The translations under genes and the position numbers were made by a program. The notes under the pieces were generated by a model. It ran no database searches. It worked only from the letters and a program-made list of their open reading frames with translations, and had not been told where the DNA came from. Positions 1 to 64,000 of a stretch of 64,000 nt of DNA are shown one piece after another. Position 1 is the stretch's first letter. Each line of letters begins with the position of its first letter. Origin of the DNA: Propionispora vibrioides (GTDB taxonomy: Bacteria; Bacillota; Negativicutes; Propionisporales; Propionisporaceae); assembly GCF_900110485.1 (NCBI RefSeq), contig NZ_FODY01000003.1, positions 62,001-126,000 of the forward strand, read 5' to 3'.

Positions 1-728
1 GCGAACATTTTACCGGTCCGGCCCAGCCCTGTCTGCACCTCGTCACAAATCATCACGGCCTGGTGAGCATCACATAAAGTCCGGATCGCGCGCAGATAAT
101 CGGGTGACGGTACGATAATCCCGCCTTCTCCCTGAACAGGTTCGACAATCACAGCCGCCGTCACCTTGTCTACCGCCTGCTCCATCGCAGCCACATCACC
201 GTAAGGCACATGGACAAAGCCTTCCAGCAACGGCCGAAAGGGCTCGCAAAATACTGCCCGCCCAGTAGCACTTAAAGCGCCGAAGGTCTTGCCATGAAAA
301 GCGTTAACCGTCGATACCACCTTGACTCGTCCCGTATGCAGCCGCGCCAGCTTTAAAGCCCCTTCCACGGCCTCGGCACCACTGTTGCCGAAAAAACTAA
401 ACTGCAGATCCCCCGGTGTAATGGAAGCCAACAAAGCAGCCAGGTCGGCCATCTCTTTATTGAACAACACCTTGCCTGATAAAGGCATTCTGTCCAGTTG
501 GCGCTTCACGGCAGCCACTACCCGTGGATGGCGGTGCCCTAAACTGAACACCCCGTAGCCGCCAAGACAATCAATATATTCTTTACCGTTGCTATCGGTT
601 ATACTATAGCCTTGCGCTTCCCATTCCACAGCATTCAGCCCCATAAAGCGAAACAGCCTGGCCAAAGCTGGATTAACAAATTGCTCGTAATGCTCGATAG
701 TTTGGCTGACCACAGTATCCGTATCCAT
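1..728 (-). CDS. Class III aminotransferase, putrescine-type (3' end outside window)
   Basis: PLP-dependent aminotransferase, N-terminal 242 codons only; the gene runs off the left edge. The reading frame is open from the ATG at 728 to base 1. Visible family marks: the VEW and DCLGGYGVFSLGHRHP region near the N terminus, NSGAEAVEGALKLAR for PLP-phosphate contacts, FHGKTFGALSATGR, EPVQGEGG and CDEVQTGLGRTGKMF. The order and wording of these blocks resemble putrescine aminotransferase (YgjG/PatA) more than acetylornithine aminotransferase, so transfer of an amino group from putrescine or a related diamine to 2-oxoglutarate is the likely reaction. ArgD or GABA aminotransferase cannot be excluded without the C terminus. 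The PLP lysine lies outside the window. A GGAGG-like sequence precedes the ATG (minus strand GGGAGGTCATT). Confidence 0.88.
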   Translation of the reverse strand, partial: MDTDTVVSQTIEHYEQFVNPALARLFRFMGLNAVEWEAQGYSITDSNGKEYIDCLGGYGVFSLGHRHPRVVAAVKRQLDRMPLSGKVLFNKEMADLAALLASITPGDLQFSFFGNSGAEAVEGALKLARLHTGRVKVVSTVNAFHGKTFGALSATGRAVFCEPFRPLLEGFVHVPYGDVAAMEQAVDKVTAAVIVEPVQGEGGIIVPSPDYLRAIRTLCDAHQAVMICDEVQTGLGRTGKMF

Positions 729-923
729 AATGACCTCCCGCTTGCCTTATATGGTATATATTCCTATTTATACATAGAATGTCCACTTTTTATGCATATT
801 TTTCCTGTCAGCCTCCAGAAAAAACAAAAAGGATACCTTATAGAAAACTATAAAGCATCCTTACGTAAGCCATATGATAACCACCAGAAACAAAAAAAGG
901 CTTTCCAGCCGGTTTTTACTAAA

Positions 924-1009
924 TGGTGCGGTAGACTGGATTTGAACCAGCACGGAGTTGCCCCCGCCAGCCCCTCAAGCTGGTGCGTCTGCCGTTCCGC
1001 CACTACCGC
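924..1009 (-). tRNA. tRNA-Leu (anticodon GAG)
   Basis: An 86-nt type II tRNA including an encoded CCA end (924-926). The acceptor stem GCGGTAG/CTACCGC is perfect. The anticodon loop TTGAGGG gives GAG, reading CUU/CUC. A long variable arm and the GGTTCAAATCC T-loop are present. It lies about 105 bp downstream of a second tRNA-Leu gene and probably shares its promoter. Confidence 0.95.
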
Positions 1010-1113
1010 GCAACTTATGGATAGGACGTTCTTCGCTACCGCTCAGAACTAAGCGATTCACTCATGTTCTTACTTCGCCTATCGGCTCAGAACAACATAG
1101 TTTACTGCTTATA

Positions 1114-1199
1114 TGGTGCGGTCGAGTGGATTTGAACCACCACGAGGTTGCCCCCACTAGCTCCTGAGGCTAGCGCGTCTGCCGTTCCGCCACGACCGC
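1114..1199 (-). tRNA. tRNA-Leu (anticodon CAG)
   Basis: An 86-nt type II tRNA with encoded CCA (1114-1116). Acceptor stem GCGGTCG/CGACCGC; anticodon loop CTCAGGA gives CAG, reading CUG. It has the same D-arm and T-loop sequence as the neighbouring tRNA-Leu(GAG), so the pair probably arose by duplication and anticodon change. Confidence 0.95.
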
Positions 1200-1258
1200 A
1201 TCTATCTGTTCACTGCAGCTCTTCTGAACTGTTTGTTCAGTTGTTAGCTACATTTGAT

Positions 1259-1287
1259 ATTCTAGCATACATAACATAGCTTTGCAA
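1259..1287 (-). promoter_or_regulatory. Sigma-70-type promoter of the tRNA-Leu pair
   Basis: On the minus strand TTGCAA and TAGAAT are separated by exactly 17 bp, about 60 bp upstream of the tRNA-Leu(CAG) 5' end. An AT-rich palindrome (GATTTTTT/AAAAAATC, about 1300-1317) lies just upstream. Confidence 0.65.
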
Positions 1288-1356
1288 GAGGAAATTTGAT
1301 TTTTTTTAAAAAATCATCTAAGTTTCTTTCCAAAGCCCTTTGACGCGGGACAATGC

Positions 1357-1385
1357 TTGACATTCCTGATCTTTCGTAGGATACT
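1357..1385 (+). promoter_or_regulatory. Sigma-70-type promoter, very short leader
   Basis: TTGACA and GATACT with a 17-bp spacer. The predicted start of transcription (about 1392) falls directly at the AAGGAGG ribosome site (1393-1399), so the mRNA leader would be only about 16 nt. Confidence 0.65.
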
Positions 1386-1407
1386 AAAATTAAAGGAGGC
1401 GATCACC

Positions 1408-1782
1408 GTGGCTATTTCCATTTTACGGAATCAGTCCTCAGGCTTGGATAAACCAAAACTATCTGCCGAACAATTGCAGCGTATAAATAACAGCCTGAAC
1501 CAGCCGGCTGCCGATACCTCGACCGACGATGCGTCCGCGACGCCCGCTTATATCGTAGAGTTGAGCAACACAGCTTTACAGCAGTCTTCAACAAACCAGG
1601 TACAAACTGCCCAGACGGGAGACATAGCGCAAAATTCAATCAACACCGACACCAGCTACCAGGATTCCCCGGCTTATATTGTTGAATTGAGCGCGACCGC
1701 TCTTGCTTTACAAAAACAACGGCTAAGCCCGGAGCAGGATCAAACCAAATCGACCAGTAAAACATTAATTGCCCAGTTATAA
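1408..1782 (+). CDS. Small protein with a duplicated PAYIVELS motif, unknown function
   Basis: Not recognised. A GTG start at 1408 is chosen because AAGGAGG ends 8 nt upstream; this gives 124 residues and places the promoter at 1357-1385 outside the gene. The protein is polar, Gln/Ser/Thr-rich, without signal peptide or membrane segment. It holds two copies of one short motif: PAYIVELSNTALQQ (about residues 48-61) and PAYIVELSATALALQ (about 89-103), joined by Gln/Asn/Thr-rich linkers. The repeat looks like a short beta-strand plus helix-forming docking sequence, which is inference from composition only. It stands alone between the tRNA genes and an oppositely oriented transporter gene and shares a bidirectional terminator with that gene. 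Confidence 0.75.
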   Translation: MAISILRNQSSGLDKPKLSAEQLQRINNSLNQPAADTSTDDASATPAYIVELSNTALQQSSTNQVQTAQTGDIAQNSINTDTSYQDSPAYIVELSATALALQKQRLSPEQDQTKSTSKTLIAQL

Positions 1783-1842
1783 GCAACGGTCCGGCTACTT
1801 CCAGCGGACATCTGATAATGATTCCCCATATGACCAATGATG

Positions 1843-1887
1843 TAAAAAGACTGTCAGCCAGGCATTTTGCCTTCCGACAGTCTTTTG
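1843..1887. terminator. Bidirectional terminator
   Basis: Stem AAAAGACTGTC/GACAGTCTTTT with a loop of about 20 nt, flanked by T runs on either strand. It sits between two convergent genes, 1408-1782 and 1891-3528. Confidence 0.75.
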
Positions 1888-1890
1888 TCA

Positions 1891-3528
1891 TTACCGGAAT
1901 CCCCACTGCCAGGCGTTCCACAACGCTCCCGCCGGACCGGGTTTATAGTTTGCTATATTTTTTTTCACCGCAGCCAGTTGGGTGTGAAAATACAGCGGCA
2001 AAACCGGACATTCCTGATTGATGATCTCCTGAATGCGGAAATACGCTTGCTTTCGGGTTTCCAAATCCGGCGTCCTGACCGCCTGTTCAGTCAGCCCATC
2101 TACTTCCGGATTCCGCCATCCCGGATAGTTTCTACCGGCGTAGCCGTTGTTCCAGCCCGGTATATTCCTGGAATTCCACAGGTCGCTATTATCGGGATCA
2201 CTGCCGGCAGCCCAAGCATACAGCGCCATATCAAAACGCCTGTTTTTTAACGTGTCGTTAAAAAAGGTCTCTTTTTCCACCGCCAGCGGGCGAGCTTCTA
2301 TTCCCACTTCTTTTAACTGCTGTACAATCAATTGGGCCACAGCTTCCCTGGTTTTATCATTCTGGGGATACGCCAGGGAAAAGGACAGTCTTACGCCATT
2401 TTTAGCATAAATTCCATCCGGCCCTGCCACCCAGCCGGCCTGGTTCAGCAAGCCCTTGGCCGCGTTAACATCCCGGCCGGCCGCCGTCACTGACGGATTA
2501 TAGGCCCAGGAAACCGGCGGCTGATCGCCGGCGGCCGGCACCGCGGCATTTTTCAGCACCGTAGCGACAATAGCCTGGCGGTCAACGCCGTCAACGATGG
2601 CCTGACGCACCTGCACCTCCTGAAACAACGGCTTGTCCAGGTTAAAGTCCACATGTTCCCAAATCGAGTTGGGCGTTGTCACCACATTGACATTATCCAG
2701 TGATCTTGCCTGATCAAGCTGGGACAAATCCAAATTGGAAGCAATATCAATTTCCCCCGCTTTCAGTTGCGTCAACAGCAAGTTCATTTCCGGCACCACT
2801 TTATATTCAATACTGTCCAGTACGGGCTTACCCCGGAAAAATTGCGGATTGGCTTCCAGAATAATCGCTTCAGCCATGCGCCATTCCTTCAATTTGAACG
2901 GCCCGGTTCCGATCGGCGATCGATTAAAGGCAGCCTTGTTGATATCCGGGACGTTTTCCAGAATATGCTTCGGCAAAATAACGGAAAACAAAGTCAGGTA
3001 AGGAGCGTAAAACTCACGGAAACGGACAACTACCGTAGTAGCGTCCGGGGTGTCGATGGAAGCGATTTTGTCATAACCTTCGCGAGATATAACATTGGCT
3101 TTGGGGTTCATAATTAGCTGCCAGGTAAATTTTACGTCCTGGGCGGTAAAGGCCACTCCGTCATGCCAGGTCACACCGGGCCGCAGCCGATACGTTACGG
3201 TAAGACCGTCACGGCTGACTCCGCCGTTTTGCAGTGTGGGAACATCCAAGGCCAGGTCCGGCATCCACTCACCCTTATCATTGGCACGAAGCAGCCCGTT
3301 AAACAGCAAGCTGCTGACCTCGGATACCGATAAAAGATCCGATAGCAGAGGATTAAGCATGCTTGGCTCCTGCAGACTCCCGTAAACCAGTTGTCCTCCC
3401 TGTCTAAGCTCTTTTTTACTTTCCTCCGGTTTTTTATCGGCCGACGGCGAAAAACGTCCGCAGCCGGTTATCGCCAGTACGGCGATTAAAGCCAGCAAAA
3501 TCCACTTGCCCCGTCGCAAACAGCCCAC
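1891..3528 (-). CDS. Peptide/oligopeptide ABC transporter substrate-binding lipoprotein (SBP family 5)
   Basis: A solute-binding protein of the DppA/OppA family, 545 residues, expected to be anchored on the outer face of the cytoplasmic membrane and to hand peptides (or nickel, or other family 5 ligands) to an ABC permease. The N terminus has a basic stretch, a hydrophobic core and a lipobox ending ITGC, giving a lipid-modified Cys near residue 23. Family blocks include GGQLVYG, EPSMLNPLL, the YRLRPGVTWHDGVAFTAQDV region, SPIGTGPFKLKEW and the C-terminal PVLPLYFHTQLAAVKKNI. GTG at 3528 or TTG at 3519 could be the start; both have a plausible ribosome site. No permease or ATPase genes adjoin it, so it is an orphan binding protein here. 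Ligand unknown. Confidence 0.9.
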   Translation of the reverse strand: MGCLRRGKWILLALIAVLAITGCGRFSPSADKKPEESKKELRQGGQLVYGSLQEPSMLNPLLSDLLSVSEVSSLLFNGLLRANDKGEWMPDLALDVPTLQNGGVSRDGLTVTYRLRPGVTWHDGVAFTAQDVKFTWQLIMNPKANVISREGYDKIASIDTPDATTVVVRFREFYAPYLTLFSVILPKHILENVPDINKAAFNRSPIGTGPFKLKEWRMAEAIILEANPQFFRGKPVLDSIEYKVVPEMNLLLTQLKAGEIDIASNLDLSQLDQARSLDNVNVVTTPNSIWEHVDFNLDKPLFQEVQVRQAIVDGVDRQAIVATVLKNAAVPAAGDQPPVSWAYNPSVTAAGRDVNAAKGLLNQAGWVAGPDGIYAKNGVRLSFSLAYPQNDKTREAVAQLIVQQLKEVGIEARPLAVEKETFFNDTLKNRRFDMALYAWAAGSDPDNSDLWNSRNIPGWNNGYAGRNYPGWRNPEVDGLTEQAVRTPDLETRKQAYFRIQEIINQECPVLPLYFHTQLAAVKKNIANYKPGPAGALWNAWQWGFR

Positions 3529-3667
3529 CCCATTCCTACTAGATAATATAACCTAATCATTATAATACTGGACAAAAGGCCCCTGTACTCCGCCAACTTT
3601 GAAACTGAAAGATGATGACGAAATTTTGACCGCCAGCAATTTCTGCTTTCAAGATTGGTGACTAGCC

Positions 3668-4246
3668 TCAGTCTTTGTACAGAGCCTGATAGCGAGCCTT
3701 ACTGTCCAGGGTTTTTTTTACATATTCCCGGGTTTCCCGGAAGGGGATTGCCTCAATTCGGTTAAAATCCGGCGGCCATTGCTGTTCCGCCATCCATTGC
3801 TTCACATTGCCCCGCCCGCCGTTATAGGCAGCCAGCATGAGATATTCGTTATTACCGAATTCCTTTTGCAGAGAAGCCAGATACCAGGTCCCTAGCCGGA
3901 TGCTTACCTCCGGCTGTTCTAACTGGGTTACGCTAAAATCCTGGTCTTCAATCTGCTGGGCAACCCAGTCTGCCGTTTCCGGCATCATCTGCATAAGTCC
4001 CATAGCCCCCTTATGGGATCGTGCCTTTGCAAAAAACTTACTTTCGCTGCGAATCACGGCAGCTACCAAAAAAGGGTCCACATTGTTTTTCAGTGCGTAC
4101 TTATACACAATGTCCTGATAAGGAAAAGGATAAATAAATTTTTTCTGAAACCAGTCGCTGTTATACAAGGCATACCCGCCTGCGGCCATTACAAGCGCGC
4201 CAATTACCAGGACTTTCATCCAGGCCATTATACGCAAAACCATCAC
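3668..4246 (-). CDS. Membrane-anchored lytic transglycosylase (SLT domain)
   Basis: A small peptidoglycan-cleaving lytic transglycosylase, about 192 residues. One N-terminal hydrophobic segment (about residues 10-28) acts as a membrane anchor or signal. The Slt70-type catalytic domain follows: VAAVIRSESKFFAKA contains the catalytic Glu in the ES motif, GAMGLMQMMPETA is the second signature, and LAAYNGGRGNVKQW the third. It ends soon after the domain, as expected for the short single-domain family members. It follows coaE on the same strand with a gap of about 90 bp, an order seen in other Sporomusaceae-type polA-mutM-coaE clusters. Several starts (GTG 4246, ATG 4243, TTG 4237) share one GGAG site. 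Confidence 0.9.
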   Translation of the reverse strand: MMVLRIMAWMKVLVIGALVMAAGGYALYNSDWFQKKFIYPFPYQDIVYKYALKNNVDPFLVAAVIRSESKFFAKARSHKGAMGLMQMMPETADWVAQQIEDQDFSVTQLEQPEVSIRLGTWYLASLQKEFGNNEYLMLAAYNGGRGNVKQWMAEQQWPPDFNRIEAIPFRETREYVKKTLDSKARYQALYKD

Positions 4247-4337
4247 TCCGTTACTTTGTAGGAACTGCTGATTTATTGAGCGGTTCCTTAGCTTTTTTAC
4301 AAACTATGTAGCAAGCTAAAAAAACATGTTCCATTTC

Positions 4338-4946
4338 TTATATAGCAGTTGCCTTATTTTGCAATCTGCGCCAGGCATCGCTTACCTGTTTTTCCAGTTC
4401 TTCAAGGCCGGCGTTATTATCAATAACCAGATCGGCATAACCGACCTTTTCCGCCAGGCTCATCTGCGACTGAATCCTCTGCAGCGCCTGTTCCCGGGAT
4501 AGTGTATTCCTCTTCATAAGCCGGTTGAGCTGTACGTCCGGCCGAACATAGACTACCCACACTTCATCGACAAATTCACACCAGCCGGCTTCAATCAATA
4601 ACGGGATATCCAGCACGAGCAGCCGGCAGCCTTCTTCCCTTGCCAGTTGCATCTGCCGGAATATCTCCTGCCTAATGGCCGGATGAGTAAGCGCGTTCAG
4701 CCAGTTCCGCAAAGCCGGCTCGGCAAAAATTTTCCCACCAAGCATTCCCCGGTTGAGCGAATCGTCTTCCAGCAGAATCTCCTGACCAAAACGGTCCACA
4801 ATAGCCCGCCAGGCCGGACTGCCCGTAGCAACCGCGTTGCGGGCAACCACATCAGCATCAATAAGACGGGCGCCCATTTGGGACAGCAAAGCACTGACGG
4901 TGCTCTTGCCGCTGGCGATGCCGCCTGTTAAACCAACGCAATACAT
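4338..4946 (-). CDS. coaE: Dephospho-CoA kinase
   Basis: Catalyses the last step of coenzyme A synthesis, ATP-dependent phosphorylation of dephospho-CoA. 202 residues, the usual length. The P-loop GGIASGKST lies at residues 7-15. The DADVVAR and LIEAGW/VDEVWVVY blocks are typical of CoaE. A longer upstream frame exists, but the ATG at 4946 follows AGGAGGGGGG at correct spacing and begins MYCVGLTGG, the family N terminus. It starts 13 bp after the mutM stop, so the two are likely translated from one mRNA in the order polA, mutM, coaE. Confidence 0.96.
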   Translation of the reverse strand: MYCVGLTGGIASGKSTVSALLSQMGARLIDADVVARNAVATGSPAWRAIVDRFGQEILLEDDSLNRGMLGGKIFAEPALRNWLNALTHPAIRQEIFRQMQLAREEGCRLLVLDIPLLIEAGWCEFVDEVWVVYVRPDVQLNRLMKRNTLSREQALQRIQSQMSLAEKVGYADLVIDNNAGLEELEKQVSDAWRRLQNKATAI

Positions 4947-4959
4947 GGCGTCCCCCCTC

Positions 4960-5787
4960 CTACTTGATCTGGCAACGGGAGCAATAGTGCGTGCCCCGGC
5001 CGGCAACTACAATCTTGCTGATCGGTGTGCCACAAACACAGCAGGGCTCATTGTGACGACCGTAAACCCGCAGGTGCTTTTGGTGCTCCCCGCGCTGCCC
5101 GTTACCGTCGCGGTAATCCCGGAAGCTGGTTCCGCCATCGGCGATGCCTTCGGCGATGACCTGATTCACTGCCGCGTATAACACCTTGCATTCTCTTTCC
5201 GACAATTGGGCCGCACTTTTTTCCGGATGAATTCCGGCCAGAGCCAGACTTTCATCAGCATAAATATTACCTAGACCACTGACCAACGTCTGATCAAGAA
5301 GCAGCGGCTTGATCTTACCCTGCCGCTTTTTAAGCCGGTCACTGAAATACGCCTCGGTAAACTCGGCGGTCAGGGGTTCCGGCCCCATATGCTGCAACCC
5401 GGAAATCCGCCACAGCTCTCTTTCCTTCATTAAGTACAGCGTGCCGAGCGTGCGGGTATCGGCATATTGCAGCGTATCCTGGTTATCAAACGTGAATAAG
5501 ATACGAGTGTACTTGTCCCGTTCCGCACCAGCCTGTATAAAGTAAAGGCGTCCGGTCATCCGCAAGTGGATAACCAGAACAAAGTCGTCCTCCAGATAAA
5601 ACAGCAAGTATTTGCCGCGCCGCCCCAGTTTTTTAATGCGTTTTCCCGTCAAGATGGCCTGAAATTCCCCCGGACTGGGCCATTTGATCAAACGAGGCAG
5701 CAAAAGATCGACCTCTTTTATTACACGTTCAGTTACTTTATCCGCCAAATGCCGGCGAATTGTCTCGACTTCCGGTAACTCAGGCAT
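4960..5787 (-). CDS. mutM: Formamidopyrimidine-DNA glycosylase
   Basis: Base-excision repair enzyme that removes 8-oxoguanine and formamidopyrimidines and nicks the abasic site. 275 residues. The mature N terminus PELPEVETIRRHL carries the catalytic Pro2 and Glu3, so the start must be the ATG at 5787 even though the frame extends 10 codons further; GGAGGG lies 8 nt upstream of it. Also visible: GRRGKYLLF with the conserved Lys, the helix-two-turn-helix region and a C-terminal Fpg zinc finger with CCVC and CSRC pairs. It follows polA by 34 bp and shares its strand, a common DNA-repair pairing in Firmicutes. Confidence 0.97.
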   Translation of the reverse strand: MPELPEVETIRRHLADKVTERVIKEVDLLLPRLIKWPSPGEFQAILTGKRIKKLGRRGKYLLFYLEDDFVLVIHLRMTGRLYFIQAGAERDKYTRILFTFDNQDTLQYADTRTLGTLYLMKERELWRISGLQHMGPEPLTAEFTEAYFSDRLKKRQGKIKPLLLDQTLVSGLGNIYADESLALAGIHPEKSAAQLSERECKVLYAAVNQVIAEGIADGGTSFRDYRDGNGQRGEHQKHLRVYGRHNEPCCVCGTPISKIVVAGRGTHYCSRCQIK

Positions 5788-5821
5788 GTCCATACCCTCC
5801 GTTGCATCATTCTTCACCGCG

Positions 5822-8443
5822 TTATTTAGCCGCCGCCCAGGTCTTGCCGGTTTTAACCTCCACCGTCATAGGCACCAGCAGGGTCACGGCTTGCTCCATA
5901 GCCTGTTTGACCAGGCGGCTCACCGGTTCAACCTCTTGTTCCACTACTTCTAAGAGCAGTTCGTCATGCACCTGCAGTAATATACGCGAAGTGAAGTTAG
6001 CTTTTTTGAGCTCCTGATACACATCAATCATAGCCTTTTTAATAATATCCGCCGCTGTTCCCTGAATAGGCGTATTCATCGCTGTCCGTTCAGCAAAAGA
6101 ACGTTGATTAAAGTTGCTGCTGTTGATTTCCGGCAAATAGCGCCGCCGGTCGAACATGGTGGTGACATAACCGTTTTGCCGAGCGAAACGGATAATCACA
6201 TCGATGAACTCCTTTACACCGTGATAGCGGGCAAAATAGCTTTCAATATATTGGCCGGCTTCCTTGCGGCTGACCCCGATATCGCGTGACAGGCCATAAT
6301 CGCTGATGCCATATACAATGCCGAAATTGACCGCCTTGGCCCGCGAGCGCATTTCAGCCGTAACCTCACTCATGGAAACCCCGAAAACCTCCGCGGCTGT
6401 CCGGGTATGGATGTCCTGTTCGTGATTAAATGCTTCAATCAGTCCGTTATCTTTCGACATATGGGCCAGAATACGCAGTTCAATCTGCGAATAGTCGGCG
6501 GACATAATATAATCGTAACCCTCACCGGGCACAAACAGTTCCCTGATTTTTCTTCCCGCTTCCGAACGGATAGGTATATTCTGCAAATTGGGTTCGGAAC
6601 TGCTTAAGCGGCCGGTGGCGGTCACCGTCTGGTTAAAGGTAGTATGAATCCGCCGGGTAACCGGATGAATCAGGGGCAGCAGTCCGTCCAGATAGGTCGA
6701 CTTTAATTTGATCAACATCCGGTACTCCAGAAGAATACCGATCAGCGGATGGTAGCCGGCCAACTTTTCCAACACTTCAGCATCGGTGGAATAGCCGGTT
6801 TTCGTCTTTTTAATAACCGGCAGGTTTAGCTTTTCAAATAGCAGAACGCCCAGTTGTTTAGTGGAATTAACATTGAACGGCTCCCCGGCCAGTTGGTAGA
6901 TTTCCGTTAATAATCCCTCGATCCGTACAGAAAGCCCTTCCGACATGCCGAGCAACGAGGCACGATCCACGGTAATGCCGTAGTTTTCCATGGAAGACAG
7001 CACCCATACCAAAGGCAGTTCAATCTCCCGGTACAAGGTCTCCAGCTTGGCGTCCTGCAGGGCGGCATACAGCACCGGCTGCAGTCGGGCAATAGCCTCA
7101 ACCGACCAGAGCGCTGCCGCCGTCCTGTCCTTGTACTGATCCGGGTGCAATGAAGCATAGCCGGACAAATAGGTTTCCACCAGCTTATTCAACGGATATT
7201 CCACCGCTGTAGGATCAAGCAGATAAGCCATCAGCAAAATATCGGTCTGAATCTCACTGCAGGCAAGATCTGCGCCGTAACAGGCATTATAGGTAACTTT
7301 AGCGTCATAGGTGGTTTTTTCCAGCCGATCATCATTGAGCAGCTCCGCCACACAGGACCAGCCGTCACTGCCGGCTGGGATGTAAACAGCTTCTTTACCG
7401 TCCCACAAGGCCAGGCCATTGAACGATATCGCCGGCAGAACGCCTTCCGTAACCGGATAAAATACCAGCCGCCCTTTGCAGCGGATAGCCGCCGCCAGTT
7501 CTTGCGCCGCCTCCTGTGTCTCGATGCGCCGGGTCTCAATGCGGACCGGCTCCGCTGCCGGTTCACCGGCAGCACTGCCAAACATCGCCGGTAAACGCTG
7601 CAGCAGACTTTTGAACTCAAAGTGAGCAAATAGCTCTTTCAGCTTCTCTGTATCAGGCGCATAGCCGTATTGGTCCAGGGAAAAAGCCAGCGGCATATCA
7701 CAGACAATGGTCGCCAGCTTTTTGGACATAATTGCCATGTCACGATAGGTCCGCAAGTTTTCCTGCAACTTTTTCCCCGCCACTCGTTCGATATTGGCCA
7801 AGAGGTTTTCCACCGACCCAAACTCACTGACTAGCTTGAGCGCCGTCTTTTCACCAATTCCGGGAACGCCGGGAATATTATCCGATGTATCCCCCATCAG
7901 CCCTTTAACATCAATAAACTGGCTCGAGGCAATACCGTATTTTTCCCGAAAAGTCTCTTCCGTAACATTCTCCATATCGGAAATACCTTTTTTCGTCAGC
8001 AAAACCCTGCTATAGGGACCGATCAATTGCAGCGCATCCCGGTCACCGGTCACAATGGTAACCTGGCAGCCGGCCTGTACGGCCTGAACGCTTAAGGTCC
8101 CGATGATGTCATCTGCCTCATAGCCGGCTTCTTCCAGCACTTGAATTCCCAAAGCCGCCAATACCTCTTTTACCAGAGGAAACTGTTCGGACAGTTCGCC
8201 AGGTGTGGCCTTGCGGTGACCTTTGTACTCCGCATAGGTTTCGTTGCGGAAGGTGATTCTACCTTTATCAAAAGCAACAGCGATGGCATCCGGTTTTAAG
8301 TCTGCCAACAGCTTAAGCAGCATGGTGGTAAAGCCGTATACGGCGTTTGTATATTGTCCCGCTGCGTTGGAAAGCGGGGGTAAGGCATAAAAAGCACGGT
8401 GAATCAGGCTGCTTCCGTCAATAATCATAAACTCTGGAGACAT
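5822..8443 (-). CDS. polA: DNA polymerase I
   Basis: Gap-filling and Okazaki-fragment-processing polymerase, 873 residues. The N-terminal 5'-3' exonuclease (about residues 1-290) has the FEN-type blocks GSSLIHRAFYAL, VTGDRDALQL and VKGLMGDTSDNIPGVPGIG. The middle 3'-5' exonuclease-like domain (about 300-470) lacks the metal-binding DxE motif at its start, so proofreading is probably absent, as in Bacillus-type Pol I. The polymerase domain carries the motif A segment YIMSADYSQIELRILAH, the O-helix RSRAKAVNFGIVYG and the motif C LQVHDELLLEV. The ATG at 8443 follows GAGGGG. It heads the polA-mutM-coaE set. An inverted-repeat element begins 41 bp upstream. Confidence 0.98.
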   Translation of the reverse strand: MSPEFMIIDGSSLIHRAFYALPPLSNAAGQYTNAVYGFTTMLLKLLADLKPDAIAVAFDKGRITFRNETYAEYKGHRKATPGELSEQFPLVKEVLAALGIQVLEEAGYEADDIIGTLSVQAVQAGCQVTIVTGDRDALQLIGPYSRVLLTKKGISDMENVTEETFREKYGIASSQFIDVKGLMGDTSDNIPGVPGIGEKTALKLVSEFGSVENLLANIERVAGKKLQENLRTYRDMAIMSKKLATIVCDMPLAFSLDQYGYAPDTEKLKELFAHFEFKSLLQRLPAMFGSAAGEPAAEPVRIETRRIETQEAAQELAAAIRCKGRLVFYPVTEGVLPAISFNGLALWDGKEAVYIPAGSDGWSCVAELLNDDRLEKTTYDAKVTYNACYGADLACSEIQTDILLMAYLLDPTAVEYPLNKLVETYLSGYASLHPDQYKDRTAAALWSVEAIARLQPVLYAALQDAKLETLYREIELPLVWVLSSMENYGITVDRASLLGMSEGLSVRIEGLLTEIYQLAGEPFNVNSTKQLGVLLFEKLNLPVIKKTKTGYSTDAEVLEKLAGYHPLIGILLEYRMLIKLKSTYLDGLLPLIHPVTRRIHTTFNQTVTATGRLSSSEPNLQNIPIRSEAGRKIRELFVPGEGYDYIMSADYSQIELRILAHMSKDNGLIEAFNHEQDIHTRTAAEVFGVSMSEVTAEMRSRAKAVNFGIVYGISDYGLSRDIGVSRKEAGQYIESYFARYHGVKEFIDVIIRFARQNGYVTTMFDRRRYLPEINSSNFNQRSFAERTAMNTPIQGTAADIIKKAMIDVYQELKKANFTSRILLQVHDELLLEVVEQEVEPVSRLVKQAMEQAVTLLVPMTVEVKTGKTWAAAK

Positions 8444-8483
8444 CGGTATCCCCTCACAATATTAATAGTTTAGCTTCTCCCTT

Positions 8484-8643
8484 AGTGTAGTGGTACATTC
8501 ACATTTCATTAAATTACTTGTCTGAATTTCCATCTGCATCGTTGTCGTCAATCGGCGTAGAACCCACTACGCCTTACTCCTCCGCTTCGCATCTGAAAAT
8601 TCATCCTGCCTACTTTAGCTGAATATGAATGCGTCACTACACT
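8484..8643. mobile_element. MITE-like element bounded by 22-bp imperfect inverted repeats
   Basis: The left end AGTGTAGTGGTACATTCA and the right end, read as its complement AGTGTAGTGACGCATTCA, match over about 20 bp. The 160-bp interior has no gene and includes a second hairpin, GGCGTAG/CTACGCC, near 8553-8571. It starts 41 bp before the polA start codon. Size and ends fit a non-autonomous miniature element, but no target-site duplication is obvious. Confidence 0.5.
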
Positions 8644-8669
8644 GGGTCGTGTTTTTAGACTAACGGGAT

Positions 8670-8810
8670 GATCCATGGCAAGTGATTTTTACACCAGACG
8701 AGGCAACATTTTGCAGGAATAGTAATCCCTATTTCAAAAAATGTTAACGAAGTATGGCACAAAAAGCACCGTCAGGGAGCGTTTCAGCTAGTTTGAAAAC
8801 CCGCCTTGAG
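8670..8810 (+). repeat. Dispersed repeat, copy A
   Basis: About 140 bp shared with 10326-10463 and 53788-53934, all in the same orientation. Conserved blocks are the GTGATTTTTxCxCCAGACGAGG start, CTATTTCAAAA, TTAACxAAGTATGGxACAAAAAGC and TAGTTTGAAAAC. Copy A carries one extra base in the middle (GGGAGCG against GGGGCG in copy C), which breaks the reading frame that copies B and C keep open. Confidence 0.7.
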
Positions 8811-8828
8811 AGACAGAGTACTCATGGT

Positions 8829-8862
8829 AAAAAACTCCTGCCAGTAAAATACCAGCAGGAGT
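8829..8862 (-). terminator. Terminator of the L,D-transpeptidase gene
   Basis: On the minus strand ACTCCTGC and GCAGGAGT form a stem followed by TTTTT, 114 bp after the stop codon of the gene at 8976-10205. The bases between the terminator and that stop hold no gene. Confidence 0.7.
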
Positions 8863-8975
8863 CATTACTACCCAAAATTATACAGCACTGTACCCGCTCC
8901 GTCAACAGACAAAGTGAAACGACAGCAAGAATTCTTCCATAATATCCTTAATATCCTTAGCTGGCTGAGTGCCTT

Positions 8976-10205
8976 TCATTGAGCCAGAGCTGTCGCAGTA
9001 CCAGGCTGATAAGCTGTCACTTCCACCGTACCTGTCGGCTGATCCCAGTACACATACACCGGCAAAACCTGACTGATCTTATCAATTGGAATATAAGGCC
9101 GACCATAAAGCGGTGTAACGGGCAACGCATTGCCCCGATACAAAAAACGGTCACCCTCTCGTTGATAGCCGGCTTGAAGTCCCAGTCCCTCAAGCAAAGA
9201 GGTCAACGGCACCGCCAACACCCCATCTACCACCTCCAGCTCATTGGTGATCATCACACCGTTCACCACCAAACTGAAGGTGTTATAATACCATTCTCCC
9301 TGTGCCAGCCATTGGCGACCGCCGAACAGCAGCCGGATGTCCTCCGGCAACGCATACAGCACATTTCCTCTGACCAATCCTTTGACCGTTTGCTGTCCCG
9401 CCTGAATCAGCCCGGCCTGCCCATCCCAGCGGATATCAGTTTTCACGGCGCTGGCCACCGGCCAGACCGGAATATATACAGCTCCGTCCAGTTCGATCGC
9501 CTTTTCCCGCAGCGTTTTACCATTGACATGCATACCGTATATTTTCCCTAACTGCAGCTTCCATTCTTCATTATTTTGCAGCGCCCTGACCACCAGATTC
9601 TCATCAACCAAACCGCTGATTCCCAGATCCCCTAGTTTAGCGCATACCTCTGCTGCACTTAGCGGATTCCTATGGTATACATCCGGATAAATTCCAATAA
9701 ACGCTCCGCCACCATCAAGTCTTATTTTTAACCGCTCGTAGGTAATAGCAACCGGCGTACCCAGTTTTACCCGGTCAAACAGCTCTTCCGCATCACTTTC
9801 GTACATTCTGATGCAGCCGTTGGAAATACTGCCGCCAATCGACCAAGGCGCATTGGTGCCATGTATGCCATAGGTTCCGTACAAGCCCAGCCAGCGATAT
9901 CCCAGAGGATTATGCGGTCCCGAAGGAACGGCAGGGTCGCCGTTGGTCGGTATCCAAACCGGATTAACTTCCTTATCGGTAATGGAAAAGTCCCCGAGCG
10001 GTGTCGGAGTTGACTCTTTTCCCACAGCAATCCGGTACTCCCTGGCCAGATTTTCTCCCTCATACAGTTCCAGGGTCCGGCTGGGAATGTTAATGATAAT
10101 CGCCGCTTCGCCGGACTGGCCCCGGCATTCACTGCCGGCGTAGAATATCACTAACCATAGGACTACCAGCCACAGGACCGGCCTCATCTTTTGCAAGCTG
10201 AACAC
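8976..10205 (-). CDS. L,D-transpeptidase (YkuD) with copper-amine-oxidase-like C-terminal domain
   Basis: A secreted or membrane-anchored peptidoglycan cross-linking enzyme, about 409 residues. After an N-terminal hydrophobic segment, the YkuD catalytic domain (about residues 35-160) shows HGTNAPWSIG and SISNGCIRM, which hold the catalytic His and Cys of the SxGCIRM motif. The second half holds a stalk or copper-amine-oxidase-like repeat region (for example YGRPYIPIDKISQVL), which in the family serves in cell-wall attachment rather than catalysis. The GTG at 10205 is preferred because GAAGAAGGG lies 6 nt before it; an ATG at 10235 in the same frame lacks this. It is a single-gene unit closed by its own terminator. 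Confidence 0.9.
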   Translation of the reverse strand: MFSLQKMRPVLWLVVLWLVIFYAGSECRGQSGEAAIIINIPSRTLELYEGENLAREYRIAVGKESTPTPLGDFSITDKEVNPVWIPTNGDPAVPSGPHNPLGYRWLGLYGTYGIHGTNAPWSIGGSISNGCIRMYESDAEELFDRVKLGTPVAITYERLKIRLDGGGAFIGIYPDVYHRNPLSAAEVCAKLGDLGISGLVDENLVVRALQNNEEWKLQLGKIYGMHVNGKTLREKAIELDGAVYIPVWPVASAVKTDIRWDGQAGLIQAGQQTVKGLVRGNVLYALPEDIRLLFGGRQWLAQGEWYYNTFSLVVNGVMITNELEVVDGVLAVPLTSLLEGLGLQAGYQREGDRFLYRGNALPVTPLYGRPYIPIDKISQVLPVYVYWDQPTGTVEVTAYQPGTATALAQ

Positions 10206-10325
10206 ACCTATCCCTTCTTCATGTAAATTTCCCAAACAATAAACTAGTATGAAGAAGGCGCCGGGCCTATGACAAAAATCTCCCCGCCCTCGCTTGCCAA
10301 GACGTGCTTTCCACCTAACAGGAAT

Positions 10326-10463
10326 GGTCCATGAAAGTAACTTTTGCGCCGGACGAGGAAACTTTTGCAGGGAATAATGTCTTTATTTCAAAAAATTTTA
10401 ACCAAACATGGTACAAAAAGCATCGCTAGGAACTTTTCGGATAGCTTAAAAACACGCCTTGGG
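10326..10463 (+). repeat. Dispersed repeat, copy B, with extra 3' module
   Basis: Same family as copies A and C. Its reading frame encodes a run matching copy C: LTKHGTKSIARNFSDSLKT against LTKYGTKSAVRGVSDSLKT. Immediately downstream (about 10480-10550) is a GC-rich segment CGCCCTGCGCGTCCCGGCGG followed by CTCATTAAATCAGCAGTTCC; the latter occurs inverted at 4262-4281. The rest of the 10236-10649 interval holds no recognisable gene. Confidence 0.7.
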
Positions 10464-10649
10464 CTCTTAAATAGTATGGTAAGACGAAAGAACTACCAAT
10501 TTATTCGCCCTGCGCGTCCCGGCGGGAGGCTCATTAAATCAGCAGTTCCCTAATTTTTTTACAAAATTAAAGGATTTTGGTCATTCATGTAGAATCCCTT
10601 TTCTAAAATGGAATAATTTCCAAACTTTTACAGGGAGGCTATTGTTTTT

Positions 10650-11777
10650 ATGAATATTATTATCTTATCGCCGGATTTTTCACATAACGTATACCAATTT
10701 TGTCTTTATCTGCGAAATTTAGGGGTTCACGTCCTGGGTATCGGGGATACGGCCTATGATCAATTGTCGCAATCCCTTACCGGAGCACTGACTGAATACT
10801 ATAAGGTAGACAATCTGGCTAACTACGACGAGGTGCTGCGGGCTGCCGGCTATTTCACCCACAGATATGGGAAGATCAACCGGATTGAAAACACCAATCC
10901 CCGTCTTTTCTTTACCGAAGCGGCGCTACGCACCGATTTCCATGTGCCGGGGATCAATCTGGATGCACTGGACCTTCATGCCAGCTATACGGGCATGAAA
11001 AAACTCTGCCGGAAGGCCCGCGTCAACACGTTGGTTAGTGATGCGCTGCTGACCCGCGAGGAAGCCGTCGAATATGCGAAAAAAACCGGTTACCCGGTCA
11101 TAGCCAAGCCTGATTCGTTTATTTCGCAGGACCCCTGCGGTGTTCTGCAAAATGAAGAGGAGTTAAACGCCTGGCTGGACAAGCTGCCGAACTATGCAAC
11201 CTATGTTCTGGCCCCTTATACGGAAAAAACCTATTACTCATTTGACGGCCTGCTGGATGGGTCGGGTACTCCTGTGTTTACTGCAGTCCATGTATCGGCC
11301 GGCCAGTCAGCCTTTTATTCATTGCGTGACATCCCGGAAGACCTGGAAAAGGCTGCCGCTAAATTGCTTGCCGCCGCCAATGTTGCCGGCCGCTTCTTTC
11401 ATATCCGGTTTAGCCGGAACGAGAAGAACAAGCTCTTCGTCGAAGAGTTACTGCTATTTCCAGCCAATGGCTTTATGCCGGACATCTTCAACTTCGCCAA
11501 TGACATCAATATCTATCAGGAGTGGGGCAATGTGGTGCAGGGCGATCAGTTTGGCAGCGACATTACACGAAAATTCCACTGCGCCTATATCGCCAGAAGT
11601 GCTGGCAAAAACTATGCCCATAAAGAAGAAGAGGTCCGCGCCGCCTATGACCAATTGCTTGTCGCCACTTTTCCTCAGTGCGGCACGGAGCATCAATCCG
11701 GCAGTTCCGTTTTTCTGGCCCGTTCGGAAAGCCAGGAAGAGCTGCTTGCTTTTATTGAGTTTTTGCAAGCCGAATAA
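10650..11777 (+). CDS. ATP-grasp domain protein
   Basis: 375 residues with the general ATP-grasp fold: an N-terminal pre-ATP-grasp Rossmann-like segment beginning MNIIILSPDFSHNVYQF, a central stretch with EEAVEYAKKTGYPVIAKPDSF (Lys of the ATP-binding lobe), and the later VEELLLFPANGFMPD region. ATP-grasp enzymes join a carboxylate to an amine, thiol or similar nucleophile through an acyl phosphate. The substrate cannot be told from the sequence; it resembles the carbamoyl-phosphate-synthase-like ATP-grasp proteins annotated only by domain. It is cytosolic (no signal, no membrane segment). GGGAGG lies 11 nt before the ATG, a rather long gap. A bidirectional terminator follows the gene, so it is probably transcribed alone. 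Confidence 0.8.
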   Translation: MNIIILSPDFSHNVYQFCLYLRNLGVHVLGIGDTAYDQLSQSLTGALTEYYKVDNLANYDEVLRAAGYFTHRYGKINRIENTNPRLFFTEAALRTDFHVPGINLDALDLHASYTGMKKLCRKARVNTLVSDALLTREEAVEYAKKTGYPVIAKPDSFISQDPCGVLQNEEELNAWLDKLPNYATYVLAPYTEKTYYSFDGLLDGSGTPVFTAVHVSAGQSAFYSLRDIPEDLEKAAAKLLAAANVAGRFFHIRFSRNEKNKLFVEELLLFPANGFMPDIFNFANDINIYQEWGNVVQGDQFGSDITRKFHCAYIARSAGKNYAHKEEEVRAAYDQLLVATFPQCGTEHQSGSSVFLARSESQEELLAFIEFLQAE

Positions 11778-11809
11778 ATCGCCATCGTTTCGTTTCACCA
11801 GCGACACAT

Positions 11810-11855
11810 AAAAAAACAGGCCACTGTCCCTCTCGGATATAGTGGCTTGTTTTTT
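11810..11855. terminator. Bidirectional terminator
   Basis: AAAAAACAGGCCACT pairs with AGTGGCTTGTTTTTT across a 13-nt loop between two convergent genes (ATP-grasp on plus, HAD on minus). T runs are present on both strands. Confidence 0.85.
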
Positions 11856-11870
11856 ATCGCCTGTTTTGCA

Positions 11871-12596
11871 TTAAACGGCAAGACCATCCGATTGTATCCA
11901 TTCAAACGCTTTGTCAGCAGAAAAGTCGCTCATGCCGTTTTCGAGCAGCAAATCGGCTTTAAAAAAGCAATCATGCAAGGCCGAAAGATTGCCTGACGGA
12001 ACTGCGATGCAGGACATGCCGGCCCGCTGGGCAGCCATAACGCCATACGGCGAGTCTTCCAGCACCAGACAATGCGCCGGCTCCACCGCCAACCGTCTAG
12101 CTGTCTCCAAGAACACATCCGGCTCAGGTTTGGATTTACCAACCTTCTCGGAAGAAATAATAAGATCAAAATAGTCACCAAGCCGGGCCGCAGCCAGTAT
12201 ATCTTCAATAATTTCCAGTGACGAGCCCGAGGCCAGAGCCAATGGATAACAACTGGCCTTCAACTTTTTTACCAGCTTGAACATTTCTGGAAACACGATC
12301 GTATTCCGTCTGGCAAAATCCAGATAATACTTATTGCTCTTTGCAACTATTGCATCAATGGATGCCTGAATATGATATTTCTCCTTAAACGCTTCGAGAA
12401 CTTCTTTTACCCCCATGCCGTAATACTGCCGGTTCATCTTGGCTGTATAATCGGTCACGCCATGCTCTTCCAGTATCCTTTTAAACGCTTCAAAATAGTT
12501 GGGCTCACTGTCAATCAAGGTTCCGTCCAGGTCAAAGATAACAGCTTTGAATTCTCTCTTTTCTCCGCTATTTTTCTTTTCTTTTATACAATGCAC
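11871..12596 (-). CDS. HAD-superfamily phosphatase, beta-phosphoglucomutase-like
   Basis: About 241 residues. The HAD motif I is AVIFDLDGTLIDSEPN, with both catalytic aspartates. Motif II is LALASGSS, motif III the KSKPEPDVFLE region, and motif IV the VLEDSPYGVMAAQRAG region. A C1-type helical cap sits between motifs I and II. These marks fit a sugar-phosphate phosphatase or beta-phosphoglucomutase; the latter's extra cap Arg/Lys cannot be judged by eye. The GTG at 12596 is favoured because AGGAGG lies 6 nt before it; the ATG at 12602 touches the ribosome site. It lies downstream of the RND pump operon but a strong terminator separates them, so the functions are probably unrelated. Confidence 0.85.
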   Translation of the reverse strand: MHCIKEKKNSGEKREFKAVIFDLDGTLIDSEPNYFEAFKRILEEHGVTDYTAKMNRQYYGMGVKEVLEAFKEKYHIQASIDAIVAKSNKYYLDFARRNTIVFPEMFKLVKKLKASCYPLALASGSSLEIIEDILAAARLGDYFDLIISSEKVGKSKPEPDVFLETARRLAVEPAHCLVLEDSPYGVMAAQRAGMSCIAVPSGNLSALHDCFFKADLLLENGMSDFSADKAFEWIQSDGLAV

Positions 12597-12642
12597 TGTC
12601 ATCCTCCTCGTATCCTTTCCCCCTGCTCTCTGTCTAATCATA

Positions 12643-12687
12643 ACAAAAGCAATAGCTGCCCGCAAGCAGGCAGCTATTGCTTTTGTT
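12643..12687 (-). terminator. Strong terminator of the RND efflux operon
   Basis: ACAAAAGCAATAGCTGCC pairs with its complement over about 18 bp with a loop of 8 nt, overlapping the stop codon of the pump gene. T residues flank both sides. Confidence 0.85.
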
Positions 12688-15600
12688 TATTTAGAAACGG
12701 ATACGGTAGTATCCTTACCTTTTCTCCATTGCTTAATCTTTATTGTCAATTTTTCCACGACAACAAACAAAACAGGAATCAGAAAGATACCTATTGAGGT
12801 TGCCATCAGCATGCCGCCGACAACCGCCGTCCCCATGGAGTTCCTGGCTGCGGCGCCGGCACCGGTGGCAATAGCCAGCGGCAGGCAACCGATGATGAAG
12901 GCCAAGGAAGTCATCAAAATAGGCCGTAGTCTGATTTTAGCCGCCTCGATCGCCGCCTGAACCGGGTTCATACCGTTATCAACCCGGACCTTGGCAAACT
13001 CAACAATCAAAATGGCATTCTTGGCCGCCAGCCCAATCAGCATGACCAGACCAATCTGCATATATACACTGTTCTCCAAATGCCGGGCATACTGGAAGAG
13101 AAAAGCGCCAAAGATACCTGTCGGCACCGATAACAGTACGGCAAACGGCACACTCCAGCTTTCGTATAGCGCCGCTAAACAAAGGAAAACAAACAGTATG
13201 GCAAAGCCAAATACAATCGGCGCCCGGCTGCCGGAAATTTTTTCTTCCCGGCTCTGGCCTGACCATTCATAAGTATAACCGGTTGGCAATGCTTGTGCGG
13301 CTACTTCCTCCAGCGCAGTGATCGCCTGGCCGGAACTGTAGCCATTAGCCGGCATACCGTTGATCTGAATGGAACGGGAACCGTTATAGCGACTGATCAG
13401 CGTCGTCGCATTCATCGGTTTTGGCTTAAGCAGCGTATTTAATGGCACCATTGTATTATTGGAACCTTTGAGGAAAAAGAAACGAGTGGCATCCACCTGA
13501 GAACGATAATCCACATCGGCCTGCAACATGACTTTGAACGTTCGGCCGAATTTATTGAAGTCATTGACCTGGACGCCACCAAAATAAGTTTGCAGCGTTG
13601 TAAATACATCGTCCAGGGAAACGCCCAGCTTTTCTACCTTTTCCCGGTCTACTTCAAATTCAAAACCAGGTGTATTCATCTGGAAGGTAGTGTATACCTT
13701 ACCGATTTCCGGCCGTTTACGGGCTGCTGCTAAAAACTCCTGGGAAATACGGTCAAAATCCTCAATCGTACCACCACTACGGTCAAGCAACATCATGGTA
13801 AAACCACCGGCAATACCCAGACCGGGCAACGAAGGCGGATTAAGAGCAATAACCTGTCCTTCGGGTAAATGAGCACTGTTTTGGAACACCTGCCCAATCT
13901 GCGAATTCACAGAAGTCTGCGGATTGGTCCGTTCATCCCATGGTTCAAGTCCTACAAACATAGTAGCCGCGTTGGATTTAATCCCGCCACTTAACATGTC
14001 GTAGCCAACAATGGCCATAGTATCCTTAACACCGGGCTGCTGCGCTACGGCCTCCGCCAATTTACCAATTGCGTCACCGGTCCGGTTGGCACTGGCCGCT
14101 TCCGGCAGGGTCAGTGTAGTAAGGAAGAACCCTTGGTCCTCTTCCGGTACAAACGCGGAAGGAACCATTTTTAGTAAAAAGCCGGTCAGAATGAGCAATA
14201 CCAGGAGCGACGCCAGGCATACACTGGCCTTGGGAATGATTTTGCCCAATCCGTGGCCATACCGTTCAATCGTTCTTTCGAACCAGTCGTTAAAGCGGTC
14301 AAAGAAGCGGCCCAAAAGACCCTTATGTTCATCAGGATCGTAGGGTTTAAGCAACATAGCGCACAGCGCCGGCGTCAACGACAACGCCACCAAGGCCGAA
14401 AGGCCCATGGAAACGGCAATAGTCAAAGCAAACTGCTTATACAAAATCCCCATAGTGCCGCCAAAAAACGCAACCGGAATAAACACGGAAGCCAGTACGA
14501 ATGCAATGGCCACAACCGGCCCCGACACCTCGTTCATTGCCCGTTTGGTAGCGTCCCGCGGTGTTAAACCGGAATAACGCATATGATGTTCCACCGCTTC
14601 GATAACCACGATGGCATCGTCAACAACTAACCCTATGGCCAGTACCATAGCGAACAAGGTCAGTGTATTGATGGAAAAGCCCAGAGCCACAAACGCCCCG
14701 AACGTACCAATCAACGATACGGGAATAGCCAGCATCGGTATCAGCGTGGCCCGCCAGTTCTGCAGGAAGATGAACACGACCAGCAACACCAGCATCAACG
14801 CTTCGGCGAAGGTTTTGGTCACCTCGACCATCGACTCCCGGACAAACTTGGTGTTATCAATCATAACACTGTATTGTAAATCAGGTGGGAATCGCTTGGA
14901 AGCATCCTCCAGCACTTTGCGCACATTACTGATTGTTTCTAAGGCATTGGCGTCATTACTGAGCTGAATGGCAAAGCCCACGGCGGTTTTCCCGTTCATT
15001 TTAGAACTGAAATTATAGTTTTGACTGCCCAGTTCCACCCGGGCGACATCTTTAATCCGGACAAAAGATCCGTCCGACTCGGCCCGGATGATAATATCGC
15101 CGAATTCCTCCGGCGTACTGAGACGGCCCTTTACTTTAGCGGTGTATTGTTTTTCCTGCCCCTGCGATGTCGGCATGGTGCCGATGTTACCGGCTGGCGC
15201 CTGAATATTCTGCGCCTCAATGGCATTTTGCACGTCACCTACCGTCAATCCAAGCTGAGCCAGCTTATCCGGTTTTACCCATACCCGCATAGCGTAGTCG
15301 GCACCAAATTCCATAATATTGCCGACACCTTTAATACGTTTAATATCATCTTCCAGATAGATGGTACCGTAACTCTTTAAGAAATTCGAGTCATAACTGT
15401 TATTCGGTGACCACAATGTGAAAATAAAGGCCATATCCTGAGTTGATTTTTTTGTTGTCACGCCGGATTGACGTACGGTATCCGGGATGGATGCATCGGC
15501 CTGGGACACCCGGTTTTGAGTCTGTACCGTAGCAATATCAGCATTCTTTTCTGTTTCAAACTGTACGTTTAAGGTATATGACCCCGCATCGGTACTGGTT

Positions 15601-15839
15601 GAGTTCATAGAAACCATGTCCTCAACACCGTTTACCTGTTCCTCAATGGTTTGCGCCACAGTTTGTTCCACCACGTCCGCATTGGCTCCCTGGTAGGTGG
15701 CACCAACCCGAACGGTAGGCGGCGCAATCTGCGGATACTGCGCAATCGGCAAGTTAAAAGCGGCAATACTACCGATTAGCGTGATCAAAATAGACAGCAC
15801 GATGGCAAAAACGGGGCGTTCAATAAAAAACTTAGCCAT
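12687..15839 (-). CDS. RND multidrug efflux pump, AcrB/MexB (HAE-1) family
   Basis: Inner-membrane proton/drug antiporter, 1050 residues, full family length. The start MAKFFIERPVFAIVLSILI is the classic HAE-1 N terminus. Twelve membrane segments in the usual 1 plus 5 plus 1 plus 5 layout surround two large periplasmic loops. The TM4 proton-relay aspartates are in GLVVDDAIVVIEAVEHHM, and the TM10 lysine in LIGLAAKNAILIVEFAK. GGGGGTG lies 7 nt before the ATG. It starts 13 bp after the adaptor gene, with the TetR regulator further upstream on the same strand. A tripartite pump of this type implies an outer membrane; no TolC-type channel gene lies in the window, so one must be supplied from elsewhere. 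Confidence 0.97.
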   Translation of the reverse strand: MAKFFIERPVFAIVLSILITLIGSIAAFNLPIAQYPQIAPPTVRVGATYQGANADVVEQTVAQTIEEQVNGVEDMVSMNSTSTDAGSYTLNVQFETEKNADIATVQTQNRVSQADASIPDTVRQSGVTTKKSTQDMAFIFTLWSPNNSYDSNFLKSYGTIYLEDDIKRIKGVGNIMEFGADYAMRVWVKPDKLAQLGLTVGDVQNAIEAQNIQAPAGNIGTMPTSQGQEKQYTAKVKGRLSTPEEFGDIIIRAESDGSFVRIKDVARVELGSQNYNFSSKMNGKTAVGFAIQLSNDANALETISNVRKVLEDASKRFPPDLQYSVMIDNTKFVRESMVEVTKTFAEALMLVLLVVFIFLQNWRATLIPMLAIPVSLIGTFGAFVALGFSINTLTLFAMVLAIGLVVDDAIVVIEAVEHHMRYSGLTPRDATKRAMNEVSGPVVAIAFVLASVFIPVAFFGGTMGILYKQFALTIAVSMGLSALVALSLTPALCAMLLKPYDPDEHKGLLGRFFDRFNDWFERTIERYGHGLGKIIPKASVCLASLLVLLILTGFLLKMVPSAFVPEEDQGFFLTTLTLPEAASANRTGDAIGKLAEAVAQQPGVKDTMAIVGYDMLSGGIKSNAATMFVGLEPWDERTNPQTSVNSQIGQVFQNSAHLPEGQVIALNPPSLPGLGIAGGFTMMLLDRSGGTIEDFDRISQEFLAAARKRPEIGKVYTTFQMNTPGFEFEVDREKVEKLGVSLDDVFTTLQTYFGGVQVNDFNKFGRTFKVMLQADVDYRSQVDATRFFFLKGSNNTMVPLNTLLKPKPMNATTLISRYNGSRSIQINGMPANGYSSGQAITALEEVAAQALPTGYTYEWSGQSREEKISGSRAPIVFGFAILFVFLCLAALYESWSVPFAVLLSVPTGIFGAFLFQYARHLENSVYMQIGLVMLIGLAAKNAILIVEFAKVRVDNGMNPVQAAIEAAKIRLRPILMTSLAFIIGCLPLAIATGAGAAARNSMGTAVVGGMLMATSIGIFLIPVLFVVVEKLTIKIKQWRKGKDTTVSVSK

Positions 15840-15852
15840 GTTTTAACACCCC

Positions 15853-17007
15853 CTATTGTTTCGCCGGATTCATAAACTGATCCAATCCGACCATGGTGAC
15901 CGCTAACGCCGCGCCTGGCTGAACTTTATTGGTGCCTTCGACAACAACACGGTCTCCCGGCTGCAGACCTGCTTCGACTATCCACAGATTGCCTACTTTG
16001 GCTCCCATCGTCACAGCCCGCGATTCGGCTTTATCGCCTTCCCCTACAACGGTGATAAAGTTTTTGCCTAACAATTCCTGCACGGCCCGCTGCGGTACCA
16101 GCAAAGCTCCTTTATGTACTTCACCGGCGGCAATCACCCGGGCAAACATCCCCGGCACCAGCAATTGCTGAGCATTGGCAAAAGAAGCCTTGATGGTAAT
16201 GGTTCCGGTATTTTGATTAATGCCCCGGTCCACCTGCTCCACCTGGCCGGTCGCCGAATATTCGGTGCCGTTACTAAGGACCAGTTTAAGGCTATTTCCC
16301 CAGGAGTTAGGCAATCCACCGTTGTTATTCGCCAACTGGAGATATTCGTTTTCATTCATGCTGAATTGTACAAAGACCGGATCAATCGACGAAATAGTAG
16401 CCATCACGGTCGAGCCGGCCGTGACATAGCTGCCCACGCTTAAATCATTGACATCCATACGGCCGTCAATGGGCGAGACAATGAGCGTATCCGCCAGATT
16501 TTCCTGCGCCAACTGCACTTGCGCCTGGTTAGCCTCTACGGCTGCCATATTTTGCTGTTCTACGGAAACCTGGGTATCCAGCGTCTGCTGAGCGATGGCG
16601 TCCTGAGCGGCCAGTCTCTTATAGCGGCTGACATCCAGACGGGAATTGGCCAGCGTGGCTTCCGACTGGGCCAACTGAGCTTTGGCGGAAAGCAGGGACG
16701 ATTCATACTGCCGGCGGTCTATTTGAAAGAGCGGCTGCCCCTTCTTCACCATGGCTCCGCCATTAACCATCTTAGCCACAATATTGCCGGAAACTTTGGA
16801 TTGAAGTTTTACCTCATTTTTAGCCTGCACCTGACCTACATATTCATAGGTGACCGGCGTATCCTGCTGAGCAACTTGTATCGCCTGAACTTCCACAGCC
16901 TGCTGTGGTATTTGGGCGGTCTGTTTGCTGCAACCGGCTGCCAGTACGGCGCCGCACAGCAAGAAAACTCCCAGATAACTCATTTTCTTTAAACCTGTAC
17001 TAATCAA
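15853..17007 (-). CDS. RND pump periplasmic adaptor (membrane fusion protein), lipoprotein
   Basis: AcrA/MexA-type adaptor, about 384 residues, bridging the RND pump and an outer-membrane channel. The N terminus carries a hydrophobic segment and the lipobox LAAGC, so the mature protein is lipid-anchored. Then come the split barrel-sandwich (lipoyl) halves, including GQVQAKNEVKLQSKVSG and VSPIDGRMDVNDLSVGSYV, around an alpha-helical hairpin rich in Ala/Gln (about residues 95-165). The TTG at 17007 is chosen because AGGAGG lies 7 nt before it; the longer ATG frame at 17040 has no ribosome site. It is the first gene of a two-gene pump operon. Confidence 0.94.
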   Translation of the reverse strand: MISTGLKKMSYLGVFLLCGAVLAAGCSKQTAQIPQQAVEVQAIQVAQQDTPVTYEYVGQVQAKNEVKLQSKVSGNIVAKMVNGGAMVKKGQPLFQIDRRQYESSLLSAKAQLAQSEATLANSRLDVSRYKRLAAQDAIAQQTLDTQVSVEQQNMAAVEANQAQVQLAQENLADTLIVSPIDGRMDVNDLSVGSYVTAGSTVMATISSIDPVFVQFSMNENEYLQLANNNGGLPNSWGNSLKLVLSNGTEYSATGQVEQVDRGINQNTGTITIKASFANAQQLLVPGMFARVIAAGEVHKGALLVPQRAVQELLGKNFITVVGEGDKAESRAVTMGAKVGNLWIVEAGLQPGDRVVVEGTNKVQPGAALAVTMVGLDQFMNPAKQ

Positions 17008-17042
17008 TACTTCCCCTCCTATTTCGCCATTCTTACACATGT

Positions 17043-17063
17043 TAATATATGACTATTATATTA
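17043..17063. promoter_or_regulatory. Palindrome upstream of the pump operon, candidate TetR operator
   Basis: TAATATA-TGACTAT-TATATTA: 7-bp perfect arms, 36 bp before the adaptor start. Its centre ATGACTATT matches the centre of the palindrome in front of the tetR gene (17740-17761), which supports one regulator binding both. Confidence 0.5.
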
Positions 17064-17094
17064 TAGTTAGATTACGGATATTATTTTCCATTCC

Positions 17095-17721
17095 TCATGC
17101 TCCGGGACATTGAACCCCATGTAAATAAATTTCCAAAGACTGCAGCAGATAATATTCCTCTCGATCATCTTTTGCAGTTAAAACAGTGTCGGGCAAGCAT
17201 TGGGTAAAAAGGGTAAAATGTATCATGCTAAATAATGTCACTGTAGCACAGTAAATATCAAGGTCAGGCCGAAACCTTCCCTGGGCGATGGCTTCCCGGA
17301 TACACTCGCCCAAAAAATTATGAAACCGCTCCGCCTCGCCCTTGACAATTTCATCAAAACAATTGGTCGGGCTAAGCAATTCTCGATACAGCAACCGGTT
17401 AAGATAAGGAAATTTCTTATGTACCTCAATCGCCGTTTGAATAAAGCACCTTATCTTTTCTAAAGGGTCTTGCTGTTCCTGCCGGATGACCTCCAACTGC
17501 CTGCCAAAAAGCGTAAGCTGCTGCTCCATTACATAAGAATATAGCTTTTCTTTTCCGCCAAAATAATAAGAAATTAAAGCAATGTTCACACCCGCTGCTT
17601 CGGCGATTTCCTTAACGGATACACGGGCGTATCCTTTCAGAGAGAACAGAGCAACTGCTGACTCAACAATTTTATTTATAGTTGGTTTATCAATACAATC
17701 CACCACGTAATATCTTGTCAC
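17095..17721 (-). CDS. TetR-family repressor, likely regulator of the RND pump
   Basis: About 208 residues. The N-terminal TetR helix-turn-helix is plain: ESAVALFSLKGYARVSVKEI followed by AEAAGVNIALISYYFGGKEKLYSYV. The C-terminal ligand-binding half resembles CecR/YbiH-type TetR proteins and is helical with several Phe-rich stretches. It sits directly upstream of and co-directional with the pump adaptor gene, and palindromes with the same centre lie in front of both itself and the adaptor, so local and autogenous repression is likely. The start is uncertain: the GTG at 17721 overlaps the GAGGTG ribosome-like sequence, and in-frame GTG codons further in would fit as well. Confidence 0.88.
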   Translation of the reverse strand: MTRYYVVDCIDKPTINKIVESAVALFSLKGYARVSVKEIAEAAGVNIALISYYFGGKEKLYSYVMEQQLTLFGRQLEVIRQEQQDPLEKIRCFIQTAIEVHKKFPYLNRLLYRELLSPTNCFDEIVKGEAERFHNFLGECIREAIAQGRFRPDLDIYCATVTLFSMIHFTLFTQCLPDTVLTAKDDREEYYLLQSLEIYLHGVQCPGA

Positions 17722-17739
17722 CTCACTTGTTAAACATTC

Positions 17740-17761
17740 GTTTTAAATGACTATTTAAAAC
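17740..17761. promoter_or_regulatory. Perfect palindrome upstream of tetR, candidate autoregulatory operator
   Basis: GTTTTAAAT-GACT-ATTTAAAAC: 9-bp perfect arms around 4 bp, about 20 bp before the tetR start. Confidence 0.6.
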
Positions 17762-17810
17762 TTACACTTAATTATAGTACACGGGGAAATGTTTTGTCTA
17801 CTAAAATCAG

Positions 17811-17853
17811 GCAAAAGAAAAAGCATTGAACCGGAAGACCGGCCTCAATGCTT
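17811..17853 (-). terminator. Terminator downstream of the hemolysin III gene
   Basis: On the minus strand AAGCATTGA pairs with TCAATGCTT around an inner CCGG/CCGG pair, followed by TTTTTCTTTTG. It lies 189 bp after the hemolysin III stop. The interval between (17854-18041) has no gene; it contains a loose long-range stem, TTTTTTGCCCTGT with ACAGGGTGAAAAAA. Confidence 0.6.
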
Positions 17854-18041
17854 GTCATAACTGTCTAGTATTCTGCGCCACTTAAATCAATAAATAAGTA
17901 AGATTGTAAGGATTTTTTGCCCTGTGAACAGAGGAAGTACGCATACCGGACTATATAAGGCAATACAACGAACAGGGTGAAAAAAGACTGCAAGATTAGC
18001 TATCTGGTTAAGTGATGCATAGTACTATGTACCCCAATTTA

Positions 18042-18668
18042 TCAAGATACAGAAAGGGGAAGCACATAAGAAAAAATACTGTTGAAGTGCGCCGCGCTGC
18101 CAGCAATGACAAAGAAATGCCAAACCGCGTGACTATAGGGCATTTTACGGGCCAGATAGAAAATAGCCCCTACCGTATACAGCACGCCGCCGGCAATCAG
18201 CCAGTACAGTCCGGCTGCCGGCAAGGTCATAATCAGCGGTTTAATCATAACAACAGCAAACCAGCCCATCAGGATATAGCACAAAGTGGAAAGCCGGTTA
18301 AACCGTTTAACGAAAAAAACCTTGAACACAATACCAACAATAGCCAGCGTCCACACAACACCGAAAATGATCCAGCCGAGTGTACCGTGCAACGGAACAA
18401 AGGCAAACGGCGTATAGGTGCCGGCAATCAAGAGGTATATGGCCGAATGGTCAAAAATTTTGAAGATATGTTTGACCCGTTCATTGGTAAAACTATGATA
18501 CAGTGTCGAAGCCAAATACAGCAGCACCAACGAAGTGCCGTAAATGCTAAAGCTTACGATGTGCCAGACACTGCCCTGCGTGCAGGCGCCGACTGCCAGC
18601 ACTACCAACCCGGCCAACGCCAGTACAGCGCCAATACCATGTGTAATCGCATTGACGATTTCTTCCAT
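18042..18668 (-). CDS. Hemolysin III / PAQR-family seven-TM membrane protein
   Basis: A 208-residue integral membrane protein of the TrhA/YqfA (PAQR) family. Seven hydrophobic segments are visible. Conserved metal-site residues appear in the three expected blocks: the STLYHSF region after TM2, the DHSAIYLLIAGTYTPF stretch, and the C-terminal SHAVWHFFV region, which supply the Ser/His/Asp/His set of PAQR hydrolase-like sites. Bacterial members are linked to membrane energetics or lipid homeostasis; the hemolysin label comes from Bacillus cereus and need not apply. The start MEEIVNAITHGIG at 18668 follows AGGAGGG. It is a single-gene unit. Confidence 0.93.
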   Translation of the reverse strand: MEEIVNAITHGIGAVLALAGLVVLAVGACTQGSVWHIVSFSIYGTSLVLLYLASTLYHSFTNERVKHIFKIFDHSAIYLLIAGTYTPFAFVPLHGTLGWIIFGVVWTLAIVGIVFKVFFVKRFNRLSTLCYILMGWFAVVMIKPLIMTLPAAGLYWLIAGGVLYTVGAIFYLARKMPYSHAVWHFFVIAGSAAHFNSIFSYVLPLSVS

Positions 18669-18966
18669 ATATATCCCTCCTAGCTGCACGTTGTGTAAAA
18701 ATAAGCCATACTTGCATTATATCACAATCAGGTGCATTGATACCCGCCATTTTTTTCCACATTACTTGTTTCCCGGTGCAAAGTACGGTATGATGCTAGT
18801 GTTCACTAACTCTGAAAGTATAATATTTCTCAAAGCTTCCCTGTCGTCGGCTTACCTATATTCGATAGGTGCGCCGCCTTGTCTTATGAAACAATCCCCC
18901 ACAAATTTAAATTTTACTTTCCAAGTTGGCGGACCACTACATTAAATATAAGGAAGAATACGGCAT

Positions 18967-19878
18967 ATGAAGACATTTACAAGTTACAAAATCGAAGAAC
19001 AGCATGCCGGGCTGCCTGTCGAAGCCTATTTAAAAGAAATTCTTGGTTACTCTGGCAGAAAAATTCAGAAACTAACTAGAAAAAAAGGAATTCTCTTAAA
19101 TAAACGAAGCGTTTTTTTGCAAAAAAACCTTAAAACCGGTGACCTGCTGCAGGTTGCCGTGCTGGAAGATGCCTCCTACGGTGTGCAACCCGAAGCAGGT
19201 GGCATCGACATTTTATATGAAGATGAGTACCTGTTGGTACTGAATAAACCGCCTTACCAGCTTGTTCATCCTGCCGGACATACAACCCGCGGTACCTTGG
19301 CCAACCATCTGGCCTATCACTGGCAGCAGCAGGGCCTGCTCTATACGCTTCGCCCCATTCACCGCCTCGACCGCGATACGTCGGGCTGCATCCTCTTTGC
19401 CAAGGACGCCCAAAGCCAGTTTAAACTGGAAGAGCAGCTAAAGGCCAGGCAAATCAGCCGGCTGTACCAGGCCTGTGTCACGGGCCTGGTACAGCCTCCC
19501 CAGGGAATCATAACGGCCGGCATCGCTGTCCATCCGCACCGTCCCAACCGCCGTATTGTCAGTGACCAGGGAGAATCGGCTATTACCCACTACCGAACGC
19601 TTCAGCAATTTTCCATCGCCACTTTATTGGAATTGGAACTGGAAACAGGGCGCACCCACCAAATCCGCCTGCACTTAGCGCATCTGGGGCACCCCGTCAT
19701 AGGCGACGCCATGTACGGAAAACCCTCACCATTTATGCCCCGTCAAGCGCTTCACGCCGTTTCAGTCACATTCAGTACACTGGGCGACAACCGGCGAATT
19801 ACCGTGCAGGCGCCGCTCCCCACCGATTTTCGGCAACTGCTTGACCACTGCGACCTAACACAAACCAATAAAACTTAA
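18967..19878 (+). CDS. RluA-family 23S rRNA/tRNA pseudouridine synthase
   Basis: Converts uridine to pseudouridine in rRNA or tRNA. 303 residues: an S4-like N-terminal region (about 1-70) and the RluA catalytic domain. The catalytic aspartate lies in RPIHRLDRDTSGC (the HRLDxxTSG motif). ETGRTHQIRLHLAHLGHPVIGD is the second signature, shortened here to its core GRTHQIRLH. The exact target base cannot be told; RluD- or RluC-type are both possible. GGAAG lies 11 nt before the ATG. The upstream stretch 18669-18966 contains no gene that I can support. Confidence 0.93.
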   Translation: MKTFTSYKIEEQHAGLPVEAYLKEILGYSGRKIQKLTRKKGILLNKRSVFLQKNLKTGDLLQVAVLEDASYGVQPEAGGIDILYEDEYLLVLNKPPYQLVHPAGHTTRGTLANHLAYHWQQQGLLYTLRPIHRLDRDTSGCILFAKDAQSQFKLEEQLKARQISRLYQACVTGLVQPPQGIITAGIAVHPHRPNRRIVSDQGESAITHYRTLQQFSIATLLELELETGRTHQIRLHLAHLGHPVIGDAMYGKPSPFMPRQALHAVSVTFSTLGDNRRITVQAPLPTDFRQLLDHCDLTQTNKT

Positions 19879-19888
19879 CAAAAACTAA

Positions 19889-19917
19889 TTGAAATCAACT
19901 CAAACTAGTTATATAAT
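19889..19917 (+). promoter_or_regulatory. Sigma-70-type promoter with a downstream terminator-like leader
   Basis: TTGAAA and TATAAT with a 17-bp spacer. The leader that follows (about 19924-20016) contains a hairpin around CATGAT/ATCATG (19967-19982) with outer GGC/GCC pairing, then GTTTTTATTTTTTT immediately before the GGGGGTG ribosome site of the gene at 20017. That arrangement is an intrinsic terminator placed in the leader, so transcription attenuation is possible. Confidence 0.6.
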
Positions 19918-20016
19918 AAATACATCAGTTATTTGTATAATAAACAAGAGGCAATGCGGCCGTCCATGATCTACTATCATGTTCGTGCCGTTTTTATTTT
20001 TTTGGGGGTGTCTATC

Positions 20017-20949
20017 ATGCCAAACCACAGCCCTATACTAATGTCTAAGGCGAAATCATTCATAAGTCCCTTGGAACTTATTTGCTTGGAAGATAAATTT
20101 ACCACGCTTCCCACTCCACTGCCTAAAACCACTCTGACCTACCGTTTGCACATAAAAGAACCGCTACCCCAGCCACAACCGTCAAGTGAGGATTTTATCC
20201 TTAAGACCTGTTTGACCAATCCCTTTTGGAACGATTTCCGGCTGCTGGACTTCTTCACCCGCCAGGGTCTCTCGCTGACCATGCAGCAGTTGCTGCAAGT
20301 CAAGCAAAAGCTGGGCATAGCGTCCAAAGTCGCTTTATGCCAGGCACTTATCCAGTTGTACATAGAAAATCCGGATACCCTAGATATACAGCAAATCCGG
20401 TTTATCGAGCGAGTCAATCCCGCCTTTTGCGACCGGGATCTGTCAGCCACGGCACCGGGCGAAAAGTTGGTTTATGAGTGCATCTGCACCCGACGCATGA
20501 TCAGCAAACTTAAAACCCTGCAATACATTCATTTGTTTATGGATTTATTTAACGGTTATACCTTCGGCCTTTTTAGCCCTGATCGATCCCTGCCGGCAGG
20601 CTTGCAGTGGTTCCACAAAAAAGTTCTTCCCTTCTATCAGGCAAGACATTGCACAGCACCACTAGTGCTCTATCATGCTGCCGAACAAACGTCCCAACCA
20701 TCCGCAGCGTCCACTTGCATGCGGTTAGAAAAATTAAGCCAGCCTTCCGGTACGATTCAAGCCTTCCGCAAGTTCATTCTGCCCGGCTTTTTTGAGGGAC
20801 TGCGCCTATATGACACGCCGCTAACGCTGCTGGACACAGCCTTTTCCCACTGGCTTCATTCTTATAATGCCATCGGAGATTTTGACCGGTACCGTGACAG
20901 ACTGCAACTAATCAACCAAACCGGTTGTACCCGGATTTTTTTAGACTGA
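20017..20949 (+). CDS. Integrase/transposase-core-like protein, probably inactive
   Basis: 310 residues; not a close match to any family I can name. A helical N-terminal region with a possible helix-turn-helix (about residues 75-110) is followed by a block resembling the retroviral-integrase/IS481-type core: GEKLVYECICTRRM, then YIHLFMDLFNGYTFGLFS, which parallels the strand pair and second Asp of such cores, and a C-terminal HWLHSYNAIGDFDRYR stretch. The first catalytic acid of the DDE set seems to be replaced (YECICT), so transposition activity is doubtful. There are no flanking inverted repeats. ATG at 20017 is chosen because GGGGGTG lies 6 nt before it. It has its own promoter, leader hairpin and terminator, which suggests a retained host gene. 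Confidence 0.6.
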   Translation: MPNHSPILMSKAKSFISPLELICLEDKFTTLPTPLPKTTLTYRLHIKEPLPQPQPSSEDFILKTCLTNPFWNDFRLLDFFTRQGLSLTMQQLLQVKQKLGIASKVALCQALIQLYIENPDTLDIQQIRFIERVNPAFCDRDLSATAPGEKLVYECICTRRMISKLKTLQYIHLFMDLFNGYTFGLFSPDRSLPAGLQWFHKKVLPFYQARHCTAPLVLYHAAEQTSQPSAASTCMRLEKLSQPSGTIQAFRKFILPGFFEGLRLYDTPLTLLDTAFSHWLHSYNAIGDFDRYRDRLQLINQTGCTRIFLD

Positions 20950-20961
20950 CAGTTCGTAAAC

Positions 20962-21010
20962 AACAGGCCTTCCCCAGTTTATAGCTGAGGAAGGCCTGTT
21001 TGCTGTTTTA
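20962..21010 (+). terminator. Terminator between 20017-20949 and the polyol cluster
   Basis: AACAGGCCTTCC pairs with GGAAGGCCTGTT around a 16-nt loop, followed by TGCTGTTTTATTT. It also closes the long minus-strand cluster that ends at 21041. Confidence 0.75.
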
Positions 21011-21040
21011 TTTCGATTTCAATAATATTGGCCTGCCCTT

Positions 21041-21598
21041 TTATTCTAAATTGGCATGGCGGGAAAACATGGTTGTGGAAGTTTTTTCTTGCAGTTCCAT
21101 TAACCGGACAATAATAGCATCCATCAGCAGCAAAATACTTTGCTCAAACAACGACCCCATAGGTTGAGCGGTAATACTCCGGATATCTGCCGCTTCTTTG
21201 GTTACGGCAGGCACCTGCACAACAATATCGGCACTGCGTCCAATCGTAGATCCAGGGGAAGCAGTCAGCACAGCCAGTTTAGCCTGTAGCTTCTTGCATT
21301 TGTCCGCCATGGTCACCAGACTGCCTGTCTCACCTGAACCGGATGCCAACAGCAGTAAATCACCGGCAGCCAGGCTAGGAGTAACCGTTTCCCCCACCAC
21401 ATAGACCGTAAAGCCCATATGCATTAAGCGCATGGCAAAGGCTTTGGCCATCAGACCCGACCGGCCGGCACCGGCTACAAAAACCCGGTTGGCCGCCCTG
21501 ACGGCCGTTGCCAGTTCCTCTAATGCGGTTGTGTTGACCTGTCCCAATACCTGCCCAATTTCCCGGATAATTATTTCAGAATAGGTATTTGCATCCAT
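21041..21598 (-). CDS. hxlB: 6-phospho-3-hexuloisomerase
   Basis: SIS-domain isomerase that interconverts D-arabino-3-hexulose 6-phosphate and fructose 6-phosphate. 185 residues, the usual length. Family blocks are unusually clear: FVAGAGRSGLMAKAFAMRLM, GSGSGETGSL written here as LASGSGETGS, the QPMGSLFEQ segment and the C-terminal MFSRHANLE, all as in Bacillus subtilis HxlB. The usual partner, 3-hexulose-6-phosphate synthase (HxlA), is absent from the window. Here the gene is the last of a long sugar-alcohol cluster, directly after rpiB, so it may process a 3-keto-hexose phosphate made by one of the cluster's dehydrogenases instead of fixing formaldehyde. That role is inference. Confidence 0.93.
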   Translation of the reverse strand: MDANTYSEIIIREIGQVLGQVNTTALEELATAVRAANRVFVAGAGRSGLMAKAFAMRLMHMGFTVYVVGETVTPSLAAGDLLLLASGSGETGSLVTMADKCKKLQAKLAVLTASPGSTIGRSADIVVQVPAVTKEAADIRSITAQPMGSLFEQSILLLMDAIIVRLMELQEKTSTTMFSRHANLE

Positions 21599-21621
21599 CC
21601 TTTATCGCTCCCGTCAAAGTA

Positions 21622-22083
21622 TTAGCAACAAGGCTGACTCCTTTCGACCTCCAGATCACTGAGTTGCTTTAACCGTGGAATAAACCGGCCGCCGGTAAAA
21701 GGGGTATCCAGCCACAATGCAGTGATTTCTTCCGCCATTCTTTGGCTGATTACCCGGCTGCCCATACACAGTACGTTGATATTCACATCGCTCTTGGCAT
21801 ATTTCGCGGTAAACAATTCATTGCATAGACCGGCCCGTATACCCGGAACTTTGTTGGCGGCAATGGACATGCCCATACCTGTGCCACAAATCAAAATGCC
21901 GCCAGCCACCTCTGCTGCTGCAGTCTTTTGGGCCACTGCCTTGGCAATAGGGACATATTCCACCGGACTGTCGCCAGCTTGCGGTCCACAGTCCAGAACT
22001 TCCAGCTTCCGGTCGGCCAGAAACTGTTTTAGTTTCTCTTTCATTTCAAAACCAGCATGGTCAGAGCCAATGGCAATTTTCAT
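21622..22083 (-). CDS. rpiB: Ribose-5-phosphate isomerase B / LacAB-type isomerase
   Basis: 153 residues. The start MKIAIGSDHAGFEMKEKL is the family N terminus; the ATG at 22083 follows GGAGGG, and the longer frame upstream is not used. The active-site Cys lies in CGTGMGMSIAANK, and the ARFC-type region is LCNELFTAKYAK with the later VLCMGSRVI. RpiB interconverts ribose 5-phosphate and ribulose 5-phosphate; related proteins act on allose 6-phosphate or galactose 6-phosphate. In this cluster a pentose or allose phosphate is the likely substrate. It lies between the GatD-like dehydrogenase and hxlB on the same strand. Confidence 0.93.
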   Translation of the reverse strand: MKIAIGSDHAGFEMKEKLKQFLADRKLEVLDCGPQAGDSPVEYVPIAKAVAQKTAAAEVAGGILICGTGMGMSIAANKVPGIRAGLCNELFTAKYAKSDVNINVLCMGSRVISQRMAEEITALWLDTPFTGGRFIPRLKQLSDLEVERSQPCC

Positions 22084-22129
22084 AACAATCCCTCCGATGC
22101 TTACGGATATTCTATAGTAAAAACCAAAC

Positions 22130-23179
22130 CTATTTCTCCGGATAGAATAAAACCTTGCCGAAATTCCCTTGCCGGTTGATAATCTTTTCAAATGTTGCCG
22201 GACCTTCCGCCAGGCTGAGCCGATGGGTGATCATAGGTTCTACCTTGATTTTTCCTTCCTGCAGGAAATGGACGGTCGTCTGCCATTCCTTCCCCGGAAA
22301 GGGAGCCGAAATGGCATTCCAGGAGCCATAGACACTCAGCTCATTGCGCACAATCCGTTCAAAATAGAACCGCTTCACCATCACATCGCCGTAAGGAATT
22401 CCCATGAATACAACCTTGCCGCCTTTACGGGGCAGCGAGAATACCTGCGCAGAGGTAATCGTGCTGCCGGCCGATTCCACAGCAATATCTACTCCGCGGT
22501 TGCCGGTCATTTCAAATATTTTTTCATGAGGTTCTATATCCTTTGTGTTAACCCCGAAATCAGCCCCCAGTTGCTTAGCCAGTTCCAGCTTGGCATCATC
22601 AATATCCAGGGCGTAAACATGTCTAGCGCCAAAGATTTTAGCCCATTGAATGGTTAATAGCCCAATAGTGCCACAACCGATTACGGCCACATCGTCACCG
22701 GCCTCGATACCGGTTTTGTAAAGCCCATGAATAGCCACACTGGTCGGTTCAATCATGCTGGCGGCATCATAAGGCACACTGTCAGGCAGTTTAACGCAGT
22801 TTTCCGCCGGCACTTTTACATACTCGGCAAAAGCGCCCGGATGTCTGGCGCCAATGACAGTCAGCTTCTCACAACGGGCAAACTCGCCCTTCCGGCAGGA
22901 CTCGCAATGGCCGCAATACAGGGCCGGACAAGCAGTCACACGGTCACCGGGCCTCAAGCTGTCTACTTCGCTGCCCACTGCCACAATTTCGCCGGAAAAC
23001 TCATGCCCCCAGGTCATCCCTGCGATATAGGGTCCCAACTTGGCATAGCGGTGAATATCGGAACCGCAGATCCCTACCACTTTCACTTTGATAATGACTT
23101 CCTTACTATCTTCCAATACCGGTTTGGCAGTCTCTTCATACCGCAAGTCTCTAGGTCCGTATAAATTTAATGCCTTCAT
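22130..23179 (-). CDS. Zinc-dependent polyol-phosphate dehydrogenase, GatD-like
   Basis: Medium-chain dehydrogenase, about 349 residues. Catalytic zinc residues are seen in VGICGSDIHR and WGHEFSGE; the structural zinc lobe has four Cys in CPALYCGHCESCRKGEFARC. The Rossmann motif is VIGCGTIGLL. The C-terminal stretch LSVYGSWNAISAPFPGKEW parallels GatD of Escherichia coli, which oxidises galactitol 1-phosphate to tagatose 6-phosphate, so a hexitol-phosphate dehydrogenase is likely. No tagatose-6-phosphate kinase lies in the cluster, so the true substrate may differ. ATG at 23179 has the better spacing to GGGGAG than the GTG at 23185. Confidence 0.88.
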   Translation of the reverse strand: MKALNLYGPRDLRYEETAKPVLEDSKEVIIKVKVVGICGSDIHRYAKLGPYIAGMTWGHEFSGEIVAVGSEVDSLRPGDRVTACPALYCGHCESCRKGEFARCEKLTVIGARHPGAFAEYVKVPAENCVKLPDSVPYDAASMIEPTSVAIHGLYKTGIEAGDDVAVIGCGTIGLLTIQWAKIFGARHVYALDIDDAKLELAKQLGADFGVNTKDIEPHEKIFEMTGNRGVDIAVESAGSTITSAQVFSLPRKGGKVVFMGIPYGDVMVKRFYFERIVRNELSVYGSWNAISAPFPGKEWQTTVHFLQEGKIKVEPMITHRLSLAEGPATFEKIINRQGNFGKVLFYPEK

Positions 23180-23227
23180 TTTCACAAACTCCCCTCTTCA
23201 ATTGCCAATCTAAAGCAAACTTACCGG

Positions 23228-23518
23228 CTATTTGTAATATTGTTTTAACTCGTTGTAGACCTTGTCGGGGCCCATAAACGCATATACCAGCGGCATACCG
23301 TCAACGACCGGTTTCCCTGCTGCCAGGCTCTTCGGCGTCAAACGTACAATGACATCAGGGTTATGTCTTTCTTCCATTTCCTTCAAATCACTGGTAAACA
23401 GATTGACCGCGACAGCCTCGACTTCATTCATCCCTCTTTTTTTGCAGCCTGCCACTAGTTCTTTGCTTATTTTTTCGGCTTTGGCATCTGTCGTCCCACT
23501 GATAATCAATACTTTCAT
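23228..23518 (-). CDS. PTS IIB-like protein lacking the phospho-accepting cysteine
   Basis: 96 residues with the size and fold pattern of a galactitol-type PTS IIB protein. Its start KVLIISGTTDAKAEKISKEL lines up with KKILCACGTGIATSTVVANK of the genuine GatB encoded at 29023, but the phospho-accepting Cys of the P-loop is Ser (residue 7). It therefore cannot carry phosphate in the usual way. A regulatory or scaffold role, or relaxed decay, are both possible. It is intact, has a good AAGGAG site and sits between a HAD phosphatase gene and the GatD-like dehydrogenase gene. Confidence 0.6.
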   Translation of the reverse strand: MKVLIISGTTDAKAEKISKELVAGCKKRGMNEVEAVAVNLFTSDLKEMEERHNPDVIVRLTPKSLAAGKPVVDGMPLVYAFMGPDKVYNELKQYYK

Positions 23519-23573
23519 CTCGACAACTCCTTTTGCTTTCAGCTTGATATATTAATATCGGCTTGTATTCGAT

Positions 23574-24227
23574 TCAATCAGCCCCAGTCGCCAAAAGGTC
23601 AATTAACTGCTGCATGGAAGCAATCGTATAATCAGGCTCTTCGGCTGCCAATTCCTCCGGCGAAAAGTCCGACCAGGTCACCACTGCCGTTTTTACACCG
23701 GCTCGCTTGGCACAGCGTATGTCAAAGGGGCTGTCGCCAACCATGAGCACCCTTGACAGGTCCCGAACGGCCAGGCGGCGACAGGCTTCCAGCACCGGCT
23801 CCGGGTCGGGCTTATGCTTGGTCGTATCCTCCATGCAAACAAGTACATCAAAGAAAGGTTCCAGGGAAAATAACGCCAGCCCCATGGCCGCCAAATCCTT
23901 TATTTTGGAAGTAACCAGACCGATACTCACCTGCTTTTCTTTTAACAACTGCAGCGTTTCGGACACGCCCGGATAGATCAGCACCATATCATCATGCATG
24001 GCTGCCGAAGTTTTTTTATAAAATCCGATCGTTTCAGCAGTAGGCTCCACTGCGAAATGGCTCAAAATATTATGAATCGAGGTTCCCACCAATTTGCTGA
24101 TGTGCGCCGCCTCCACTGTCTTGCCGGTAAAATGCCTGATGGTAATCTGATAGGAAGTGGTAATCAGTTTCATGGTATCCAGCAATGTCCCATCGAGATC
24201 AAATAAAATTAGATCAAAAGTTTTCAT
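23574..24227 (-). CDS. HAD phosphatase, PpaX/Gph-like
   Basis: 217 residues. Motif I is ILFDLDGTLLDTM, motif II is GLVTSK, motif III is KHKPDPEP and motif IV is MVGDSPFDIRCAKRAG. The C1 helical cap lies between motifs I and II. These are the marks of phosphoglycolate/pyrophosphate phosphatases (Gph, PpaX) and of sugar-phosphate phosphatases. Inside a polyol cluster it may remove phosphate from accumulating sugar or polyol phosphates; that role is inference. The ribosome site (GAGAG) is weak. Confidence 0.85.
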   Translation of the reverse strand: MKTFDLILFDLDGTLLDTMKLITTSYQITIRHFTGKTVEAAHISKLVGTSIHNILSHFAVEPTAETIGFYKKTSAAMHDDMVLIYPGVSETLQLLKEKQVSIGLVTSKIKDLAAMGLALFSLEPFFDVLVCMEDTTKHKPDPEPVLEACRRLAVRDLSRVLMVGDSPFDIRCAKRAGVKTAVVTWSDFSPEELAAEEPDYTIASMQQLIDLLATGAD

Positions 24228-24286
24228 AAATACTCTCGCTTTGCCGGCCTTTTCCTGCCGGTTATTTTCCTTAACCGTACAGCCGT

Positions 24287-25117
24287 TTACAGCCGTACCT
24301 CATAGGTAGGCCTGCCTACTACCGACGGATTTAAGTTAGTCATGCCTCCATCAATTTTGATAACTTCGCCTGTCATATAGTCAGACAAATCGGTTGCCAA
24401 AAACTCAATCACCTTCGCGCAGTCTTCCAGCGAACCCAGCCGTCCCAAGGGAATCTGGCTGACAATACCCGGAATGAGCGGTTCATAATGCTTAACCCAC
24501 TTCTCTGTTCCAATGCAGCCTGGCGCCACCGCATTAACAGTAATGCCATAAGAAGCCAGTTCCAACGCCAGCGATCGGGTAAGTGAAATGACACCGGCCT
24601 TGGCGGCCTGATAATGAGCGTGATAAATAAATAAGGGCACCAGGCCTTCGACAGAAGCAATATTGATAATTTTGCCGGACTGCTGCCTTTTCATCGGCAT
24701 CGCGGCGTATTTACTGCAGAGAAAGGTAGTTGTCAAATTCATCGCCACCGTCTTATCCCAGATATCCTTGGTACATTCGGTAGCGGTAGCCGGGCCTGCC
24801 GTACCGCCGATATTATTCACCAAAATATCCAGACGGCCAAACCTGGTCTCCAGCGCAGCAAATAAGTCCTTAACCTCATCTTCCTTGGTAAGATCTCCCT
24901 GGTACAGACCATAGCCGGCCTGCAGCGCGTCCAGTTCCTGCTCAACGGTCGGCTCAGCCTGTGCATAGGCACCGCCGCTCAAATCACGGTCGCTGACCAT
25001 GACAGCTGCTCCCAGCTTTACCAGACGCAAAGTAAAGGCTTTGCCCAGACCTCTTGCCCCACCGGTCACCAAAGCAACTTTTCCTGACAGCGGCTTATCT
25101 GTTCTCATAAGCTTCAT
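24287..25117 (-). CDS. SDR-family oxidoreductase
   Basis: 276 residues of the classical short-chain dehydrogenase family. The cofactor motif is VTGGARGLGKA (TGxxxGxG), with NNIGG for the NNAG block. The catalytic set is NIASVEG and YQAAKAG (Ser, Tyr, Lys). The C terminus contains MTGEVIKIDGGMT. The conserved NAVAPGCIGTE region is also present. NAD(P)-dependent oxidation of a polyol or sugar is likely. The start codon lies inside the last codons of deoC (overlap of 23 bp), so the two are translationally coupled. An insertion after the first strand (SGGAYAQAEPTVEQE) is longer than in most SDRs. Confidence 0.9.
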   Translation of the reverse strand: MKLMRTDKPLSGKVALVTGGARGLGKAFTLRLVKLGAAVMVSDRDLSGGAYAQAEPTVEQELDALQAGYGLYQGDLTKEDEVKDLFAALETRFGRLDILVNNIGGTAGPATATECTKDIWDKTVAMNLTTTFLCSKYAAMPMKRQQSGKIINIASVEGLVPLFIYHAHYQAAKAGVISLTRSLALELASYGITVNAVAPGCIGTEKWVKHYEPLIPGIVSQIPLGRLGSLEDCAKVIEFLATDLSDYMTGEVIKIDGGMTNLNPSVVGRPTYEVRL

Positions 25118-25775
25118 ACTCCGCCATAATTTTTAAACTCTTGCTGGTTCCGCAGCGAGTGGCACCGGCCTCCAGGAAATTCAACATATCTTTCAGTGTA
25201 GTCACACCACCGGCCACCTTTACAGCTACGGCCGGACTGACCGACTGCCGCATCAGACGCACATCGGCCAACACGGCCCCACTGGGAGCAAAACCGGTAG
25301 AGGTTTTCACAAAATGAGCGCCAGCCTCTTCGCATAGCTTACAGGCAACGGCAATTTCCTTCGGCGTAAGGTAATAATTCTCCAAAATCACTTTCACGAT
25401 ATTTCCGGCGGCAGCTTTTACTACTTCCTGGATATCGTAGCGCACCAGTTCGTAATCCTTGGCCTTTAACGCACCAAGATTGATCACGATATCAACTTCT
25501 GTGGCACCATTGTTAAACACATCGCTTGTTTCAAATACTTTGGCTTTCGTCGACATGGCGCCCAGCGGGAAGCCGGCAGTGGCATCAATACCAACACCGG
25601 TACCCGCCAAAATATCAGCGGCCCGTTTCACCAAACCGGAATGAACAGAAAGTGTCTTAAAATTAAAATCAATGCATTCCTGGCAAGCCCGGGCCACATC
25701 CTCATAGGATGCATCCGGCTTCAACAGTGAATGATCGATCATCTGAGCCAGTTCACGCTTAGTTAACATTCTCAT
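25095..25775 (-). CDS. deoC: Deoxyribose-phosphate aldolase
   Basis: Class I aldolase, about 226 residues, cleaving 2-deoxyribose 5-phosphate to acetaldehyde and glyceraldehyde 3-phosphate. The start region MIDHSLLKPDASYEDV is typical. The Schiff-base lysine lies in FVKTSTGFAPSGA; the second conserved lysine is in AVKVAGGV. The DVVINLGALK-like stretch appears as EVDIVINLGALKAKDYE. Start choice is between ATG 25775 and ATG 25769; the GGAAGGGG site favours the latter by spacing. Its place among polyol dehydrogenases rather than nucleoside genes suggests it may cleave a deoxy-sugar phosphate or a related ketose; this is inference. Confidence 0.93.
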   Translation of the reverse strand: MRMLTKRELAQMIDHSLLKPDASYEDVARACQECIDFNFKTLSVHSGLVKRAADILAGTGVGIDATAGFPLGAMSTKAKVFETSDVFNNGATEVDIVINLGALKAKDYELVRYDIQEVVKAAAGNIVKVILENYYLTPKEIAVACKLCEEAGAHFVKTSTGFAPSGAVLADVRLMRQSVSPAVAVKVAGGVTTLKDMLNFLEAGATRCGTSKSLKIMAEYEAYENR

Positions 25776-25808
25776 CGCCCCTTCCATTTGTAAGTTATTA
25801 ATTTCTGT

Positions 25809-26573
25809 TTAGCTTTCCAAATGCCGTAAGGAACGGCCTCCGTCAACCACCAGTGTCTGTCCGGTTATCATGGCAGCATCGGACGTCAATAGGAAACATA
25901 CCGCACCGGCAATGTCTTCCGGCTGGCAGATTTTGCGCAGCGGGACTTCCTGAATGGTCTTAGCCAGCCTATCCGGTGTAAAAAACATTTTTACCATATC
26001 GGTTTCTGTCGGTCCAGGCGCCACCACATTAACTCTAATACCACAAGGTCCGAATTCCCAGGCCAGCGCCCGGCTCATATTAACAACGGCCGCCTTGGCG
26101 GCACTGTAAGGAATAGTGCCGCCCCGGGGAGCATAAATAGCCGACGTGGCAATATTGACAATGTCACCGCCACCTTGCTCTTTCATCCATTGGATGGCCT
26201 CCGTCGCACAATAGGCACTGCCTTTAAAATTGACATCAACGCCGCGGTCCCAGTCCTCCTGACTGAGTGCCAGGGCAGAATCACGGGAAATCCCCAATCC
26301 CGCGCAATTAATGAGAATATCAATCCGGCCAAACCGCTCTATGATCTGGGCAAACATGTCCCGCACCTCTTGCCGTGCAGCCACGTTAGCCTGAAATACG
26401 GCCGTACTGTTACCACTTGCGTCTAATGAATCCGCGACTTTCTGTGCCTCTGCCACACTGGTGGCGCAATTAATCACCACTTTGGCACCTTCCCGGAACA
26501 AACGCTCGACAATGGCTTTACCGATGCCTCGCGATCCTCCGGTGACCAGAGCCACCTTATTTTGAAGTATCAT
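25809..26573 (-). CDS. SDR-family oxidoreductase (FabG-like)
   Basis: 254 residues. Cofactor motif VTGGSRGIGKAIVERL, NCAG in ILINCAGLGIS, catalytic Ser in NIATSAIY and YSAAKAA for Tyr and Lys. The C terminus ITGQTLVVDGGRS is classical. The protein closely follows the FabG/sorbitol-dehydrogenase pattern; in this cluster a sugar-alcohol or ketose reductase/dehydrogenase is likelier than fatty-acid synthesis. AGGAGG lies 5 nt before the ATG, and it follows the zinc dehydrogenase gene by 9 bp. Confidence 0.9.
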   Translation of the reverse strand: MILQNKVALVTGGSRGIGKAIVERLFREGAKVVINCATSVAEAQKVADSLDASGNSTAVFQANVAARQEVRDMFAQIIERFGRIDILINCAGLGISRDSALALSQEDWDRGVDVNFKGSAYCATEAIQWMKEQGGGDIVNIATSAIYAPRGGTIPYSAAKAAVVNMSRALAWEFGPCGIRVNVVAPGPTETDMVKMFFTPDRLAKTIQEVPLRKICQPEDIAGAVCFLLTSDAAMITGQTLVVDGGRSLRHLES

Positions 26574-26582
26574 AGCATCCTC

Positions 26583-27620
26583 CTATGGAACTAACACAAT
26601 TTTAATCGCCTCTCCGGATTGGGTCATTTCAATGGCTTTTTCAATATCCTTGAGCGGCATCGTATGGGTGATATACCGTTTAGCATTGAGTTTTCCTGAA
26701 ACCACCAGATAGTAAGCTTGCTGCAAGTCCGAATCATTATATCCATAGTGCCCATATATAGTTAACAAGTTATAATGGATGGTATTTGTATCCAATTGCG
26801 TCATCTTACCTTTCGGTACACCGCCGAAAAAAACCACCACGCCCATTTTTCCGGCCATAGAAACCGCCTGCTGCTGGGCTTCGACAGCCGGGCACGCCGA
26901 TATAACGATGTCGGCTCCCCGCTGTTTAGTAATCTTGCGAACTTCCGCCACCGGATCTCGCTCGGCGGAATTAATAAGATAATCGGCACCGAATGCTTCA
27001 GCCATCGCCAGTCTTTGCGCCGATTGCTCCACAGCAATGATACAACTGGCACCCCGTAATTTTGCCAGTTCCACGTGCAGGCAGCCCACGGGTCCCATGC
27101 CAATAACAACGACCGTATCACCCAGCTTCACATCCACTTTCCTCTGACAAGCATATACAGAGGCCAGCGGCTCTACTAGAACCATTTCCTCATAACCAGC
27201 ATCTTCCGGCATAATTACATTCGTACCATGTTTCAGCAACTTTTCCGTAAGCAGCATATATTCGGCATAGCCCCCGGGAATATCCGTCCCTGGAACAACC
27301 AGATTTTCACAAAGCCCCTGCCAGCCTCGCCGGCAGGGCTCACATTCATGACAGGGAATCAGCGAACCTATATATAACCGGTCTCCGACCTTAAAGAATC
27401 CGGTAAACCGGCTGCCAACCTCTACTACTTCTCCGGCAATTTCATGGCCAATAATTTGCGGATACATCAATTTATGATGACCAAACCGGATGGATCGGAT
27501 GTCGGAGCCACATAGGCCTACAGCTTTCACCCGAATAAGAACCTCTTTATCACCGCATTGTGGTTTTTCCACTTCTTCATACATGAGGTTTCCTGGTCCA
27601 TGCAGCACTGCCGCCCGCAT
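26583..27620 (-). CDS. Zinc-dependent dehydrogenase (sugar alcohol type)
   Basis: Medium-chain dehydrogenase, 345 residues. Catalytic zinc residues in VGLCGSDIRSI and IIGHEIAGEV; structural zinc Cys in IPCHECEPCRRGWQGLC. Rossmann motif VIGMGPVGCL. A late HYNLLTIYGHYGYN block suggests a member of the L-iditol/sorbitol-type group acting on polyols or their phosphates. The ATG at 27620 is chosen since GAAGGAAATA precedes it; the frame is open nine codons further upstream. It follows the PTS IIC gene after a long hairpin (27653-27701). Confidence 0.88.
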   Translation of the reverse strand: MRAAVLHGPGNLMYEEVEKPQCGDKEVLIRVKAVGLCGSDIRSIRFGHHKLMYPQIIGHEIAGEVVEVGSRFTGFFKVGDRLYIGSLIPCHECEPCRRGWQGLCENLVVPGTDIPGGYAEYMLLTEKLLKHGTNVIMPEDAGYEEMVLVEPLASVYACQRKVDVKLGDTVVVIGMGPVGCLHVELAKLRGASCIIAVEQSAQRLAMAEAFGADYLINSAERDPVAEVRKITKQRGADIVISACPAVEAQQQAVSMAGKMGVVVFFGGVPKGKMTQLDTNTIHYNLLTIYGHYGYNDSDLQQAYYLVVSGKLNAKRYITHTMPLKDIEKAIEMTQSGEAIKIVLVP

Positions 27621-27652
27621 TATTTCCTTCACGGTCCACGCCTCCACTATGC

Positions 27653-27701
27653 TGATAGCAGCTAATACGGCAGGAATCCCGCCGTATTAGCTCTGCTATC
27701 A
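27653..27701. terminator. Long hairpin after the PTS IIC gene
   Basis: TGATAGCAGCTAATACGGC pairs with GCCGTATTAGC and TGCTATCA in a near-perfect stem of about 19 bp. On the minus strand no T run follows, so it may protect the upstream gatC message or reduce readthrough rather than fully stop transcription. Confidence 0.65.
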
Positions 27702-27714
27702 TATTATTTTGTTG

Positions 27715-28992
27715 TTAGATTCCGAACATGGTGTGCAGAGCTACAGCTCCCCAATAAGTGACCCAGGTGTACCATTGTGCGCCTACAGCCAAACAAGTCA
27801 TCTGAGCGGCACCTTCCGGCAGGCTAAGTCCGGCAGCCACACCCAGTTTAGTCATCAGCGGAGCACCAGCCGATGCCAGATACAGGATAATCGTTGAATT
27901 GACAGTTGCACAAATAATGCCTCTAAACAGGTTTCCTCTACTTGGAACAATGGAGAAAATATTGAAGAAAGTCAGAACGGAGAGGTCGGCAATCGGCAAA
28001 GTGGTATTTCCCGGCAATATAAAGGCCAAAAGCAAAGTAATCGGAATAGCGATTAAGGCTGTAGCCACTACGAAAGGATGGCCGATACCTACAGCGGCAT
28101 CCAAACCGATATACACTTCACGGCCCGGGAATCTTCTATTCATAAATTCGGAAGTAGCTTCTGAAATAACCATCAGGCCTTCCATCAACAGAGAAATCAT
28201 CTTAGGCAGCAATACCAATACGGCAGCTACGGCAATACCGACACCTAATACTGTCTTAAAAGGCATTTTGGCGAAACCGGCCAGTAAAACACCAATCATT
28301 AGACCAATCAGCATAGGTTCACCCAAGATACCCAGTTTCTCCTGTACGGTATCAGTAGTCCAGCGAATATTTTTAACACCAGGAATTTTGTCAAGCAGCC
28401 AGTTGATCGGATAGTCGATAATCGCCCATGATGTGGCTTGAATATGCGGTAGCGAAACGCCTTCCAGACCGAGTACTTCCTCGCAGTCCTTTTGCGTCCA
28501 GTCGGCCAGTTTAAATACCAGCGCCATATTAAGAATAGAGCTTAGAATAGCAAGAAAGAAACTGTTGGTCGTTCCGTAAATGATGGAAGCAGTAAATAAC
28601 GCATGCCAGTAGTTCCAAATATCCACGTCCATTGTTTTCGTCCAGTTCATCGCCAGCATGACAATGTTAGTGCCTAATATGGCTACGAAAACAAAGGGAA
28701 CAACAATAGTGCCCCAGGCCAGCGTTGCACCGACCGGCCAGCCCATGTCAATACTGGTAAGCTGAAACCCGTAGGTTTCAACCAAAGCCTTGGCAACAGG
28801 AGAAATATTATTAACCATCAAACCGATAACAATATTTAAACCGGTAAAAGCAATCCCGACGGTAATCCCGGCCCGAATAGCCTGGCTTAACTTGACACCT
28901 AAACCCAAACCTAATACTATAATAATGAGAGGCATAACAACGGCGGTACCCATATCAATTACATATTTAAAAAATCCTAACACTAAATCCAC
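27715..28992 (-). CDS. gatC: Galactitol-type PTS IIC permease
   Basis: Membrane translocator of a galactitol-family phosphotransferase system, 425 residues with about nine to ten hydrophobic segments. GatC family blocks include GTNIVMLAMNWTKTMDVDIW, YWHALFTASIIYG and FNRRFPGREVYIGLDAAVG (seen here as MNRRFPGREVYIGLDAA). It moves a polyol inward while the IIB partner phosphorylates it. GTG at 28992 follows GGGAGG by 7 nt. IIB is the gene immediately upstream; IIA lies further upstream at 33859. Family members in other Firmicutes take galactitol, ribitol, xylitol or arabitol, so the substrate is open. Confidence 0.94.
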   Translation of the reverse strand: MDLVLGFFKYVIDMGTAVVMPLIIIVLGLGLGVKLSQAIRAGITVGIAFTGLNIVIGLMVNNISPVAKALVETYGFQLTSIDMGWPVGATLAWGTIVVPFVFVAILGTNIVMLAMNWTKTMDVDIWNYWHALFTASIIYGTTNSFFLAILSSILNMALVFKLADWTQKDCEEVLGLEGVSLPHIQATSWAIIDYPINWLLDKIPGVKNIRWTTDTVQEKLGILGEPMLIGLMIGVLLAGFAKMPFKTVLGVGIAVAAVLVLLPKMISLLMEGLMVISEATSEFMNRRFPGREVYIGLDAAVGIGHPFVVATALIAIPITLLLAFILPGNTTLPIADLSVLTFFNIFSIVPSRGNLFRGIICATVNSTIILYLASAGAPLMTKLGVAAGLSLPEGAAQMTCLAVGAQWYTWVTYWGAVALHTMFGI

Positions 28993-29022
28993 AAAGATTC
29001 CTCCCTTTTCATTATCTTGGAG

Positions 29023-29316
29023 TTATTTCTTTAATACTTCCAGTATCTTCGCTTTAGTTTCCGGCAGCTTCATGCCGCTGAGGAAAGCCATACCGATTAT
29101 AATGGGAATTCCTTGTGTATCTCCCGGTACCTGAGTAGAACCTACAATTAAGTCTGCTTTCATGTTAATCGCTCTTTGTGCCGCTTCGGTTACTTTGCAG
29201 GTATCCACTGAAGCGTCAATTCCGTTCTCCTTGCACAATTGCCTTACCTTGTTGGCAACAACTGTAGAAGTTGCTATTCCGGTACCGCAGGCACACAAGA
29301 TTTTTTTGATTGCCAT
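29023..29316 (-). CDS. gatB: Galactitol-type PTS IIB
   Basis: 97 residues. The phospho-accepting Cys10 sits in the P-loop ILCACGTGIATSTVVANKV, with a preceding Cys8. It receives phosphate from IIA (33859) and passes it to the incoming polyol at IIC. AAGGAGG lies 8 nt before the ATG. The gap to the dehydrogenase gene upstream (29317-29481) holds a hairpin, TATCTGCCGGT/ACCGGCAGATA, at 29415-29443 without a minus-strand T run, and no other gene. Confidence 0.94.
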   Translation of the reverse strand: MAIKKILCACGTGIATSTVVANKVRQLCKENGIDASVDTCKVTEAAQRAINMKADLIVGSTQVPGDTQGIPIIIGMAFLSGMKLPETKAKILEVLKK

Positions 29317-29481
29317 AATCCCATTCCTCCTTAACGTTTTTTATTTTTTGCACAAATTGAAACCCGGCTTTCCCGCATCACCTCTCAAGACCAAATTGTA
29401 TATTACAAGAAGTGTATCTGCCGGTCTCCTACACCGGCAGATATTCTTTTGTAACCTAAGATAAAGGTGCTCCAAGAAAAT

Positions 29482-30516
29482 TCACCTGGTCGGGTCTAGC
29501 ATAACTTTCAGGCCCTGCTTATTTTCCACGATGGCAAACGCTTCTTGCCATTCGGACATGGGCAATACATGAGAAATCACCGCTTTGGCATTAACCTTGC
29601 CGTTTTCAATCAACTTCAACGCCTTACCCCAGGAACTGGGGATTTGGCTGGATGAACCGAATACGTTCAGTTCGCGCTGCTTGATCTGATAATAATCCAC
29701 TTCAATCGGACGGGGGAAATAACTCATGGGAATAAGAATCCCATCCTTGGCCGTTATTTTCATGCTCATATCTACAGCCGGCCTGGCTCCAGTGGCTTCG
29801 ACCACCACGTCGGCCCCATAGTTTTCGGTATAGCTTTTGACCACCGTTTCCAGATCTTCTTTCGCAATGTCCACCGTCCGGTCAATGCCTAAGGTAAGCG
29901 CCAGATCCAGCCGTGCCTGGTCAGGCGTAAGACCTGCCATGATCACAAAGGCTCCTTGCGCCTTGGCGACCTGAGCCGCTAACAAACCGATAGCGCCGGG
30001 CCCCAGGATGACGACAACTGAATCGACGCACACATTGGTCCGCTCCATCAGGGCATGTACCCCGCAGGCCAGTGGTTCTACCGCAGCGCCTTCTTCAAAG
30101 CTGACCGAATCCGGGAGTTTCATAATGCTTTCTTCCCGGTTGACCAAGTATTCGGCAAAACCACCGTTAGCTACCGATCCTATCCCCTGACGGGAGATAC
30201 AGTGGTTCAACTGGCCTCTCCGGCAGAACCGGCAGGTTCCACAAACCCGGTAGGTTGTCTGTGTCAGCACGCGGTCACCGGGTTTAAATTGGGTAACGCC
30301 TTCGCCTACAGCATCCACCACACCGGCTACTTCGTGGCCGAGAATAACCGGCGGTTTTAACGGTGCGCCGCCTACATGGTAATAGTCCAGGTCGGTATGG
30401 CAAATACCCGACCGCAATACTTTCATACGCACCTGACCCGCAGCCGGTTCCGGCGTGGGCACCTCTCTGAGTTCCAAATTGCCAGGTCCTTGCTCAAATT
30501 TAACTAACGCTTTCAT
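29482..30516 (-). CDS. Zinc-dependent alcohol/polyol dehydrogenase
   Basis: 344 residues. Zinc ligands in SGICHTDLDYYH and ILGHEVAGVV; structural Cys in RVCGTCRFCRRGQLNHC. Rossmann motif ILGPGAIGLL. The His-Thr-Asp in the CHTD motif is closer to alcohol dehydrogenases and to some ribitol/arabitol-phosphate dehydrogenases than to sorbitol dehydrogenase. The ATG at 30516 lies 8 nt after GGGAGG, and the gene overlaps the end of the epimerase gene (30500) by 17 bp, implying coupled translation. Confidence 0.88.
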   Translation of the reverse strand: MKALVKFEQGPGNLELREVPTPEPAAGQVRMKVLRSGICHTDLDYYHVGGAPLKPPVILGHEVAGVVDAVGEGVTQFKPGDRVLTQTTYRVCGTCRFCRRGQLNHCISRQGIGSVANGGFAEYLVNREESIMKLPDSVSFEEGAAVEPLACGVHALMERTNVCVDSVVVILGPGAIGLLAAQVAKAQGAFVIMAGLTPDQARLDLALTLGIDRTVDIAKEDLETVVKSYTENYGADVVVEATGARPAVDMSMKITAKDGILIPMSYFPRPIEVDYYQIKQRELNVFGSSSQIPSSWGKALKLIENGKVNAKAVISHVLPMSEWQEAFAIVENKQGLKVMLDPTR

Positions 30517-31192
30517 ATTCATGTCCTCCCAACATAGCCGAAACCCGCATATCCTGCACCAGCTTCGTGTAGTCGGCTTCCGGTCCCTTGAAGATGGAAG
30601 CCGTGCCGCCTACCAGAATGTTCGCTCCTGCCGCCACAGCCGGCGGGATGGTCTGGCCGTTAATATTCCCGTCCACCTGAATCAGTAAGTCGGGTTTCTT
30701 TTTAAGGCTTATTTTTTTCAATTCTCTAATTTTTTCAATCATGGCGGGAATGAATTTTTGTCCGGCATAACCGGGGTCAACCGTCATGATCAGCACCATG
30801 TCCAGCTCGGCTAAAACATATTCGATGTGGGAAAGCGGAGTGGACGGATTCAGGGCCACAGCCGCCCTAATTCCCCGTTTTTTTATCATCTGAACGGCCC
30901 GGTGCAAATGCGTGGCCGCTTCGGCATGGATGGAAATATATCCTGGCTGCAGGTCGGCAAACTGGTTTAGGTATCTTTCCGGCTCAACAATCATCAAATG
31001 GATGTCCAGCGGAATACTCGTAAATTGCCTGATCTGCTCCAGCATAGAATGGCTCATGGCCATATTGGGAACATACAATCCGTCCATTACATCGCAGTGC
31101 AGCAAATCGACTTTTGCCTCTTCCAGCCTTTGCAATTCCTTTCTTAACTCCAACTGGTCGGCACACATCATGGATGCGGCAATTTGTATCAT
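30500..31192 (-). CDS. Ribulose-phosphate 3-epimerase family, possibly allulose-6-phosphate epimerase
   Basis: 230 residues, TIM-barrel epimerase. Metal and catalytic blocks: LLHCDVMDGLYVPN, the LDIHLMIVEP segment, and MTVDPGYAGQKFIPAM for the second Asp. The wording PSTPLSHIEYVLAELD and DPGYAGQ resembles AlsE (D-allulose 6-phosphate 3-epimerase) as much as Rpe. It is the second of two epimerase-like genes in a row; their different sequences suggest different ketose-phosphate substrates, for example ribulose 5-phosphate and a hexulose phosphate. GGGAGG lies 8 nt before the ATG. Confidence 0.88.
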   Translation of the reverse strand: MIQIAASMMCADQLELRKELQRLEEAKVDLLHCDVMDGLYVPNMAMSHSMLEQIRQFTSIPLDIHLMIVEPERYLNQFADLQPGYISIHAEAATHLHRAVQMIKKRGIRAAVALNPSTPLSHIEYVLAELDMVLIMTVDPGYAGQKFIPAMIEKIRELKKISLKKKPDLLIQVDGNINGQTIPPAVAAGANILVGGTASIFKGPEADYTKLVQDMRVSAMLGGHEYESVS

Positions 31193-31267
31193 GGTGATTC
31201 CTCCCGTCTCTCGGCACCTTTACAGCCTTACCTTGCCTTGTAACCAATCTGTTTTTGGTTAGCCGCT

Positions 31268-31924
31268 TTATTTAACCAGAGCAACAAATTCTTCCAGCGT
31301 ACTTTTAGTCTTTCCTCTTTGAAAAGCAGCCGCCCCAATTACGATATTTTCCGCACCAGCCTCAATAAGCTTGTTAATATTGTCCTTATTAATGCCGCCG
31401 TCTATCTGAATCGCAAACCCATACTGGTTGGCCTGTTTTATTTCTGACAACCGTTTTATTTTTTCGGTTAATCCGAGAATGGTCTTTTGCCCGCCACAAC
31501 CGGGATTGACTGTCATAATCAAAACCTGATCCAGCAAATCATACACATAATCCAACACATCAAGCGGCGTCCCCGGATTAAGGGCTACACCTGCCTGTTT
31601 ACCCAGGCTCTTGATTAATTGAAGCGTTCTGTGCAAATGGACACAGGCTTCGGCGTGCACGGTGATGACCTCAGCACCTGCCTCCGCATAACGAGGAATA
31701 TACCGGTCCGGATTGACCACCATCATGTGCACATCAAATTTCAACTTGGTCAGCGGACGGAGCATGCTAACCTGATCAGGGCCAAAGGCAATGTTGGGAA
31801 CAAAGCTGCCATCCATCACATCGACATGCAGTTCGGTAATGCCACTGGCTTCTATAGCTTTTAGCTCCTCTGCCAAATATCCCATATCAGCGGCAAACAG
31901 CGAGGGTTGTATGATAACACTCAT
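31268..31924 (-). CDS. rpe: Ribulose-phosphate 3-epimerase
   Basis: 218 residues. PSLFAADMG, LHVDVMDGSFVPNIAFGP, FDVHMMVVNP and LIMTVNPGCGGQK give the metal and catalytic set; the second catalytic Asp of the DPG motif is replaced by Asn (VNPG). That substitution is unusual for Rpe, where this Asp acts as one of the two acid/base residues, so activity or substrate could be altered. Downstream IQIDGGINKDN holds the phosphate-site loop. It interconverts ribulose 5-phosphate and xylulose 5-phosphate in the family. AAGGAG lies 5 nt before the ATG. Confidence 0.87.
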   Translation of the reverse strand: MSVIIQPSLFAADMGYLAEELKAIEASGITELHVDVMDGSFVPNIAFGPDQVSMLRPLTKLKFDVHMMVVNPDRYIPRYAEAGAEVITVHAEACVHLHRTLQLIKSLGKQAGVALNPGTPLDVLDYVYDLLDQVLIMTVNPGCGGQKTILGLTEKIKRLSEIKQANQYGFAIQIDGGINKDNINKLIEAGAENIVIGAAAFQRGKTKSTLEEFVALVK

Positions 31925-31973
31925 ATGATCTCCTTCTTCTACTATATTTGGTTATTATTCAAACAGGGTGGGG

Positions 31974-32723
31974 CTACGAGGCGTACGTCCGGCCTCCGTC
32001 AACCAAAATGATCTGACCATTTATATAGCTGGCCTTATCGGAGGCCAGGAACACGCATAACTCAGATATGTCCTCCGGCAAACCTACTCGGCGCACCGGA
32101 ATGCGGTTGATCACGCTCTCCCGGGCCGGGCTTCCCTGCGGATATAAGGCATCCAGCATTTCTGTCTGTATGACCCTGGGTGCAATGGCATTGGCTGTAA
32201 TCCCCTTTGGACCAAAATCACGGGCCAAATTTCTCACCAGGGCGTTCTGTCCGGCCTTGCTGGCCGCATAGTGCGCCCCGCCGCCGCTGCCAGTGGCAGC
32301 CGATCCGGAGGATATGATGATGATTTTACCGGCTCCCTGTGCCACCATATGGGGCAATACGGCCTTTAGCGTATAAAAAGTACCTGTTAAATTAATGGCA
32401 ATTACCCGGCTCCATTCCTCCGGACTGATATCCAAAAGATTATTATGGGCTACGATGCTGGCATTGGGAACCAGGATATCAAGCTTACCGTATGAGTCCA
32501 TAATTTGCTTGACTGCGTTCTGTACATCATCAAACTTGGTTATATCCAGAGGGATAAAGGCAGCCTCACCACCCTTTTGTTTAATGAATTCGACGGTTTC
32601 ACCGGCTTTAGGCAAAATATCGCCAATGATTACCTTCGCTCCTTCGCGAGCCATATCTACGGCGATTTGCCGCCCGATTCCCTGTGCTGCTCCGGTAATA
32701 AAAGCAACCTTGTTTGTAAGCAT
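31974..32723 (-). CDS. SDR-family oxidoreductase (sorbitol-6-phosphate/polyol type)
   Basis: 249 residues. Cofactor motif ITGAAQGIGRQIAVDM; an Asp follows the second strand (IIGDILPK), which favours NAD over NADP. NAS in VPNASIVA, catalytic Ser in IISSGSAATG and YAASKAG. C terminus YINGQIILVDGGRT. The pattern fits sugar-alcohol or sugar-alcohol-phosphate dehydrogenases. AAGGAGG precedes the ATG. It lies between the SIS isomerase gene and rpe. Confidence 0.9.
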   Translation of the reverse strand: MLTNKVAFITGAAQGIGRQIAVDMAREGAKVIIGDILPKAGETVEFIKQKGGEAAFIPLDITKFDDVQNAVKQIMDSYGKLDILVPNASIVAHNNLLDISPEEWSRVIAINLTGTFYTLKAVLPHMVAQGAGKIIIISSGSAATGSGGGAHYAASKAGQNALVRNLARDFGPKGITANAIAPRVIQTEMLDALYPQGSPARESVINRIPVRRVGLPEDISELCVFLASDKASYINGQIILVDGGRTYAS

Positions 32724-32756
32724 ATAGAAAAGCCTCCTTAAGAGAAGAGAATAGGT

Positions 32757-33368
32757 TTATCCCTCGCCTTTTAGCTCACTGCCGCGAGCTCCTCCTTGGT
32801 GTAAAAAGCCAAAATCGGCCAAGGTAGTTCCCTTCTTTTTCATAACTGCCATGGCTAAAATATCTCCCATAGCCATAGTCAGCGTTGTCGAAGTAGTTGC
32901 TGAAAGTCCCAGCGGACAAATTTCCTTTTCAACGGTAATATCCAATATAGCATCACTGTGTTGACCTAAGATGGAATCCGGCTTGGCGGTAAAAGCGATT
33001 AGTTTCACACCGATCCGTTTCAACGCCTGAACCAATCCTCTTTTGATTTCATCACTGTTGCCACTGTTGGAGATAAAAATCACTACATCCTGCTGCTGCA
33101 CAGCGCCCAGGTCACCGTGAAACGATTCGGCCGCGTGCAGAAAAAAGGCTGGGATACCGGCACAAGCCATGGTGGCCGCAATTTTATGAGCAACAATTCC
33201 TGATTTGCCTACGCCGGTTAAAATCACCTTGCCCTGGCAGTGATGCACTAGATCAACCGCCGTTTTAAACTCTTCATCAATTCTTGCTGCCGCTGTCAAC
33301 AGAGCGTTGGCTTCTTCCCGCAAACCGTTGCGCCCATATTCCAGCAAATCAAACTCCGTCTGTTCCAT
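32757..33368 (-). CDS. SIS-domain sugar-phosphate isomerase, GutQ/KdsD-like without CBS domains
   Basis: About 203 residues with a single SIS domain. VILTGVGKSGIVAHKIAATM, FFLHAAESFHGDLGAV and ISNSGNSDEIKRGL are the arabinose-5-phosphate isomerase blocks, followed by CPLGLSATTSTTLTMAMGDI with the GLxxTTST region. It lacks the CBS pair of KdsD/GutQ, like some shorter homologues. The reaction would be ribulose 5-phosphate to arabinose 5-phosphate, or a related aldose-ketose step. In a polyol cluster it parallels GutQ of the glucitol operon. ATG at 33368 follows AAAGGAGGAG; the longer upstream frame is not needed and overlaps the gene before it. Confidence 0.88.
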   Translation of the reverse strand: MEQTEFDLLEYGRNGLREEANALLTAAARIDEEFKTAVDLVHHCQGKVILTGVGKSGIVAHKIAATMACAGIPAFFLHAAESFHGDLGAVQQQDVVIFISNSGNSDEIKRGLVQALKRIGVKLIAFTAKPDSILGQHSDAILDITVEKEICPLGLSATTSTTLTMAMGDILAMAVMKKKGTTLADFGFLHQGGARGSELKGEG

Positions 33369-33397
33369 TCTCCCGTCTCCTCCTTTGCCGTGAAGCA

Positions 33398-33802
33398 TTA
33401 CAGGCGGCTGCATAGTTCTTTCACATACAGATGATTAACATTAAGCTTTTCAGCGTATTTTTCCCCATCAGGCCAGACCACCCAATAGTCCCGTTTACCC
33501 ATGATGCACATATACTTCGGCAGGGCATCAATCATTTGTTTCCATTCACCCACAACGCGGTGGGCCAATTCTTCGGTGTTTATATCCTGCTGGGTTGCTT
33601 TAATGTGACGAATCCGTTCCCTGATAAACCGCTCGCTCCGCCGCGGCAATATGGCGCGGTAATTATAGGCCGCTACGGTAATAAACAGTCCGTAAACCAT
33701 ACCAAAGGCATAAATGAAATACTCATAATGTTTGGCAAACTCAAAGGCCATCTGGCCCGGAATCCCTAGAAAAAACCGCATATAGCCGTCAATAAAACTC
33801 AC
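33398..33802 (-). CDS. Unrecognised protein with one membrane segment in the polyol operon
   Basis: 134 residues, no family recognised. One hydrophobic segment (about residues 24-48, with YFIYAFGMVYGLFITVAAY) near the N terminus, then a basic helical stretch RAILPRRSERFIRERIRHIK and an acidic/aromatic tail with DYWVVWPDGEKYAEKL. It begins with GTG at 33802 behind GGAGGGG. It lies between gatA and the SIS isomerase gene, tightly packed, so it is very probably co-transcribed. The cytoplasmic basic tail after a single membrane pass would suit an accessory of the PTS permease, but nothing shows this directly. Confidence 0.75.
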   Translation of the reverse strand: MSFIDGYMRFFLGIPGQMAFEFAKHYEYFIYAFGMVYGLFITVAAYNYRAILPRRSERFIRERIRHIKATQQDINTEELAHRVVGEWKQMIDALPKYMCIMGKRDYWVVWPDGEKYAEKLNVNHLYVKELCSRL

Positions 33803-33858
33803 CTAAACCCCTCCTGACCGGATTGTTCCGTTTATTTTTCTGCCGGCTACTGTACTTT

Positions 33859-34347
33859 TCAACTATTGACTGCTTTTTTAAGCTCCTGTAAATAGGATTG
33901 AACCAATTCGACAATTCTTTCCGACTCGGTACAGACAATCAATTGATTCATCAATGGGGCCACCGAAAACAATCCGATCAGATCCTGCAGCAATTGTATC
34001 TGCATATTGGGATCTTTAATAGCAAGCATGAACAATAGTTTGACCTGCACAGCTTCACCGGGATAGCCCATCATGCCGAACTCAATAGGTTCTTTCAATA
34101 CGCCAATGGCAATACCGGGCCGTATAACATGAACCGAGTCAGTATGAGGAATGGCTACGCCAAATGTTTCGGTAGGCAGCCCCGTGGGAAAGATCTGTTC
34201 CCTGGCAAGCACCGCTCCCGGATAGCTGTCTTTTACAAAACCATTTTCCAGAAACAGTCCCGCTAAAGCGCTGATTGCCTCTTCCTTTGTCTTAGCCTCC
34301 AGAGTGGTTCCAATAAAACCTGTTTGTTCCGCAATTTCGTTGTTCAC
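33859..34347 (-). CDS. gatA: Galactitol-type PTS IIA
   Basis: 162 residues, PTS EIIA type 2 (fructose/mannitol/galactitol). The phosphorylated His is in FGVAIPHTDSVHV. Other blocks are the FLENGFVKDSYPGAVLARE N-terminal helix region and the VKLLFMLAIKDP strand. It takes phosphate from HPr and passes it to GatB. It is the first gene after a sigma-54-type promoter (34451-34468), giving a leader of about 90 nt. GTG at 34347 follows GGGAGG by 7 nt. IIA is five genes upstream of IIB and IIC, an unusual separation within one operon. Confidence 0.93.
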   Translation of the reverse strand: MNNEIAEQTGFIGTTLEAKTKEEAISALAGLFLENGFVKDSYPGAVLAREQIFPTGLPTETFGVAIPHTDSVHVIRPGIAIGVLKEPIEFGMMGYPGEAVQVKLLFMLAIKDPNMQIQLLQDLIGLFSVAPLMNQLIVCTESERIVELVQSYLQELKKAVNS

Positions 34348-34450
34348 TTCATTTCCTCCCTAACCGGCTAGTTGTACTTTTCTACAAGATGCAAGCTGGC
34401 AAGATAACCAGTTATGGTTTATTGCTAAACCTTTCTGCTGCTCACTATTA

Positions 34451-34468
34451 TTGCAAGTTGCGTGCCAA
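34451..34468 (-). promoter_or_regulatory. Sigma-54 (-24/-12) promoter of the gatA operon
   Basis: On the minus strand TTGGCACGCAACTTGCAA: TGGCAC, 5 bp, TTGCA, a near-consensus -24/-12 element. It lies about 100 bp before the gatA start and on the correct strand. The region 34380-34627 otherwise has no gene. Upstream of the element, at 34547-34557, is the sequence CCATATTTCAC, shared with the second sigma-54 promoter region. Confidence 0.85.
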
Positions 34469-34546
34469 CCTGGTGGCAGATTTCGCGAGGCCTTATTTCT
34501 CTGGGCCGTCCCGGTTTAGTCATTATATCGCTCACGTTTTCACCCA

Positions 34547-34557
34547 CCATATTTCAC
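34547..34557 (-). promoter_or_regulatory. Candidate LevR-type activator site
   Basis: Minus strand GTGAAATATGG, about 80 bp upstream of the -24 element; followed at 34537-34542 by another GTGAAA. The same 11 bp occurs at 35763-35773 upstream of the other sigma-54 promoter. Confidence 0.45.
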
Positions 34558-34627
34558 AGTCCGGGAACTAATTCTGCCACACTTTATTCCAACATAGCGG
34601 CAATCGTTGTGCACAAATCAGACAAAA

Positions 34628-35656
34628 TCAGTCAAATACAATGCAATTTTTTATTACTTTCCCTGATTTATGTGACAAAATAGCCTTCTCAATTTCATCA
34701 AGCGGATAGCGGTTGCCAACAAAATCCCTGGCCGTAATCATTCCGTTTTTGATCAAATCGAAGGCAATCTGCACATGTCGGGGTGTCGTGTGAAAGACTC
34801 CCTTAATGGTCAATTGGGAATAATGCAGCAAGTTGGCATCAATGGAAACAGCGGTTCCTGCTTTTGTTCCGCCAAAGAGTAACACTTTGCCACCTTTGCG
34901 GGCCATGTTTATGGTTTTTTCCCACAATTCCGTCTGCCCGACGGCTTCAATGGCCACATCCACCCCCCGCTGATTTTCCGTGTGGCTTCGAACGATTTCC
35001 ACCGCATTGCCTGCCTGTCCCGGATTGATGGTAACGGCAGCTCCCATATTTTCAGCTAGTGCCAGACGTTCGTCGGAAAGGTCGGTGGCAATTACCCTGG
35101 CCCCGCGGTAATGGGCCAGACGGACAAACATCAGGCCAATTGGCCCGGCACCGTTGACAACGACGGTGTCGCCGGCTTCAATACCAATTTGATCAATACC
35201 ATAGACCGCACAGGAAAAAGGCTCTACCAGCGCGGCATCGGCAAAATCCATCGTGTCAGGAATATGAAACACATTTTGCTTAACGATGGCCACCGGGATT
35301 TTCTCATATTCGGCAAACGCCCCTTGGTTAAACGTGATATGGTCACACATGGAATGCTGTCCCTGCTTACAGTAAAAACAAACATTGCAGGGAGCGGAAT
35401 TGTGGGCCACCACCCGGTCTCCCACCTGAAAGCCGACAACTCCTTCACCGACCTGTGCCACCACTCCTGCCGCTTCATGACCAAAACCATAGGGCGGTTT
35501 AAACAGAGGATACCCTCGCACATAGGTTTTGACATCGGTGCCGCAGGTAAGTGCTACCTGATTTTTGATAACCAATTCACCTGGTCCGGCTACCGGCACT
35601 GGTACTTCTTCCACCTTTACGTTTTCCGGGCCGTAAAACATGGCTGCTTTCATCAT
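34628..35656 (-). CDS. Zinc-dependent dehydrogenase under its own sigma-54 promoter
   Basis: Medium-chain dehydrogenase, 342 residues. Catalytic zinc residues in ALTCGTDVKTYV and GFGHEAAGVV; structural Cys in APCNVCFYCKQGQHSMC. Rossmann motif VNGAGPIGLM. The HTTPRHVQIAFDLI stretch near the C terminus is a mark of a subgroup seen with sugar-alcohol PTS genes. ATG at 35656 lies 5 nt after AAAGGAG. It is the first structural gene downstream of the LevR-type regulator gene and has its own -24/-12 promoter at 35722-35739; a second such promoter before gatA begins the rest of the cluster. Confidence 0.88.
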   Translation of the reverse strand: MMKAAMFYGPENVKVEEVPVPVAGPGELVIKNQVALTCGTDVKTYVRGYPLFKPPYGFGHEAAGVVAQVGEGVVGFQVGDRVVAHNSAPCNVCFYCKQGQHSMCDHITFNQGAFAEYEKIPVAIVKQNVFHIPDTMDFADAALVEPFSCAVYGIDQIGIEAGDTVVVNGAGPIGLMFVRLAHYRGARVIATDLSDERLALAENMGAAVTINPGQAGNAVEIVRSHTENQRGVDVAIEAVGQTELWEKTINMARKGGKVLLFGGTKAGTAVSIDANLLHYSQLTIKGVFHTTPRHVQIAFDLIKNGMITARDFVGNRYPLDEIEKAILSHKSGKVIKNCIVFD

Positions 35657-35721
35657 AAACACTCCTTTATCTACCGTTTCAAATAACCGCCACTGTCAAG
35701 TGGCTGCTCACCCTTCTTAGA

Positions 35722-35739
35722 TTGCAAGATTCATGCCAG
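35722..35739 (-). promoter_or_regulatory. Sigma-54 (-24/-12) promoter of the first dehydrogenase gene
   Basis: On the minus strand TGGCATGAATCTTGCAA: TGGCAT, 5 bp, TTGCA. It differs from the gatA promoter only in the last base of the -24 box and in the spacer. It lies about 66 bp before the start codon. Upstream are CCATATTTCAC (35763-35773) and the related ACATAATTTCAC (35784-35795). Confidence 0.82.
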
Positions 35740-35762
35740 GCATTTGACAGATTATGCGCTGG

Positions 35763-35797
35763 CCATATTTCACCGCTAGTGCGACATAATTTCACGG
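35763..35797 (-). promoter_or_regulatory. Candidate LevR-type activator site pair
   Basis: On the minus strand GTGAAATTATG and GTGAAATATGG, two copies of a GTGAAATA-like motif about 22 bp apart, just upstream of the sigma-54 promoter. The second is identical over 11 bp to the motif upstream of the gatA promoter. Confidence 0.45.
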
Positions 35798-35798
35798 C

Positions 35799-35844
35799 AA
35801 AAAAAAAACATACTATGATGACGGGTTTCACCGCACATAGTATG
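35799..35844 (-). terminator. Terminator of the LevR-type regulator gene
   Basis: On the minus strand CATACTATG pairs with CATAGTATG and is followed by a run of ten T, 24 bp after the regulator stop. Confidence 0.85.
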
Positions 35845-35867
35845 CAATACGTTGCCTTTCAGCAAAA

Positions 35868-38831
35868 TTAAGGTAGCAGCCTGACTTCCAAAAAAGCGTT
35901 TTTTATTTCCTCCGTCGTATGTAAACGAACCAGACTTCTTAAAAAGGGTTCATCTTCCAACAAGGTGATAACATAGGTGACTTCCTCAGTGGCTTGCTCC
36001 GTGATGGCCAGCATGGCAACAATATCTGCCATACCGTCATCGGACCAGTATATCGGTTCATTCAGTATAGCGATAGCCATACCGGGCTTGATCACGTTCT
36101 CCAGACTACCATGAGGAATGGCCGCCTTGCTTTCCAGTAAGGTATACCCCATGACCTCCCTTTTGTACACGTCCAGCAGAAATTCGGGAGTTACATAGCC
36201 CTTTTCAATCAAAAGATTGGCCAGGCAATCCAATACCTCCTGTTTGGTGGTATAGGCCGGTCGAACAACAATCAGTTCCGGGTCAACAAAATCCGTCAGC
36301 GGCGACCGCACGTCCGTCACAGCCAAACCACTGCCTAACACAATGTCCCGCAGCCGTGCCGCAGCACGGCCGTCCAACATTTCCTCCACCGTGACAAAAG
36401 GTATGGCAGAGTTCTTCGGCCGCAGGCTGCCTACAATGGCAACCACCGTATAGGTCTGTTGTATCTTTTCAATTCGCTCCTGGATATCCTCTTTACCGGT
36501 AATTCCCAGTGTGATGATTTCCACCTGGTCACATAGCTCAGGCACCATTTTCTCGATAAGCTGCTTAAATTTTTTCGCTGTTCCCTCCCCGGTGATGCAG
36601 ATGGTAAGGATTGCCTTATTGTGCTGCTTGTCCGCATCAGCCGGTTGGGCAATGAACCGCCCCAGACCGACCTTGTCGGTATCGATAGTCTCCGCGATTT
36701 CACTAAGCTGCGTATCCGGCAGCATGGCCCGTCTTACGGCCTCCAAAACCATAACAGTATCCACTCTGGGAACGGTAAAGGTAGGAATGTTGGTTTTTTG
36801 GGTGATCAGCTCACCAAAGGTAATTAATGAACCCATGTCGGCAAGCAGCAGTACTCCCTTACCTTCATCAATCTGCTTAACTAGTTCCACCGCTTTATGC
36901 AAGGCGGCTTCCGGCCTTTCATCCAGCGACATCTCCAAGGCTCTGGCGTGGTGAACACCAAGCAGGCAATTGGCAACTTCCACCATTCCGGCAGCCACTT
37001 TGCCATGGGACATAACCAGCACTCCTACCCGGCCCTGCCGGCTCTCCTCCCGATGGGTCATAGCCCGTAAATACATGGCAATAAACCCGATTTCATCCTC
37101 CGGTAGAGTAAACTCTGTCTTATCAGCTATGGCTGCCAGCATCTTTTGGGCTATGCCATATTCCTCAGTATACTGTTTCTTAACCTTGGCAAGCTGTGGA
37201 TTGACCACCGGCTTGCCTTTTTGCAAGCGTTCCAGCGTAGCCCCGATATGAATGGCCAAATAGTAGAGAAGCTGCTTGTCCACCTTGCCCAACTCATTTT
37301 CTGCCACTTTGACCATGGTCTCCGCAAGATCAACAATCGGCTGCCCCACCAGATCGACCAGGTTTTGCGAGATCATGGTGTGATCATAATGATTGACTTT
37401 CTGAGCAAACTGACGAAACTGAGCTTCCAGTTCACTGTCAATCATCCGGTTGATTTCTTCTTGGTTCAGCCCCTTGGCCTGCAGTTCCTGATAGCTGGTT
37501 TCAATAAAATCATATATTTCCCGGGGAAGCACATACAGATCATCCATTTGTAGCAGACTTTCCCCTTTGTCGCCGGGTTTGACGACCAGATCGCCGCGTA
37601 CCAGGTTTTCCACTTCCTGATTCCGGCTGTGTACATGGGTCAAACCGCGCCGCGCGTGAAGCGGCAAATCCAAAAGATTAATCTCCACCATCTTATGTCG
37701 TTCACTCAGACAAGTAAGAAAGCCCCTGGCGCAAGCCACCTGAATATCACTGCGCAACTGCCCGACATTACCCTGGCAGTCATAAAGCAGCAATGTGTGC
37801 AGCACCGGTTGGGGAATTTTGATTTTCATTCCGATACGATCGGCTTCCTTGCTTAAAAACTCCCGCACCATTTCATACCGTTCCAGCACCGTCCGTTCGG
37901 CTAGAGGCGGCAGTTCGATCACCATGGGAATCCGTCGTCGGAACGTGAACAGCAAAGAGGATTCGGCCTCTTCACTAGTCGCCGCAATGACCAGCACCTG
38001 TACCTTGCGGGGCTCTCCGGTTTCCCCCATACGCCGGAACGTGCCTTTATCGATCAAATGAAATAATAACTCCTGCCCTTCCGGCGGCAGCCGATGGACC
38101 TCATCCAGAAACAGTACACCGCCATCAGACTGTTCGACCAACCCTTCCTTCGCGCCGTCCGCGCCGGTAAAGGCCCCCCGGACATAGCCAAATAACTGGG
38201 ATAACAGCATCTGGGGATTTTCCGCATAATCGGCGCAGTTAAAAGCGATGAATTTTGCTTTCCGGGAAATCCGTTCGCATTCCACGGCGTACCGGTACAT
38301 AGCCTCTGCCAGATAGCTTTTCCCCGAGCCGGTCGGCCCCAAAATCAGGGTATGCAGGCCAAAGGGAGGATACAGGACCGCCGCCTTGGCCTGTTGAATT
38401 TGTGGTTTCAGGGTGCCCGACCAGCCGACCACCTGTCTGAAGGTAGCCGCAGCCTGCCGGTTAATCTCCGGCAGTTTTTCCCCGCTCTCGCCGACAGCCT
38501 CCGACGGTTTTGCTTCACTTCCCTTCGCCGGCATATCAGGCAGCCGTTCCCGCCGGAGCTGCCCTACAGTAAAGCGCGACACAATAAATCCTTCCTTATT
38601 CAATTCAGCCGTCAGTTCCCGGTCGGAAATTTTCGCCCGTTTCGCCAGAATGGTCTGAAAGGCCTCCAGCAAATAGGGTTCGCGGCGCTTTCTTGAATCA
38701 GGAAGCTGCAACTCATTGCGCAGTGAAGTCACTTCGTCGCGGCGAATTTTCAATATTCCGGCTATTTGATCGTCAGTATATGGATTTTTTTTATCTTCAG
38801 CATTGACAATTTCCAGTAACTTCTTTTTCAA
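35868..38831 (-). CDS. LevR-type sigma-54-dependent PTS-controlled activator with EIIA C terminus
   Basis: 987 residues. Domains in order: N-terminal helix-turn-helix region (1-95); AAA+ sigma-54 activation domain with Walker A GPTGSGKS (165-172), the sigma-54 contact loop GAFTGA (219-224) and Walker B GGVLFLDEVH (237-246); PRD (about 455-595); mannose-type EIIA with the phospho-His in VMSHGKVA (His609); galactitol-type EIIB-like part with Cys745 in LTICITGEGTA; and a type 2 EIIA domain with His907 in KAAIPHGS. In the Bacillus subtilis LevR layout the C terminus is a second PRD; here an EIIA domain takes its place. It should sense PTS phosphorylation state and activate the -24/-12 promoters next door. 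TTG at 38831 follows GAGGTGA. Confidence 0.93.
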   Translation of the reverse strand: MKKKLLEIVNAEDKKNPYTDDQIAGILKIRRDEVTSLRNELQLPDSRKRREPYLLEAFQTILAKRAKISDRELTAELNKEGFIVSRFTVGQLRRERLPDMPAKGSEAKPSEAVGESGEKLPEINRQAAATFRQVVGWSGTLKPQIQQAKAAVLYPPFGLHTLILGPTGSGKSYLAEAMYRYAVECERISRKAKFIAFNCADYAENPQMLLSQLFGYVRGAFTGADGAKEGLVEQSDGGVLFLDEVHRLPPEGQELLFHLIDKGTFRRMGETGEPRKVQVLVIAATSEEAESSLLFTFRRRIPMVIELPPLAERTVLERYEMVREFLSKEADRIGMKIKIPQPVLHTLLLYDCQGNVGQLRSDIQVACARGFLTCLSERHKMVEINLLDLPLHARRGLTHVHSRNQEVENLVRGDLVVKPGDKGESLLQMDDLYVLPREIYDFIETSYQELQAKGLNQEEINRMIDSELEAQFRQFAQKVNHYDHTMISQNLVDLVGQPIVDLAETMVKVAENELGKVDKQLLYYLAIHIGATLERLQKGKPVVNPQLAKVKKQYTEEYGIAQKMLAAIADKTEFTLPEDEIGFIAMYLRAMTHREESRQGRVGVLVMSHGKVAAGMVEVANCLLGVHHARALEMSLDERPEAALHKAVELVKQIDEGKGVLLLADMGSLITFGELITQKTNIPTFTVPRVDTVMVLEAVRRAMLPDTQLSEIAETIDTDKVGLGRFIAQPADADKQHNKAILTICITGEGTAKKFKQLIEKMVPELCDQVEIITLGITGKEDIQERIEKIQQTYTVVAIVGSLRPKNSAIPFVTVEEMLDGRAAARLRDIVLGSGLAVTDVRSPLTDFVDPELIVVRPAYTTKQEVLDCLANLLIEKGYVTPEFLLDVYKREVMGYTLLESKAAIPHGSLENVIKPGMAIAILNEPIYWSDDGMADIVAMLAITEQATEEVTYVITLLEDEPFLRSLVRLHTTEEIKNAFLEVRLLP

Positions 38832-38955
38832 ATGGCAGTCACCTCGTTCAAGAAGTTTACATATTTATTCCGCATTTCTACTACATTATACCTATTTATC
38901 CAGTCCAATAAAATAGAAGGATAAAATAAAATTATGGCGACAGCAACTGGTAGAC

Positions 38956-38986
38956 AAAATAAAGGCCGGTACCTGCGCACCGACCC
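38956..38986 (-). terminator. Terminator of the HD-GYP-like gene
   Basis: On the minus strand GGTCGGT pairs with ACCGGCC and is followed by TTTATTTT. It lies about 35 bp after the stop codon. Confidence 0.6.
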
Positions 38987-39019
38987 TGCTATCACATATC
39001 CTGGAACATAAAGCGCCCG

Positions 39020-40060
39020 CTAAAAGGACACCGCCACCCGGTGAATTGCGGAAAATCCCTGTTGGGACAGATCAATAATTTGATTATCCACCGTTCTCAC
39101 CACAGGCATATTGGAACCATTAGGACGAAAATACACAATCTCCGCTTCCTTGCCATCAGCCAGAATAATTTTATTTTGCAGTAAATCATCCTGAAACCGA
39201 CTGATAAACACATTGCAAATCACCGGGTCCAATTTGCCAAACATCTCTTTTGATAAAAAATCCAAACTGGAAAATGGCGCTCCAAATTTGTTTTGGCAAG
39301 CCCGTGCATGAAAAGCATCGGCTACGGCAATCACCTTGGCATAGGGATGAATCCGGTTACCGTCAACCCCAGTGGGAAACCCGGTGCCGTCCACATGCTC
39401 CCGGTGCTGGACAATTCCTAAAATAGTCTCACCGGAAAGGCCTTTAGTCTTTCGCAACATAGCTGCCGCTTCAGCGATATAGGCCTTATTGTGGGCTACT
39501 TCATCGTCCTGCACCATAATATTGCCTGCGTGATGAAGCAGGCTGGCCAACGCCACATCACGGACTTCCTGGTCGTTCCAGCGCAATTGGCGGGCGATAA
39601 AGCTAGCTAAAAAAGCAACCTTCATCGAATGCTGCAGAATAAAATCAGTCATAGGACTTTCCTGCGCCGCCACCAAACATGTGATCACTGACCGGTTACT
39701 CAACAATAACCGGTGAATATCATAAGCCGAATCTTTCAGAGCGGGAACAGGGATCAGCTTTTGCTTGCGGATAAACTCGAAAGCCTGCTGCACATTATTG
39801 GATACATAGCCATACTCTTCCTCAAATATTTGCTGCCGGGACGGAAGTGGTCCCTTCTCTTCTTCCCTCTCGTCGCAAGGCTCTTCCTGTCCCGCAATAT
39901 AAACATGCGAAATATTCCAGGTCTGCAGCAAATGAATATGACGTCCTGTTAGCTCGACTCCCTTGCCCAGCAGCACCTTGCCTTTTGGCGATATTACGGC
40001 ATCCGCCAATACTGATCCCACTGCCAGGTCCTGCACATCCACTATTTGTCCTCCGGCCAT
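39020..40060 (-). CDS. Degenerate HD-GYP domain protein
   Basis: 346 residues. The C-terminal two thirds follow the HD-GYP cyclic-di-GMP phosphodiesterase layout, but key metal motifs are altered: the HD(I/V)GK motif reads HHAGN (176-180), so the HD aspartate is His, and the HHExxDGxGYP motif reads HREHVDGTGFP (219-229), losing the second His and the Tyr. Hydrolytic activity is therefore doubtful, and a binding or signalling role is more likely. The N-terminal 60 residues form a short beta-rich region. No membrane segment. The ATG at 40060 is 12 nt from GGAGG; a GTG six codons further in has better spacing to an internal CGGAGG and could be the real start. Confidence 0.8.
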   Translation of the reverse strand: MAGGQIVDVQDLAVGSVLADAVISPKGKVLLGKGVELTGRHIHLLQTWNISHVYIAGQEEPCDEREEEKGPLPSRQQIFEEEYGYVSNNVQQAFEFIRKQKLIPVPALKDSAYDIHRLLLSNRSVITCLVAAQESPMTDFILQHSMKVAFLASFIARQLRWNDQEVRDVALASLLHHAGNIMVQDDEVAHNKAYIAEAAAMLRKTKGLSGETILGIVQHREHVDGTGFPTGVDGNRIHPYAKVIAVADAFHARACQNKFGAPFSSLDFLSKEMFGKLDPVICNVFISRFQDDLLQNKIILADGKEAEIVYFRPNGSNMPVVRTVDNQIIDLSQQGFSAIHRVAVSF

Positions 40061-40324
40061 GTCCTATCACTTCCTCCTGTGCTTCACCGAATCAAAGACA
40101 ACCAAACCCTGCTTTATAAGCATAACATTGTAAGCCCATCGCCACTAATTCTTCATCCTACAAACTACTACATTTTCTTGGAAAATCCTTTAAACCACTT
40201 CATAAAAATACAAATATCGACTCTGTCTAAAAAAACAAGGGACATTTCGGTATCGCCTCACCATTCTTAAACGAATATAAACTAACAAAAATAAATATAC
40301 AGAATATTAACTCACGAAAATCTA

Positions 40325-40354
40325 TTGCATTTTTACTTTATTACACATTATAAT
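40325..40354 (+). promoter_or_regulatory. Promoter of the modABC operon
   Basis: TTGCAT and TATAAT with an 18-bp spacer. The next 260 bp before modA hold a structured leader and a terminator. The stretch 40061-40324 upstream is AT-rich with no gene. Confidence 0.6.
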
Positions 40355-40360
40355 ACTCAA

Positions 40361-40438
40361 TATAAAATATATACGCCTATCCGGGACACTCATATCCCGG
40401 ATACGGACAAGGTACTAAAACAAACGGTACGAAGAAGT
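40361..40438 (+). ncRNA. Structured leader before modA, possible riboswitch-like element
   Basis: A perfect 9-bp hairpin TATCCGGGA/TCCCGGATA (40378-40403) is followed by a purine-rich segment with a GTAC/GTAC pair (about 40412-40430) and then directly by an intrinsic terminator (40439-40473). A leader built this way in front of molybdate/tungstate uptake genes could switch transcription in response to a ligand. I do not recognise the fold as the known Moco riboswitch. Confidence 0.4.
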
Positions 40439-40473
40439 ATCAACTGGCACTCTGTGCGCCAGTTGATTTTTTT
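40439..40473 (+). terminator. Intrinsic terminator in the modA leader
   Basis: ATCAACTGGC pairs with GCCAGTTGAT, followed by seven T. It lies 150 bp before modA and downstream of the modA promoter, so transcripts reaching modA must read through it. Confidence 0.8.
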
Positions 40474-40620
40474 ATTTCTTCCGCTTTGTCACACCGCAGA
40501 CTAACATAACCAAACATTTCATAACATAAACCATATTAAGATCCCGGCCTCGTCCTGCGGTGTTGCAAATACACATCCGGAAACCACTTCCGGCTAATAA
40601 ACAAACAAGGAGGAACAAGT

Positions 40621-41415
40621 ATGAAGAAAAGTTTGTGGTTAGTATGTCTCACCGTGTTGCTTACGGCCGCCTTGCTGGCAGGCTGCGGCAACACCCAAAA
40701 AGCGCCCGAGCCACCCAAGACGGTTGAGCTTAACGTGTCGGCAGCCGTCAGTATGAAAGACGCCCTGGAAGAAATTCAGAAAAATTTTGCCGCCAAAAAT
40801 CCCAACATCAAGCTGGCCTATAATCTGGGGGCATCCGGTTCGCTTCAAAAGCAAATCGAGCAAGGAGCTCCCGCCGATGTTTTCATCTCCGCCGCACCAA
40901 AACAAATGGATGAATTGTCCGATAAAAACCTGATCAATAAAGATACCCGCAAAAATCTGGTGGAAAATAAACTGGTTGTGATTATTCCGAAAGATTCCAA
41001 ACTTTCTCTCGCCAAATATGAAGACTTGGTTGGTCCGGAGGTTCACAAAATCAGCATCGGTGAAACAGCTACTGTTCCGGCCGGCCAATATGCCCAGGAA
41101 GTCTTAAAAAAGCTGGGTATTTGGGATCAACTTCAGGATAAGCTGGTTCTGGCCAAAGATGTCCGCACCGTATTGACCTATGTGGAAACAGGCAATGTAG
41201 ATGCCGGCATTGTATATAAAACCGATGCGGCAGTCAGCGATAAAGTAAAAGTCGCCGCTACGGCACCGGAAGGTTCCCACAAGCCGATTATCTACCCCAT
41301 CGCCATTCTGGCAGGAACCAAACAATTGCAAGCTGCCGAAGCATTCACTGCCTATCTGACCACGCCGGAGAGCAAGGCTGTTTTCGAAAAATACGGTTTT
41401 ACTATGAGCCAATAG
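40621..41415 (+). CDS. modA: Molybdate/tungstate ABC transporter substrate-binding lipoprotein
   Basis: 264 residues. The signal peptide ends in a lipobox LLAGCGN, so it is lipid-anchored outside the cytoplasmic membrane. The ModA pattern is clear: LNVSAAVSMKDALEEIQ, LAYNLGASGSLQKQIEQGAPADVF, the VVIIPKDSK strand and IGETATVPAGQYAQEVL. It captures molybdate or tungstate and passes it to ModB/ModC. The three genes modA, modB, modC follow closely (gaps of 27 and 31 bp). AAGGAGG precedes the ATG. Confidence 0.96.
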   Translation: MKKSLWLVCLTVLLTAALLAGCGNTQKAPEPPKTVELNVSAAVSMKDALEEIQKNFAAKNPNIKLAYNLGASGSLQKQIEQGAPADVFISAAPKQMDELSDKNLINKDTRKNLVENKLVVIIPKDSKLSLAKYEDLVGPEVHKISIGETATVPAGQYAQEVLKKLGIWDQLQDKLVLAKDVRTVLTYVETGNVDAGIVYKTDAAVSDKVKVAATAPEGSHKPIIYPIAILAGTKQLQAAEAFTAYLTTPESKAVFEKYGFTMSQ

Positions 41416-41442
41416 AAAACCACTGCGAAGGATGAATGACCT

Positions 41443-42105
41443 ATGGCCTTAGTTGAATGGCAGCCCGTACTACTTTCTCTCAAAGTTGCGTTCATTTCCC
41501 TGGTATTTGTATTCCTGTCGGGCGTTTCTGCCGCTTATCTTATGAAAAATTTGCAAATACCGGGTAAAGCAGCCATTGAAGCACTGTTTACCCTGCCATT
41601 AGTCTTGCCGCCTGTCGTTACCGGCTTTGTCCTGTTGGTTTTAATCGGCAAACAGGGCCCCGTCGGCATCCTGCTGACCAGATACTTTGATACCCAGATT
41701 ATTTTTACGCCGGCTGCCGCCGTTTTAGCTGGCACAGTTGTTTCTTTTCCCCTGATGTATCAGAGTACTAAAGGCGCTTTAGAAAGCATTGACCCTACTT
41801 TGGAGGATGCGGCCCGGACACTGGGCTCCAGTGAATGGCGGGTTTTCTGGACGGTTACCGTCCCTCTGGCCTGGCCGGGCCTGCTGTCAGGCATGGTGCT
41901 TTCCTTTGCCAGGACCTTAGGCGAATTTGGCGCTACCATTATGATTGCCGGAAATATTCCGGGGAAAACCCAAACCATCCCGCTGGCGATTTACTTCGCC
42001 GCCGAATCCAATGATTTAACCATAGCAGGTTTGTATGTGCTAATCATCAGTGCCGCCACCTTCTCTTTAATCTTCGGCTTAAATCACTGGAAGCTCGGGA
42101 AATAA
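41443..42105 (+). CDS. modB: Molybdate ABC transporter permease
   Basis: 220 residues with five to six membrane segments. The ABC permease EAA motif is EDAARTLGSSEWRVFWTVTV, followed by PLAWPGLLSGMVLSFART and LGEFGATIMIAGNIPGKTQT, the ModB signature segment for anion permeases. It forms the membrane channel with a ModB dimer and is powered by ModC. It overlaps neither neighbour and follows modA directly. Confidence 0.96.
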   Translation: MALVEWQPVLLSLKVAFISLVFVFLSGVSAAYLMKNLQIPGKAAIEALFTLPLVLPPVVTGFVLLVLIGKQGPVGILLTRYFDTQIIFTPAAAVLAGTVVSFPLMYQSTKGALESIDPTLEDAARTLGSSEWRVFWTVTVPLAWPGLLSGMVLSFARTLGEFGATIMIAGNIPGKTQTIPLAIYFAAESNDLTIAGLYVLIISAATFSLIFGLNHWKLGK

Positions 42106-42136
42106 GAAATAATGCTTTGCCGGGAGGATGACTTTG

Positions 42137-42850
42137 ATGCTTACTGTTGATATTACTAAGAAATTATCGCACTTCACACTGCGCATCCAGTTTTCTATGG
42201 AAAACAAAATTCTTGTATTATTCGGTCCTTCCGGCTGTGGCAAAACAACGATTCTCCGTTCCATTGCCGGATTGCTTAAGCCGGACGAAGGGAAGATCGT
42301 ATTCCGCAATAAAACCTTTTTCAGTTCTGCGCCCCATACCTTCTTACCCCCCAGACACCGCAACGTGGCCTATATGTTTCAGGACCTGGCACTCTTTCCC
42401 CACCTGGATGTCAGCAACAACATCTGGTACGGAGTTAAAAAGCCTACCCCCAAAAGCCATGTCCTCTATCAGAAATTGCTTTCTTTGCTCAAAATCGAAC
42501 ATCTGCCCGGCCGGACCATTCATCAGTTGTCCGGCGGCGAAAAACAGCGGGTTGCCCTGGCCCGGGCTCTGATGTCCGAGCCGGAAATTCTCTTGTTGGA
42601 CGAACCCTTATCCGCCCTGGACGCCGAGACCCGTTACGAATTGCAGGACGAGCTGAAAAAGCTGCAGGAAATCTGGCAAATCCCCTTTATTTTGGTTACC
42701 CATTCGCCTGAAGAGGCCCTGGCCATGGGCAACGAAGTCTTGTTCCTGCAAAAGGGACATGAAGTTCCCGAACCGCCCCCATCCTGGCATCGCAACGCCA
42801 ATGGATCATCGTCCGGTTCCACTGCTGCAAACCTACAATTCTTTTATTAA
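42137..42850 (+). CDS. modC: Molybdate ABC transporter ATPase (no C-terminal Mop domain)
   Basis: 237 residues. Walker A GPSGCGKTT, signature LSGGEKQRVALARAL, Walker B ILLLDEPLSALDA and the switch His in FILVTHSPEEAL. At this length it lacks the C-terminal molybdate-binding (TOBE/Mop) domain of the longer ModC proteins; the separate Mop gene at 44129-44332 may supply a cytoplasmic oxyanion-binding function. ATG at 42137 is 9 nt from GGGAGG; an in-frame ATG at 42128 touches the site. The C terminus is short and Pro/Ser-rich. Confidence 0.95.
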   Translation: MLTVDITKKLSHFTLRIQFSMENKILVLFGPSGCGKTTILRSIAGLLKPDEGKIVFRNKTFFSSAPHTFLPPRHRNVAYMFQDLALFPHLDVSNNIWYGVKKPTPKSHVLYQKLLSLLKIEHLPGRTIHQLSGGEKQRVALARALMSEPEILLLDEPLSALDAETRYELQDELKKLQEIWQIPFILVTHSPEEALAMGNEVLFLQKGHEVPEPPPSWHRNANGSSSGSTAANLQFFY

Positions 42851-42887
42851 TAAATAATGATTACACTGTAATTGAGGAGGAGACATT

Positions 42888-44030
42888 ATGAGAAAAAATG
42901 TATTAATAGGACTAATTGTATCTGCTTTGGCAGGCATCCCCGCCGCCGGTTTTGCAGCTACCGCCAATACCGCCAGCGACTCCTGGACCTTCAGCGGTGA
43001 TGTACGGCTCCGTTTCGACAAGCAGGCCAACTTTAACAAGGATGACTTTGACGCCAGCAAGTACCGTATACGCTTAAACGCCGGCTATAAATTCAGCCCC
43101 GAATGGCGTTTTGACACCCGCATCACGGTAGGTGAATCATTATTCAGTACAGGGCCAAAATCTACAACCGGGTACACCACTGTACCGGACGACGTGCAAA
43201 TTGACATTGCCAGCCTGACCTACAAACAACCCGACTGGTCGGCTACCATGGGGCGCCAGAAATTCACTATCTTTGAAGGATTGGCGGTCAGCATGGATGA
43301 CGGGCACAACATCGGTGATGCGGGCTACTCGGCTGCCGACAACCGCCCCGATGGCGGACGGGCCCGTAACTATCCCGGCTTGCAGGGCGTTAAACTGCAA
43401 AACAAATCGGGCAAGGTGAATTTCACTTCCTTTTACGGCAACCTCAACGACCGGAATGACAACGGCGCCAATTATAACGTGAAAGGCGTCGCCGCTACGA
43501 CTCCGATCGATAAAGTAAATGTGGGGGCCATGTGGTACACAACCGATTCCTCCGTATTCGGCACCGATCTAACTAAATATCCCGGATTAAAAAACGGAAC
43601 TAAAACCGGGTATTCCTTAACGGCCAATACCAAATTGTTTAAGAACTACCTGTATACCGGTACCGAGTATATTTGGGGTCTGGCCGACGACCATGATAAG
43701 GCCTGGAAACTGATAGCCCGCACACCGGCCACCAAAAAGCCGGGCGATATGCAATATAGCGTGGAATACCGCAATATCCAGCAATATGCTTTAGATTATT
43801 CCTCTTACATAGGAACAACTTCCTATAACGGCCTGTCCAGCGCTTATAAAAGCATCGCGTACGGAGACTATACTTACTGGGGCGTTACCGCCAAACGGCA
43901 ACTAACCAAAAACACTTCCGCCAGTCTCTTCTACGAGAAGTATAATCCGCAAAGTCACGGCAGTACGGCTGCCAAACAATCCCAAGTTGAAGACAATGTC
44001 TACCGTCTGCAAGTAGACGTAGCCTTCTAA
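42888..44030 (+). CDS. Porin-like outer-membrane beta-barrel protein linked to modABC
   Basis: 380 residues. A signal peptide (MRKNVLIGLIVSALAGIPA, cleavage near FAATA) is followed by repeated amphipathic strands rich in Tyr, Asp and Gly, and the protein ends in VDVAF, the C-terminal aromatic residue expected for BAM-assembled barrels. An early strand, SWTFSGDVRLRFDKQ, is like the first strand of Negativicutes and proteobacterial porins. No SLH domain is present. It starts 37 bp after modC with GGAGGAG before it and ends in a terminator, so it appears to be the fourth gene of the molybdate operon and may admit molybdate or tungstate through the outer membrane; that specific role is inference. 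Confidence 0.82.
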   Translation: MRKNVLIGLIVSALAGIPAAGFAATANTASDSWTFSGDVRLRFDKQANFNKDDFDASKYRIRLNAGYKFSPEWRFDTRITVGESLFSTGPKSTTGYTTVPDDVQIDIASLTYKQPDWSATMGRQKFTIFEGLAVSMDDGHNIGDAGYSAADNRPDGGRARNYPGLQGVKLQNKSGKVNFTSFYGNLNDRNDNGANYNVKGVAATTPIDKVNVGAMWYTTDSSVFGTDLTKYPGLKNGTKTGYSLTANTKLFKNYLYTGTEYIWGLADDHDKAWKLIARTPATKKPGDMQYSVEYRNIQQYALDYSSYIGTTSYNGLSSAYKSIAYGDYTYWGVTAKRQLTKNTSASLFYEKYNPQSHGSTAAKQSQVEDNVYRLQVDVAF

Positions 44031-44078
44031 ATTTCAATACCCTGCTTTTTACAATACCCTCCATATTGTAAAATAAAA

Positions 44079-44111
44079 GAAACGTACCGGAACCAAGCTC
44101 CGGTACGTTTC
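44079..44111. terminator. Bidirectional terminator after the mod operon
   Basis: GAAACGTACCGG pairs with CCGGTACGTTTC around 9 nt, between the convergent porin and Mop genes. Confidence 0.75.
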
Positions 44112-44128
44112 TCCATAAAAACTAATTG

Positions 44129-44332
44129 TCATTTTATAACCATAACATCGGTGGCTTTTACCAGAGCTGCCACCGAATCGCCTGGCTTTAAGCCCAACTC
44201 ATTAATCGAATCCATCGTAATGGCAGCCACAATTTCATTTCCTTTATAATCCATAACTACCTTGGCCATCACCTCTCCCCTCACCACTTCCTTCACCGTG
44301 GCCTGCAGTTTGTTTCTGCCGCTGATTTGCAT
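44129..44332 (-). CDS. Molbindin (Mop, TOBE domain) protein
   Basis: 67 residues, single Mop/TOBE domain. ISGRNKLQATVKEVVRGEV is the typical start, followed by AKVVMDYKGNEIVAAITMDS and GLKPGDSVAALVKATDVMV. Such proteins assemble into rings that store molybdate or tungstate in the cytoplasm. ATG at 44332 is chosen because AAAAGGAGACGGGG lies just upstream; the longer frame has no ribosome site. It is convergent with the mod operon and probably part of the same function. Confidence 0.94.
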   Translation of the reverse strand: MQISGRNKLQATVKEVVRGEVMAKVVMDYKGNEIVAAITMDSINELGLKPGDSVAALVKATDVMVIK

Positions 44333-44405
44333 AAACCCCGTCTCCTTTTCTCTTTTTTTACAGTATATGAAAAGCACTATGCTCTAAACTAGTAGAGTAT
44401 CCTGG

Positions 44406-44478
44406 CGGTCCTATGAGAAAGTATCTCCCGGCTAAGCACCGCCTATGCACTGCCGGTTGGAGCTGTTTCCTGATAAAA
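44406..44478 (+). other. Structured-looking leader before the HTH-PBP regulator gene
   Basis: GGCGGT (44403-44408 region) pairs with ACCGCC near 44439, and CCGGC with GCCGG further on (44428-44457). The pattern suggests nested stems. No gene is present in 44378-44561. The function is unknown. Confidence 0.3.
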
Positions 44479-44561
44479 AGAATTCCCAATATAGTAATAT
44501 TATAGTAGCTACCGGGCTAAACCCGCAAGCCGGTTTATTTCAATCGAATGGAGTTGATAGC

Positions 44562-45494
44562 ATGACGGAAACGACGGTTTACACCCCCGAAGAAGTGGCA
44601 AAAATATTAAAAATATCACGGTTCACCGTGTACGAAATGATTAAACGCGGCGATTTGACCGCCTACCGGATTGGCCGGAAGGTTAGAGTGGAGGCACCGG
44701 ATCTGGAGATTTATATTAATAAATCTAAAGGCCTGCCTGCCGCTGCACCGGCAAAACCCTATCCGCCCGACGCCCCCTTTGCCGCTCACGACGGCCTAAT
44801 TCTCTGCGGCCAGGATATTATTCTCGACATCCTGACCAAACACCTGGAAAGGGAAATGCCCCATATCCAGTTTCTCCGGAAATACATCGGCAGCGTCGAT
44901 GGCTTGCTGTCGCTCTACCGTGGCACGGCCAATGCGGTTACCGCTCATCTTTGGGATAGTGATACTGACAGCTACAATCTCCCTTATGTCCGCCATCTGC
45001 TGCCAGGACACCGTACGCTGATTATCAATCTGGTACACCGTATGGAAGGCTTCTATGTGACCAAGGGCAACCCGAAGCAAATCCATACCTGGCAGGACCT
45101 GGCCCGGACAGGTATCCGTTTTGTAAACCGCGAGCACGGTGCCGGCGCCCGGGTACTGCTGGATGAACAGCTTAGGCTGGCAGGCATCGAACATGCCGCC
45201 ATTGCCGGCTATAACCATGAAGAGTTGAGCCATTTGGCAGTAGCCAGTTGTGTAGGCCGTGGAGAGGCCGATGTCGGACTGGGCATCGAAAAGGCGGCGC
45301 TTCAGGTACTTGCCGTCGATTTTATCCCCTTAAAAAAGGAACGCTATGATTTAGTCATCCGCAAGGAAGACATGGTCAAGCCGCAATTCCAAACACTGCT
45401 TTCCATTTTACGTTCAAAAAGCTTCCATAATGAATTGGCCGGTATGGGGGGCTACGATATATCCCAAACCGGCACTATAATAGCCGAAACCTAA
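44562..45494 (+). CDS. HTH (MerR/excisionase-like) plus periplasmic-binding-protein-like regulator
   Basis: 310 residues. An N-terminal winged helix of the helix_turn_helix_17 type (residues 1-50) shows YTPEEVAKILKISRFTVYEM and IGRKVRVEAPDLEIYI. The rest (about 80-310) resembles a substrate-binding-protein fold of the ModA/TupA type, used here as a ligand sensor: LILCGQDIILDIL, the NLVHRMEGFYVTKGNPKQIH stretch and FVNREHGAGARVLLDEQ. Proteins with this combination respond to oxyanions in related bacteria, so control of modABC by molybdate or tungstate is probable. The ATG at 44562 has GGAG 9 nt upstream. It reads in the same direction as modABC but beyond the Mop gene. A leader of about 180 bp (44380-44561) precedes it. 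Confidence 0.85.
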   Translation: MTETTVYTPEEVAKILKISRFTVYEMIKRGDLTAYRIGRKVRVEAPDLEIYINKSKGLPAAAPAKPYPPDAPFAAHDGLILCGQDIILDILTKHLEREMPHIQFLRKYIGSVDGLLSLYRGTANAVTAHLWDSDTDSYNLPYVRHLLPGHRTLIINLVHRMEGFYVTKGNPKQIHTWQDLARTGIRFVNREHGAGARVLLDEQLRLAGIEHAAIAGYNHEELSHLAVASCVGRGEADVGLGIEKAALQVLAVDFIPLKKERYDLVIRKEDMVKPQFQTLLSILRSKSFHNELAGMGGYDISQTGTIIAET

Positions 45495-45525
45495 AAAAAG
45501 CCTGACTGGCACAGTCAGGCTTTTA
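45494..45525 (+). terminator. Terminator of the HTH-PBP regulator gene
   Basis: AAAGCCTGACT pairs with AGTCAGGCTTT, followed by TTTACTC. It also closes the minus-strand PTS gene ending at 45531. Confidence 0.75.
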
Positions 45526-45530
45526 CTCAG

Positions 45531-47321
45531 TTAGCCATCCACCTGCATGATTACATCTTCACCGGCGGTTACTTCTTCAGCCGGCGTGACAGCCACCGTT
45601 TTCCCGTCAACGCCGTTCACTCCAGTGATTACTATACTTTCGTCTGCTGCCAAGTTAAGAATCGACTGTCCCTGGCTGACAATCTGCCCCACAGTCACGA
45701 CAGGAGCAGCGAGACCAGCTTCCACCCGGATGTTTAGCTGTAAAGCACCGGTATCCAACAGCAACGCAGCCGGCTCTTCGCTGTGTATTATTTTACCGTC
45801 TACCGGAGACAACACGCTGCGGTCCTGCGTACAAATCGCTACAATGCGCTCACTACTGCCGGAAAGAATCCGCCCACTGACAGGGGCATGAACCCGGCTG
45901 CCTGCCTGTGGCGGCAGAACAGGGCAAGCAGGCTCCGCCACCGGTTCTTCTTCCATGCTGCCCCATAAGGCAGCCATCTCCTCCCGGATACCGTCCGACT
46001 GGGTACCAAAAATAAATTGAAAATTATTCCCCACATCCATAATCCCGACAGCACCCAAACCAGCCAGTTCCTCTTTCTTTACGGCCTCGAGCCGCCGCAC
46101 CGTTACCCGCAACCGGGAAATGCAGGCATCCAGCGCAGCAATATTATTTCTGCCGCCTAAGGTCCGTAAAAGCCGGCGCGCCGTTTGCTGTACGTCCAGT
46201 TCCTGCTCAGGCAGTGGCTCCTCTTCCCGCCCCGGCGTCTTTAGCTGAAAGTAATTGATGGAAAAATGAAATACGGCAAAATACAAAAGGCCAATACTTA
46301 ACCCCACCGGCCACAGCCATAACTGGTGATGACCATATTTATAGGACAGCAGATAATCAATAAAAGAAGCTGAAAAAGTAAAACCCAGATGAATGTCCAG
46401 CCAACTGGTCAACAGCCCCGATACACCGGCCATGAGCACATGAAAAACAAATAAGGGCGGCGCCACAAAAATAAAGGTAAACTCAATCGGCTCGGTAATC
46501 CCTGTCAAAAAAGAAGTCAGTGCACCGCCGGCCATCAAGCCGCCAATCGCCTTGCGCCGCTCAGGCCGGGCATTACAGTAGATAGCCAAAGCGGCGGCCG
46601 GTAAACCAAACATCATAATCGGGAATTCGCTGGCCATAAAAATGCCCGCCGTGGGATCGCCGGCAAAATAGCGGTTAAAGTCACCGCGGATCAAGGTCCC
46701 GTCGCTGGTAACGAAGTGACCGAACTCATAGAGAAACGCCGGATAATAGACATGATGAAGACCAATGGGAATGAGCAGCCGCTTGCCGGCGGCAAACAGG
46801 GCCGGACCGGCACTGGAGTTCACGGCCCAATGGCCGACAGTATCAATGCCGGCTTGCATAAAGGGCCAGACAATCTGCAGTAAGAGCGCCATCACCACCC
46901 CCGCCACCGCCGTCACAATCGGCACAAACCGCTTTCCGGCAAAAAAACCCAGTACCTGCGGCAGCCTGATCCGGTGAAACCGCCGGTACAGAACGGCAGC
47001 AATCAGCCCCATGGCAATACCGGAAAAAACGCCCATGTCCACGGCGGGATTGACCGATTTGAGCACCGCTAAAAAAATCAGATGGCCGACAACCGCCGCC
47101 AAAGCGGCAACAGCCTGCCCTTCGGAAAAACCAATCGCCACCCCGACCGCAAATAAGAGCGGCAGATTGGCAAATACCGCCATTCCCGCCTCCCGAACGG
47201 CAGGCATATGGAGCAAGTCTTTCTCACCAAAGCGCAACAGTAGTCCGGCTGCCGGCAAAACTGACACCGGCAGCATCAAAGACCGTCCAATTTGCTGCAA
47301 ATACTGGAACATATTCTTCAA
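45531..47321 (-). CDS. Glucose/GlcNAc-type PTS EIICBA with a degenerate IIA domain
   Basis: 596 residues. IIC (about 1-360) shows the glucose-family blocks [49 protein letters not shown] and [21 protein letters not shown] (about 380-450) has the phospho-accepting Cys400 in LDACISRLRVTV. The IIA-like C terminus (about 475-596) keeps the APVSGRIL and SPVDGKII strands, but the two active-site His of the family are absent: the KHAxGI and HxGIDTV positions read EEPAALLLD and NIRVEAGL, and the domain is about 35 residues shorter than in the neighbour. Phosphate for IIB must then come from another IIA, plausibly that of the adjacent transporter. It is the second gene after the GlcT-controlled transporter. 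Confidence 0.9.
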   Translation of the reverse strand: MKNMFQYLQQIGRSLMLPVSVLPAAGLLLRFGEKDLLHMPAVREAGMAVFANLPLLFAVGVAIGFSEGQAVAALAAVVGHLIFLAVLKSVNPAVDMGVFSGIAMGLIAAVLYRRFHRIRLPQVLGFFAGKRFVPIVTAVAGVVMALLLQIVWPFMQAGIDTVGHWAVNSSAGPALFAAGKRLLIPIGLHHVYYPAFLYEFGHFVTSDGTLIRGDFNRYFAGDPTAGIFMASEFPIMMFGLPAAALAIYCNARPERRKAIGGLMAGGALTSFLTGITEPIEFTFIFVAPPLFVFHVLMAGVSGLLTSWLDIHLGFTFSASFIDYLLSYKYGHHQLWLWPVGLSIGLLYFAVFHFSINYFQLKTPGREEEPLPEQELDVQQTARRLLRTLGGRNNIAALDACISRLRVTVRRLEAVKKEELAGLGAVGIMDVGNNFQFIFGTQSDGIREEMAALWGSMEEEPVAEPACPVLPPQAGSRVHAPVSGRILSGSSERIVAICTQDRSVLSPVDGKIIHSEEPAALLLDTGALQLNIRVEAGLAAPVVTVGQIVSQGQSILNLAADESIVITGVNGVDGKTVAVTPAEEVTAGEDVIMQVDG

Positions 47322-47352
47322 AGGAACCTCTCCTCTATTGCGGCATACCAGA

Positions 47353-47389
47353 ACACAAGGGCATCAGAAAGCTTCTGATGCCCTTGTGC
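47353..47389. other. Hairpin between the two PTS transporter genes
   Basis: CACAAGGGCATCAGAA pairs with TTCTGATGCCCTTGTG almost without a loop. No T run follows on the minus strand, so this is more likely an mRNA-stabilising hairpin, or a partial terminator, than a full stop. Confidence 0.55.
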
Positions 47390-47418
47390 TGAAAAATTCT
47401 TTATGGCATGAATTCGGC

Positions 47419-49452
47419 TTATTGTATTTTTACATGCATACGTTCGCCGCGTTTCACCTGTTTCCCTGCTTCGACCACGATGGAACCCTCACCTAGGTTG
47501 GTAAACACCACCGGCGTAATGACCGAAGGTACCTTAGCCTGAATAGCAGGCAGATCGGCTTTCAGGATGAGCTGTCCGGCTTTCACCCTGTCGCCCTGAC
47601 TAACCAACGAAGTAAAGCCTTCGCCTTTTAAATTCACCGTATCAATGCCAAAGTGAACAATCAATTCCAGCCCGCTGTCCGCCGTAATACCCACGGCATG
47701 CTTGCTGTCCAGGATGCTGGTCACCGTTCCGTCAACCGGCGAAGCAATTTCCCCGCTGACCGGCTCAATGGCGAAGCCGTCGCCTACGATCTTTTGCGAA
47801 AATACCTGATCGGGAACTGCTGTCAACGGCAATACCTTGCCGGTCAAAGGAGCTACGAAGGAAGCAATCACACCCGGAGCAGTGCTGGCGGCCGTTTCGG
47901 CTGCCTGCTGTACAGCCGGTGCCTGGCCAGCTACCTCCTTGCCGGAAAGGATACCCTGAATCTGTGTTTTTAGTATGTCCGATTTAGGTCCAAAGATAAT
48001 CTGCAGATTGTCGCCCACGACCATGACACCGGCAGCGCCAAGTCCTTTTAAGCGGTCTTTCTTTACCGCACCAATATCCTTTACACTGACCCGCAGCCGG
48101 GTAATGCAGGCATCCAGGTGAGTCAGATTACCTTTGCCTCCCAACGCAGCCAGCACATCGGCCGCCAGGCTGCCCGACGCTCCCTGTTCATTGCCTGCTT
48201 CTGCCTCGCTGTCATCTTCACGCCCCGGAGTTTTTAAATCCCAGGTGCGGATGGCAAAACGGAAACCGAAATAATAAATAGCCGAGAACACCAGACCTAC
48301 CGGGATAACCAGCCACCAGTCAGTGCGGTTGGGGATGACGCCAAACAGCAAATAGTCAATAACACCACCGGAGAAGGTCATACCGATTTTTACATTTAAA
48401 ATATGCATCAGCATAAAGGACAGTCCGGCAAACAGGGTGTGAATCCCGAACAAAGCCGGTGCCACAAACAGGAAAGAAAATTCAATCGGTTCGGTAATGC
48501 CTGTCAGGAAGGAAGTCAGCGCGGCCGAAGCCATAATACCGGCCACAGCGATTTTCTTTTCCGGTTTGGCTTCATGATAAATGGCCAGCGCCGCTGCCGG
48601 CAGGCCAAACATCATGAAAGGGAATTTACCGGTCATAAATGTACCGGCGGTAAAAGCAACGCCATCCTTTAACTGAGCAAAGAAGATACTCTGGTCACCG
48701 TTTACAATTTGCCCGCTCTTGCTGACATATTCACCGAATTGATACCAGAACGGATTGTAGAAGATATGATGAAGGCCGAAAGGAATCAGAGCCCGCTCAA
48801 TAACGCCGAAAATAAAAGCTGCCAATGTCTTGTTGGAATCAATCATATTGCGAGAGAACAGCGTTAAGCCCAATTGAATTGGCGGCCACACAAAGGTCAT
48901 CACAATACCCAGGATCAGAGCCGCCGCTGCGGTAACAATGGGCACAAACCGCTTACCGGCAAAAAAACCAAGATAGGAAGGTAATTCAATGGTATAAAAC
49001 CGTTTGTACGCCTGAGCCGCCAAGATACCGACAATAATACCGCCAAACACACCGGTTTGCAGGGTCGGTATGCCTAGTACACTGCTATAGGCCGGATTGC
49101 CGGCAATCATATCCGGCGTAATGCCGGCCACCAGTCCCATGGTCACGTTCATAATCAGGAAGCCGACAATAGCCGCCAGCCCGGCAACGCCCTCGCCGCC
49201 GGACAGGCCGACAGCCACGCCTACCGCAAACAGTAAGGAAAGATTGCCGAAAATAACCCCGCCGGCCTGCTCCATAACCTTGGCCAACGCATGAATCACC
49301 TGATTGTCCAGCATCGGCAGCAGACTAATGGCCGCCGGATTCTGAAATGCGTTGCCGAAGGCCAGCAGCAACCCTGCCGCTGGCAGCAACGCTACAGGCA
49401 GCATTAACGATTTACCTACCTGTTGTAAAACACCGAAAGATTTTTTTAACAT
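47419..49452 (-). CDS. Glucose/GlcNAc-type PTS EIICBA transporter
   Basis: 677 residues, a complete glucose-superfamily transporter. IIC (about 1-405) has [22 protein letters not shown]-type loops, [33 protein letters not shown] and [21 protein letters not shown] has Cys449 in [15 protein letters not shown] (about 525-677) has both active His: H585 in SKHAVGIT and H600 in [10 protein letters not shown]. Sequence features of IIC ([10 protein letters not shown]) are nearer N-acetylglucosamine (NagE/NagP) than glucose PtsG, but the substrate is not certain. A RAT-like antiterminator site and terminator occupy its leader, directly after glcT, so GlcT control is likely. Confidence 0.95.
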
Positions 49453-49550
49453 AATAGTTCTCCTCTCAAATCATTATCTATTATTGTTGGATAACCTGCC
49501 AGTAACAGACTTGCCCTGCCATGCGGCACAGTCACCTCCTTAAAGGAAAA

Positions 49551-49607
49551 TAAAAAAGCATGAGCCGTAGTGAGGACAACTATTTGGTCCTCGCTATCAA
49601 CTCATGC
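49551..49607 (-). terminator. Antitermination-controlled terminator before the first PTS gene
   Basis: Minus-strand stem GCATGAG...GTAGTGAGGAC with GTCCTCGCTAT...CTCATGC, followed by seven T, between glcT and the transporter gene. Its 5' arm overlaps a RAT-like sequence. Confidence 0.8.
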
Positions 49608-49629
49608 CTGCTTTACCAGTAACACGTTG
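49601..49629 (-). promoter_or_regulatory. RAT (ribonucleic antiterminator) site 1
   Basis: Minus strand GTGTTACTGGTAAAGCAGGC, very close to the sacB/ptsG-type RAT core (GTTACTGATAAAGCAGGCA). It overlaps the 5' side of the terminator, as in LicT/SacT/GlcT systems. Confidence 0.8.
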
Positions 49630-49646
49630 TACCTTATGCACTTATT

Positions 49647-50495
49647 TCAGCCGAATTTACTGCGGAGCCGCTCCAAATGGATGGTCAGATACCCGATTTC
49701 GGCCTCAGGCACCTTAAGCTTCAACTCTTGCCCGATCATCTCGCCGACCTGGCAGGCCAACTCGTAGGACTCGGCAAAATCCCGCTTCAATTGCTCCACG
49801 AAAGGATTCTCAATGGTTGTTAAGGTAACCAGCCTGTGAATACAGCTTTGCAAATGAGTCAGCAGCCTCGTGTAATTCAGGCTGCCCTGCTCCTGCAGGG
49901 AACCGGTCTTTTTCTCAATATGCTGCAGCACCTTATTGATAATCTGGGAATACTTCAAACTTTCACTGACGGAACGGTTGTGCCTGGCGGCATGCAGATG
50001 GAGGGCAATAAAACCAATTTCCTCACGGGGAATGATTACCTGCAGCTTCTCAGCCAATAGCCCGGCCCCCTGCTGAGCCACCTGGAATTCGTCAGGATAC
50101 AGTGCTTCAATCTCGGAAATGAACGGATTTTTTATTTCCATCCCCTGGGCCAAACGAATGAGGGTAAAATTGATATGGTCGGTCAGAGCTACATATACCC
50201 GGGGATGCAAAGCCTGGCCAAGACGCTGTTTTGCCAGTTCGATAATCTCTTCGGTAATCCGGATCACTGCCGGATCAACCTGTTCAATCAAATTGAGTGC
50301 CTGCTGCTCCGCTACTCCTGCCGGGACCACATAAATTTTCTCATATTTCGGATTGGTCAGTAAATCGCCAGTCTTGCGGCCAAATCCCATCCCTTTACCG
50401 AGTAAAATGACATCCTGACCATTTACAGTATTGGCAATTACCGCATTGTTGCTCAAAACCCGCTGTACCGAAAATGGTCCCTGTATCGTAGACAA
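49647..50495 (-). CDS. GlcT/LicT-family transcription antiterminator
   Basis: 282 residues. RNA-binding CAT domain (1-55) with QRVLSNNAVIANTVNGQDVILLG broken by the core ALSNN-type VLSNNAVIA; two PRDs (about 70-170 and 175-282) with PRD histidines in VALTDHINFTLIR, IALHLHAARHN and the C-terminal YLTIHLERL. It binds RAT RNA and prevents termination when its phosphorylation state signals sugar transport. TTG at 50495 follows GGGAGG; no better ATG is available. Two RAT-like sites, one before its own gene and one before the transporter gene, imply autoregulation and control of the transporter. Confidence 0.92.
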   Translation of the reverse strand: MSTIQGPFSVQRVLSNNAVIANTVNGQDVILLGKGMGFGRKTGDLLTNPKYEKIYVVPAGVAEQQALNLIEQVDPAVIRITEEIIELAKQRLGQALHPRVYVALTDHINFTLIRLAQGMEIKNPFISEIEALYPDEFQVAQQGAGLLAEKLQVIIPREEIGFIALHLHAARHNRSVSESLKYSQIINKVLQHIEKKTGSLQEQGSLNYTRLLTHLQSCIHRLVTLTTIENPFVEQLKRDFAESYELACQVGEMIGQELKLKVPEAEIGYLTIHLERLRSKFG

Positions 50496-50511
50496 TGATG
50501 ACTCCTCCCTG

Positions 50512-50581
50512 CTTATAAAAGGGAATAGCCAGTAAGAATAATCTGAGTCAGGTTTCCCTTCCCCGCTTATCCTTACTGGCT
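50512..50581 (-). terminator. Hairpin in the glcT leader
   Basis: AGCCAGTAAG pairs with CTTACTGGCT around 36 nt on the minus strand, followed by ATTCCCTTTT. The 5' arm overlaps the end of RAT-like site 2. Confidence 0.6.
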
Positions 50582-50600
50582 AATGCCGTTACCGTAACAC
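50578..50600 (-). promoter_or_regulatory. RAT-like site 2, upstream of glcT
   Basis: Minus strand GTGTTACGGTAACGGCATTA, similar to RAT site 1 in its first half and in spacing to the following terminator arm. It suggests GlcT regulates its own gene. Confidence 0.55.
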
Positions 50601-50623
50601 GCCAGTTATCTACTCTAGGAATA

Positions 50624-50652
50624 AATATAGCATATCCGCTTCCGTCTGGCAA
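50624..50652 (-). promoter_or_regulatory. Promoter of the glcT-PTS operon
   Basis: Minus strand TTGCCA and TATATT with a 17-bp spacer, about 20 bp before RAT-like site 2. Confidence 0.6.
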
Positions 50653-50694
50653 GTAGCATTCTTTTCTTTTTCAAATTGCCTCACCACATCCGGC

Positions 50695-51675
50695 TTACTC
50701 CGCAGTTTCCACCGTTTCGTTGGCGGCTTCCAGCAGCAGCCGGGCCGTCTCCTCCGTGGTAATCAGCACATTGATAAACCGCCCGCGTAGCGCTCCCAGA
50801 ATCGCCGGCACCTTGTGAGCTCCTCCGGCTACCGCAATCGAGTAATCCAGGCCTTTCAGAATATCCAGATCAATGCTGATCGTCCGGTCGGCCAAATCCA
50901 ACTGAATGCGCCGCCCTGCCAGGTCATAGAACCGCGAACAGATGTCGCCGGCGGCACCGGCCCGCCCCAGTGCTTCCTGTTCCTGCGGCGTAATATACCC
51001 GGTGGACAGCACCGAACTGGACTCGGAAAAAGCCCCAATGCCGACGACGGCAATCCGAACCTTATGCCACAGATTGGTGACTGTTACACAACTGTCATCC
51101 TGCAGAATGGCCTCCTTGGTTTCCCGCTTGGAAGTAATAATCGGTGCATAAAAGTAATACGGCTTGGCCTTAAAGGCCTGGCTCACTTTCCCGACAATCG
51201 AGTTGACATGATTGTCGCTTTCCAGATTGCCCGGACCACCGCACAGGGCCACAATCTGGCTCTGCGTCGGCCGTTGGTTGGGCGACGGTTTCAGAGCATT
51301 GGCCACCTCTTTCATGGTACTGCCCCAGCTAATCCCGATGGTATCACCGTCCTGGACAATACGGGCCAACAGTTCGGCACAGGTTTTACCCAGCGCCTGC
51401 CGTTCCGAATCCTCTTGGACCCGCTGGGATGATACGATATACACCTCTTTTAGACCAAACAACGTTTCCAGCTTGTTTTCCAGGGCATAATACGGTTTCA
51501 GATCATCCCGGACCGTAATCGTGATCAACCCTTCCTGCCTGGCTGTCTTAATCAGCCGGCTGATCGTTGTCCGGTGAATGCCGAGTTTACGGGAGATTTC
51601 ATCCTGTGTCAGATTGTCCGCATAATACATGCTGGCTACTTTCACCGAAAGCCGGTCTTTTTCCCATTCATCCAT
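50695..51675 (-). CDS. SorC/DeoR-type sugar-responsive transcriptional regulator
   Basis: 326 residues. N-terminal HTH (about residues 10-50) with LTQDEISRKLGIHRTTISRL; C-terminal sugar-binding domain of the SorC family (about 60-320) with GISWGSTM, VALCGGPGNLESDNHVN and the late YSIAVAGGAHKVPAILGAL that contacts a phosphosugar. It is the last gene of an operon with a zinc dehydrogenase and a class II aldolase, and a direct-repeat operator typical of SorC proteins lies at the head of that operon. It probably responds to a phosphorylated sugar such as fructose 1,6-bisphosphate or the pathway's intermediate. Confidence 0.92.
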   Translation of the reverse strand: MDEWEKDRLSVKVASMYYADNLTQDEISRKLGIHRTTISRLIKTARQEGLITITVRDDLKPYYALENKLETLFGLKEVYIVSSQRVQEDSERQALGKTCAELLARIVQDGDTIGISWGSTMKEVANALKPSPNQRPTQSQIVALCGGPGNLESDNHVNSIVGKVSQAFKAKPYYFYAPIITSKRETKEAILQDDSCVTVTNLWHKVRIAVVGIGAFSESSSVLSTGYITPQEQEALGRAGAAGDICSRFYDLAGRRIQLDLADRTISIDLDILKGLDYSIAVAGGAHKVPAILGALRGRFINVLITTEETARLLLEAANETVETAE

Positions 51676-51704
51676 ACAATTCTATAGCTCCCTATTTCCT
51701 GGTA

Positions 51705-52610
51705 TCAGGCCGAACCGCCGGCGGCAAAATCAGTGCACATGGTAAATTTCTGTTCATAGCTGGTATCAGCGGCGCGATTTACACAGCCGAATACGCGAAA
51801 ATAATGCTGCAGGCACTCAATCACAGCCTCTTCTCCCAGCATGCCTTCATCAGGATAGCTGACAGACGGTGGGACAAGGCGGGTTTCAGCCGCAGCCGCC
51901 TTGGTCAGATCGGTGAAAATATTAACCTTGCTGATGCCACAGCGGATGGCCGACTCCAGCCGTTCGTCACCGGTACCGGAGCCACCATGCAACACCAGGG
52001 GTACTTCGACAGCACTGGCAATTTCCACCAGCCGCTCCAGATCGAGCCGCGGTTCTCCCTTATACTCGCCATGGGCAGTACCGATAGCAACCGCCAGGCT
52101 GTCAACCCCTGTTCTTGTGACAAACTCCCGGGCCTGCCCCGGCTTGGTAAAGAGATCCTTGGCCACAGCATCAATCTTTTCGTATTCGAGGCCAACGCCG
52201 ACATGGCCCAGTTCGGCTTCCACCGTCACATCAACGGCATGGGCCATTTTGACAATCTCCGCCGTAACCTTGATATTTTCTTCAAACGCCAGTTGCGAGG
52301 CATCAATCATCACCGAGGTAAACCCGGCCCGAATCGCCCGGACAATAGCGTTATAGCTGGCGCCGTGATCCAGATGGAGCGCCACCGGAACATCGGTCTT
52401 GCCGGCATAGAAGGACACCATGTGGGCCACTTCCTCCGGACTTAAGTAACCGAAATGCACTTCCGCCAAGCCAAGAATAACCGGGCAGCGGCTCTCCTGA
52501 CTGGCCCGGATAATCGCCCGCAGGCTGTGGGAATCCCAGGCATTAGGCTGGGCAATCGCATATTTATTCTTTTTGGCCATGTTGAGCATTTGTCTGGTAT
52601 TGACTAGCAT
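51705..52610 (-). CDS. Class II fructose/tagatose-bisphosphate aldolase family protein
   Basis: 301 residues, zinc-dependent aldolase of the FbaA/GatY/KbaY family. LHLDHGASYNAI holds the zinc-binding His and the catalytic Asp; MIDASQLAFEENI and VEAELGHVG carry the second half of the site; PLVLHGGSGTGDE binds zinc and the phosphate of the substrate. It cleaves a ketose 1,6-bisphosphate or a related ketose phosphate. The VDSLAVAIGTAHGEYKGEP stretch is typical. It lies between the dehydrogenase gene and the SorC regulator gene, with GGAGTG ahead of ATG 52610. No sugar-phosphate kinase is linked, so the substrate is open. Confidence 0.92.
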   Translation of the reverse strand: MLVNTRQMLNMAKKNKYAIAQPNAWDSHSLRAIIRASQESRCPVILGLAEVHFGYLSPEEVAHMVSFYAGKTDVPVALHLDHGASYNAIVRAIRAGFTSVMIDASQLAFEENIKVTAEIVKMAHAVDVTVEAELGHVGVGLEYEKIDAVAKDLFTKPGQAREFVTRTGVDSLAVAIGTAHGEYKGEPRLDLERLVEIASAVEVPLVLHGGSGTGDERLESAIRCGISKVNIFTDLTKAAAAETRLVPPSVSYPDEGMLGEEAVIECLQHYFRVFGCVNRAADTSYEQKFTMCTDFAAGGSA

Positions 52611-52623
52611 CCCATGTCACTCC

Positions 52624-53661
52624 TTATAATTTGATGGCTATTTTTAAGCCTTCACCTTTTTTAACCATTTCAAAGCCGTCGATCAGCTGTTCCAACGGCA
52701 GCACGTTGGTTATAATCTTGTCGGCATCGACAATTTTATTAGCTAGCAGTTGATATCCCTTGATATTCTGGGCGATGCTTGAACCGTAAGCGCCAAATAC
52801 CGAAACTTCTTTATAGTGGATAATATTCATGTCCAGCGCATTGATCGCCGCATCTTTCGGCAGTCCCGCAAAGAAGCTGACCTTCCCGGCCTTCCGGACA
52901 GCCTGCAGCGCCTGTGCCTGTGCCACCGGCACGGAGCAGGCCGTAATAGCAACATCAACGCCCTTGCCGTTGGTAAGTTTTTTCACTTCTTCTATTAGAT
53001 CACACTCTTTGGAATTAATCAAATGATCGGCGCCGCACTTGCCGGCCAGTTCCAAACGGGCCTGCCCAATATCGGCCAGAATAACTTTAGCTGCTCCCCG
53101 TGCCCTAGCCAGCGACACATGCATGGCCCCGATCGTTCCCGCGCCAATAACCAGCACCGTATCACCAAGCCCGATATTCAAGTATTCCTGGCCGTTGATG
53201 ACGCAGGATAACGGTTCGGTAATGCTAGTGCCCAACAGGTCGGCATCTTCCGCCAATTTAATTACATTGCCGCTTTTCACTGCCCGTTCGGGAATTTTGA
53301 TATACTCGGCAAACCCTCCGTCCAGATTGTAGCCAAAGGTGGCGATATTGTCGCAGAGGTTGCTCTTGCCTTTCAGGCAGTATTCACAGGTCCCGCAAGG
53401 CATAATCGGAACCAGACAGATCTTGTCGCCAATCTGGTAATTTTCCACTTCATCGCCCATTTTTTCAATAACGCCTGTCAGCTCATGACCGGTAATCCGT
53501 GGCGGCGTCACATTGGCCTGGCCAAAATTATAAATTCTCACATCGGTACCGCAAATCGCACAGTATTTTACCCGGACCAATATATCACCCTTGCCAATCT
53601 CCGGTATGGCTCGCTCTTCAATACGGATATCCTTCGGACCATAATATACGGCTGCTCTCAT
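52624..53661 (-). CDS. Zinc-dependent sugar-alcohol (phosphate) dehydrogenase
   Basis: 345 residues, medium-chain dehydrogenase. Catalytic zinc residues in CAICGTDVRIYNF and ITGHELTGVI; structural Cys in MPCGTCEYCLKGKSNLC. Rossmann motif VIGAGTIGAM. It is the fifth zinc dehydrogenase in the window, and outside the LevR cluster; it resembles them in layout but not in operon context. First gene of the SorC operon; GGGGGATG precedes the ATG at 53661, with promoter and tandem operator just upstream. In this context it probably oxidises a hexitol or its phosphate to feed the aldolase. Confidence 0.9.
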   Translation of the reverse strand: MRAAVYYGPKDIRIEERAIPEIGKGDILVRVKYCAICGTDVRIYNFGQANVTPPRITGHELTGVIEKMGDEVENYQIGDKICLVPIMPCGTCEYCLKGKSNLCDNIATFGYNLDGGFAEYIKIPERAVKSGNVIKLAEDADLLGTSITEPLSCVINGQEYLNIGLGDTVLVIGAGTIGAMHVSLARARGAAKVILADIGQARLELAGKCGADHLINSKECDLIEEVKKLTNGKGVDVAITACSVPVAQAQALQAVRKAGKVSFFAGLPKDAAINALDMNIIHYKEVSVFGAYGSSIAQNIKGYQLLANKIVDADKIITNVLPLEQLIDGFEMVKKGEGLKIAIKL

Positions 53662-53688
53662 GTTGTCATCCCCCTAATTATCTTTTCA

Positions 53689-53718
53689 CATTTGTGATCA
53701 ATAAATATCATTTGTGAT
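53689..53718 (-). promoter_or_regulatory. Tandem operator for the SorC-type regulator
   Basis: ATCACAAATG occurs twice as a direct repeat exactly 20 bp apart (on the plus strand CATTTGTGAT at 53689-53698 and 53709-53718), between the promoter and the start codon of the first gene. Confidence 0.7.
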
Positions 53719-53727
53719 TACACTCTT

Positions 53728-53756
53728 ACTCTACAAGAAAACTGCACCCTTGTCAA
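53728..53756 (-). promoter_or_regulatory. Promoter of the dehydrogenase-aldolase-sorC operon
   Basis: Minus strand TTGACA and TAGAGT with a 17-bp spacer; the two operator half-sites lie just downstream of the expected transcription start. Confidence 0.7.
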
Positions 53757-53787
53757 TGCTAAGACGTATTTTCAAACCAATAAAATG

Positions 53788-53934
53788 TTCATAGCGAGTG
53801 ATTTTTGCGCCAGACAAAGCCACATTTTACCCGCAGGCAGCCCCTATTTCAAAACACGTTAACAAAGTATGGTACAAAAAGCGCTGTCAGGGGCGTCTCG
53901 GATAGTTTGAAAACATTCCCTGGGCCTAGTATCT
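53788..53934 (+). repeat. Dispersed repeat, copy C
   Basis: Third copy of the 140-bp repeat, same orientation as A and B but 43 kb away. Its reading frame encodes PLFQNTLTKYGTKSAVRGV and SDSLKT. The interval from the operon promoter to the small secreted protein gene (53757-54092) contains this repeat and no other gene. Confidence 0.7.
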
Positions 53935-54092
53935 TCTTATCTTCCGTTGATTACGCCGGAATTTACCATAACCAAATTAAAGAAAAATTAAAACTAATTC
54001 AGTAAGCTATATATGTGCCACAGGAACAGCGATGTAACAAGCACATCAACAGTTTCCAAAACTAACCGGTACATAAGAAAGGGGTTTTTCGT

Positions 54093-54389
54093 TTGTTGAA
54101 TAAAAATAAAAAGGTCATGTCTTTGGTATTAGGTTTAGCAATGGTATACGGCGTCGGTGCCATGTCGGTGTATGCTTCTCCGCAAACAGAGCTTCCTGCC
54201 ACCAATCTACCGGCTCAGGAACAGCAATGTCCCAATCCGAATCATTCCAACGACCCGAATTGCAAAAAACATCATAAACATTCCGACAAATGCAAATTAG
54301 AAGATAAAAAACCATCGCCGCCTAAAAAACAGGACAATGACAAGAAATCTTCCACCTGTTCAAACAAAGTAAACAATATCTCTAATTAA
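54093..54389 (+). CDS. Small secreted Cys/His/Lys-rich protein
   Basis: 98 residues with a start at TTG 54093 (or TTG 54096); GAAAGGGG lies 8-11 nt upstream. A basic N terminus and hydrophobic core (VMSLVLGLAMVYGVGAMSVYA) form a signal peptide with cleavage near YAS. The mature part is low-complexity: PNPNHSNDPNCKKHHKHSDK and a Lys/Pro/Asp tail, with Cys at four places (QQC, PNC, DKC, STC). The Cys/His spacing suggests metal binding, but no family is recognised. A terminator follows. Confidence 0.7.
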   Translation: MLNKNKKVMSLVLGLAMVYGVGAMSVYASPQTELPATNLPAQEQQCPNPNHSNDPNCKKHHKHSDKCKLEDKKPSPPKKQDNDKKSSTCSNKVNNISN

Positions 54390-54404
54390 ATTACTATTAT
54401 ATTG

Positions 54405-54435
54405 CGGTCAGCCTCCGGCTGGCCGTTTTTTCTTT
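54405..54435 (+). terminator. Terminator of the small secreted protein gene
   Basis: CGGTCAGCC pairs with GGCTGGCCG, loop TCC, followed by TTTTTTCTTTT. Confidence 0.85.
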
Positions 54436-54472
54436 TCCTGGTTGGATAAAATAATACCGGGAGGTGATCTTA

Positions 54473-54610
54473 TTGACCATCATCAAGGAAACTATCAAAG
54501 GAAATTCTTCTAAAGTAACTTCAGGCGATCCCAAGCACTACGCCAATCAAAAGTCCGCCCGGGAAAATAACAACCAGAACCAGCCTGCCGTTCCTCCTGC
54601 CAAAGCATAA
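54473..54610 (+). CDS. Tiny hydrophilic protein (45 residues), unknown
   Basis: TTG start 8 nt after GGGAGGTGATC, giving a product that starts MTIIKETIKGNSSKVTSGDP and ends NQPAVPPAKA. It is hydrophilic, rich in Asn, Gln and Lys, and has no signal peptide. It lies between two terminators, which supports a real, separately transcribed gene. Function unknown; small, basic, Asn-rich proteins of this kind are known among sporulation and stress proteins, but nothing here proves that. Confidence 0.5.
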   Translation: MTIIKETIKGNSSKVTSGDPKHYANQKSARENNNQNQPAVPPAKA

Positions 54611-54722
54611 GCTTATGCAATTGGCGCTAAAATTTATATTATACTGTGTATATTCTGTATCTTTAGGGTAATACTATGACTGTCCACCTACATATAGCCA
54701 AATACACAATAACCCTCTCCCT

Positions 54723-54759
54723 AAACCAAGGTCACCAACGAAGCTGACCTTGGTTTTTC
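54723..54759 (+). terminator. Terminator of the 45-residue gene
   Basis: AACCAAGGTCA pairs with TGACCTTGGTT, loop of about 10 nt, followed by TTTTTC. The stretch 54611-54722 holds no gene. Confidence 0.8.
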
Positions 54760-54860
54760 TTTGTAAAAGGGGGCCTCAATAAGAAATTAAGACAGTTTCT
54801 TGTAGGCAGGAAATCCGAAAGGCAGGTTCCTAAGAACCTGCCCCCTCGATGTCGAAATAC

Positions 54861-55337
54861 TCATTCCCGAAAATGATTCGGTAAGTATGCTTCTTTTTGT
54901 AAATAAACAAACGTCAATCCATCTGATATATCTTTATGATTGAAAACCACATATCCGAGCCGCTTATACAGTTTAATATTTCGTTCGCTTTTAGAACTTG
55001 TAAATAATTCATATCGCTTGGAGGGATATTTACATTCTAGTTCTGAAAGCAGCCTCGTTCCCACCCCTTGTCCCTGTAAATCGGGGCGAACCATCAGCTT
55101 ACCAATATACAGTGTATCATTTTGGAAATATGCACGAACCGATCCAACAATCACGTTATCTGCATCTACTGCTTTGAGAATAATACCCTTCTCATATTCT
55201 TGCTGCAATTGTTGCAATGTTTGCGTAAGCGGCGGGATATTTGGATTACTAAACAGTTTCGCTTCGCTTTGATACGCAAGGTACTGTAAGTTAAGTATTT
55301 CTTGCAAGTCTTGTTGTTCTGCCTTTATTATATTCAT
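54861..55337 (-). CDS. GNAT-family N-acetyltransferase
   Basis: 158 residues. The acetyl-CoA binding motif is VRPDLQGQGVGTRLL (R/QxxGxG), with the following beta-bulge strand YELFTSSKSERNIKLYKRLG in family-typical form. Acetyl-CoA is the donor; the acceptor cannot be told. ATG at 55337 is chosen because GGAGG lies 8 nt upstream; a longer frame upstream has none. It lies at the edge of the AT-rich accessory region. Confidence 0.88.
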   Translation of the reverse strand: MNIIKAEQQDLQEILNLQYLAYQSEAKLFSNPNIPPLTQTLQQLQQEYEKGIILKAVDADNVIVGSVRAYFQNDTLYIGKLMVRPDLQGQGVGTRLLSELECKYPSKRYELFTSSKSERNIKLYKRLGYVVFNHKDISDGLTFVYLQKEAYLPNHFRE

Positions 55338-55590
55338 CAATATACCTCCTTTTATCCTTATTGGCATTTGTAGGGCATACCTGGGTACAGAAGCACTTGC
55401 TCAGCGACATTCTGCTGTTTTTTTTGTCTCTCAATTCAATATTAGTGCCTATTTTAATATCTAAATGGCAAATGAGAATTATGGGAATTTGTTTTCGCAC
55501 AGTCTGACGTCCTCTAACTATCCATTTACCTGTAAGAGAGTAAATCTCGCGGATTAAACTAGGTATTGGGTTTATGTTTTTTCTATTCAT
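55291..55590 (-). CDS. Questionable ORF spanning an IS-end-like sequence
   Basis: 99 codons from ATG 55590, which is preceded by GGAGG 5 nt upstream. The N-terminal part, MNRKNINPIPSLIREIYSLT, reads like a real protein start. The middle runs through GACGTCAGACTGTGCGAAAA (55494-55513), which also occurs next to the IS1182 fragment (56775-56794), and the 3' end overlaps the start of the GNAT gene by 47 bp. The ORF is probably a gene remnant cut by an insertion-sequence end rather than a functional gene. Confidence 0.25.
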   Translation of the reverse strand: MNRKNINPIPSLIREIYSLTGKWIVRGRQTVRKQIPIILICHLDIKIGTNIELRDKKNSRMSLSKCFCTQVCPTNANKDKRRYIDEYNKGRTTRLARNT

Positions 55591-55614
55591 GCCAGCCTCC
55601 ACTCAAACATTGCC

Positions 55615-56121
55615 TTAGGGCTTGATTAAGGCACTTATTATCGTAGACATCTCATCAATATATTTATTTTGATGACCCATGCCGCCAAACGGAACGGTAT
55701 ATAGGTGGGCCCTAACACCAGATAAGTTGACTGCCTGTAATACGTATTTTTCAATTCCTTTAAGCAGAATAATAATATGGGAAGGCGCGTATTTCTCTAT
55801 CCGTAACGCAAGAGAAGGAATACTATTTATTAAATTCTGCTGTCTGCTCGCTTTATCCATTCCGTTTACAGGTATTAGACACAAGTCATCAAGATAGAAT
55901 CCGCTTTGCTGAAAGAAGCTGAGAAATTCTTGCCATCTTTTCGCCCGCATCGCCGGAAATACATTGGCAAAAGCAGTTTGGGTGTACTTGCAAAGTGAAT
56001 CACCGGTATAAAAAAATGTGCCGGCTACTGGCGCGGATTCCCCAACTAACAAAACTCTCACTATATCAGGTTTAAAACCAAGTCTGATCTCTTCTATTCG
56101 CGAATCCATCACTTTTGCCAT
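55615..56121 (-). CDS. Uracil-DNA-glycosylase-superfamily protein
   Basis: 168 residues. VRVLLVGESAPVAGTFFYTG carries the GESxPxxGxxFY motif of a uracil-glycosylase-like family (UDG superfamily), with LCLIPVNGMDKASR and SHIIILLKGIEKYVL for the later strands and helix. Compared with active family members the classic catalytic Asp (GQDPYH-type) is not present, so the family is related but catalytic specificity is unknown. ATG at 56121 has GGAGG 9 nt upstream. It lies next to the GNAT gene on the same strand, but with a 280-bp gap. Confidence 0.75.
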   Translation of the reverse strand: MAKVMDSRIEEIRLGFKPDIVRVLLVGESAPVAGTFFYTGDSLCKYTQTAFANVFPAMRAKRWQEFLSFFQQSGFYLDDLCLIPVNGMDKASRQQNLINSIPSLALRIEKYAPSHIIILLKGIEKYVLQAVNLSGVRAHLYTVPFGGMGHQNKYIDEMSTIISALIKP

Positions 56122-56308
56122 TACTACAATCCTCCGGGACTTAAACTTTGGGAACGGTTTCATAGGGACGCCAGGGGACGTTCCTTATTTGACAACTTTT
56201 TTGTTATTGCACCATGCAATATACTTTAGTATTCTACATCAACTTTCTTCTGCAGTTTAATTTATCCTGCCTGTTACATTAAAATCTTATTTGGTAATAA
56301 TATATATG

Positions 56309-56718
56309 TCAAAAAAGGGCCGTCCCTATTTGTCCCTCTGTTGTTGAGGGCGGATTTTGTTTGGATACGATAGCTATGATTTCATTCTCTTCACAGTTCT
56401 TCAGGCATTCTCCGGTATAGTATCCTTTATCGGCCAACACGATAATTTCCGTCGTTTCAAGTTCTTGTTTAGCTTGCTCAGCCATAGGATAAAGTTGCCC
56501 TTGATCTGCCGGATTATTGATCACATCAACGGCAACAATCAGGTGATTTTTTGCATCAACAGCCGTTTGCATATTATAGGCTACTTCAAACCCCATATTG
56601 TTAACGCTCATAAGACGAGATTCCTGGTCCGTCAAAGAAACCTCGCCCGTTTTATCCACTCGCGCCTTGAGTTCAGTGAGCTCTTGAATACGTTGATTTA
56701 CTTTGGCTAATTTCTGCT
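56309..56718 (-). pseudogene. IS1182-family transposase fragment
   Basis: A minus-strand reading frame with VDKTGEVSLTDQESRLM, GFEVAYNMQTAVDAKNHLIV, NNPADQGQLYPMAEQAK and VLADKGYYTGECLKNCEE, matching the middle of IS1182-type (DDE) transposases. Both the N-terminal part and everything after about KQNPPSTTE are missing. The 5' side (56719-56795) still shows sequence that looks like an IS end plus promoter (GACGTCAGATTGTGCGAAAA and TTGTTGTATAATAG), with an internal deletion joining it to mid-transposase. Not functional. Confidence 0.85.
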
Positions 56719-56873
56719 ATTATACAACAAAAGTCCTCGTATCCTGAGGTGAGCTTTTCCTACTATACTGTTGTTTTCGCACAATCTGACGTCCCATTTT
56801 GTATTAATTTTGTATTAAGTGCTGCCTGCTTACCGGTGAACTGGTGTATAACCATGCTTAGATAGTTACTGTG

Positions 56874-58295
56874 TTACCATGGTTTTTCCGCCTCAATGGC
56901 CGGAGTTTCCTCCTTAGATAGTAATGTCGGGGTAATAAAGACAACGATTTCTGTCATTCCTTTGCTCCGGGTACTCGTTTTAAATAACCTGCCCACCAGT
57001 GGTAATTTATTGAGGATAGGGACAACTGTCTCATTGTGAATATCCTCTTCCTTTAGCAATCCACCAATGACGATGGTTTCGCCGCTTTTAATATTCATGG
57101 TTGTTTGTGCTTCTCGCGAACTGATTTTGGGAACTGTAAGCCCCTGTTGCGTTTCTTGTCCGCTCACGACATTAACAATGGTCTTTGCCTTAATGTTAAG
57201 GATGTCGCCATCCAGAACTGACGGCGTAGCGTATAACTCAATACCTACTTTTTTATATTCGACAGTAGGATTGCCATTATAGTCCTTACTAAAAATCGGA
57301 ATCTCATCACCGGTTGATAAATAGGCTTCCAGGTTATTGGTCGTAATGACATAAGGCTTGGCTAATATTTTGCCAATGCTTTTCATTTTCTGCGCTGTAC
57401 CTACGATCCCCGTTGTGATGCCTTTGCTAATGCCCGTAGCCTTGCCTAGTACGTCCGTGGCGTTAGCAGAACCATATTGCCGGGAATATTGATAGGTTCC
57501 AATAACATCTTGCCAGGCGATTCCCAACTTTTCTTCTTCATCCTTATTAATTTCCAAAACTTGAAATTCCACTCTAATGCTAGGTATCGGTTGATCCAGC
57601 GCCGCGATAACATCACCAATCTTTTTTATTGTCGCCGGATCGGCATTCACAATAATTCCCCTGGGATAAGGATTGAATACGACCCTATTATTAAGGCCAA
57701 ACGTATTAAGTGTGTTTTTTAAGTCGGTTAAATTCATGTTTTTTACCGAAAAAAAGGATGCGCTAGTCAGTTTATCTTCTGTGGAGACGAAAAAAACATC
57801 ATTTTTTTTGCTCCAATTCACGTTTACCACTGTTGCAATATAATCCAACAATTCTTCGGGCGTAACCTGAGTTAACTGTATAGACACCTGCTCCCTAATC
57901 CGACTGCTAATTAAAATTTTTTGTCCCAACAACTTAAAGGCGGTATTCAGTAAATCATGAACAGGATAATTAATGACACTCACATTGATTTTATCATTGA
58001 TGACCGAAATATCATTGGCAAAAGTCTTTGCTACCGTCACACTACTAAAATCGAAAGTATCCGCACCGGCATGTACAGTATCCTTGCTGGTGGCAGATGA
58101 TTCTTCTATATCCTGCTTGTCCGTATTTTCTTTTTCCTGTTGATCCTGTGTCTGTTTATCCGGGGTAAGGTTTGATATTAACGGCTTCCGGAAAAACGGA
58201 GGACTGATCTCTGCAGCTCTGGACACGGCAGCAGTACCAAAAGCGATCAATAAAATGATTATTAGACAAACAGGTTTTTTGGTATGTATTTTCAT
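56874..58295 (-). CDS. Secretin-family outer-membrane protein (GspD/PilQ type), orphan
   Basis: 473 residues. Signal peptide (KKPVCLIIILLIAFGTAAVS, cleavage near SRAA), a low-complexity linker (about 45-75), a periplasmic N-domain part with STN/N0-like VHDLLNTAFKLLGQKILIS and TPEELLDYIA, one KH-like N-domain (NDLKNT...PRGIIVNADPATIKKIGD), then the secretin core: VEFQVLEINKDEEEKLGIAW, AQKMKSIGKILAKPYVITTN, GDEIPIFS and the C-terminal GLLKEEDIHNETVVPILNKL with PLVGRLF. Secretins form large outer-membrane channels for type II secretion, type IV pili or phage. No other secretion genes are near, so it may serve the small secreted proteins beside it; that is inference. Confidence 0.92.
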   Translation of the reverse strand: MKIHTKKPVCLIIILLIAFGTAAVSRAAEISPPFFRKPLISNLTPDKQTQDQQEKENTDKQDIEESSATSKDTVHAGADTFDFSSVTVAKTFANDISVINDKINVSVINYPVHDLLNTAFKLLGQKILISSRIREQVSIQLTQVTPEELLDYIATVVNVNWSKKNDVFFVSTEDKLTSASFFSVKNMNLTDLKNTLNTFGLNNRVVFNPYPRGIIVNADPATIKKIGDVIAALDQPIPSIRVEFQVLEINKDEEEKLGIAWQDVIGTYQYSRQYGSANATDVLGKATGISKGITTGIVGTAQKMKSIGKILAKPYVITTNNLEAYLSTGDEIPIFSKDYNGNPTVEYKKVGIELYATPSVLDGDILNIKAKTIVNVVSGQETQQGLTVPKISSREAQTTMNIKSGETIVIGGLLKEEDIHNETVVPILNKLPLVGRLFKTSTRSKGMTEIVVFITPTLLSKEETPAIEAEKPW

Positions 58296-58477
58296 TGTCG
58301 TAAACTCCCTGATAAGTAGTTAATTTTCATCCGAAATCATATTACTATTTTTACATACTTTTACTTAAATTTCCATACTTTTCTTGTTTTAACTTCCATA
58401 TATGAACAAATATTTAGGAAAATAGTTCAAACTGCTGATAAATAATTGAGTTATAAATTTTCAAAGGGGGGATTTTT

Positions 58478-58847
58478 ATGCTCCAAACCATTAGTAATAA
58501 TCAGTTGAATTTGCTGAATAAAAATTCGACCGTAAGTAATGGAAAAAGTAAAACCAGCTACGCAACCAGTTTCGACAGTTATTTGCAAGCGGCCTCAGCC
58601 CAGACAACAACGCCTGCCGTTTTTGGGACAGATGATGATTATGTTTGCTATATCAGACCATAAATCGGGGGATTTACTCAAGCTTGAAGAAGTGCAGTCC
58701 TACCTTTCTCAGTTTGTTTCTTCCATGGATTCGTTGCAGGAACTTTATCGCAACGTACTTAGCGTAAAGACAAGTATAGAAGCCCAGAAAAGGCAAATAG
58801 AGCTGGAGCAAAGAGTTCTGGACAGTTTAATGAAATATGGTAGTTAA
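58478..58847 (+). pseudogene. Broken copy of the gene at 60349-60924 (internal out-of-frame deletion)
   Basis: The first 58 codons match the intact copy almost exactly (MLQTISNNQLNLLNKNST, SFDSYLQAAS). At 58643 the sequence jumps: about 173 bp present in the intact copy (60515-60687) are missing, shifting the frame so that translation ends after YVCYIRP at 58663. The lost frame resumes as KSGDLLKLEEVQSYLSQFVS and runs to the ORF end at 58847. Promoter-proximal and 3' flanks are also duplicated. The deletion size is not a multiple of three. Confidence 0.85.
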
Positions 58848-58855
58848 AAGAAAAA

Positions 58856-58908
58856 GCGTATCGTAAAATGTTTTTCATTAACAGTTTTGCGATACGCCTT
58901 CTTTGCAC
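58856..58908 (+). terminator. Terminator after the broken copy
   Basis: GCGTATCG...AAAA pairs with TTTTGCGATACGC, followed by CTTCTTTGC. The same hairpin, slightly diverged, follows the intact copy (60929-60990). Confidence 0.6.
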
Positions 58909-58926
58909 AATGCCATTTTTATCAGG

Positions 58927-59391
58927 CTATTGCCCTCTATTTTTGTAAAGGTTGACTACATAATCACCGGCCATGCCGCCGTTTTTTCCTTTGGTTTCAA
59001 ATGAGATTTGCCCGATGGGACCGGAAAGGAGGGAAAAGGGGATCTGATAGGTAGTCATACTGCCGGTCACTACACCGTTGCTGTTCGCAAGCGGGACATT
59101 CTTATATATTTTAATCTGCTTGCGAGGAAGAACATTCCTGTTTTGATAAAAAACCTCTGAACCCAGCTGGGGATAGCCTGTATATTTAACATACAGATAT
59201 AAACTATTGCCAGTGATAGTATTTTTGCCGACAGGCGAGTGGTTGACAATATCAATCCATTCGTACGCTTGGTCCGGACCTACTTTTACAATGGTGGCTT
59301 TTGATACGGCCGGTACAGGGACCGCATAGGTAGCAGGTATTTGGATAAACATGCTAAAAAGCAGAGTAGCTAAAATAAAAAAACGTTTCAT
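58927..59391 (-). CDS. Small secreted protein, paralogue 1
   Basis: 154 residues. Signal peptide (MKRFFILATLLFSMFIQIPA, cleavage near TYA). The mature part shares a pattern with the next gene: GNSLYLYVKYTG against GNTIYLQVHYVG, LGSEVFYQ against LGSEVIYQ, SGPIGQISFETKGKNGGMAG against TGNIGQIYVDAKGINSGSAY, and a final VNLYKN/VNNLYLK. No known family is recognised; the repeated beta-strand pattern suggests an extracellular beta-sandwich. It lies between the broken and intact copies of the duplicated gene, on the opposite strand. Confidence 0.8.
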   Translation of the reverse strand: MKRFFILATLLFSMFIQIPATYAVPVPAVSKATIVKVGPDQAYEWIDIVNHSPVGKNTITGNSLYLYVKYTGYPQLGSEVFYQNRNVLPRKQIKIYKNVPLANSNGVVTGSMTTYQIPFSLLSGPIGQISFETKGKNGGMAGDYVVNLYKNRGQ

Positions 59392-59460
59392 CAGTTGTTC
59401 CTCTCCTAAAAAAGGGAGCTATTGCCTTAAGAAACCGGCTAATAACTCCCTTACAATGTG

Positions 59461-59931
59461 TTATTTTAAATAGAGATTATTCACAAAGTCATAGGCACTA
59501 CCACTATTAATTCCTTTTGCATCTACATAGATTTGACCAATATTGCCGGTTTTAGGCCCTGGTAATCCATTTTTCTGAATAGCGTAAATTACTATTTCGC
59601 CTGCCATGATACCACCAGGTCCATTAATATATTTTGTATTGGTTATTTTATAATACTGTTTTGGGATCGCTTTCCCGCTTTGGTAAATCACTTCTGAGCC
59701 TAGAATACCCACATAATGTACCTGCAGGTAAATAGTATTGCCTACAATAGGATTGTTTTGGTTCAGGATAGCTGGGCTAGTGCCTTGGCGTTCTATCCAA
59801 TTTCCGCCAGAATCCATTCCAACTGCTTCAATAATTGTTTTAGATAGGGGCGCTGCAGGCGCTGCAGTTGCCGCAGGTGCTACGGCAACCACCATAAAAA
59901 GCATTACTATTAATAGAAATAACTTTCGCAT
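59461..59931 (-). CDS. Small secreted protein, paralogue 2
   Basis: 156 residues. Signal peptide (MRKLFLLIVMLFMVVAVAPA, cleavage near ATA). It is a clear paralogue of the neighbour at 58927-59391 (about the same length, aligned motifs GNTIYLQVHYVG, LGSEVIYQ, GPGGIMAGEIVIYAI, IGQIYVDAKG). Tandem arrangement and separate starts suggest duplication followed by divergence. Export is likely; a beta-rich extracellular fold is inferred from alternating hydrophobic residues. Confidence 0.8.
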   Translation of the reverse strand: MRKLFLLIVMLFMVVAVAPAATAAPAAPLSKTIIEAVGMDSGGNWIERQGTSPAILNQNNPIVGNTIYLQVHYVGILGSEVIYQSGKAIPKQYYKITNTKYINGPGGIMAGEIVIYAIQKNGLPGPKTGNIGQIYVDAKGINSGSAYDFVNNLYLK

Positions 59932-60348
59932 TACTAACCACTCATTTTGTAAATATTTTCCATATTTAACATTATAATATAATTAATTTAAGATAAATTC
60001 AAGTTATTTTCAAATTAAATTTAAACAATTAAGTGATATAATAAAAGTTTTAATTTAAAATATACTCGAAAAGGTAGGACTAAGCGCTCCGAGTTAGGCC
60101 TGGCAGGTTACACATGCTGCGCTTTTCATAGATGGTGAGGTGTTTGTCTTTAAGATTATAGAAAATCGGAAATGATCAAGAATGGAGTTAGTGAAAGAAC
60201 GAAATAAGACAATGCCACGGTCCTTCTGCCTGTGTTCCCTTATCGCTTGCTTTTCTTGTTTTAACTTCCATATATAAACAAATATTTAAGAAAATAGTTC
60301 AAATTGCCGATAAATAATTGAATTATAAATTTTCAGGGGGGGAACTTT

Positions 60349-60924
60349 ATGCTCCAAACCATTAGTAATAATCAGCTGAATTTGCTGAACAAAAATTCTA
60401 CCGTAAGTAATGGAAAAAGTAAAACCAGCTACGCAACCAGTTTCGACAGTTATTTGCAAGCGGCCTCGGTCCAGACAACAACGCCTGCCGTTTCAGGAAC
60501 AGATGATGATTATGTGATCAGCCCGGAAGATAAAGAAAAGTATTGCGGTATTTGTACTTGGCCTGATACTGGCAAAACGATTTACTACCCACCGGATAAC
60601 GCTCCAGGGAGTGTAAAAAAAGCTTGGGTGGAAACCATGAAATCGCTGAGCGAGGAAGAGCGCTTCCAGGCTAAAATCCCTATTCACTTTGCTATGTCAG
60701 AAAATAAATCTGGAGACTATCTCAACTATGAAGAAGCCCAGTCCTATCTTTCCTCTTCAGTTTCTTCTATGTCCTCTTTGCAGGAGCTATATCGCAAGTC
60801 CATTGACAACAATCAAAGAGCGCTTGGTGGCCCTTCAATGAGTAAAGCCAGTATCGAAGCCACTAAAAAAACAATAGAATTGGAAAAAAAGGTTCTGGAA
60901 AGTTTAATGAAATATGACCGTTAA
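60349..60924 (+). CDS. Duplicated gene, intact copy; unknown soluble protein
   Basis: 191 residues, not recognised. The N terminus (MLQTISNNQLNLLNKNSTVS) is polar; the middle has PEDKEKYCGICTWPDTGKT and VKKAWVETMKSLSEEER; the C-terminal half is helical (YLNYEEAQSYLSSSVSSMSS) and ends KKTIELEKKVLESLMKYDR, a likely coiled coil. No signal peptide. AGGGGGGGG precedes the ATG. A broken copy with the same flanks lies 1.9 kb upstream, with two secreted-protein genes between. Confidence 0.8.
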   Translation: MLQTISNNQLNLLNKNSTVSNGKSKTSYATSFDSYLQAASVQTTTPAVSGTDDDYVISPEDKEKYCGICTWPDTGKTIYYPPDNAPGSVKKAWVETMKSLSEEERFQAKIPIHFAMSENKSGDYLNYEEAQSYLSSSVSSMSSLQELYRKSIDNNQRALGGPSMSKASIEATKKTIELEKKVLESLMKYDR

Positions 60925-60928
60925 AAGA

Positions 60929-60990
60929 GAAAGCGTATTGCAAAACGTTCTTCACGAAGTGTTTGGCGATACGCTTTCTCTTGCATTTTT
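60929..60990 (+). terminator. Terminator after the intact duplicated gene
   Basis: GAAAGCGTATTGC...GCGATACGCTTTCTC stem, followed by TTGCATTTTT. It is shared in form with the broken copy's terminator. Confidence 0.7.
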
Positions 60991-61159
60991 GTATAGGACT
61001 ACTCCACACTTATTGATAAGAGAAAAGCGGAATTATGGAGGTATTTATAAAGTTCTTGGTTGTGGGGTTGAAGTAGATGCATATGTACCTGTAAGAATTA
61101 ATAAAAATGATGCTTCTGTAACATTCATTTACAATTAGGAGTAAACAAGTAAAAAAGCA

Positions 61160-61213
61160 GGGGCAGGCATTTTGTTATTTAAATAAAGAACAAAATGCCT
61201 GCCCTTGTTTTTG
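61160..61213 (+). terminator. Strong hairpin, GGGCAGGCATTTTGTT stem
   Basis: A 16-bp perfect stem GGGCAGGCATTTTGTT/AACAAAATGCCTGCCC with a 12-nt AT-rich loop, then TTGTTTTTG. It stands alone, 240 bp after the intact duplicated gene, with no obvious gene of its own. Confidence 0.7.
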
Positions 61214-61264
61214 CACCCACGGTTAGACCGAGTCAACCAAATTAATATTGAAAGGAGTGCAACT

Positions 61265-61342
61265 ATGAATTTGTCGGAACAATGGATTTTTCCAGTTTCA
61301 TCAAATTGTATTTATAGTGGCGTATCACAAGTCTTGTTTTAA
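61265..61342 (+). CDS. Candidate tiny ORF (25 residues)
   Basis: ATG preceded by AAAGGAG at 8 nt. It encodes MNLSEQWIFPVSSNCIYSGV and stops at 61342. It is short and has no similarity that I can see; listed because the ribosome site is good and because an opposite-strand tiny ORF (61325-61426) overlaps its 3' end. Confidence 0.3.
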   Translation: MNLSEQWIFPVSSNCIYSGVSQVLF

Positions 61343-61426
61343 TATCCGCTCTGCTTGTTCATAATCACGATTACTGTAAGCTTCTATGGCCTTGGACAAC
61401 CTTTTTCCTACAAAATCCAAAAACAT
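61325..61426 (-). CDS. Candidate tiny ORF (33 residues), helical
   Basis: Minus-strand ATG at 61426 with GGGGGATG just before it. It encodes a charged helical peptide containing LSKAIEAYSNRDYEQAERIL, which looks like a TPR-type helix pair. Could be a gene remnant. It overlaps the plus-strand tiny ORF by 18 bp. Confidence 0.35.
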   Translation of the reverse strand: MFLDFVGKRLSKAIEAYSNRDYEQAERILKQDL

Positions 61427-61472
61427 ACATCCCCCATACTGTCCATAATGGCTTTCATTAAAATATTATTTT

Positions 61473-61512
61473 ATATAAAAAATAACCGCCCCCTCCAAAA
61501 AATGGGCGGTTA
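61473..61512 (-). terminator. Minus-strand terminator between two tiny ORFs
   Basis: TAACCGCCC pairs with GGGCGGTTA on the minus strand, followed by TTATTTTTTATATAA. Confidence 0.75.
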
Positions 61513-61514
61513 CA

Positions 61515-61595
61515 CTACCAGCTCCGGGCAGACCAAATGTCCAGATACAGTCTACCGTTCTTCGCTTCCATATCATGGAATTCTTTGAAATTCAT
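61515..61595 (-). CDS. Candidate tiny ORF (26 residues)
   Basis: Minus-strand ATG at 61595 with GGGGAT upstream; encodes MNFKEFHDMEAKNGRLYLDI and ends in WSARSW. It is followed at once by a terminator, which supports a transcribed small gene. No family is recognised. The stretch 61600-61764 upstream has no other gene. Confidence 0.35.
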   Translation of the reverse strand: MNFKEFHDMEAKNGRLYLDIWSARSW

Positions 61596-61764
61596 TTGAA
61601 AATATCCCCATTACAAAATTTCTACATGTTCCATTATATTCCTTCATTGTATTTAACTTCATTTTATTATCCTTTTTTTACATTTTTCTGCAGAAAATGA
61701 CAAACAAGATTTTACCTATGATATTATGTGGCTTATTTCGCTTACTAAAACTGACTAAAGTCTA

Positions 61765-61827
61765 TAAAAATAACAAATAAGCCCCTGTCTGCAATTTTAA
61801 GGCGAAATGTTGCAAACAGGGGCTTAT
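61765..61827 (-). terminator. Terminator of the lipB-lipA gene
   Basis: ATAAGCCCCTGT pairs with ACAGGGGCTTAT on the minus strand around a loop of about 27 nt, followed by TTGTTATTTTTAT. It lies 16 bp after the stop codon. Confidence 0.8.
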
Positions 61828-61842
61828 CCTTATTTTACTATT

Positions 61843-63372
61843 TTATGACGAAAGTCTTTCCTTCTGGAAGAAACCGTCCGCCGCCCGGTAGGAGGAGCGC
61901 ACCAGGGGGCCGCTGGCGGCGTGGAGGAAGCCGAAGCTTTCCGCCAGCTCCCGGTAGTGCACAAACTGCTCGGGTGCGACGTATTCTTTGATGGCAATAT
62001 GCTGAGCTGACGGTGCCAGATATTGCCCTACGGTCAGGAAGTCACAGCCAATAGATCGAAGATCGGCCAGAACAGCAGCCACTTGAGCCGGGGTTTCCCC
62101 CAGCCCAACCATAATGCCCGATTTGGTCTTAATGTGAGGGGCTTGGCGTTTCACATAGTCCAATACGGCCAGAGACCGTTGATAGTTAGCCTGCGGGCGA
62201 ACCTCGCTATAGAGGGCAGGCACGGTCTCCACATTATGGTTAATGACTTCCGGCCGGGCCGCGATGACCGTATCCAGCGACGCTTCGTTACCTTGCAGGT
62301 CGGGAATTAATACTTCAATCAGCGTACCGGGCGCAATTCGCCGGATAGCCTCAATCGTACGGGCAAAATGCCCGGCGCCGCCGTCCGGCAGATCATCACG
62401 GGTTACCGAAGTAATGACCGTATACTGCAGTCCCAGGCGCTTCACCATGTGGGCTACCCGTTCCGGTTCTCCCGCATCCACCGGCTGTACCGGCCCTTTC
62501 TGCACGGCACAGAAACGGCACTGCCGCGTACACTGGCTGCCCAGAATCATAAAGGTAGCCGTACGGCTGGCATAACACTCCCCCATATTGGGGCAGTGAG
62601 CGCCGGAACAAACGGTGTTTAACGATAGCTCATCCAGCATACCGTGAACCTCGCTGGCATTCTGGTTACTGGCAACCCTTCCCTTAAGCCAGGACGGTGG
62701 CCGGGTATCGCCCAGCCAGCGTCCATCGGTTTCTGTCACGGCAGCAATCTGAAAAACCGCTTGGAAATGAGCGATCAGACGGCTGCGCACTTCCTGCATA
62801 GCCGGGGCTGTTCCCAGCAGTTTTTCCATACTGGTTACGCCCCTGCCTTGAATACCGCAGGGAGTAATAAAAGAAAAGTACGATAAATCGGCGTCTATAT
62901 TCAAGGCAAACCCATGAAAACTGAGCCAGTTGCGCGCCCCGATCCCGATGGCGCAAATTTTGTCCTCACCAACCCACACACCGGTATATTTCTCATCCCG
63001 TCCGGCGATGATGCCGAAATCGGCCAGCGTGCGAATGATCACTTCCTCCAGGTTGTGAACATAGGCATGGACATCCTTACCGTAACGCTTCAGATCAAGC
63101 AGTGGATAGCCTACCAACTGACCCGGTCCGTGATAGGTAACATCGCCGCCCCGGTCCACATGATATACTTCACACTGTTTTTCCTTGAGCGTCAGACTAT
63201 CCACCAGAATGTGTCCGTCCACACCGCTCCGCCCGACTGTAATGACCGGTGGATGCTCCAGCAGCACCAGCACATCCTCATCGGCTTTGCCCTGCCGCCG
63301 CGCTTTGGTATAGCTCTCCTGGAACTGCCAGGCATGCTGATAAGGAGTCAGACCCCAGTTCAGTACAAGCAT
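61843..63372 (-). CDS. LipB-LipA fusion: octanoyltransferase plus lipoyl synthase
   Basis: A single 509-residue frame joins two lipoate-pathway enzymes. Residues 1-225 are LipB, octanoyl-ACP:protein transferase: VGRSG, HVDRGGDVTYHGPGQLVGYP, GEDKICAIGI with the catalytic Lys138 and ITPCGIQGRGVTS with Cys172. Residues about 225-509 are LipA, lipoyl synthase, a radical SAM enzyme: auxiliary-cluster Cys255, Cys260 and Cys266 in CSGAHCPNMGECY, the radical SAM CxxxCxxC set Cys281, Cys285 and Cys288 in CTRQCRFC, and the C-terminal RSSY motif (492-495). The join has no stop or start codon and no obvious frameshift. GAGGG lies just upstream of the ATG at 63372. A dihydrolipoyl dehydrogenase gene precedes it, fitting lipoate-dependent complexes. 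Confidence 0.95.
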   Translation of the reverse strand: MLVLNWGLTPYQHAWQFQESYTKARRQGKADEDVLVLLEHPPVITVGRSGVDGHILVDSLTLKEKQCEVYHVDRGGDVTYHGPGQLVGYPLLDLKRYGKDVHAYVHNLEEVIIRTLADFGIIAGRDEKYTGVWVGEDKICAIGIGARNWLSFHGFALNIDADLSYFSFITPCGIQGRGVTSMEKLLGTAPAMQEVRSRLIAHFQAVFQIAAVTETDGRWLGDTRPPSWLKGRVASNQNASEVHGMLDELSLNTVCSGAHCPNMGECYASRTATFMILGSQCTRQCRFCAVQKGPVQPVDAGEPERVAHMVKRLGLQYTVITSVTRDDLPDGGAGHFARTIEAIRRIAPGTLIEVLIPDLQGNEASLDTVIAARPEVINHNVETVPALYSEVRPQANYQRSLAVLDYVKRQAPHIKTKSGIMVGLGETPAQVAAVLADLRSIGCDFLTVGQYLAPSAQHIAIKEYVAPEQFVHYRELAESFGFLHAASGPLVRSSYRAADGFFQKERLSS

Positions 63373-63396
63373 GGTTTACCCTCCTATTCAGGCCGC

Positions 63397-64000
63397 TTAT
63401 TTCCAGTGAATCCCCTGTCCCATCGCTACATGAGCCGCTTCCATCAAGGCTTCGGAAAGCGTCGGATGGGGGTGAATGGCGTGGCCCAGTTCTTCCAGCG
63501 TAGCTTCCAGCGACTGCGCCAGTACGCCTTCCGATACCAGATCGGTAGCATGGGGTCCGACAATATGGACACCCAGGATTTCGCCATACTTGGCATCGCA
63601 TACTACTTTGACAAAGCCTTCGGTATCGCCGTAAGCCATCGCTTTACCGCTGGCCTTAAAGGGGAATTTACCTACTTTAATAGCCTGATATTTTTCCTTG
63701 GCTTCGGCTTCGCTGATCCCGACCCAGGCTACTTCCGGACTGGTGTAGATGCAGGAAGGAATGATTTTATCCGAGTAGTGGGAGTTCATGCCGGCGGCGT
63801 TTTCGGCGGCCACAATGCCCTGGGCCGAAGCCACATGAGCCAATTGGATCTTGCTGGCAATATCGCCGATAGCATACACGCCGGGAAGCTTGGTTTCCAT
63901 TTTTTCATTGACCGGAATGCCTTTTTTCTCATGAATGCCCAAGCCTTCGATACCGGTAAAGTTAGCCGCCCGGCCGGTAGACACCAGTACATTCTCACCC
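63397..64000 (-). CDS. lpdA: Dihydrolipoyl dehydrogenase (N-terminal part outside window)
   Basis: C-terminal 200 codons of an FAD-dependent E3 enzyme; the gene runs off the right edge and the frame is open to 64000. LVSTGRAAN is the beginning of the second nucleotide-binding region, KLPGVYAIGDIASKIQLAHV the FAD-binding ATPase-like block, and the C-terminal HPHPTLSEALMEAAHVA carries the catalytic His-Glu pair. It reoxidises dihydrolipoyl groups with NAD in 2-oxoacid, acetoin or glycine-cleavage complexes. It is followed 24 bp later by lipB-lipA, suggesting joint expression. Confidence 0.95.
   Translation of the reverse strand, partial: GENVLVSTGRAANFTGIEGLGIHEKKGIPVNEKMETKLPGVYAIGDIASKIQLAHVASAQGIVAAENAAGMNSHYSDKIIPSCIYTSPEVAWVGISEAEAKEKYQAIKVGKFPFKASGKAMAYGDTEGFVKVVCDAKYGEILGVHIVGPHATDLVSEGVLAQSLEATLEELGHAIHPHPTLSEALMEAAHVAMGQGIHWK

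Follow-up and report, generated by a model that had tools for sequence, protein, structure and literature searches.

A galactitol-type PTS operon of Propionispora vibrioides has two sigma-54 promoters near its start, each preceded by a short inverted element that is kept in three species, and the activator encoded just upstream starts with a domain that, judged from sequence profiles and a structure model, is a homolog of the part of sigma-54 that recognizes the -24 element. We consider it likely that the activator docks on the inverted element, which would be an operator that resembles the -24 element in mirror image and lies right next to it, switching on both promoters. The analysis covered a stretch of 64,000 nt (positions 62,001–126,000 of contig NZ_FODY01000003.1; here, the window), together with the genome sequence and those of two sister species, G002 and G003, whose orthologues of the activator are 96 and 73% identical, respectively.

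The operon and its sigma-54 promoters

The operon lies on the minus strand and starts with the genes for a zinc-dependent sugar-alcohol dehydrogenase (34628..35662; Pfam ADH_N/ADH_zinc_N) and a gatA-like PTS EIIA (33859..34347; PF00359), whose nearest NCBIfam model is galactitol IIA, with a score under the cut-off of that model; isomerase, epimerase, dehydrogenase, GatB and GatC genes follow. From its ORFs and their families, the remaining operon (25809..33802) encodes a small protein, a SIS isomerase, an SDR, two ribulose-phosphate-epimerase-like proteins, dehydrogenases, GatB, GatC and an SDR. The 134-aa protein encoded after gatA (33398–33802, minus strand) has a hydrophobic N-terminal stretch, and no Pfam family over the cut-off and no NCBIfam family was found for it. 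By its gene families the operon is of the galactitol-type PTS/polyol type, and its substrate is likely a polyol or pentitol. The activator gene is directly upstream of the operon, on the same strand, and is followed by a putative intrinsic terminator read from the sequence (35799..35844, minus strand; CATACTATG...CATAGTATG plus a run of ten T). At the corresponding place in G003 (L022), between the activator stop codon and the promoter, there is a perfect inverted repeat with arms of around 25 bp and no T-run.

Two matching sigma-54 promoters had been proposed before gatA and before the first dehydrogenase gene, and both are borne out as exact matches on the coding strand of the operon that are kept in both sister species. 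Promoter P1 (TGGCACGCAACTTGCA, minus strand, 34467..34452) precedes gatA and promoter P2 (TGGCATGAATCTTGCA, minus strand, 35738..35723) precedes the dehydrogenase gene, so the sites are where an earlier note had placed them (34451–34468 and 35722–35739), except that their true ends are one base inside each of the ends quoted there. Both are perfect copies of TGGCAY-N5-TTGCW, with GG and GC at the fixed spacing, and are the only exact matches to this pattern in the window, where they occupy the two large gaps of the operon head; under a first-order Markov model, the chance of one sense-strand match per gap is around 2e-7. Genome-wide, the pattern occurs at 39 sites, vs. six for a reversed control pattern, and there is a single, intact copy of rpoN. 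Because the matches are far beyond chance, the genome is enriched for such sites and rpoN is intact, we accept P1 and P2 as real predicted sigma-54 promoters, ordinary and well supported.

Conserved and non-conserved elements upstream of the promoters

The combination TCTGYCA-N6-TGGCAY-N5-TTGCA survives in all of the promoters compared (6/6, from three species), while the gaps that contain them diverge. The proposed proximal operators O1 (TGGCAGATTTCGCGA, or TCGCGAAATCTGCCA on the coding strand; 34474..34488, plus strand), for which TCTGCCA-N6-TGGCAY is kept in the three species, and O2 (TGACAGATTATGCGC, or GCGCATAATCTGTCA on the coding strand; 35745..35759, plus strand), which is also kept in the three, are inverted and lie each 6 bp from its -24 TGGCA. 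Before gatA there is a proposed distal copy (TGGCAGAATTAGTTC; 34565..34579, minus strand), 112 bp upstream of the -24 element of P1 and in the orientation opposite to that of O1; the inverted TGGCAGA copy TGTGGCAGA, at around 110 bp from this -24 element, is likewise kept in the three species.

TCTGYCAN6TGGCAY is found at only three places in the 4.4 Mb genome, corresponding to P1, P2 and a site inside a fumarase coding region. The latter match (C2:221695) is kept in the relatives, but we consider it as coding because it is inside the fumarase gene. In the three genomes, the pattern occurs at both promoters and at a few other places, and those of the others that are shared between species fall in the fumarase coding region. 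Occurrences in regulatory DNA of TCTGYCA placed 6 bp before a -24 element are, genome-wide, solely P1 and P2, and no second regulatory target was found in a search of the three genomes; therefore, the regulon of the activator, as predicted from these sequences, is probably P1 plus P2. Two further matches were discarded. A promoter-like match at C4:237150 is a hairpin, with no suitable gene downstream. The best matrix match in the window (25924–25938, plus strand) is inside the last SDR gene of the operon and is also present in G002; it is taken as a coding coincidence, since G003, in which the coding of the protein differs, lacks it.

The binding sites of the activator had previously been sought in an 11-nt word, CCATATTTCAC (GTGAAATATGG on the coding strand), and exact copies do occur in both upstream regions, at 34547–34557 and 35763–35773 (plus strand). 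There are seven copies in the genome, and a shared word of 11 nt or longer appeared in 3.3% of dinucleotide-shuffled versions of both gaps (P = 0.033, uncorrected for the choice of the word after reading the sequence). Further GTGAAA variants exist at both promoters, and not at the second alone as described before; one GTGAAA variant lies inside the loop of the terminator of the activator gene. That the copies of this word are upstream activating sites is, however, very improbable. In G002, in spite of the 96% identical activator, the first copy is substituted and the second is broken by a one-base deletion (one copy reads GTGAAATATAG there), and P2 lacks the additional variant; no copy is left in G003, whereas both promoters and TCTGYCA-N6-TGGCAY are intact. 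Additionally, the word is at unequal distances from the -24 element (79 or 24 bp, depending on the gap), and the seventh genome copy overlaps a -24 element beside an NtrC-type activator, which may be a coincidence. We rejected the word as an operator for its lack of conservation in the sister species; both copies are probably not binding sites, and the TCTGYCA-based site replaces it as the better supported candidate for recognition by the activator.

An RpoN-box-type N-terminus in the activator

The RpoN box is the domain of sigma-54 that reads the -24 element. Residues 1–104 of the activator match sigma-54 RpoN-box sequences, not a winged HTH, and PF04552 is recovered with 28.1 bits using the whole protein and 37.2 bits using its N-terminal part, over a gathering threshold of 22.8. 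A profile of 27 such N-termini, all of which match PF04552 (27/27), retrieved the sigma-54 RpoN structures 2o8k/2ahq with E = 4e-11, and its first 23 matches were all sigma-54. As sole query against genomes of the phylum, the N-terminal region found around 35 activator-sized proteins and, more weakly, around 40 proteins of the size of sigma-54. The protein is not a sigma-54 factor proper, since the match comprises the last 55 of the 160 positions of PF04552, fused to AAA+, PRD and EIIA domains, and region I and the core-binding and ELH-HTH regions of sigma-54 are absent from it.

In the structure model of the activator there are two HTH units, and most of residues 1–97 have pLDDT >90. Its top Foldseek match was 2o8k, with an E-value (0.017) that is modest because it involves 50 residues only, and the best rows obtained with VIA-align were sigma-54 chains, with rmsd of 1.2–1.4. 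Together, the Pfam, profile and Foldseek matches indicate that the first domain (residues 1–50; 38682..38831, minus strand) is a homolog of the RpoN box. The second HTH (residues 53–97; 38541..38675, minus strand; pLDDT of about 90–97) can be aligned to the RpoN box by eye and with MAFFT, and an Arg of the box is conserved among the copies that were compared; nevertheless, its sequence homology to sigma-54 is weaker, and its origin is less certain because, in the profile search, the nearest relatives of known structure are arginine repressors. A second Arg, important for binding of sigma-54 to the -24 element, is replaced in both activator domains, and therefore their specificity should differ in part and identical base reading is not to be expected.

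The description of the adjacent protein as a LevR-type activator holds for its central part and has to be amended at both ends. From Pfam and an alignment of paralogues, the gene (35868..38831, minus strand; 987 aa) codes for a PRD-containing sigma-54 activator, with the AAA+ domain for interaction with sigma-54 (PF00158, residues 138–294), which includes GAFTGA, followed by PRD1 (PF00874, 505–589) and EIIA-Man (PF03610, 603–712). However, it begins with the RpoN-box-type HTHs, and the place of a C-terminal second PRD is taken by EIIA_2 (PF00359, 848–981), a single PRD stretch being found.

Two kinds of LevR-type proteins coexist in the genome, with nine of the 21 having RpoN-box N-termini (the window's included) and twelve a winged HTH; by locus, the first kind includes L001–L008 and L010 and the second L009 and L011–L020 (genome G000). 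Alignments with the activator reach residue 938–987 of the query for the RpoN-box kind and end by residue 842 for the winged-HTH kind, with EIIA_2 in the former where the latter ends in a PRD-like region; EIIA_2 was verified by Pfam in the window's activator, two paralogues and a Clostridioides difficile relative. Four RpoN-box activator genes (L004, L005, L007 and L008) have a sigma-54 promoter right before their own start, which suggests that these activators self-activate, while that of the window lacks one.

Association of the element with RpoN-box activators

Footprints deduced from orthologues in other activator groups, GGCAGATAATGTTA (distal) in group C, GCRCAAAAYGTGTCA-N5-TGGCAC in group D and CTAACATAATTGACCAC-N5-TGGCAC in group E, align in one orientation with the sites from the window. 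When the window was scanned with a matrix made from these three groups, O1 and O2 ranked first and the distal copy second in the P1 gap; this result is supporting but not blind, because the blocks were picked after the window's motif was known.

The operator is associated with the RpoN-box activator class. Using a matrix made from the sites of the genus at a fixed position (offset -20 to -22, minus orientation, threshold of 4 bits), 13 of 50 non-redundant promoters of RpoN-box activators from other groups scored over 4 bits, vs. none of 41 promoters of winged-HTH LevR types (Fisher, 2e-4). Promoters were assigned to either set with a sequence rule and two corrections (L004 and L123 were put into the RpoN-box set), and four matches within IIB genes were taken out. 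The promoters include those of Thermoanaerobacter, Clostridium, Anaeromonas, Pelosinus and others, and the matches cluster at offsets -22 to -20, almost none having a different offset or orientation. A comparison of ranks alone was marginal with two offsets (p = 0.047) and gave 0.0025 with three. About three quarters of the RpoN-box activator promoters lack the element at the fixed place, and a single motif for all these activators was rejected, as groups B, F, G, H, and I are without it there and the last four of these use other sequences. For instance, promoters from group H (L008, L083, and L084) contain strongly conserved GGAAAATGTAAGC and TTTTTGTA-TGGCAC, unlike the operator of the window. 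Promoters of winged-HTH LevR-type activators (L160–L190 and the own winged-HTH loci of the genome) often contain GATACAC, or a similar sequence, 8–14 bp upstream of the -24 element; both kinds may thus share the presence of a promoter-proximal element.

These distributions also bear on whether the conserved element could be the site of another regulator, or a part of the promoter that extends it upstream and is recognized by the polymerase, as would suit a sequence abutting the polymerase footprint. We consider this quite improbable: among the other sigma-54 promoters of the genome, the element was only present at that of one more activator of the same class (group D), and it is absent at the 41 promoters of winged-HTH activators.

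A putative mechanism of activation

In the mechanism that we favor, the product of the adjacent upstream gene would activate P1 and P2, and its RpoN-box-type domains would bind TGRCAGA-N-WTNGCG (TCTGYCA on the coding strand); we infer this binding from the sequence features described above. In a sigma-54 promoter, GG and GC have to be separated by 10 bases, and in the operator TGGCAGATTTTGCG the distance is 8 bases. The operator would thus amount to a sigma-54 promoter with shortened spacing, on which the activator could sit but the polymerase should not. The two tandem HTHs, around one helical turn apart, might read the two halves of the operator. Likewise, the mirror-image placement 6 bp upstream of TGGCAY would put the activator beside the RpoN box of sigma-54 itself, with activator and holoenzyme side by side at around one helical turn. 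The signal would presumably be a PTS-dependent phosphorylation of the PRD and EIIA domains, set by the substrate, that controls the ATPase.

Classical bEBPs act from 80–150 bp upstream, and an operator abutting the -24 element is therefore unusual and could repress, or compete with, the polymerase. Indeed, TCTGYCA-N6-TGGCAY could be a single palindromic operator over the -24 element, on which the activator competes with the holoenzyme as a brake, whereas activation would occur from the distal site. TGCCA-N6-TGGCA is an inverted repeat, P1 has the distal copy, and in several paralogues the element is found before the gene of the activator, as would suit autoregulation. Nevertheless, this arrangement seems unlikely, because the symmetry is limited to 5 bp: the operator goes on with GA (TGGCAGA), while the -24 arm has C/T, as the promoter demands. 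Additionally, other groups have 5 or 7 bp between the operator and the -24 element, the left arm thus behaving as a site in its own right, and P2 has no convincing distal site. Activation, and not repression, from the proximal site is the reading we prefer for both promoters, although the distal copy of P1 would fit ordinary looping as well.

Comparison with known systems

PRD-type sigma-54 activators control many PTS operons of Firmicutes. The LevR type is exemplified by LevR from Bacillus subtilis and CelR from B. thuringiensis, and corresponds to type II of Francke et al. (2011) (PMC3162934; PMC10864463). In common with this type, the window's activator has an N-terminal DNA-binding region, a central AAA+ domain with GAFTGA, a PRD and EIIA-Man, and its gene adjoins a sigma-54-controlled PTS operon; conversely, it has tandem RpoN-box-type HTHs instead of the winged HTH of the twelve other paralogues, EIIA_2 in the place of PRD2, and a proposed operator that abuts the -24 element. 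The best-matching curated model for PRD activators is that of DagR (NCBIfam NF047795), which aligns over residues 126–830, leaving both ends of the activator outside; with 475 bits against a cut-off of 1400, the protein does not qualify as a DagR equivalog. A reconstruction in Clostridiales (Nie et al.; PMC6615313) provided UAS motifs, based on a Fis-type HTH, for 263 of 490 activators and listed 48 PRD activators.

CD0040 from C. difficile is called LevR-type in a promoter map of this species (PMC7438776), as the activator of a PTS operon of the galactitol family for which a SigL promoter was predicted. The promoter sequence of the C. difficile relative in our set (L128) is the one published there for CD0040, and its domain plan is that of the window's activator, with PF04552 at residues 1–51; unlike in the window, its promoter lacks a TCTGYCA-type proximal element. 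The passages of that article considered here contain no mention of the RpoN-box domain, and we found no description of RpoN-box domains in activators in the open-access papers searched.

The C-terminal domain of sigma-54 (RpoN) on -24 DNA (PDB 2o8k) is the top match, both in sequence and in fold, of the first domain of the activator and its homolog. The activator differs in that it contains no other region of sigma-54, has a turn shorter by five residues, lacks the second Arg of the box, and carries two such domains in tandem. We regard as an evenly balanced proposition that an activator class from Clostridia and Negativicutes captured and duplicated the domain with which sigma-54 reads promoters, and employs it to bind a shortened promoter copy, in mirror image, beside the -24 element, so that activator and sigma factor would read related DNA next to each other. 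Activators with a DNA-binding domain related to sigma-54 and a putative operator at a fixed position form a subclass that is set apart here from classical LevR; it supplies a search rule, a test of an activator working right beside the polymerase, and a case of an activator that shares its DNA-reading domain with the sigma factor that it serves.
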